This document shows, one piece after another, positions 1 through 23,772 of a stretch of 23,772 nucleotides of DNA. The DNA is from a virus, in IMG/VR virus record IMGVR_UViG_3300035698_014629, positions 1 to 23,772 of that record; one strand, given 5' to 3'. The translations under genes were made by a program, and so were the position numbers. How positions within the stretch are numbered: position 1 is the stretch's first letter; each line of letters begins with the position of its first letter. The notes under the pieces are model-generated. The model searched no databases. It was not told the DNA's origin and saw nothing but the letters and a program-made list of their open reading frames with translations.

Positions 1-49
1 ATCATCCGGTACCCCGCGCCTTTGCCGCCAGTAAGGACCCGTGATTAGC

Positions 50-460
50 TTAACAGCCGCCGCTTCCTGCTTCCTGGGTGGCATACTGAACCTGCACAAA
101 TGTTGCCTCAACAGGGCCAGCGGCTTTAGCTGCGATGATCTTAATGACCTGACGGTCATCGTGCCAGAACAGTTTATTATACGCGTCCATTACGAGCTTG
201 ACAAGGTTGTCAAGGTCAGGCGATCCTGATAATGATATGAAATCAAACTGTAATGTTATTACAACGTAATCCTTAGGCGGCTTTGACGGGGCATAGAGCT
301 GCGACATAACCGCCAACGCCAGCTTTTCTGCCTTGCACGGATCATAGGCTAATGACTTCGTGCTATTGATCGCACGCACAACTCTGACTCGCCGCTGTGG
401 TCGTGGGCGGCCCTGTATAAAAAACTTAATCGGCTCACCTTTGCACACTAATTCAGTCAT
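50..460 (-). CDS. rusA: RusA-family Holliday junction resolvase
   Basis: The 136-aa product matches the RusA family of crossover-junction endodeoxyribonucleases in length and motifs. It has an N-terminal GRPRPQRR segment (about residues 17-24). The acidic core PDLDNLVKLVMDAYN (about 81-95) and the following WHDDRQV (about 99-105) supply the conserved Asp residues. In this family dimers cut four-way DNA junctions, and in phages they resolve recombination or replication intermediates before packaging. The start ATG lies just after an AAAGAAAGG Shine-Dalgarno; an ATG four bases upstream is followed almost at once by a stop. It is the last complete gene of the early-type minus-strand operon (HTH, DUF1376, CsrA, zinc ribbon). 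The C-terminus is Gly/Cys-rich (GSGGC) and looks complete. Family assignment is firm; the in vivo role is inferred. Confidence 0.92.
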   Translation of the reverse strand: MTELVCKGEPIKFFIQGRPRPQRRVRVVRAINSTKSLAYDPCKAEKLALAVMSQLYAPSKPPKDYVVITLQFDFISLSGSPDLDNLVKLVMDAYNKLFWHDDRQVIKIIAAKAAGPVEATFVQVQYATQEAGSGGC

Positions 461-503
461 TCATTTTAACCTTTCTTTATTTCCTTTTTTAATCATGCAC
501 CAT

Positions 504-716
504 TCATATTGTTTCATCACCATTTCCTTCTTTCAATTCGCATTTCAATCCATTCGGAAACCGCCGCCGGAATAAATCCGGCCCTAAATAACAATGCCAG
601 CAACGCGGCAACGTTTCCTTATCCGTAATAAAATCACGGACCAACACGACCGCCGGTCGTTTACAACGTTGGCAAACAACCGGCTCGCCGCTGTCATTTC
701 GTTTTGATTTTGGCAT
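504..716 (-). CDS. Small zinc-ribbon protein, function unknown
   Basis: A 70-aa protein with two CxxC knuckles: CQRC (about residues 15-18) and CWHC (about 39-42), spaced as in treble-clef or zinc-ribbon folds. The N-terminus is basic (MPKSKR). The ATG lies inside the 3' end of the csrA reading frame (23-base overlap), so translation is probably coupled to it, and RusA follows downstream. Small zinc ribbons of this type are common in phage early operons and may bind DNA, RNA or host proteins. No specific function can be assigned. An ORF in another frame at 584-781 is the shadow of this gene and csrA. Confidence 0.75.
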   Translation of the reverse strand: MPKSKRNDSGEPVVCQRCKRPAVVLVRDFITDKETLPRCWHCYLGPDLFRRRFPNGLKCELKEGNGDETI

Positions 717-864
717 TGTCCCTGATGATACTTACATCGTTGTTTGCCGTGATCGACAGCTTGACACTGCTGCGATCCCAATCAACAACGGTAACAACAA
801 TCTCATCTTGACCTGGCGGTTGTATACTTACGGATTGTCCTGTTTTTCGTTTAATCACTAACAT
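694..864 (-). CDS. csrA: CsrA/RsmA-family carbon storage regulator homologue
   Basis: A 56-aa ORF below usual length cut-offs. It starts MLVIKRKTGQSVSI, continues with DEIVVTVVDWDRSSVKLSITA, and ends NNDVSIIRDNAKIKTK. This follows CsrA (MLILTRRVGE..., EVTVTVL, QVRIGVNAPKEVSVHREEI) strand by strand. Arg48 aligns with the RNA-contacting Arg44 of E. coli CsrA, and the N-terminal MLVI/KRK edge is preserved. CsrA dimers bind GGA motifs in mRNA leaders and usually block or modulate translation. The ATG overlaps the end of the DUF1376 gene by 14 bases, and the stop lies 23 bases inside the zinc-ribbon gene, which argues for a real coupled gene. The helical C-terminal tail of cellular CsrA is shortened. 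The target (host or phage mRNA) is unknown. Confidence 0.88.
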   Translation of the reverse strand: MLVIKRKTGQSVSIQPPGQDEIVVTVVDWDRSSVKLSITANNDVSIIRDNAKIKTK

Positions 865-1606
865 TACGATAATCTCCGAAATGGTTTTTTGCGGCGGCTA
901 TGAAATACGCAACCGGCTTTTGTTTGTTAGTTGATTCCACCGCCATCTTGATTAACATTTCCCACGAGCCGCCGTTGTACCGACCAGACTTAACCAGACA
1001 ATCAACGTGCGTAATAATGCCTTTAATCACCGTTCGATCACCGGTGTCTCTGGGCTTTAGCAGTGGGGCAACGCGGTCGAATGTTTGCAGCAGCCAGGAC
1101 GGGTCGATCTGGGGCTGGTTACTCGGTCGATCGGTCTCTCTTTCACTCACTCTTTTCGTTCCCTCTCCTTCCATTCCCTTAGCATGATTCTCGCATTGCG
1201 AAATCGATGCGTCCGCACATGCGTCCGCATCGTCCGGCTGCTTGTTGTTCCAGCGGGCATTTGCGGCCTTAACTCTTTGTTGACGGGCATTTTGCGCCTT
1301 TTCGATTTCTCTTGTAACGCGATTTTTCCTGATAATTAGTGATCGACCCTGTGTTTGAACAGTGAAACAAGACAACACATTCTTTAAACTTTTTTTCCAT
1401 TTTAGATCAGTTTCATTCCAGTTTGATATTTTTTTGAGACGACTTTTGCTGATTTCGAGCTCGCCTTGTTCCTGATAAAGAAATAAAAGAATCGTCAAAT
1501 ACAATCCTCGTTCAGCGGAATCCATCATGACAAATTCGTGATCCGCCAGGAACGCGGCAGGCTCCCATGAATAATAGAATGTACCTTTTTTGCTATCCAT
1601 AGCCAT
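851..1606 (-). CDS. DUF1376 / phage replication initiator-like protein
   Basis: A 251-aa protein. Residues about 8-100 (YYSWEPAAFLADHEFVMMDSAERGLYLTILL..., then LEISKSRLKKI) match the DUF1376 pattern found at the N-terminus of many phage replication or DnaT/O-like proteins, a winged-helix domain. It is followed by a charged linker (EIEKAQNARQQRVKAANARW) typical of the family, a low-complexity Asp/Ala/Ser segment, and a C-terminal region (about 165-251) with PSWLLQTFDRVAPLL and KPVAYFIAAAKNHFGDYR. Such proteins are thought to recruit replication machinery to the phage origin. Here the role is inferred from family and from its place between small early genes and csrA/rusA. A second Met at position 3 is an alternative start. 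Confidence 0.78.
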   Translation of the reverse strand: MAMDSKKGTFYYSWEPAAFLADHEFVMMDSAERGLYLTILLFLYQEQGELEISKSRLKKISNWNETDLKWKKSLKNVLSCFTVQTQGRSLIIRKNRVTREIEKAQNARQQRVKAANARWNNKQPDDADACADASISQCENHAKGMEGEGTKRVSERETDRPSNQPQIDPSWLLQTFDRVAPLLKPRDTGDRTVIKGIITHVDCLVKSGRYNGGSWEMLIKMAVESTNKQKPVAYFIAAAKNHFGDYRNVSD

Positions 1607-1611
1607 ATTAC

Positions 1612-1845
1612 CTATCCCCGAACAGTGTCAAATGTATCTGCTGATGTTTGCTGCAGAGGTAACCACTTGCCGCAATATTCATCATATAATGATGTTGGCC
1701 AATATGTTTTCTTTTTATGCTGCTTATGATCGATCTGGCAGATACACAGCACACGCGGCGGCTCTGCGTGGCACTGTCCGATCCATGCTCCCGTTCGCTT
1801 CCAATTTCTGCATGTTTCGCAAGTTCTATTTTCTACTCTATCCAT
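1612..1845 (-). CDS. Small Cys-rich putative zinc-binding phage protein
   Basis: 77 aa. The spacing CETCRNW...GQCHAEPP...YWPTSLYDEYCGKW fits a small phage protein pattern in which CxxCxxW, xCxxxPP and WPxT...WCGxW elements probably form one metal site. Function is unknown. I place the start at 1845, where the ATG follows an AAGGGA Shine-Dalgarno by 6 bases and overlaps the preceding ORF's stop by 8 bases. The frame stays open to an ATG at 1941, which also has an AAGGG-like site. Using it would add 32 residues without Cys and overlap the upstream ORF by about 100 bases. The DUF1376 gene begins 6 bases downstream. Confidence 0.65.
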   Translation of the reverse strand: MDRVENRTCETCRNWKRTGAWIGQCHAEPPRVLCICQIDHKQHKKKTYWPTSLYDEYCGKWLPLQQTSADTFDTVRG

Positions 1846-2035
1846 AAGATTCCCTTCGTTTGCGGAAATTGTTGACGGTATCGGCCCGGCAGTTGCCAAA
1901 CAGCCCCAAAATCCTGAAAATATTGCCTTTGTAACTTCCATCTTTAGCCCTTAATTTGACTTTCCGTCGCCGGTCAATCCGAATAAATTTGATTGACATT
2001 TTAAGCCGTTTATTGTATGATCTGGTCGTAACCAT
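1838..2035 (-). CDS. Small basic ORF, hypothetical
   Basis: A 65-aa very basic ORF rich in Arg/Lys (RIDRRRKVKLRAKDG, NNFRKRRES). It lies between the excisionase-like HTH gene and the Cys-rich gene, fits the gap with 6 bases upstream, and overlaps the next start by 8 bases. Neither the ATG at 2035 nor the in-frame ATG at 1999 has a clear Shine-Dalgarno. An ORF in another frame (the N-terminal extension of the Cys-rich gene, from 1941) competes for the same DNA. No domain was recognised. It is kept because it fills an otherwise empty stretch of a tightly packed operon. Confidence 0.4.
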   Translation of the reverse strand: MVTTRSYNKRLKMSIKFIRIDRRRKVKLRAKDGSYKGNIFRILGLFGNCRADTVNNFRKRRESYG

Positions 2036-2041
2036 ACGGCA

Positions 2042-2272
2042 TTACTTCGCAACGGCGTTGCTTACTCGCGGCGTTACAGATTGTTTGGATTGAAAAAATG
2101 AATCAAGATCGGATTTGTACCAGCCCTTTATGCCGTGCTTTGCCCTGGGATCACCAAACGACAACGGCGGCAGATCATTGCGATCGATCATTCGCCGAAT
2201 TGTTATTGTATGACAATTCAATTGTCTGGCAATGTCGGCGGGTGTATAAAAATCCTTTGCTTCTTCTATCAT
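2042..2272 (-). CDS. Excisionase/MerR-like helix-turn-helix protein
   Basis: 76 aa with the pattern of the HTH_17/excisionase family: YTPADIARQLNCHTITIRRMIDRNDLPPLSFG, then GIKGWYKSDLDSFF (residues about 9-60). The first part is the helix-turn-helix; the second is the wing and the helix that usually ends this DNA-binding domain. Such proteins act as recombination directionality factors (Xis) or as small transcription regulators. No integrase is visible here, so a regulatory role is as likely as excision. It is the first gene of the minus-strand early-type operon and is divergent from the plus-strand membrane protein gene at 2376. Confidence 0.7.
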   Translation of the reverse strand: MIEEAKDFYTPADIARQLNCHTITIRRMIDRNDLPPLSFGDPRAKHGIKGWYKSDLDSFFQSKQSVTPRVSNAVAK

Positions 2273-2292
2273 CGTGGTTCCTGATTTTTATC

Positions 2293-2321
2293 TTGTTTTG
2301 TCGTGTCGCTATCTGTATACT
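2293..2321 (+). promoter_or_regulatory. Candidate promoter of the plus-strand membrane protein gene
   Basis: TTGTTT (2293-2298) and TATACT (2316-2321) are separated by 17 bases and would give a leader of about 48 bases. The -10 is good; the -35 matches only three consensus bases. It shares the GTATAC core with a possible opposite-strand promoter. Confidence 0.35.
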
Positions 2322-2342
2322 TTGAACATCGGAATCGATCAA
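2314..2342 (-). promoter_or_regulatory. Candidate promoter of the early-type minus-strand operon
   Basis: On the minus strand TTGATC (2342-2337) and TATACA (2319-2314) are 17 bases apart, upstream of the HTH gene that starts at 2272. Each hexamer matches 4 of 6 consensus bases. The -10 coincides with that of the plus-strand candidate, so the two polymerases could not bind together. Confidence 0.3.
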
Positions 2343-2375
2343 GCATAAACTTTAATTTTTTAGGAGAAACGCAAA

Positions 2376-2723
2376 ATGAAGAACAAATACTCAATATGTG
2401 CAATGGTGGCAATTGCCTGTTTGGTGTCGTTTTTCGGTGGTCGAATGACCAAAAAAACCATCAATCAAAGCGAATTTGATAAACTTGTAAATGATTACAA
2501 TCGTGTTTATGCAAACGCCACGGAATTAGCCGCAATCGTTGAAAAAGAACGCGAACTGAATAAGGAAAGCGGCTACGCTTGGGACATGGCAATGTATACT
2601 CTTACCAAATCAAACCTCAATGTCGGTGAAGTTACAAAGTATTTCAAAGAATATAAAGAAAAATATAAAATCGGTAGACCCGGATTTTATGAGAAAATAG
2701 AACCGGTGAATCCCTCGCGATAG
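2376..2723 (+). CDS. Plus-strand single-TM protein, function unknown
   Basis: 115 aa. An N-terminal hydrophobic segment (YSICAMVAIACLVSFFGG, about residues 5-22) after a short basic start predicts a signal anchor. A charged, probably helical domain follows (SEFDKLVNDYNRVYANATELAAIVEKERELNKES). The start is firm: AGGAGA lies 8 bases before the ATG. It is one of only three genes on this strand. It sits between the end of the late operon and the early operon, divergent from the HTH gene and convergent with the 2746-3252 gene. The topology would fit a superinfection-exclusion protein or an i-spanin-like protein, but no family match is recognised. Confidence 0.75.
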   Translation: MKNKYSICAMVAIACLVSFFGGRMTKKTINQSEFDKLVNDYNRVYANATELAAIVEKERELNKESGYAWDMAMYTLTKSNLNVGEVTKYFKEYKEKYKIGRPGFYEKIEPVNPSR

Positions 2724-2732
2724 ACTCACCGG
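2703..2732 (-). terminator. Hairpin at the convergent 3' ends, likely late-operon terminator
   Basis: CCGGTGA (2703-2709) and TCACCGG (2726-2732) form a perfect 7-bp stem with a 16-base loop between the converging genes. On the minus strand it is followed by a U-rich stretch (TTCTATTTTC), so it better fits termination of the minus-strand late operon; on the plus strand no T run follows. The stem overlaps the end of the plus-strand coding region. Confidence 0.45.
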
Positions 2733-2745
2733 CCCGACAGTAACG

Positions 2746-3252
2746 TTATGCTGTTGCAGTTGCTGTTACTGCTATTTGCTTTTGTTTTGCAATCACCTTG
2801 TCTTTACGTCTGGAGTCGGCTGCTGCTCCAATACCGAACAGCAGCGACCCTGCGGTAAGCGCCGTCCCAATCGCCGCCTCGGTAGTCACCCCGCCTGTTG
2901 TAATCGCAGTGATCGTTGATCCTGCCAGATTGAACAACTCTGCTTTGATGGCGTCCTGCCGATCTAGGTCGGCAACAGCAGCGTCAATCTTGGAATTAGT
3001 TGCAACCACCGCCGCATTATAATTGGCAATGTCAGCGTCAATCCTGGTACGCTGGCCGGTTAGCTGCTGGTTGACATTAGCAATGTCAGCGTCAAGCCCG
3101 ATCCGGTCAACCTTAACCGCCGGATCACTGACCGCCGCCGTCATCGCCGTGCAGCCTAAGCCAAAGATCATAATAGCGGCTGTAATAATGACCGCCAATA
3201 CAACATATCGGTTATGGTCGACATACTTCGTTATTTTGTGGATTAAATCCAT
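2746..3252 (-). CDS. Two-TM protein with coiled-coil loop, lysis-region candidate
   Basis: 168 aa. A first membrane segment (about residues 17-40, VVLAVIITAAIMIFGLG) ends at a Cys that is only a weak lipobox. A loop of about 80 residues follows, with repeated DADIAN(V/Y)N units and coiled-coil character (VNQQLTGQRTRIDADIANYN...). A second, Gly/Ala-rich membrane segment (AAIGTALTAGSLLFGIGAAA, about 120-140) comes before a basic tail (SRRKDKVIAKQKQ). It is the last gene of the late operon, after the fibre gene, where holins or spanins are often found. No holin family is recognised, so lysis is inferred from position and topology only. The start follows AAAGGGCTTTTAAA. Confidence 0.65.
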   Translation of the reverse strand: MDLIHKITKYVDHNRYVVLAVIITAAIMIFGLGCTAMTAAVSDPAVKVDRIGLDADIANVNQQLTGQRTRIDADIANYNAAVVATNSKIDAAVADLDRQDAIKAELFNLAGSTITAITTGGVTTEAAIGTALTAGSLLFGIGAAADSRRKDKVIAKQKQIAVTATATA

Positions 3253-3279
3253 TTTAAAAGCCCTTTCTTAAAAACATAA

Positions 3280-4515
3280 TTACCAGTCAATACTTGATCC
3301 TGCCGGCGGCGTCAGTTTTCCGCCAAAAGATTCTATTACCGAACCGGCGGCGATCGTAACGTTACGGTTATTATTATTCAGGTTGACCACAGCATCGGGC
3401 CATACCTCCGATACTTCCGTGCCGCTGCCTATCTCTTTGGCGTAACCGGCGCCTGCGGCACGGCCAGCGTCAATAAGCCCAGCATAAGCGATGAATCGTT
3501 TGAGGATTGATTTGGCCGTATCCGATGCTTGCCAGTAAACCCTCGATCCTGTTGAATACGTCGTTATCATATCTGCGTCCATCCCTGCCATAGGAACCAT
3601 ATCATCGGCCCCCCAGTAGAATGAACCGCCATAACTATTCAGCGATGCAAACGGCGATGACCAGGTTATCTTCCCGTCGATCTGCATGATCGTAGCGTTT
3701 GTGGCGTTCTTTGCGTTGGTTACGCCTGTCCCTGCAACAACAACCGCTGATGTTCCCAAACAGTACACCGAACCAACCGCGCAGTCGTCATCAATATAAA
3801 GCGTTCCGGCACGGACTAAAATCAGCGTGAACAGACCAACGTAAGTGCCGTCATTTTCAAGCGATGCCAGATAGACTATCCCCGCCGGATTATCAACAAC
3901 AAGCCGACCGGCGTTAGCGTCCGTGTCAACGCCAGCCGACAGTTTAAGATAAGTTGTTCCTGCTCCCTGCAATATAATATCATCGCCGTCGGCCTGAATC
4001 TCCAGATATTCGGTGTCCTTGCCGATGTTGCCGTCAAAGTTGGGGCTGCGATAAAAGCCGGCAAGATCTGGCGTGCCTGTAAAAGCACTGCTGACATTTA
4101 CGTTCAGCGACTGCCGCTTATTTGTTGTCGTGTTCAAAGCAGCCCTGTTGTCCAGGAATACAATGTCAGCATCCGCGGGCTTTTCGGTATCTGCTCCATC
4201 GGATACCAACCGCCAGTTTGACCTCGCGTTTGTCGCTGTTTCAGTCCCCGCAAACGTTTCGGCTGCGTATGTTTCGGTGATAACTACCTCGTCAGTCGTT
4301 GCCGATTCAACTGTGTATGTTCCGTTGTAGTTGGTTGTATCGGCAATTATTATGCTATCACCAGCGGCAAAGATTGTACCGGTTATCGGTATCCCAACCA
4401 GCCCGCCTGTTTTATCAACCGCTGCCGCGTTGTCGATTGTGTCCTGCTTTGTGTTATCCCAGGTAAAATCGCCAGCGTGGTTTGTATCGCCGCCCCACCA
4501 GTATTTATTCGCCAT
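3280..4515 (-). CDS. Tail fibre/appendage-like protein, beta-rich
   Basis: 411 aa. The opening MANKYWWGGDTNHAGDFTWDNTK resembles the W-G-x(n)-W-N repeats at the start of beta-helical surface and fibre proteins. The rest is rich in short alternating beta segments, Asn, Thr, Gly and Asp, as in trimeric fibres. No signal peptide, catalytic motif or transmembrane segment is visible. It lies after the tail hub and tip genes and before the operon end, which is usual for appendage genes. The start overlaps the preceding zinc-ribbon gene by 11 bases and has an AAAAGGAG site upstream. Receptor binding is inferred from position. Confidence 0.6.
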   Translation of the reverse strand: MANKYWWGGDTNHAGDFTWDNTKQDTIDNAAAVDKTGGLVGIPITGTIFAAGDSIIIADTTNYNGTYTVESATTDEVVITETYAAETFAGTETATNARSNWRLVSDGADTEKPADADIVFLDNRAALNTTTNKRQSLNVNVSSAFTGTPDLAGFYRSPNFDGNIGKDTEYLEIQADGDDIILQGAGTTYLKLSAGVDTDANAGRLVVDNPAGIVYLASLENDGTYVGLFTLILVRAGTLYIDDDCAVGSVYCLGTSAVVVAGTGVTNAKNATNATIMQIDGKITWSSPFASLNSYGGSFYWGADDMVPMAGMDADMITTYSTGSRVYWQASDTAKSILKRFIAYAGLIDAGRAAGAGYAKEIGSGTEVSEVWPDAVVNLNNNNRNVTIAAGSVIESFGGKLTPPAGSSIDW

Positions 4516-4753
4516 TTTTCATAACTCCTTTTCTGTCCGGCCAGCGGTCGAGCGGGCACTCTTTGTCCGTTGCCCTTGCCGCCGCAGGTATCCAACATTT
4601 ACAGATCGAGCACCATAGCTGTTTGCCGATCCAATAGTTTTTATCGCAAGTTTGACAGCAGCGTATCCTGCCCGCTGAAAACTCGTATTCTTTACCGGTT
4701 ACGACTGCCGCGTAACCTTGCACAATCTGTGTAATTTTTCCGCAACAACTCAT
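4505..4753 (-). CDS. Small zinc-ribbon protein (DUF6171-like)
   Basis: 82 aa. The Cys pattern is RCCQTC, then CSICKCWIPAAARATDKECPLDRW, with two CxxC pairs and a closing ECPLxRW. This resembles small phage/prophage proteins of the DUF6171 type (CxxCxCFxPAKAR...CPLGKW), whose function is unknown. I place the start at the ATG at 4753, one base after the stop of the upstream gene; the longer frame to 4792 would overlap that gene. It is sandwiched between two putative tail-tip or fibre genes, so it may be an assembly factor or minor virion component. Confidence 0.7.
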   Translation of the reverse strand: MSCCGKITQIVQGYAAVVTGKEYEFSAGRIRCCQTCDKNYWIGKQLWCSICKCWIPAAARATDKECPLDRWPDRKGVMKNGE

Positions 4754-4754
4754 G

Positions 4755-5540
4755 CTAATCCTCACAGACAAACAATTCCCAGTAAGTCCCAATGTTAAGC
4801 GTTGGCTCTTTATTCAGGCTGTCAGCTATGCTGATATAGAACCTGCCCTTCCACGCAACAACAACGCCTGTGCTGTAATGTTGTTCCGCGTCCCACAAGT
4901 AGAATCGTTCGATTATGACCTGAACACTTCCACTGAATTCACAAGACGGTGTGCCTGGTGAAGGTCCAGATCGACAGGTCGTCGGTATAGAATTAGGATT
5001 CCTCATTAAATTAAGGGTCATCGGCATATCATCACTGACATAACAGCACGAAGAATCGTTCCAAACGTAAAAATATTGAAGTAGCCGCAGTGGTTCTCCC
5101 GGCGGCACAGCATCAATTATCTTCGTTACGGTTATCGAAAAAAAACCTTTGCCTGTATATGGAGAATATGAATAGCTGACTTGGATTTCCGTGGTTGTAA
5201 AGTCGCCTTTAAGCCAACCATATTCCGAAGCGTAATACCAAGTCTGTCCGTCAGTAGCGATGGACAGTTTATATAATCCCGCCTCCACTCTCGGCAGTAC
5301 ATAGGCACCATCTACCAAAGTTCCGATGTGATATTGCAACTTTAATAATGGCGGAGTAACTCCATAGTCATAGCAATATGCCGGATCGCTTGACGCAACA
5401 ACGCCGTCGAAAACTACGGTAACATAGTCGGGATCACCGCAATCATATACAGGAACGCCTGCCGCGCAGCACGTAGTGCATAAATGTCCAGTAGCCGTTT
5501 TCCTTAAAAGCAATAAACTTGAGTCTCGCTTAATAGTCAT
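4755..5540 (-). CDS. Tail-tip protein with C-terminal carbohydrate-binding-like module
   Basis: 261 aa from the ATG at 5540 (a GTG at 5546 in frame is the alternative). The ATG overlaps the stop of the upstream hub gene as TGATG. The N-terminal half is Cys-rich (CTTCCAAG, YDCGDPDY), then beta-rich (LYKLSIATDGQTWYYAS). The last 50 residues (FYLWDAEQHYSTGVVVAWKG, RFYISIADSLNKEPT, YWELF) have the spacing of CBM5/12-like modules: Y-x-G-x-V-V...G-x-x-Y...P...W. These bind polysaccharide in chitinases and occur at phage fibre tips. The protein probably helps contact the host surface; the ligand is unknown. Confidence 0.65.
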   Translation of the reverse strand: MTIKRDSSLLLLRKTATGHLCTTCCAAGVPVYDCGDPDYVTVVFDGVVASSDPAYCYDYGVTPPLLKLQYHIGTLVDGAYVLPRVEAGLYKLSIATDGQTWYYASEYGWLKGDFTTTEIQVSYSYSPYTGKGFFSITVTKIIDAVPPGEPLRLLQYFYVWNDSSCCYVSDDMPMTLNLMRNPNSIPTTCRSGPSPGTPSCEFSGSVQVIIERFYLWDAEQHYSTGVVVAWKGRFYISIADSLNKEPTLNIGTYWELFVCED

Positions 5541-7996
5541 CAGCACGTCCCCGTCGCGTCAAACGTTTGTACTGCACGCCATGTTACGCCATCTTTGATA
5601 ACATGAATCATATCACCATCTTCAAGCAGTGGAGAGGAAGCGTTTAGGTTTGCCCCGCCGTTTGCGATCTCAACGTTTACTGTAATCTCATCACCGGTCG
5701 CGTCCGTGTCCAGATAACAAGTGATAGTTTTGCCGGTTCCTGCGTCAGCCTTTGCGTATGCCTTGCGAATCGTTGTGTCGCCGGATGACCCACCGCCGCC
5801 TGATCCACCTGCCTCGATCCTGATCGGTGTTCGGTTCTTGTCGGTCAAAAGTTCGTTGACGGTTTTCTTGACAGCATTTATTTCTCGAGCGGCTACCGTA
5901 AGCGATGGGATCGTCGGCGATGCGTTGCGGCCTGACGTATGGATTCCTGCAATGTCCAGTTCGGCGTTGTCGGTCTGGATCGACATGACCTGCGATCCTG
6001 TAAACGAATAACCAACCGCTGTAATCACTGAACCTATCAGCTCACCATCAAGATTAGTCGGCTTTGCGTATTCTAATACATCGCCAATGTTGACCAACGG
6101 TTCGACATTTTCAGCTTTGATCCTGACCTTATAACGCGTTAGCCCATACCATGCAGCAGCCGACGCCAGAACTGTTTCAAGCTGTGCGGCATCGTTGCGT
6201 ATTTCGCTAACCGACCCATATTCAACCAGCCCGCCAGCAGCATCAACATCAATAATCGTATTCGGGACAACGTACCACAATTCAGCATCATTGACCTGTA
6301 TGATTTTTGTCCGCATAAATTCCGAATTGCTAAGCGTCTTGATAATCTCAAACCGCTGATCGCTGTCGATCATCGCCGTCAGGATCATATCGGTATAGTT
6401 CAGCCCGTAAGAGGCAAAATCGTCCGTCCAGTTACCGATCTCGTCCGTCCAGCTTGTTCCGCTGAACAGGTACGCTGGATTGAACTTAACAACAACTCCG
6501 GGTTCTGTCTGAAGCATTCTCACCGATGCTGGAGTCTGCTGTATTTTATCGACATAAACATATTTGCCAGCGACATTCTTTGCCAGGACAAACGGCCTTC
6601 GAAATTCGTTGTCATTGTTCGGGTTATTATTAACGACCGAATATGCCGAATAATCACAGCCCTCTTTTAGCGGGATCATGTTTAAAAACCGCTTGCCCGT
6701 GTTGAAGTAGGCCGCGTTAATCGTTGTATTGAGCGTTGCGGTTTCAGGATTCCACCTCGGATTTGCCTTTTGCCCATCAAGTGTCCAGTCGAATTCACTA
6801 GAAATGTGAAACGTGGTAAACACTTTATTGAATTTGTCTGTCCCACGATACGAATCGTTTAGTGCAGCTTTTTGGGTGTCTGACAAACCGCTATAGCCGG
6901 ATTCGTTCTTTGCGGCATCTTCATATTTGGTCTGCTCCGCTGTCAGCCAGCCCTTACTAATTTCAGAGTTTGAATGCCGCCACGATCCGCATATCTTGAC
7001 GCCTGATCCACGGACGATTATCTTATCAAATCGCTGGCTATCATCCTGCATTATCCTGACGGCGGTGAATGCCTTGTTGTTCCACAGGTCAAGCCGCCGC
7101 CGCCGCCGTGTTGAAGCAGGAACCGTAACATCGCCAATCTCAAGATCAGCATTGAGCATCGTATCAATTCGAATAACCGCCTCGGTTCCATCGGTTTCAA
7201 CCCACCAGCAAAGCCCCCTTGATCTATGAGCAAGCAGATTTAATGCGTTTCGAGTTGTCATTTCGCCAAAATTAAAAACACCTATCTGGGTCTTGAGGTA
7301 TTCCACCAGCCGCGGCGGGATCATAACGCCCATACGTGGCCCGCCAACGCCATCGGGTATTTGGTTATGATACGTCAGGTAAACGATCATATCATAGATC
7401 GACCAGGCGTCGGTTTGGTCGGTCGTGGATTTATCGCCTGCGAAAACACGTGTGTAATAGTCATTGTTCCAGGCTGGACTGTAGAACTTAAAGTCAGACT
7501 TTGACATATTGCCTTCGACAGCATTGTTGACCGTCTGCGAATTGAACGTTGGCAAGGTTCCTATCTCTGTCAGCTGGCCGGTAGCAACGTCTTCGACAAA
7601 GGCCGCGGTAATTCTGGTTTCAAGCAGTGTTTCTAGGCCATAGGCATTTAGAATCTGATCTGACGATCTGCCCCTTGATGTTTGACCTTGTAAGGCAAAC
7701 TCCATGCGGCCCAGAATCCCCATAAATAACGTCTTCTCGTCATACAGCAGCGGCGATTGACTTGCGGTTATAGCTACATAATTATCCGTCAGATCGGCCA
7801 TGTTGCCAGCGTCAACCATAAGGTTACCATCTTCCCAATTACCAGCACCAAACCTGATCGCAAGCTGGGCGCGGCTGACACCTGGGCTGACAGACGTAAA
7901 TATTGACAGCGGTTCTATATACGGCTGCTTCATCCAGCCAGACAACCATTCCCGTTTAGTGTACACTGTGTAATAATATCTTTGCAGTTCTGCCAT
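5540..7996 (-). CDS. Tail hub / tip-associated protein
   Basis: 818 aa, the largest protein here, encoded after the tape measure and one small tail gene, where siphoviruses encode the central tail hub (Tal/gpJ/gp27-like). The N-terminal part (EPLSIFTSVSPGVSRAQLAI..., LFMGILGRMEFALQ, YGLETLLETR, then LNLLAHRSRGLCWWVETDG) resembles hub domains that form the ring at the tail end. Around residues 610-660 (YKVRIKAENVEPLVNIGDVLEY) lies a short beta domain like those near hub C-termini. A Gly/Ser linker (GGSGGGGSSG) then leads to a C-terminal beta domain of about 70 residues. No peptidase or muramidase motif was seen. Assignment rests on size, order and these partial features. Confidence 0.65.
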   Translation of the reverse strand: MAELQRYYYTVYTKREWLSGWMKQPYIEPLSIFTSVSPGVSRAQLAIRFGAGNWEDGNLMVDAGNMADLTDNYVAITASQSPLLYDEKTLFMGILGRMEFALQGQTSRGRSSDQILNAYGLETLLETRITAAFVEDVATGQLTEIGTLPTFNSQTVNNAVEGNMSKSDFKFYSPAWNNDYYTRVFAGDKSTTDQTDAWSIYDMIVYLTYHNQIPDGVGGPRMGVMIPPRLVEYLKTQIGVFNFGEMTTRNALNLLAHRSRGLCWWVETDGTEAVIRIDTMLNADLEIGDVTVPASTRRRRRLDLWNNKAFTAVRIMQDDSQRFDKIIVRGSGVKICGSWRHSNSEISKGWLTAEQTKYEDAAKNESGYSGLSDTQKAALNDSYRGTDKFNKVFTTFHISSEFDWTLDGQKANPRWNPETATLNTTINAAYFNTGKRFLNMIPLKEGCDYSAYSVVNNNPNNDNEFRRPFVLAKNVAGKYVYVDKIQQTPASVRMLQTEPGVVVKFNPAYLFSGTSWTDEIGNWTDDFASYGLNYTDMILTAMIDSDQRFEIIKTLSNSEFMRTKIIQVNDAELWYVVPNTIIDVDAAGGLVEYGSVSEIRNDAAQLETVLASAAAWYGLTRYKVRIKAENVEPLVNIGDVLEYAKPTNLDGELIGSVITAVGYSFTGSQVMSIQTDNAELDIAGIHTSGRNASPTIPSLTVAAREINAVKKTVNELLTDKNRTPIRIEAGGSGGGGSSGDTTIRKAYAKADAGTGKTITCYLDTDATGDEITVNVEIANGGANLNASSPLLEDGDMIHVIKDGVTWRAVQTFDATGTC

Positions 7997-8377
7997 TTAT
8001 ACCGCCGTGGTTGGCTTTAATATCCATATTCCGCTTACCAACGCCGCAACGCCTGCTGGCGATGATACCTGACAGACACTTGATCCCGTTACTTTCGCAT
8101 CGACAACCAGCACCGACGAGACATTACGCCCCAGATCATCAACCACCGTAACATAGCTGCCGATGTAGGAAGCGTAAATGTCAGGGGCCAAATTAGCAGC
8201 AGCAAGAGAACCAACGGCCTGCACAGTTTGAACGGCTATCTCTGGTACTTTTTTGGCGTCGAACCGAAAAGCATTGCCATCAACGCCAACACGGTCAACC
8301 ATCCTGACCGCGATTGCCTGCTGCGGTATCTTTGGCCCTGCCATCTTCAAAAATGTCAATGCTCCAATTGTTGCCAT
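7997..8377 (-). CDS. Small distal-tail protein, hypothetical
   Basis: 126 aa, encoded directly between the tape measure gene and the tail hub gene. The segment RMVDRVGVDGNAFRFDAKKVPEI, followed by a beta-rich half (SYIGSYVTVVDDLGRNVSSVLVVDAKV), recalls short tail-tip proteins that carry an RPGVDG-like turn followed by a YxGxxVTVxDDLG strand pair. By position it could be a distal tail (Dit) or tail-completion subunit. The start is good: AGGGATGGA precedes it and the upstream stop abuts it. Function is inferred from order only. Confidence 0.6.
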   Translation of the reverse strand: MATIGALTFLKMAGPKIPQQAIAVRMVDRVGVDGNAFRFDAKKVPEIAVQTVQAVGSLAAANLAPDIYASYIGSYVTVVDDLGRNVSSVLVVDAKVTGSSVCQVSSPAGVAALVSGIWILKPTTAV

Positions 8378-9907
8378 TTAATCCATCCCTGCGCTAATGT
8401 CTGCGGCTATTCGATTAGCTTCTTGTTTATCAATCGAAGCTGCCAGCCTCTCGATCGATTGTTTTAGGTCCTGAAAAACTTTAGCTGCATCCGGGTTATA
8501 GTCTGGATTAGGGACTGACACCTCGCCAACGTCAAAGCCCATTCCGGACCCATAGCCCGGTATCGTTTCTCTCATGTACCGTTGGCCATATCTTTCAGCG
8601 ATCCCAACCGCCGCATCGGATGCGTCACCAGCCAACATGCCCGCTTCAAGCTGGCCCATGATCGCTTTGCGATGCAGGTTTCCAATGCCTGGGATGTCAG
8701 AAAGCGTACTCTCAAACAGGCCGCGGATCGTCCCCGTTCCCCCAGACCTTGGACTCATAAGCCCAACACCAGCAGCAACCGCCCGGCCCTGCTCTGTCGC
8801 GGCAACCATACCGCCGGTGCCGGAGGCTCGCAGTCCTGCCGCCTCCGTCGCGGCAAGATTCGACGACATCGCATCATTCATCGCAGTAAGGCCCCCAGTA
8901 CCAACACCAGGTCCAAACATTGGCAACAACTGCGCACGGCTGGTTCCAAATACAGATGCCATATCGCTATCCGATGCTGTATCTGCCCAGGACAATATTT
9001 CATTACCGGTCATACCTTTGATCGACATCAATGCTTTATCAGATTCCGTCAGCGGTTTTCCCGGCTGCTTTGTAAATGAGTCAGCTCGATCCATCGCTGC
9101 AACCAGGTTGGTTGCCATTGTCGAAAAAACTGCCGGTTTCATTTTCTTTTGCATACCGTGAATAATACGTGACATTGCAATTTCGGGATCGACACCGACT
9201 GATTGCAGTTTTTCGATCCCTTGCATCGCTCGCGGTAATTGACTTGCACGTTCTCCCGCATCCCGCGTCATTAAAGCAGCAAGATCAGCCATATCGTCGG
9301 TTGATTTATTAGGAAAGAATCTTCCCAGTTGCCCGATCATTCCAGCCCGTTCGACCCTGCCAGCTTGACTGATCGGGCCACCAGCCAGTTCTATCGCTGA
9401 CATAGCTTGCTCCCACGGCGCGGATGGATTGGCGCCGCCAAAAGCATTGAGCATTTCAACCTTTTGCATTGGCGTCGCGTTTGCAGGGCCGCCAGTTCGA
9501 AGTTGACCTACCTGTCTATCTAACTGCTGGCCAGTGGGATCAGAGACACCGTAATAACTTCGGATTGTCTCAACCGCGGCCTGATTAAACCCGAACTGAC
9601 TGTTTGCGGCGGCTGTTGTTTTACGCTGGTAATCGGCAAACTCGTCTTTAAGAAGCTGCACACCTGACCGCAGTACACCAACCGCTGCCTGTGCGGTCAA
9701 AAAGCCTGCGGCCATTTCACCGACCTTACCGACGATAGAACCCATCGGCTTATCCATATCCTCAAACGACTTAGTTGTTTTTTTGGCCTCGCTGTTTTGC
9801 TGTTTCAACTTGGAGATCATTTGTTCCTGCTTATTGACGACCTTTGCGAGATCAGCCAGGGCCTTGTCAGTATTCGCTGACGCTGTAAAGTCAAGTTTTC
9901 CGGCCAT
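8378..9907 (-). CDS. Tape measure protein
   Basis: 509 aa. The N-terminus is a helical, coiled-coil segment (LAKVVNKQEQMISKLKQQNSEAKK, about residues 19-43). It is followed by a hydrophobic Gly/Ala stretch (MGSIVGKVGEMAAGFLTAQAAVGVL, about 55-80) and long Ala/Gly/Met-rich helices, ending in a short helical tail (DLKQSIERLAASIDKQEANR). This architecture, with its place between the chaperone/tail genes and the hub, is that of siphovirus tape measure proteins, which set tail length and help DNA injection. At about 0.15 nm per residue, 509 residues predict a short tail of roughly 75 nm. No lytic domain was seen. The start overlaps the previous stop as TAATG. Confidence 0.8.
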   Translation of the reverse strand: MAGKLDFTASANTDKALADLAKVVNKQEQMISKLKQQNSEAKKTTKSFEDMDKPMGSIVGKVGEMAAGFLTAQAAVGVLRSGVQLLKDEFADYQRKTTAAANSQFGFNQAAVETIRSYYGVSDPTGQQLDRQVGQLRTGGPANATPMQKVEMLNAFGGANPSAPWEQAMSAIELAGGPISQAGRVERAGMIGQLGRFFPNKSTDDMADLAALMTRDAGERASQLPRAMQGIEKLQSVGVDPEIAMSRIIHGMQKKMKPAVFSTMATNLVAAMDRADSFTKQPGKPLTESDKALMSIKGMTGNEILSWADTASDSDMASVFGTSRAQLLPMFGPGVGTGGLTAMNDAMSSNLAATEAAGLRASGTGGMVAATEQGRAVAAGVGLMSPRSGGTGTIRGLFESTLSDIPGIGNLHRKAIMGQLEAGMLAGDASDAAVGIAERYGQRYMRETIPGYGSGMGFDVGEVSVPNPDYNPDAAKVFQDLKQSIERLAASIDKQEANRIAADISAGMD

Positions 9908-10374
9908 TATTTTACAACCCTTTTCTCTTTAATAGCTTCCAAATACTTGATCGTCATTTCCTCGACATTTTTTCCAAGCGCTCTTTCTTCGGACTTTGTA
10001 ACCGCGATAAGCTCTTTGCCTTTCGGCGGGTCTCCTCTTTTTTGCATCCAGAAATACCGCACGGACGGCGATGTTACAAACTTGCCCTTGACGTGTCCCT
10101 TTGTCCCGATAGGGCGAATGACCCGCAACAACTGCCGCTTAGCGTTGCCGGAAAATATCAGCGGCCCTTTGCCGAGCCGGTTTTTATAATTTTGATACTT
10201 CTTTGACCGCGGCTGGTAACCGTACTTCCTGGCCGCCCCAGGCTTAAAATGCAGCGGTGCTGTGCTGCTGTGCCATGATCGAACAGCCTGCTTTAATGCT
10301 TCGGTAACCGCATTGTCAAAGTGTTTCAACTTTGTATCCGGCCCTGCCTCAATTGATAACGTTAGAGAAATCAT
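9907..10374 (-). CDS. Basic tail/virion morphogenesis-like protein
   Basis: 155 aa from the ATG at 10374 (the frame is open four codons more to a TTG at 10386). The protein is basic. It carries LHFKPGAARKYGYQPRSKKY, followed by LGKGPLIFSGNAKRQLL and KGHVKGKFVTSPSVRYF, reminiscent of virion-morphogenesis or tail-completion proteins that bridge tail and neck. Its position between tail assembly chaperone and tape measure is unusual for that class, which normally precedes the tail tube gene. The N-terminal coding region overlaps the predicted -1 extension of the chaperone by 26 bases. The precise function is open. Confidence 0.6.
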   Translation of the reverse strand: MISLTLSIEAGPDTKLKHFDNAVTEALKQAVRSWHSSTAPLHFKPGAARKYGYQPRSKKYQNYKNRLGKGPLIFSGNAKRQLLRVIRPIGTKGHVKGKFVTSPSVRYFWMQKRGDPPKGKELIAVTKSEERALGKNVEEMTIKYLEAIKEKRVVK

Positions 10375-11130
10375 TTCCAAACTCAAGCCAAAGTAAGTCC
10401 GCTGCTGTCGGACAGTAGCTATTAAAGTGCCCGGCCTGCCAGCGCTTAAGAGTCAGCTGACGCCAGCCGTTTTTTTTTGTAGGCTAGGTAAGTCGAGTAT
10501 CGCTGACATGATCGACGACAGATTTGTCGTTGTAAGCAGCGATAAGATCATCACTTCATCGATGCCGACGCAGTAGTTTAACGATATTGCATCGATTGCC
10601 AGGCCAATCCGGTCGTTAGCTTCCAGTGTCATTTCGCCAGGATCGATGCCTGCCTCGATCCTGAAATCCTGAAACAGCCTCTCTGCTGCCCCGCTAATGC
10701 GTTCATACTGTGACAGGGCCTTAGTTACGAATTTACCGCAATCGTCAATCTGGATTGATTCCGGTAGGCCTGAACCGCCATTTAGCAACCTTATTGCCGG
10801 GACAATCCACTCTTGCCCATCGATCAGCGGGATTTTATGACCTTCCATCATGGTCTTGCGCCGGAGTTCCTTTTCAGTCGGTAGTTTCTCGGACTTGTAA
10901 TAACCGACCCACCAATCACCGCTGACCGATTTTGTCCAGACCTGCGCATCAGGATCATACCTGCATCGGTCGCTGCCGTCAGAACAGATAATCGAACAGG
11001 TTCCAGCCGGGCCGTTAGACGATGACCTGACCTCATATCCGGGCCGAATCATCTTAACCAGGTACTGATCACGAAGCGTTGCTACCCCTTCGATCTCATG
11101 CGGTCGGATTGCATACAGGAATTGGCTCAT
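10349..11130 (-). CDS. Predicted -1 frameshift product of the tail assembly chaperone (G-T-like)
   Basis: The 225-aa ORF ends shortly after a run of nine A (10478-10470 on the minus strand, codons CAA AAA AAA ACG). Slipping one base back leads into an open frame of 40 codons beginning NGWRQLTLKRWQAG, continuing PTAADLLWLEFGNDFSNVIN and stopping at 10349. The extension looks like real protein, with Trp, Leu and acidic residues in plausible order, and it fills the gap of 78 bases between the short ORF and the next ATG. Many long-tailed phages make a G and a G-T tail chaperone by exactly such a shift just upstream of the tape measure gene. Predicted fusion length is about 260 aa. The frameshift itself is not proven. 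Confidence 0.7.
10453..11130 (-). CDS. Tail assembly chaperone (zero-frame product)
   Basis: 225 aa, encoded directly after the tail tube gene, with TAATG overlap. No family motif is obvious. It contains a beta-rich N-terminal half (SGDWWVGYYKSEKLPTEKEL) and a helical C-terminal half (FGKFVTKAL-like segment, then AAERLFQDFR, IGLAIDAISLNYCVGIDEVMILSLL). It ends LQKKTAGVS just after an A9 run. The place two genes before the tape measure gene and the slippery run identify it as the probable G-type chaperone that keeps the tape measure protein soluble until tail tube polymerises. The assignment rests on synteny and the recoding signal, not on sequence similarity that I can see. Confidence 0.65.
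   Translation of the reverse strand: MSQFLYAIRPHEIEGVATLRDQYLVKMIRPGYEVRSSSNGPAGTCSIICSDGSDRCRYDPDAQVWTKSVSGDWWVGYYKSEKLPTEKELRRKTMMEGHKIPLIDGQEWIVPAIRLLNGGSGLPESIQIDDCGKFVTKALSQYERISGAAERLFQDFRIEAGIDPGEMTLEANDRIGLAIDAISLNYCVGIDEVMILSLLTTTNLSSIMSAILDLPSLQKKTAGVS
10470..10478 (-). promoter_or_regulatory. A9 slippery heptamer (A_AAA_AAA) for -1 frameshifting
   Basis: Nine consecutive A on the minus strand, phased C-AA AAA AAA A-CG in the zero frame. This contains A_AAA_AAA, a known efficient bacterial slippery sequence. A GC-rich segment follows, with a GTCAGCTGAC palindrome and an AGCGCT palindrome a few bases downstream that could form structure. The -1 frame is open for 40 codons after it. 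Confidence 0.65.
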
Positions 11131-12041
11131 TAAGACAGGCCCCCGAAAGCGATAACCTTATTTGAGCCGTCAAACGTCGGCGTAATTGTTACCGATGCGG
11201 CAACCCGATCACCATCGGAACCGCTGAACCCATCGTAAGTCATCAGCCCTGCATCGATGGACAGTGTGATCTGATTGGCCCCATCCAGAGTTCCGGCATT
11301 TTCAAGTGCAGTCAGCGTTATAATAGAGTCCGTTTCACTCTGGGCCTGCCCCAACAGTCCCCAGCTGACAAAATCATCCAAATCCTTTGTCGATATGCTG
11401 ATCGATGGCCGCTGTGCTATGATCGCAACGTGTGTCGGATATGGCAGGCCGCTGCCGCCATCAACAATAACCTGATTCCCAAAGTCAACCGAAACATTAC
11501 TGACACCGTCCAGCGTGGTTCCGTTCAGACTGATACCGCCGAGAACATACGCCTCGGCAGCTACAAGAACCCCTGCATCAAGTGCCTGACTGCCAGCAAA
11601 TGCTATCGGCGATGTGGATCCATCAGACGACGTGAATACGCCGCGGTAATTCAATGTCGCAGCTCCCATGTGCGGAATTTCAAGCGAAACAGGATAAACC
11701 AGACCGGCCAGTGCCGTCGCCTTAATATGATTCGATCCTGTGGCTCTTGTTCCTGTGTTGGCGATCTTTTGCAGGTAAAACTCAAAGTTTGACGCTGCAA
11801 TTGCAACACCATCCATAGGGTCAGCCGATGTAACAAATGCGTTTAGTGCTGCCTTGATTGCGTTTGTCGAAAATGATATTTCCGGGGATGCACCGGGGAT
11901 CCCCACGAATCCAGGGCTGACAAGGCCGGAACCTGTAAGCAGCAGTTTAGCAAGATTCGGACTGAATCCCGATGACAGAATCTGGTTTATTACCGTCGAA
12001 CCTGTCTTAACGCTTGATATTGTGTGTAATGTCAAAGCCAT
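11130..12041 (-). CDS. Major tail tube protein (probable)
   Basis: 303 aa of mainly short beta strands and Gly/Ser/Ala loops, with few charged patches, like tail tube and neck beta-sandwich proteins. It has no transmembrane segment. Position is the main support: after the tail terminator-like gene and before the chaperone and tape measure genes, where siphoviruses encode the tube. The segments DGVAIAASNFEFYLQKIANTGTRATG and GMATLNYRG-like strands recur in tube proteins only loosely. The leader carries a strong AAAAGGGGCTTTTG Shine-Dalgarno motif, consistent with high expression of an abundant structural protein. Confidence 0.65.
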   Translation of the reverse strand: MALTLHTISSVKTGSTVINQILSSGFSPNLAKLLLTGSGLVSPGFVGIPGASPEISFSTNAIKAALNAFVTSADPMDGVAIAASNFEFYLQKIANTGTRATGSNHIKATALAGLVYPVSLEIPHMGAATLNYRGVFTSSDGSTSPIAFAGSQALDAGVLVAAEAYVLGGISLNGTTLDGVSNVSVDFGNQVIVDGGSGLPYPTHVAIIAQRPSISISTKDLDDFVSWGLLGQAQSETDSIITLTALENAGTLDGANQITLSIDAGLMTYDGFSGSDGDRVAASVTITPTFDGSNKVIAFGGLS

Positions 12042-12055
12042 TTCAAAAGCCCCTT

Positions 12056-12526
12056 TTAATTTGCCAGGCCCCAGGCCAGGTCGATCTTACAATAATAAAT
12101 ATTTTCGTCATCAATCCGCTGGGCGGATTCGGCGATAGTCCATGACCGCGTCAGCAAGTAACCAGGCGTGCCGGACAAGCCCTGACAGTCAGAAATAATC
12201 CCATCAAGAAAATTCAGGAACTCGATCTCCGCCTCACCAGGGCTGGACTTGTACGCCTCACTGATCGCACGTTCCAGGTAAAGCGTCATCGTGCCGCTCG
12301 CGGAATAACTTTGAGCAGCCACCATATCACACGACAGCCCGTTAAGCAATATGACCGCAAACGGCCTGACGAATGTGTCAGGGTGATATTCAGAAATATA
12401 GATATGTGCCTTTGCCGCCGCTGACGTCGCTGACGATGTTGCCGTTTTAAACGTGGACGAATTTGCAAGCAGATTCTGCAATGCCTCAACAGCCTTGCCA
12501 ATATTTCCGGACGCTGCCAGTGTCAT
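12056..12526 (-). CDS. Tail terminator/completion protein (probable)
   Basis: 156 aa. The N-terminal helix (GKAVEALQNLLANSSTFKTA) followed by HIYISEYHPDTFVRPFAVILL is typical of tail terminator or minor tail proteins (lambda U/HK97 gp10-like folds), which cap the tail tube and join it to the head. Its length fits. It is encoded immediately before the tail tube gene. The start ATG overlaps the stop of the large adhesin gene as ATGA. The C-terminal half (NIYYCKIDLAWGLAN) ends with beta-strand residues. Family match is by pattern only. Confidence 0.6.
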   Translation of the reverse strand: MTLAASGNIGKAVEALQNLLANSSTFKTATSSATSAAAKAHIYISEYHPDTFVRPFAVILLNGLSCDMVAAQSYSASGTMTLYLERAISEAYKSSPGEAEIEFLNFLDGIISDCQGLSGTPGYLLTRSWTIAESAQRIDDENIYYCKIDLAWGLAN

Positions 12527-14859
12527 CCGTTCCCCCTTGCCCCGCCGAATGATCTACCTGAACCACCACCACCGCCAACAGCAATTGCTGCCGCATACTC
12601 AATCCCCATATCGCCGCCAACCTCCGCAAGTACCTCGTCTGCGGTCAACACGGTGTCATATAACCTCGAACCCATAAGCACTATAGATCCGCCCTGCGTG
12701 CCGGATGGATGCGAACCCCAGAACAGGTTCGCGAAGGTTTGTGTTGCGTAAGAATGGTCCAATGTAATCTTCTTGCCACCAAGCCAGATACTGCAATAAA
12801 CATCTGTTCCACTTTTTGATAAGGATATGGTGCAATTTTGGTTTCGATCAAATTTTACTACCGAAGATATAGCGGCGGTAGCTGAACCGCCAACTTTATT
12901 GACCAATACAAAACTATGGCCAAAAACGTCATAAACGACAGCAACATAATTGTCTGCATCCTCACTGACCGATGCCAGATAAATGAAGCTAATGTCTTCC
13001 CCAGACGATTCTCCAGCCGTATCGTAATCGCCAAACGTAAGAACAAACTGACTGACAAAAGTCCACGAATCCGGAAATGTTGCCGGAGTAAATGATAGCT
13101 TGTCATGCCCACGTGCGGCTGCTTGGCCATGCCACTCCGTTGGAACAATAGATTGCGAGAAGGCAACTCCATCGATAAGAATGTCAAATTGAGCGTCTAA
13201 CGGATCCGCTCCGGCCTCGGCATAGAGACATGCCCTTGCCCTTGTTTTCGTTGCAGTAGGCGTTCCAACGCCGTCGGCAGTCGCTACAACTGTCATCGTA
13301 TATTCCGACCAGCGATCGGGGAATACCCAAATTGATAGACGCTCTTCGTTATTATTAGCTCCGTTTTCGTTATCATAAATTCGGCTGGTGAAATACACGA
13401 GTGTTCCTTTGCCCTTGTTATTTCCGGCCCCGTCGCCGAATTGACCTTTGACACGAACGTTAAATACATATTGCCGACCTGGAACCGCATCAGCGGCTAA
13501 ATTATAACCTAAATCGATATACTTAATAGCCGTGATCGGGTCTGTGTCGTTTTGCCATCTAGCACAATTCCCGGCGAGATAGCCGACCCATTTATCTGTG
13601 TTGTAGGTGTTGTCTACGACCGTTGTTGACTGTGCTGTTGGGTTGTTTCCAGCAACGTTACCGCTCTCTTTTTCCAGCAGCATCCCTTGCTTATAAACAA
13701 TCGGTACGTTTGGCAGGTAATAGCTATCCTGCCCCGCCGAAAACCAAACATTATTAGCAGAATCAATTCCGGCAATTCTTATCACATCGGTTGTCGCTCT
13801 GGCAATATTAGCAATTTTCGTCCAGTGATCTATGTCCCCGCTGGCCCATGCTCCAGTATAAGCACCAAACCCTGTGGATTGGGAAGAGGCTGCTGCATAA
13901 AAGTTGTTTGCAACTTGTCGGAATCCAAAAAAGTTATACGCCCTGTTGTAGAACGTGCTGTCGGTACGATTGACATCAATCGCTAAGACTCTTGAGATGG
14001 AATCATCAGACAAGTCCTGCTTAAGAACACCCATCGGTGCTGCACCGTCCGAACCCCAAAGGATACAGTTTCCGGCTGGAACCCATACGCCACTGGTCGG
14101 ATGCATACTGGTGTACGGTAATATCACCTGCGTTGCCCCCCATGTACCATCCCCACTGTCAACTAACCGCATAAGAGCGGGATAGGTATCGCCGTAAACA
14201 AGGTAAGCCTGTATAACTCCTTCCATCGTACCGACAATACAGTGCGAATGTCTTCCCTCCATATAAGCTGGATGGTACGCTTTAACAAAAGTTTTTCCAT
14301 CGTCATAGCTGACATACGCACATCTGGCGTTGTTATCAACTAAGGTACTCTTGTACTCAGTTACAAAGATAGTACCGTTGACTTCCTGAATTCCGGTCCA
14401 CTGCGGCACTGAAGCCTGGTCGGTCAGGAAGCCGCTTTCTATGGTTTTTGTGAATGTACTTGAATCAGCGGGCTTTCTCCACATCTCGCCAGAGGTATCA
14501 GCAACTGTTTTGCTTGTAGCAACCAAAACAGATCCCTTACTTGTTACGAATATGTGGGTTGGCGACCGGTCAAAAGTCTTTAAAGTAATAAATGTTTTTC
14601 CGCCATCAGAAGTCTTACAAACTGTGTTATAGTTTTTCAGACCATACACCCAGTATCCATCAGTAACACGAGCGTCAAAGCCCAGGACTGTTGTGAACTC
14701 AAACGGGGGCACATAAACTTCGGCTTGTTTGCGCACCGTGTCAATTGCAAACGATGTTCCTTCGTTATTGTACCCTGCCGTTGTTCGGGCAAACGTAAGC
14801 GGGCTGCCCGATACAAGATCGTTTGCAGAATTACCGTTAGACTCAAATATCAATGACAT
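12523..14859 (-). CDS. Large adhesin: Asp-box beta-propeller plus LamG-like domain
   Basis: 778 aa. Residues about 60-400 contain Asp-box motifs (KTSDGGKTF, VSYDDGKTF), marks of sialidase/BNR-type beta-propellers. Residues about 440-580 (WVGYLAGNCARW..., RQYVFNVRVKGQF..., WSEYTMTVV...) look like a jelly-roll carbohydrate-binding domain. Residues about 590-740 (SWTFVSQFVLTFGD..., DNYVAVVYDVFGHSFVLV, NCTISLSKSGTDVYCSIWLGGKK) resemble a LamG-like concanavalin fold. A Gly-rich tail (GGGGGSGRSFGG) follows. The sialidase Arg triad could not be recognised, so binding rather than catalysis is more likely. The gene has a strong AGGAG site and lies between head-tail joining and tail genes, an unusual place for a receptor-binding protein. 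Confidence 0.7.
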   Translation of the reverse strand: MSLIFESNGNSANDLVSGSPLTFARTTAGYNNEGTSFAIDTVRKQAEVYVPPFEFTTVLGFDARVTDGYWVYGLKNYNTVCKTSDGGKTFITLKTFDRSPTHIFVTSKGSVLVATSKTVADTSGEMWRKPADSSTFTKTIESGFLTDQASVPQWTGIQEVNGTIFVTEYKSTLVDNNARCAYVSYDDGKTFVKAYHPAYMEGRHSHCIVGTMEGVIQAYLVYGDTYPALMRLVDSGDGTWGATQVILPYTSMHPTSGVWVPAGNCILWGSDGAAPMGVLKQDLSDDSISRVLAIDVNRTDSTFYNRAYNFFGFRQVANNFYAAASSQSTGFGAYTGAWASGDIDHWTKIANIARATTDVIRIAGIDSANNVWFSAGQDSYYLPNVPIVYKQGMLLEKESGNVAGNNPTAQSTTVVDNTYNTDKWVGYLAGNCARWQNDTDPITAIKYIDLGYNLAADAVPGRQYVFNVRVKGQFGDGAGNNKGKGTLVYFTSRIYDNENGANNNEERLSIWVFPDRWSEYTMTVVATADGVGTPTATKTRARACLYAEAGADPLDAQFDILIDGVAFSQSIVPTEWHGQAAARGHDKLSFTPATFPDSWTFVSQFVLTFGDYDTAGESSGEDISFIYLASVSEDADNYVAVVYDVFGHSFVLVNKVGGSATAAISSVVKFDRNQNCTISLSKSGTDVYCSIWLGGKKITLDHSYATQTFANLFWGSHPSGTQGGSIVLMGSRLYDTVLTADEVLAEVGGDMGIEYAAAIAVGGGGGSGRSFGGARGNG

Positions 14860-15176
14860 TATAAGCTCCTACTTGTTTTTAGGTCCTGCTTGATCTCTTT
14901 GAGTAGCTCTGTTTGAGTAACAAGCGATGATTTAATGACAGCCTGGTTTGTTTTGAACGCAGCAATGTCAGTCTTGATGACCTCGATGCTCTGCGCATTA
15001 TAATTGACCTGACTGCTAATTACGCCTGTCTCGATGCTCAGTTTTGCGGTTGCCTGGCCGAGAGAAAATACAAACAATAAAATTGATATTACCCCGACTG
15101 AGAAACCAATCCATTTCCAATTAGTTTTTGATTCTTCGCCCACGTTGCCCTCGTCATCGAATATATTTGTTTTCAC
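14859..15176 (-). CDS. Membrane-anchored coiled-coil protein
   Basis: About 105 aa from a GTG at 15176. The frame is open further to an ATG at 15230 and a TTG at 15263, but those starts overlap the upstream gene by 77-110 bases, and none has a clear Shine-Dalgarno. It has a short charged N-terminus, one membrane segment (WIGFSVGVISILLFVFSLG), then a heptad-rich C-terminal half (VNYNAQSIEVIKTDIAAFKTNQAVIKSSLVTQTELLKEIKQDLK). The topology fits a spanin- or holin-associated protein or a tail-membrane factor. The position within head/tail genes is odd for lysis. No family is recognised. It shares one base (TAATG) with the next gene. Confidence 0.6.
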   Translation of the reverse strand: MKTNIFDDEGNVGEESKTNWKWIGFSVGVISILLFVFSLGQATAKLSIETGVISSQVNYNAQSIEVIKTDIAAFKTNQAVIKSSLVTQTELLKEIKQDLKTSRSL

Positions 15177-15516
15177 TATGCCGGCGTTTGTCGTCTCTGC
15201 GATCCAGCCTGTAGGTTGCGGCGGTCTCATCTTCGGATACCACACCGACAATCTGCCAGACAATAGAATTTATCGTAAGCGTACCATTGATCGCTGCGGC
15301 AGGCGATGCAATGTCAGCTTTCTTGATAACGGCTTCAACTTCGTACAAGAAGCATCGGCCAACCTCGTCAATGACCTCATCGACAGCTATATCGCCAAGC
15401 ACAATACCAAAGTTGTCTGTTGTGCTGCCCGCCAAATCGGTATAGCTGCCAATGACGCCAAATGTATCAAAGACCGGCCCATCGGCGGTCGATAAAAAGT
15501 CCGAAAAGATCGTCAT
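15154..15516 (-). CDS. Head-tail joining protein candidate (FII-like)
   Basis: 120 aa. Phage head-tail attachment proteins of the lambda FII group are of this length and are encoded just after the capsid and cement genes, as here. The N-terminus (SDFLSTADGPVFDTFGVIGSYTD) and the beta-rich remainder (GTLTINSIVWQIVGVVSEDETAATYRLDRRDD) fit such a protein in general pattern: a small beta-barrel that carries an unusual loop and then WxVxGVVxDE-like strands. Two bases separate the start from the cement protein stop. Family membership is only suggested. Confidence 0.6.
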   Translation of the reverse strand: MTIFSDFLSTADGPVFDTFGVIGSYTDLAGSTTDNFGIVLGDIAVDEVIDEVGRCFLYEVEAVIKKADIASPAAAINGTLTINSIVWQIVGVVSEDETAATYRLDRRDDKRRHSENKYIR

Positions 15517-15518
15517 AC

Positions 15519-15911
15519 TTACGCCGGTACACCGTGAACCAATGCCTTTGCCATGAACTCATTAAACAGAACATAAGCGTAACCGTCTGTCGCAGTAAGC
15601 TCCTTGACCAATGTGCCCAGAAAGTGATCTGCCGATGCCAGCGTAGTTGTTGCCGCACCGCTGCTTGCTTCACCTCCGTAAGGACTGCCGTTTAGGTCCC
15701 AGCCGATAGGATCACCGACATCGCCGGTAACAGCGGCGGCTTCAACCTTGAAGATTCCTTTGATCCTGACATTGCCGGGTGTATTGGCGGCAATATCCTG
15801 GACTGCAACCGCTGGAAACTTGTCGTCAATAAAGACAAGGCTTCCAGCCGTTAATGCTGATGACGGCGTATGCTCTACAACATCGCCGATCTTATAAAAT
15901 TCTGCTTTCAT
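15519..15911 (-). CDS. Capsid cement/decoration protein (DUF2190-like)
   Basis: 130 aa, matching the DUF2190/capsid cement pattern: YKIGDVVEHTPSSALTAGSLVFI at the N-terminus, then GNVRIKGIFKVEAAAVT with DPIGWDLNGSP, and a C-terminal LGTLVKELTATDGYAYVLFN. Such proteins decorate the capsid surface, often as trimers, and stabilise it after expansion. The gene follows the fused protease/major capsid gene, where a lambda D or cement gene is expected, and has an AAAAAAAGGG site before the ATG. A 12-bp hairpin separates it from the capsid gene. Confidence 0.82.
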   Translation of the reverse strand: MKAEFYKIGDVVEHTPSSALTAGSLVFIDDKFPAVAVQDIAANTPGNVRIKGIFKVEAAAVTGDVGDPIGWDLNGSPYGGEASSGAATTTLASADHFLGTLVKELTATDGYAYVLFNEFMAKALVHGVPA

Positions 15912-15945
15912 TTTTTAACCCTTTTTTTGAGTTTCAGTTTTATTA

Positions 15946-15981
15946 TGTTGACTGCCCCATATATAGCCAGGGCAGTCAACA
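15946..15981. other. 12-bp stem-loop between capsid and cement genes
   Basis: TGTTGACTGCCC (15946-15957) pairs perfectly with GGGCAGTCAACA (15970-15981), leaving a 12-base loop. It lies 18 bases past the stop of the capsid gene. Neither strand has a following T run, so it is more likely an mRNA-stabilising or processing hairpin, or a weak attenuator, than a classical intrinsic terminator. Confidence 0.7.
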
Positions 15982-15999
15982 AGAGGAAAAGATGACAAT

Positions 16000-18066
16000 T
16001 TATGCAGTGTTTTTCTGCAGGGTCCGCCAGTCAAGGCTCTTGACGCCACAGTCGATGTACACTTGATAAATCAATCCTTGAACGTCCGGGCCAGCATTGA
16101 ACCGTTCCAGCGTCGGCTCTTTCTTGCCGTTTAGGAACGCAACTTCAACTGTGTCCCAGAATGTGCCGTTCGCAGCCAGATACCAGGTCGTTGCTGAATA
16201 CCCGGTATAGGTCAAGTTCGACAATCTCGGATCGATAATCGGTGTCATCAGCCCCTTGAAGATGTTCTTGACCGGGTGTTTTTTTGTCGAAGCAGACCCG
16301 TCGGTTGCCATAATCATATCAGATTCAAGCAGGCCGCGGGCAAGGTTCTCCAGTTCCGGCGGCACGATCAGATATGCAGGCTCGATGTTGATCGGCTCAT
16401 TATCGCTGTCAACCTGAACACGCATCGCCGCGATTGCGGCGGCAAGTTTATCCGCTCCCAGCGGCGATGTTGTGTTCAGATTACCATGATCGCTGTGGAA
16501 CAATGCCGTAGCGTCGTCCATATTGCCGTTGGCCAGTAAGTGTGTGTATACCAGCTTGTGTACTGTTGCCATTGCCTTTTGGCCCATCTTCATAGGCTTA
16601 CGCGTGAACACGCCCAGATCATCGTTGATGATGTCCTGACGACTTATGCCAAAGTTCTTGGCGTAAGTGTCAACGTTAAATTGCTCTTTTTCTTCGCTGG
16701 TTCCGCCGTACTTGATCTCGCCGCCGTTGGCAACCTTTTCAAGAGCGCCCGTGTCAGTGTCGCGAACTCTGGTCATCGTCTTGAAATCACTTGCTGTTCC
16801 GGGCGTTGTCCAGCCGTCCCAGGTAGCGCCTGCCAGATTATAGCCCTTCATCAGGCTCTTTTTGGCAACGTTACCAAGGATAGTTGGCAGTGATTGTGTT
16901 GAGAACGCAGCACGTATCATCTCATCGCGGCCTCGCGGAACAGTCCTGCCCTCAAGTGACAGGGCCTCTGCGCAAACTGAACGCAGGTCAATGTCGCGGA
17001 TTTCGTCCGCTTGATTTGCCGTCTGTTCACCAAACACTTTGACAACAGCATCGTCCATGCCAGCGCGAAGAAGAAGGCCAGCTTCCAGGATCGTTGTGTT
17101 GATCTGACGGGTTCGCACGATGCCCATCGGTGCTGAACCAACACCGGCTCGGAGCTGTGCGGTTCGCAGAGCGCCGAAGAATTCGGTTTGAGCCTCGGTA
17201 ACAGATTTGCCATCTGTTATCATTCGCTCAACCAGTTCATCCGGTATCGCTGAACCGTCAGCGAGCTGGCGGATCTGCGCAACGCGGCTGCGTTCCAGCT
17301 CTGCGCCTTTTTGTATCTGCTCGCCAATGTTGTGATTGTTTCGGGTTTCGTCTGGTTCTTCGACGTTGTCCGCCCGCGTCTGTGCCTGCTGCTTATCGTA
17401 ATCGGCCCTTAGCGCGGCGGCTTGGTCATCAGAAAGACCTTCGAGTTTGAATCCTCGTTCTGTAAGCCATTTTTCAAAATCCACGGTTCGAATCTCCTTG
17501 AACAATTTTAAATTGCGCTGTTTCAGGCCAGCGTTAGCCGTTTCGTTTTCTGCTCTGTTTTTTGCGTTACTGTCAGCCGCGATCGGGACGATCGAGTTTT
17601 CTTTTAGTTCCCACCTGGTCGAAACCCTCAACGCTCGATCTTTTGGCGCTGTGAACGTGCGGCCATCGACCACACTGGTTTTGCCTTTTTCGATAGTGGT
17701 ATAATTCAGCACCCTGTAACCAACCGAATTGTCTGTCAAATGCCCATCCCGCATCAGCTCAAACGCCGACACGCCAGACTGATTGTTTGCATAGTGGTTA
17801 GTTGCCACAAGGCTTTCTTTAACGACGCGGACATTCCGGCTTGACCCAACTATTGCTGCGACGGATGATCTGTTGTGGCTGTCAAGCAATGGAACCTGTC
17901 GGTTTTCAGGCAGCACGACACCGCTCATCAGCAATACTTCGCAAACAGGTTCCCAACGATTATAGTCGTAAACAACGACCGGTGTTTCTGTGGCGATTAC
18001 AGCCTCCACCGTACGCTCCTTTTCATTGAGCGTATCAAACCGAACCTGATAGCCGCGAACGGTCAT
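16000..18066 (-). CDS. Prohead protease/major capsid protein fusion
   Basis: 688 aa from the ATG at 18066, one base after the portal stop. The frame is open to 18165, but that would overlap the portal by 98 bases. Residues 1-175 are an S78 (HK97-type) prohead protease: RFDTLNEKERTVEAVIATE, VPLLDSHNR with candidate catalytic His64, and LTDNSVGYRV with candidate Ser114. Residues about 210-370 are charged and helical, suiting an internal scaffold (QAAALRADYDKQQAQTRADNVEEPDE). The C-terminal 300 residues resemble Mu gpT-like major capsid proteins (NFGISRQDIINDDLGVF, ALFHSDHGNL, VEVAFLNGKKEPTLERF). The protease presumably cleaves itself from the capsid subunit during head maturation. Such fusions are known in other phages. 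Confidence 0.87.
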   Translation of the reverse strand: MTVRGYQVRFDTLNEKERTVEAVIATETPVVVYDYNRWEPVCEVLLMSGVVLPENRQVPLLDSHNRSSVAAIVGSSRNVRVVKESLVATNHYANNQSGVSAFELMRDGHLTDNSVGYRVLNYTTIEKGKTSVVDGRTFTAPKDRALRVSTRWELKENSIVPIAADSNAKNRAENETANAGLKQRNLKLFKEIRTVDFEKWLTERGFKLEGLSDDQAAALRADYDKQQAQTRADNVEEPDETRNNHNIGEQIQKGAELERSRVAQIRQLADGSAIPDELVERMITDGKSVTEAQTEFFGALRTAQLRAGVGSAPMGIVRTRQINTTILEAGLLLRAGMDDAVVKVFGEQTANQADEIRDIDLRSVCAEALSLEGRTVPRGRDEMIRAAFSTQSLPTILGNVAKKSLMKGYNLAGATWDGWTTPGTASDFKTMTRVRDTDTGALEKVANGGEIKYGGTSEEKEQFNVDTYAKNFGISRQDIINDDLGVFTRKPMKMGQKAMATVHKLVYTHLLANGNMDDATALFHSDHGNLNTTSPLGADKLAAAIAAMRVQVDSDNEPINIEPAYLIVPPELENLARGLLESDMIMATDGSASTKKHPVKNIFKGLMTPIIDPRLSNLTYTGYSATTWYLAANGTFWDTVEVAFLNGKKEPTLERFNAGPDVQGLIYQVYIDCGVKSLDWRTLQKNTA

Positions 18067-18067
18067 A

Positions 18068-19621
18068 TCATCTAACGGCGATAAGTCGCGGACGAATAGA
18101 TCGTTCGCCTTTGTTGTCTTCTTCGTCTTCATCTTCGTCGTCGATTTCGTCTTTTTGCGGTTCATTATTTGCTCCCTGTGTATTTTGCGGCGAACCGAAC
18201 TTCAGTCCAAGTTCTACCATTTTCTTTTGTTCGCGGGCACGCTGTTCAAGTTCTTTTTCCCAGTCCTTGCCCTGCCTGCTGAATTCAGCGGCCAGCGTGG
18301 TTGTCCCGATCTCAAGCCTTGTCTTTTGTGCGTTGGCTTCTTTTTGCGGATCGACATGTTCCTGTCCCGGCCAATACCACTTAATATTTGCGTCGGTCAG
18401 ATCAATAGCCTTGCCAGGCGATAACAGATAACCAGGTATCAACATTGCCTCGGCCAGCCATCGCCTAAATATACGATTGCAAACCTGCCGCTCAACCCAG
18501 GCCTGCGTTGTCGAGATAAACCTAAAATAGTTCTGCCAGTCCAGCCTGCCGCTGGCATAATTATATTTTTGTGAATTCCCCGCAGCCACGTTGTACGGCA
18601 TATTCAAACAGCGAGCGATCTCGTTAAGTATCTCCGCTTTAAATTCGGCATAAGTCGATGTCGGCTGCTCTGGTTTGTATTGCTGCATTTCCCAGCCAAT
18701 CGGCAAGGTCGTCAGCATATTGCGTTCGATGTCAAACGTTTCCATTTCTTCAAGGTCAGCGGCGTCCTCGGTAAGCCCACCGGTTGACTTAATAACCGCT
18801 GCAAAGTTAGCCGCTGTTTCAGCAGCATCAACCGTCGCTGCTGTGTATCGCCGTAATGACGCAAACAGCAAAATAGCAGGCGTCAGCCATGGTACGCCGC
18901 GGCTTTGGCCTGGACGATCCATCCGATACAAGTGAATAATACGATCAGCAGGGATCATATCATAATCAGAAGGCGTAAGACCGTAGGTCGATGAGTCTGA
19001 ACCGGGGTGCTTCTTTGATATATAATAAAGCGATGGCCTGCCGTACTCATCAAAGGAAATGCCCTGATTGATCTTGCCGTCACCGCGTATCTCGCTAGCC
19101 CCTGCCAGAGAAAACGGAGTATGCAACCGATCAGGCTCGACCGTTTGCAATCGCAAACGCGGCCCTCGAATGCCGTTTCGATTATCAAAGACCAGAACAA
19201 TTATGCCCTCACCACAAGAATCCTGACCGCGCGAGGCGGCCAGCTTTAGAATATCGGCCCATGACTGTAGGCCCTGAATATCACAATCGGCGCACCATTG
19301 CGCAAACTTTGATTCCACGTCGTTATTGAACGCCTCGGAACCAGCGGTAAATTGTAATTGCGGCCCTATGCCGACAATATCATTTGCTTTGGTATCAACG
19401 ATACCGGCTGCGTAGCTGTTATTTCTGATTTCATAGCGAACACGGTTGCGTAGTGTTTCCAGGCTTACCGCTATCAGGCTGTCAGCATCTCGATTGTCAG
19501 CGGTCAGAAAATGTTTTTGCGTATGCCTATCGTTATTGGCGGCATCATAGTTGCGCTTACGTACTATGACCGCTTGCGGTTTAGGCTGCTCAATTGAATT
19601 GCCAAATTGATCTAAGATCAT
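18068..19621 (-). CDS. Portal protein, lambda family
   Basis: 517 aa. The N-terminal third has the lambda-family portal signature: LETLRNRVRYEIRNNSYAAGIVDTKANDIVGIGPQLQ (about residues 54-90), where an R-N-N-x-Y-A helix leads to the V-G-x-G turn. The middle contains RGVPWLTPAILLFASLRRYTAATVDAAETAANFAA, the helical stem region. The C-terminus ends in a strongly acidic stretch (DEIDDEDEDEEDNKGE). Twelve copies form the DNA-conducting vertex. The gene follows the gpW-like gene as in lambda (W then B). Length is typical for the family. Assignment is firm. Confidence 0.88.
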   Translation of the reverse strand: MILDQFGNSIEQPKPQAVIVRKRNYDAANNDRHTQKHFLTADNRDADSLIAVSLETLRNRVRYEIRNNSYAAGIVDTKANDIVGIGPQLQFTAGSEAFNNDVESKFAQWCADCDIQGLQSWADILKLAASRGQDSCGEGIIVLVFDNRNGIRGPRLRLQTVEPDRLHTPFSLAGASEIRGDGKINQGISFDEYGRPSLYYISKKHPGSDSSTYGLTPSDYDMIPADRIIHLYRMDRPGQSRGVPWLTPAILLFASLRRYTAATVDAAETAANFAAVIKSTGGLTEDAADLEEMETFDIERNMLTTLPIGWEMQQYKPEQPTSTYAEFKAEILNEIARCLNMPYNVAAGNSQKYNYASGRLDWQNYFRFISTTQAWVERQVCNRIFRRWLAEAMLIPGYLLSPGKAIDLTDANIKWYWPGQEHVDPQKEANAQKTRLEIGTTTLAAEFSRQGKDWEKELEQRAREQKKMVELGLKFGSPQNTQGANNEPQKDEIDDEDEDEEDNKGERSIRPRLIAVR

Positions 19622-19623
19622 TG

Positions 19624-19851
19624 TTACAACTCCGACTTAATGCCGCCAGGCCTGAAAAAACCAAACTTGACCTTTGACCTGATTGGCCCGGACGTGTCAG
19701 TCCGCTCGAGCGATTCCATTGCATCGGTCAACTCTTTGAGCGTTCGGTAGATTACCGTTCGACCGTTGGCCGTAACTGAACCAGGTTGACCTGCATACGA
19801 TGTGATCGCCGCTTTAATCGCTGTGATTAGTGTTTCGTTATCATTTGCCAT
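19624..19851 (-). CDS. gpW-like head-to-tail joining protein
   Basis: 75 aa, close to the 68 aa of lambda gpW. It has the same pattern: an N-terminal helix (NETLITAIKAAITSYAGQPG), a two-strand hairpin (SVTANGRTVIYRTLK; in lambda ATVQKDGRRVEFTAT), a second helix (ELTDAMESLERTD) and a basic C-terminal tail (GFFRPGG). GpW plugs the portal channel and prepares heads for tail joining. In lambda, W sits between the large terminase and portal genes, and here it directly precedes the portal gene, with the terminase gene upstream. No strong Shine-Dalgarno precedes the ATG. Confidence 0.75.
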   Translation of the reverse strand: MANDNETLITAIKAAITSYAGQPGSVTANGRTVIYRTLKELTDAMESLERTDTSGPIRSKVKFGFFRPGGIKSEL

Positions 19852-19959
19852 AATTCAAGAGTAATATGCCCCATATCCCTGTGTCTACAAAAAACTGGCC
19901 TTAAAAAAAATTGTATGCTACATATAGCACTAAATCTTAAAAGGGCTGGGTTTACTGTG

Positions 19960-19992
19960 CGTTATTAGTGTACCTGTCGTCGACTAATAACG
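19960..19992. repeat. 10-bp perfect inverted repeat
   Basis: CGTTATTAGT (19960-19969) and ACTAATAACG (19983-19992) are exact reverse complements around a 13-base loop. There is no T run on either side, so it is not a typical intrinsic terminator. It could be a regulator-binding site or a scar of insertion. Confidence 0.7.
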
Positions 19993-20006
19993 ATAAGGCA
20001 TCGGCA

Positions 20007-20035
20007 AATCTGTGAAATCCGTGTTTATCCGTGGC
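20007..20035. repeat. Short tandem repeat of ATCYGTG units
   Basis: Three head-to-tail units, AATCTGTGA, AATCCGTGTT and TATCCGTGGC, occur in a row. Units of this kind (ATCCGTGTTAATCCGTGG-like) are familiar intergenic repeats in many environmental bacterial genomes. Here they may be host-derived sequence carried in with the cassette. Confidence 0.55.
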
Positions 20036-20105
20036 TTTATTATTATTTTTCTTAATATTATTTTCCTCGTTTTTTGTATGTTAAACGGCGTTTTTTAATA
20101 AATCT

Positions 20106-20121
20106 TTCCCAAATTCTGGAA
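20106..20121. repeat. Operator-like repeat, copy 1
   Basis: TTCCCAAATTCTGGAA is an imperfect dyad (TTCC-N8-GGAA). An identical 16-base copy lies 27 bases downstream inside the promoter spacer. A TATAAT box directly abuts this copy (20122-20127). Confidence 0.6.
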
Positions 20122-20127
20122 TATAAT

Positions 20128-20155
20128 TTGACTTCCCAAATTCTGGAAGTATACT
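20128..20155 (+). promoter_or_regulatory. Promoter of the plus-strand cassette
   Basis: TTGACT (20128-20133) and TATACT (20150-20155) are separated by 16 bases, close to sigma-70 consensus. The second operator-like repeat occupies the whole spacer, so a bound protein would block polymerase. A leader of about 45 bases runs to the ATG at 20207, with AAGGAA as Shine-Dalgarno. Confidence 0.7.
20133..20148. promoter_or_regulatory. Operator-like repeat, copy 2, between -35 and -10
   Basis: The second exact copy of TTCCCAAATTCTGGAA. It begins at the last base of the -35 box and ends two bases before the -10 box. Two copies with half-sites TTCC/GGAA and about 2.5 helical turns between them suit binding of an HTH dimer, plausibly the HTH protein encoded second in the cassette. 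Confidence 0.6.
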
Positions 20156-20206
20156 TTATTCGGAAGCGAACGTTAATAACAACAAAAAAAACGAAAGGAA
20201 ACAAAA

Positions 20207-20737
20207 ATGAAAACTTACAAAAAAGAGACACAAAGCAAACATGACAACGACATCGCCGAATTGATCAAAGCAGGCATCACCATCACAGATATTTCACCAT
20301 TCTGCGAGTTCGTCATAATCGGCGGTTCGATCTATGAAACGCAGGCTGTCCTCAACTCGCTCGACGATGCCAACGCGGTATTAGAAGAACCAGACAATTG
20401 GTATGCCGACCTAACCGAAGCGTTTACCGGTATAATCAGTGAATCAAAGCCGGAATTCGAGGTTTGCTCGAACGGCGAATGGCTGGAAATTTACGGCGGA
20501 TTTGAGCAGACCGAAGAGAATAACGATAATTCACATACTGACTGGGATGCCTTCGAGGAACATGTAGCTGCTATTAAATCGCTGTTTAATGATGATTATG
20601 TCGAATTTGTCGCGCCAAAGAATAACCGATGCCTGCTGCATCAGTGGAACGTCGCTCCCTTTACCCATCACAACAGAGGCGTTGGCACCTTTGTCACGCT
20701 GACAAAGGAATTTGAAGCGAAATTTAACGCTGTTTAA
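20207..20737 (+). CDS. Acidic protein of unknown function, first gene of plus-strand cassette
   Basis: 176 aa, strongly acidic: by hand count 32 Asp/Glu against 12 Lys/Arg. No transmembrane segment, signal or known motif is visible. The middle is a mixed alpha/beta segment (FVIIGGSIYETQAVLNSLDDANAVLEE; then WYADLTEAFTGIISE), followed by an acidic linker (FEQTEENNDNSHTD). The C-terminal 60 residues (DAFEEHVAAIKSLFNDD, then LLHQWNVAPFTHHNRGVG) hold most His residues. The ATG has AAGGAA upstream. It is co-directed with an HTH gene 27 bases downstream. Strong acidity could reflect DNA mimicry or inhibition of a host defence, or this may be a toxin. None of these is shown. Confidence 0.7.
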   Translation: MKTYKKETQSKHDNDIAELIKAGITITDISPFCEFVIIGGSIYETQAVLNSLDDANAVLEEPDNWYADLTEAFTGIISESKPEFEVCSNGEWLEIYGGFEQTEENNDNSHTDWDAFEEHVAAIKSLFNDDYVEFVAPKNNRCLLHQWNVAPFTHHNRGVGTFVTLTKEFEAKFNAV

Positions 20738-20764
20738 CAATAGGGCTTTTAAAAAAGGTCAATC

Positions 20765-21196
20765 ATGGTTATTCAAAACAAAAACAAGCTCCCGAAGTTC
20801 CTGTACTGCGAAGATCTACCGGGCAACACCAGCTTTGTCCTGCACTGCCGAAGTCCTCGTCTGCTGATCGAGTTTGACGATAATGACGACGACGGCAGCT
20901 ATGAGTCAGTCAATGTTGAGTTTTTCGAGCCTGCCGAACCCGATGCGGCAAAGCTGACAAAGCTCATGTATCAGGCTGGAAGATTTCTTGTCGATTACTT
21001 CAACCGTCTCGACCGTGACGATGACATCCGCGAGATAGTACTTGAGCGGATGCACGTCACTGGCATAAATCCGCACCGCCTTTCTGAGATGTCAGGAGTA
21101 TCGAAGTCGACTGTTTACAATTTTCTCAACGGCACCGAGATCGGTTCTATCAAGCTCAGGCGCATCTTTGCGGCCCTCGGCATGAATATCAGATAA
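20765..21196 (+). CDS. HTH (XRE-like) protein, second gene of plus-strand cassette
   Basis: 143 aa. The last 55 residues carry a helix-turn-helix like XRE/Cro: IVLERMHVTGINPHRLSEMSGVSKSTVYNFLNGTEIGSIKLRRIFAALGM, with the recognition helix VSKSTVYNFLNG. The first 90 residues have no known domain and include an acidic turn (EFDDNDDDGSYE). It has the second position in a two-gene unit whose promoter holds a repeated dyad, which suggests autorepression of the unit, as in aca or antitoxin genes. The ATG has a weak AAAAAAGGTC site. The 3' end overlaps that of the truncated DUF5131 gene by 8 bases on the opposite strand. Confidence 0.75.
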   Translation: MVIQNKNKLPKFLYCEDLPGNTSFVLHCRSPRLLIEFDDNDDDGSYESVNVEFFEPAEPDAAKLTKLMYQAGRFLVDYFNRLDRDDDIREIVLERMHVTGINPHRLSEMSGVSKSTVYNFLNGTEIGSIKLRRIFAALGMNIR

Positions 21197-21428
21197 AACG
21201 TTTCCTTCCGTGAAAGAGATCGTTCCATATCGCATAGCTTGCCGGTGTTTTTCTTTTTAGCGGCCTGTTAAGCCGTTCATCGTGGAATACAATACCGCTT
21301 TCTTTTCTGAACCGCTTTTCTTTGGCCATCGACCAGCAGTTATCGCAGCCCGGAGATACTTTCGTACACCCCTCGACAAGTTGCCAGCCAAAGTCCCAAT
21401 ATCTGCCGTTTACTTTTTTATCTTTCAT
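21189..21428 (-). CDS. Truncated DUF5131 (Gp37/Gp68-like) protein
   Basis: 79 aa from the ATG at 21428, which overlaps the stop of the zinc-ribbon gene. The frame runs further up to 21545, but that part is a shadow of the zinc-ribbon gene. DUF5131 proteins start W(N/D)xxxGCTKVSPGCxNCYA and continue ...VxxHPERLxxPLxxxxPxxxxVNSMSDLFHxxVPxxFI. Here WQLVEGCTKVSPGCDNCWSMA (about 16-36), FHDERLNRPLKRKTP and IWNDLFHGRKRFI match that start. Family members are usually well over 200 aa; this one stops at the first conserved block. Its 3' end meets the convergent HTH gene. The family's Cys-rich start suggests a metal cluster. It may be a remnant. Confidence 0.7.
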   Translation of the reverse strand: MKDKKVNGRYWDFGWQLVEGCTKVSPGCDNCWSMAKEKRFRKESGIVFHDERLNRPLKRKTPASYAIWNDLFHGRKRFI

Positions 21429-21573
21429 TTTCAGGTCCCTTTTCAGTAGTTCTGTATTTTTTACCGCAATTACCGCATACCCGATACCGCCGAACACCTG
21501 ACGGAATTGGCCTGGTATGCGTAACGAACGACCGCTTACAACCACACTTAGGACATCCGCAGCCGATACTCAT
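21418..21573 (-). CDS. Small two-CxxC zinc-ribbon protein
   Basis: 51 aa, too short for many gene finders. MSIGCGCPKCGCKRSFVTHT is followed by RPIPSGVRRYRVCGNCGKKYRTTEK. The two Cys pairs (CPKC, CGNC) and the Arg/Lys-rich strand between them match zinc ribbons of the NrdR, Ogr/Delta or transcription-factor type. The ATG shares four bases (ATGA) with the terminase stop, so coupled translation is likely. The next gene's start overlaps its 3' end by 11 bases. It may act as a late-gene transcription factor like P2 Ogr, but this is only inference. Confidence 0.75.
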   Translation of the reverse strand: MSIGCGCPKCGCKRSFVTHTRPIPSGVRRYRVCGNCGKKYRTTEKGPENER

Positions 21574-23633
21574 CTTTTGTTCCTCATTTCTTTTTGTTTT
21601 TCGCGAAGCGATATTTTCCGCTTTGGCTGACCAGGTGCATCAACGGTCAGAGATCTAGCCCCGGCTATAGCAGCGGCGGCGGCGGCATATTGTGTCGAGT
21701 CCAGAAAATGGTTGTTTCTGTAGTTCTGCCGGAATCCATCAATGAAGCCTTTGCCGCTTTTGAACTCTTTAACCCATTGTTCCGCGCAGATCTGTTTGGC
21801 AAACTCGCTGTGGACAATTCTGTCTGATCCAAAGACAACGATTGAACCGGGCTGGCCAGGGTCAAGCAGAAAGCCGCTGTGGATGAACTGCTTCCAGAAA
21901 TCAGAATCAACGTGGTAGAGCCAGACTTTGTCGTTTGACTGCCATGATCCGAACCAGTGTGACCCTCGTTTGATCTGTTTGCCGACCATCCGGAACTTTG
22001 TCTTCTGGGCTGACCCATAGCCCTTTACGGCAACGCAAGTCCTGGTCGTGTCTGACCTAGTAAACGCGTAAGTTGCAGCGTCCATATAACCAGCATCAAT
22101 ACAAACCTTATCAAGATGACGAATCGAGTTGCCATCTTCGGCAGGCCAGCCGTTATCCCTGGCACTGTCCCGCCATTGCAGCAACGCTAGCAATACCGCG
22201 TCGGCAATGCCACGCTGAACATCTTCGGACTTATGATCTCCATCCGGGCTAAAGACTGGTTCAGTTCCATAGTCAATGACCTGACCAACCATTCCTGCCG
22301 TCCAGCCAACGACGGTGTAATGCAGCAGTCGACGCCCGATGTCGATCCCAGCGGTCAGATATTCCACCCAGAACGGAACCAGACCTCTTGCCATACCGCA
22401 GGTTCGCGACATTATGATCCGCTTCGATATTCCCAATGTCTCAAACTGTTCATCTTCTGGCGGAGCATTCTGGTATTCAGTGTTGAAGTTGTCCCAGCCG
22501 CCATCAGCGATGATGTTGTATGCTGACTGCAAACTTGATATTTCTAGCCGTGATCCGTCCTGGGCTGCCTTATCGATGAACCGCTTTTTATTACTTACCA
22601 GCGAACCTAGATCCATTGCTTTGCGGTTCTTGCGGTAGTAACCCAAAGATGATCGGCCAGTAGGATCCCCGTTGTAGAAGTCATCGCGGCGAACCTCGAT
22701 ATAGCGGTCCCACATTTCTGAATTCTTTGGAAACTTCTTGATCCACCGCTGCCGGATTCCGTTCCACTGTGGATTTTTCTTGCGGTCGGTATACTGAAAC
22801 GTAAGACATCGGCGGTTGATAATCGTGCCCAGAAAAACAATAGCCATTTCCTTACCAGGCCCAGCTAGTCCCATTACATCCTGCTCAATGGTCTTTTTGC
22901 GACGCTGCGTATCAACAACCGATTCGGCTGATGCCCTGGTCTCGACATCATCGGAGATCACCAGCTTTGGCCGCTTTTCTTCTTTGACCAGCCCACGGAT
23001 GGCACTGTCTACACCACGGCAAACAACAACGGTTCCCGATGCGGATGATCCCTCAACCTTTGCAAAGTTGATCTCTCTTGATGCCCATTTAAGCTTAGTT
23101 CGCTGACCGTTGACCGTTTGTGCGTTGGCACGCTGTGCGGATCCTTCCAATGCCAGAATCGGGTGGCAGATTTCCGGGAAGTCATCAGCCAACTTTTCGT
23201 TTGTCTCATAGAAATTCTTGATGTCGGTCAGTGTTGACTGGGCTTCGTCACCATTAGCACGTAGTATTACTATGTAGTCAACGTAACCATAAACAACCGC
23301 CCAAACCGCGCCAACAATCTTTGTGATCGATGACTTACCGCCGCCTCGCTCTGCTGCTATGGCTGCTCTGCCTGAATAAAGAATTCGTTGCTTTATTGAA
23401 TCGATGATAACTTTCTGATCCTTTGTGAAAGCGTTGTAAAATATGTGTGGGAAATAAGTCCTGCAAAACAGATCAGGCCGCTTTTTGCATCGTGCGCGGC
23501 GGCGCTGATCCTGGCGTGATCGATCAATCTCGATATCACGTTCCTTGGCACGCTTATCGGCCATATAGTCGGCTTGATACGTGCGATCGCTGTCAATCTT
23601 TTCGTCATTGAAAAGTAATCCTTGTTTCTGCAT
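21570..23633 (-). CDS. Terminase large subunit
   Basis: 687 aa, the ATPase-nuclease that drives DNA into the prohead. Walker A is seen at residues about 95-102 (ERGGGKSS), Walker B at about 223-231 (KLVISDDVE), and a C-terminal nuclease region with acidic positions at AGIDIGRR (Asp about 431) and VCIDAGYMD (Asp about 513). The N-terminal region is Arg/Lys-rich (RSRQDQRRRARCKKR). Length and the gpA-like layout, with a gpW-like gene and lambda-type portal downstream, suggest the lambda gpA group. No small subunit is in the window; it may lie beyond the right end or be absent. It is the first full gene of the late operon and is followed by the zinc-ribbon gene (ATGA overlap). Confidence 0.93.
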   Translation of the reverse strand: MQKQGLLFNDEKIDSDRTYQADYMADKRAKERDIEIDRSRQDQRRRARCKKRPDLFCRTYFPHIFYNAFTKDQKVIIDSIKQRILYSGRAAIAAERGGGKSSITKIVGAVWAVVYGYVDYIVILRANGDEAQSTLTDIKNFYETNEKLADDFPEICHPILALEGSAQRANAQTVNGQRTKLKWASREINFAKVEGSSASGTVVVCRGVDSAIRGLVKEEKRPKLVISDDVETRASAESVVDTQRRKKTIEQDVMGLAGPGKEMAIVFLGTIINRRCLTFQYTDRKKNPQWNGIRQRWIKKFPKNSEMWDRYIEVRRDDFYNGDPTGRSSLGYYRKNRKAMDLGSLVSNKKRFIDKAAQDGSRLEISSLQSAYNIIADGGWDNFNTEYQNAPPEDEQFETLGISKRIIMSRTCGMARGLVPFWVEYLTAGIDIGRRLLHYTVVGWTAGMVGQVIDYGTEPVFSPDGDHKSEDVQRGIADAVLLALLQWRDSARDNGWPAEDGNSIRHLDKVCIDAGYMDAATYAFTRSDTTRTCVAVKGYGSAQKTKFRMVGKQIKRGSHWFGSWQSNDKVWLYHVDSDFWKQFIHSGFLLDPGQPGSIVVFGSDRIVHSEFAKQICAEQWVKEFKSGKGFIDGFRQNYRNNHFLDSTQYAAAAAAIAGARSLTVDAPGQPKRKISLREKQKEMRNKR

Positions 23634-23662
23634 ATCGTCATCGCTGATTTAACTTTTAGGTG

Positions 23663-23743
23663 TCAATGAATGTCAGTAGCAACGACGCAATACGTTGTAT
23701 GCGGCATGATTGATGTTGTGATATCGTAAGCCTTTAGTTTCAT
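23663..23743 (-). CDS. Short ORF before terminase, possible leader peptide
   Basis: A 26-codon ORF beginning MKLKAYDITTSI with a strong AGAGAGGGA Shine-Dalgarno upstream, ending 29 bases before the terminase ATG. It could be a leader peptide, a truncated small gene or a chance ORF. The 139 bases to the right end of the window hold nothing else that I can name. Confidence 0.3.
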   Translation of the reverse strand: MKLKAYDITTSIMPHTTYCVVATDIH

Positions 23744-23772
23744 ATGTCGATTCCCTCTCTTAACAAACTAAC

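Follow-up and report, generated by a model that had tools for sequence, protein, structure and literature searches.

A putative recoding switch at a run of nine adenines in a tail assembly chaperone family absent from Pfam, PHROGs and NCBIfam

Near the 3' end of a putative tail assembly chaperone gene, the stretch of viral DNA analysed here (the window; 23,772 nucleotides, positions 1 to 23,772 of IMG/VR record IMGVR_UViG_3300035698_014629) carries a run of nine adenines (A9) that, judging from its sequence, is very probably a recoding switch, real but well precedented and of a known type, in a chaperone family still missing from the main databases. The likely form of this switch is -1 recoding of the lambda G/GT type, in which ribosomes would shift at the heptamer A_AAA_AAA within the A9 run. 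Most of the product would end at the zero-frame TGA (the G-like protein), while a minority of ribosomes would shift to the -1 frame at the heptamer inside A9, and the shifted, GT-like product would gain a C-terminal extension of 40 residues. If phage lambda is a guide, the tape measure protein would be coated by the G part and the major tail protein brought in by the T part, with both parts absent from the finished tail. We infer that the fusion is made, that ribosomes are its makers, at what rate they make it and which partners it binds. The observations on which we draw are all comparative, namely the sites, the reading frames, the joint conservation of site and extension, the gene order and a fold match.

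The chaperone gene, its A9 run and the -1 frame

The zero-frame chaperone gene occupies positions 11130..10453 on the minus strand and encodes 225 amino acids, from ATG to TGA. Its 3' end reads CTA CAA AAA AAA ACG GCT GGC GTC AGC TGA, with the A9 run at 10478..10470 on the minus strand (T9 on the plus strand) and the in-phase heptamer A_AAA_AAA at 10477..10471; this is the longest A or T run of the whole window. An earlier note on this DNA had placed the heptamer six codons before the zero-frame stop and had proposed a -1 extension of 40 residues, and both claims are borne out by the codon reading: the stop (10455-10453) is the sixth codon past A_AAA_AAA, and the -1 frame (10349..10471, minus strand; 40 codons and TGA) is open to the TGA at 10351-10349. 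After the slip it reads NGWRQLTLKRWQAGHFNSYCPTAADLLWLEFGNDFSNVIN, with the motif conserved among relatives centred around W..G...Y.PT..DL. The same note held that the open -1 frame has exactly the length of the gap before the next gene. The gap is indeed filled, but the fit is not exact, as the frame runs on into the next gene, overlapping it by about 25 nt from its ATG (10374). A second contig, 99.87% identical over 6022 nt, has the same A9 run and an extension that differs by a single L-to-F change.

Relatives and the joint conservation of site and extension

When single tail proteins of the window were used as queries, the 99.87% identical contig was the sole match, and INPHARED held no match for the window's tail proteins or for the chaperone family. 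Relatives were reached first through an alignment of the capsid and then through an alignment of the chaperone. The capsid alignment led to many loci, among them two that carry the chaperone gene, namely the viral contig L020, in which the matched part of the chaperone shows 32% identity, and the contig L111, whose label, Lentisphaerae, comes from a metagenome assembly. The chaperone alignment yielded 12 more viral loci, of which two nearly duplicate others. Together with profile searches, 53 distinct family members, window included, are recognized; the 52 others are very divergent and come mainly from Planctomycetota genomes and viral contigs. In the genome search, matches were found in 11 of 392 genomes of Planctomycetota, the phylum of Rhodopirellula. 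For the classes to which two of the matches belong, the counts were 11 of 397 and 24 of 398 genomes, in samples that overlap. Overall, several percent of the sampled Planctomycetota genomes contain a relative of the family. In the phylum of L111, only L111's own genome matched among 289 scanned. Because the relatives are concentrated in Planctomycetota genomes and not in L111's phylum, the host of the window is probably a planctomycete, as far as this distribution indicates. One genomic locus (L191, in the Planctomycetota genome G291) and the viral contig L020 have the same chaperone gene, G291 containing the L020 prophage. Two Planctomycetota genomes, G1041 (L224, L236) and G1345 (L231, L237), have two copies of the chaperone gene each, presumably representing two prophages each; in G1345 one copy has an A9 site and the other has none.

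A run of eight to ten adenines (A8-A10) lies near the 3' end of the gene in 39 of the 53 members, with eight adenines in five, nine in 29 (the mode) and ten in five, and is found in all three codon phases. Four further members have another in-phase heptamer, C_CCT_TTT in L111, G_GGA_AAA in L192 and G_GGA_AAC in L205 and L220, bringing the members with an in-phase site to 43 of 53. The remaining ten (L201, L210, L211, L218, L222, L226, L232, L233, L235 and L237) lack both site and extension; in some of them the stop overlaps or adjoins the start of the next gene, and five of them cluster on the tree. According to the earlier note, relatives in which the A run is missing or the -1 frame is interrupted by stops would refute its claim, and conservation of the -1 frame in related phages would be a check. 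We found the -1 frame open beyond the zero-frame stop in 38 of the 39 members with an A run, and the members that have no site are also those that have no extension. Of the 39 A-run members, 34 have a -1 frame that is recognized by a profile of the extension, as do all four members with heteropolymeric heptamers. In L195, L196, L198 and L200 the -1 frame is open and too diverged for the extension profile, and when L195 and L196 are compared past the zero-frame stop, 12 of 19 differences fall at third codon positions of the -1 frame. In L227 an A8 run lies about 38 nt ahead of its zero-frame stop, and the extension, matched by the profile, is in the +1 frame. This may reflect a one-A assembly error or a real run-length variant, the length being taken from a metagenome assembly; a real variant could be read solely by polymerase slippage or by a +1/-2 shift.

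The extension of the window ranks first among 875 six-frame peptides (E 2.9e-7) when searched with a profile built from the extensions of the other members. In a jackknife in which each locus's own extension was left out, the true extension was the top six-frame match in 11 of 13 first-round loci; the profile missed L178 and L111, in both of which the motif can be seen by eye, and both were matched in a later scan with a profile that includes them. In the loci examined, ORFs other than the chaperone gene have 2.6 runs of at least nine adenines per Mb, and in most loci the chaperone run is the only A8 or T8 run in the sequence examined. As such runs are rare and the extension is recognized by a profile of the others, the arrangement is not due to chance. 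The tree of the 53 proteins has long end branches and many open forks, and the three states (A run, other heptamer, neither) need about ten changes on it, which suggests that sites have probably been lost or exchanged more than once across the family, the details being unsure.

Ribosomes or RNA polymerase as the slipping machine

The protein would be identical whether the ribosome or RNA polymerase slips, because re-reading one A equals adding one A. Ribosomal slippage is favoured because Shine-Dalgarno-like sequences peak 7-18 nt upstream of the heptamer and because four members have heteropolymeric heptamers. Of the 39 A-run members, 18 have such a sequence in the stimulatory window ahead of the run, whereas the same genes would predict 5.5 (simulated P 5e-5, for members that are related and not independent), the positions forming a sharp peak, and a spacing of 6-17 nt has been used as proven stimulatory in Escherichia coli (PMC4066793). 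The 60 nt downstream of the site form somewhat more stable folds than control windows do (mean z -0.69), a mild tendency only, and no strong hairpin conserved across members was found there. In the window itself, the site lacks a Shine-Dalgarno-like element, and the 75 nt tested for a hairpin show nothing notable (z -0.17).

Counting against ribosomes alone is the length of the run, which is about nine in every phase, though seven or eight adenines suffice in two of the three phases. The same fusion would arise if RNA polymerase, alone or mainly, slipped on A9, with one A added or two removed, such that a share of the mRNAs is already in the -1 frame and is read normally by ribosomes; we regard this as rather unlikely, yet several features of the family are in its favour. 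The run is 8-10 long with a mode of nine (29 of 39) irrespective of its codon phase, and because of this, polymerase slippage may contribute or dominate. Among in-phase runs that begin at codon position 3, 67 of 82 in other ORFs are exactly seven long against none of ten in the family, and among those that begin at position 2, 12 of 13 against two of 23 are exactly eight long, although the control ORFs are unfiltered open frames and the members are related, their counts not being independent trials. A ribosomal preference for longer runs could also give a length that is independent of phase. The A8 run of L227 with its +1-frame extension lies beyond ordinary -1 slippage and would fit a slipping polymerase, unless it is a run-length error of the assembly. 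Run length as such also suits the polymerase, for which a threshold of about nine A or T has been described (PMC1088944), 34 of the 39 A-run members having nine or ten adenines; many bacteria also show selection against A/T runs of nine, owing to transcriptional slippage (PMC1088944). On the other side, the heteropolymeric heptamers of the four members should not make the polymerase slip, and the upstream Shine-Dalgarno-like peak points to ribosomes.

Transcriptional and ribosomal events may both occur at one site (reviewed in PMC5009743), and dnaX offers a parallel: slippage on A9 is transcriptional in Thermus thermophilus (PMC3711429, PMC1088944), and at A_AAA_AAG it is ribosomal in E. coli (PMC5009743, PMC1088944, PMC3711429). 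The present family resembles dnaX in its A9 site and in comprising both members with a long A run and members with a heteropolymeric ribosomal heptamer; it differs in that the shifted product is the shorter one in dnaX and the longer one in the phage chaperone. It is tempting to speculate, although we hold it to be somewhat doubtful, that polymerase slippage on A9 determines, entirely or in part, how much extended chaperone is made relative to the short form, and that other lineages have switched to ribosomal heptamers. If so, tail assembly would, like dnaX, use a form of recoding that moves between transcription and translation. A natural series in which slipping by ribosome and by polymerase can be compared is provided by the constancy of run length in each phase, the lineages with other heptamers and those with neither site nor extension.

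Both of these mechanisms take the -1 segment to be fused to the chaperone. That it is instead a separate small gene or a remnant, unfused, or that A9 is an assembly error, is highly improbable: the -1 frame of some relatives holds ATG, GTG or TTG codons, but the window past its site, where an independent start was accordingly rejected, and L194, L196, L198 and L200 have none of the three, 39 divergent members drawn from many assemblies share the arrangement, and the second contig has the A9 run as well.

Identity of the chaperone and its gene neighbourhood

The gene order, the tape-measure matches of relatives and one fold match support the identification of the gene as encoding a tail assembly chaperone, as the earlier note had proposed. 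That note's remark that the upstream protein has no obvious family match also holds, since no family was found for the chaperone in Pfam, PHROGs or NCBIfam (13-22 members tried); the extension matched no Pfam family, and none significantly in PHROGs. Similarity to catalogued families does not define tail assembly chaperones, which are a very diverse class. An AlphaFold model of the chaperone made from 13 sequences (pLDDT 85) is rich in strands in its N-terminal part and helical in its C-terminal part. The sole significant fold match of this model in BFVD is A0A6J5LCU1 (E 1.9e-4, probability 1.00), a tail assembly chaperone of an uncultured Caudovirales phage, which is alike in fold (TM 0.56 by target length) and yet differs in having 131 residues against the window's 225, 17% identity and a TM of just 0.35 by query length. 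Two further, non-significant BFVD matches are also annotated as tail chaperones, and a search of the PDB with the chaperone model gave nothing significant.

The neighbours of the chaperone gene, all on the minus strand, are consistent with this identity. Upstream lies the gene for an inferred major tail protein (11130..12041, 303 aa), which has no family matches of its own and is named from its position and from homologues likewise placed in relatives. Downstream, a 155-aa gene (9907..10374) precedes that for a putative tape measure protein (8378..9907, 509 aa), named from its position and its alignment with L020 and L111; names for both tail proteins in the window thus depend on position and homology only. 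Gene order is similar in the ten loci examined, where the next gene after the chaperone encodes about 460-610 residues; in the window and L020 the 155-residue gene intervenes between the two. Its product is 46% identical in L020, beyond which the search found none, and the gene is absent from the gene order of the other relatives examined. A major-tail-protein profile matches an upstream gene in eight of the ten loci, and tape-measure or PhageMin_Tail profiles match the next gene in L177 and L186 with scores a little short of the Pfam cut-off.

The slippery site of phage lambda is G_GGA_AAG, whereas most of the present family has an A8-A10 run and four members use G_GGA_AAA, G_GGA_AAC or C_CCT_TTT. 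The family otherwise resembles lambda gpG/gpGT and other frameshifted tail assembly chaperones in the place of the gene just before the tape measure gene, in a frameshift near the 3' end with a -1 extension, and in the low sequence similarity among phages, certain tailed phages likewise having no obvious stimulator (PMC5009743). The window and L020 differ from the lambda type in the extra 155-aa gene before the tape measure gene, and the family as a whole differs from catalogued chaperones in having no detectable similarity to Pfam, PHROGs or NCBIfam families. It thus adds a tail assembly chaperone family that these three databases miss, and offers a simple rule for annotation, which is to look for an A8-A10 run towards the end of the gene that precedes the tape measure gene.

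Elsewhere in the window, a protein of 778 residues is encoded among the connector and tail genes (12523-14859), where relatives have small or other large genes, and positions 16000-18165 encode a 721-residue protein in which head maturation protease and major capsid protein are fused. Among GenBank phages with similar capsids, six of those inspected are annotated, and several have sheathed tails, a different type.
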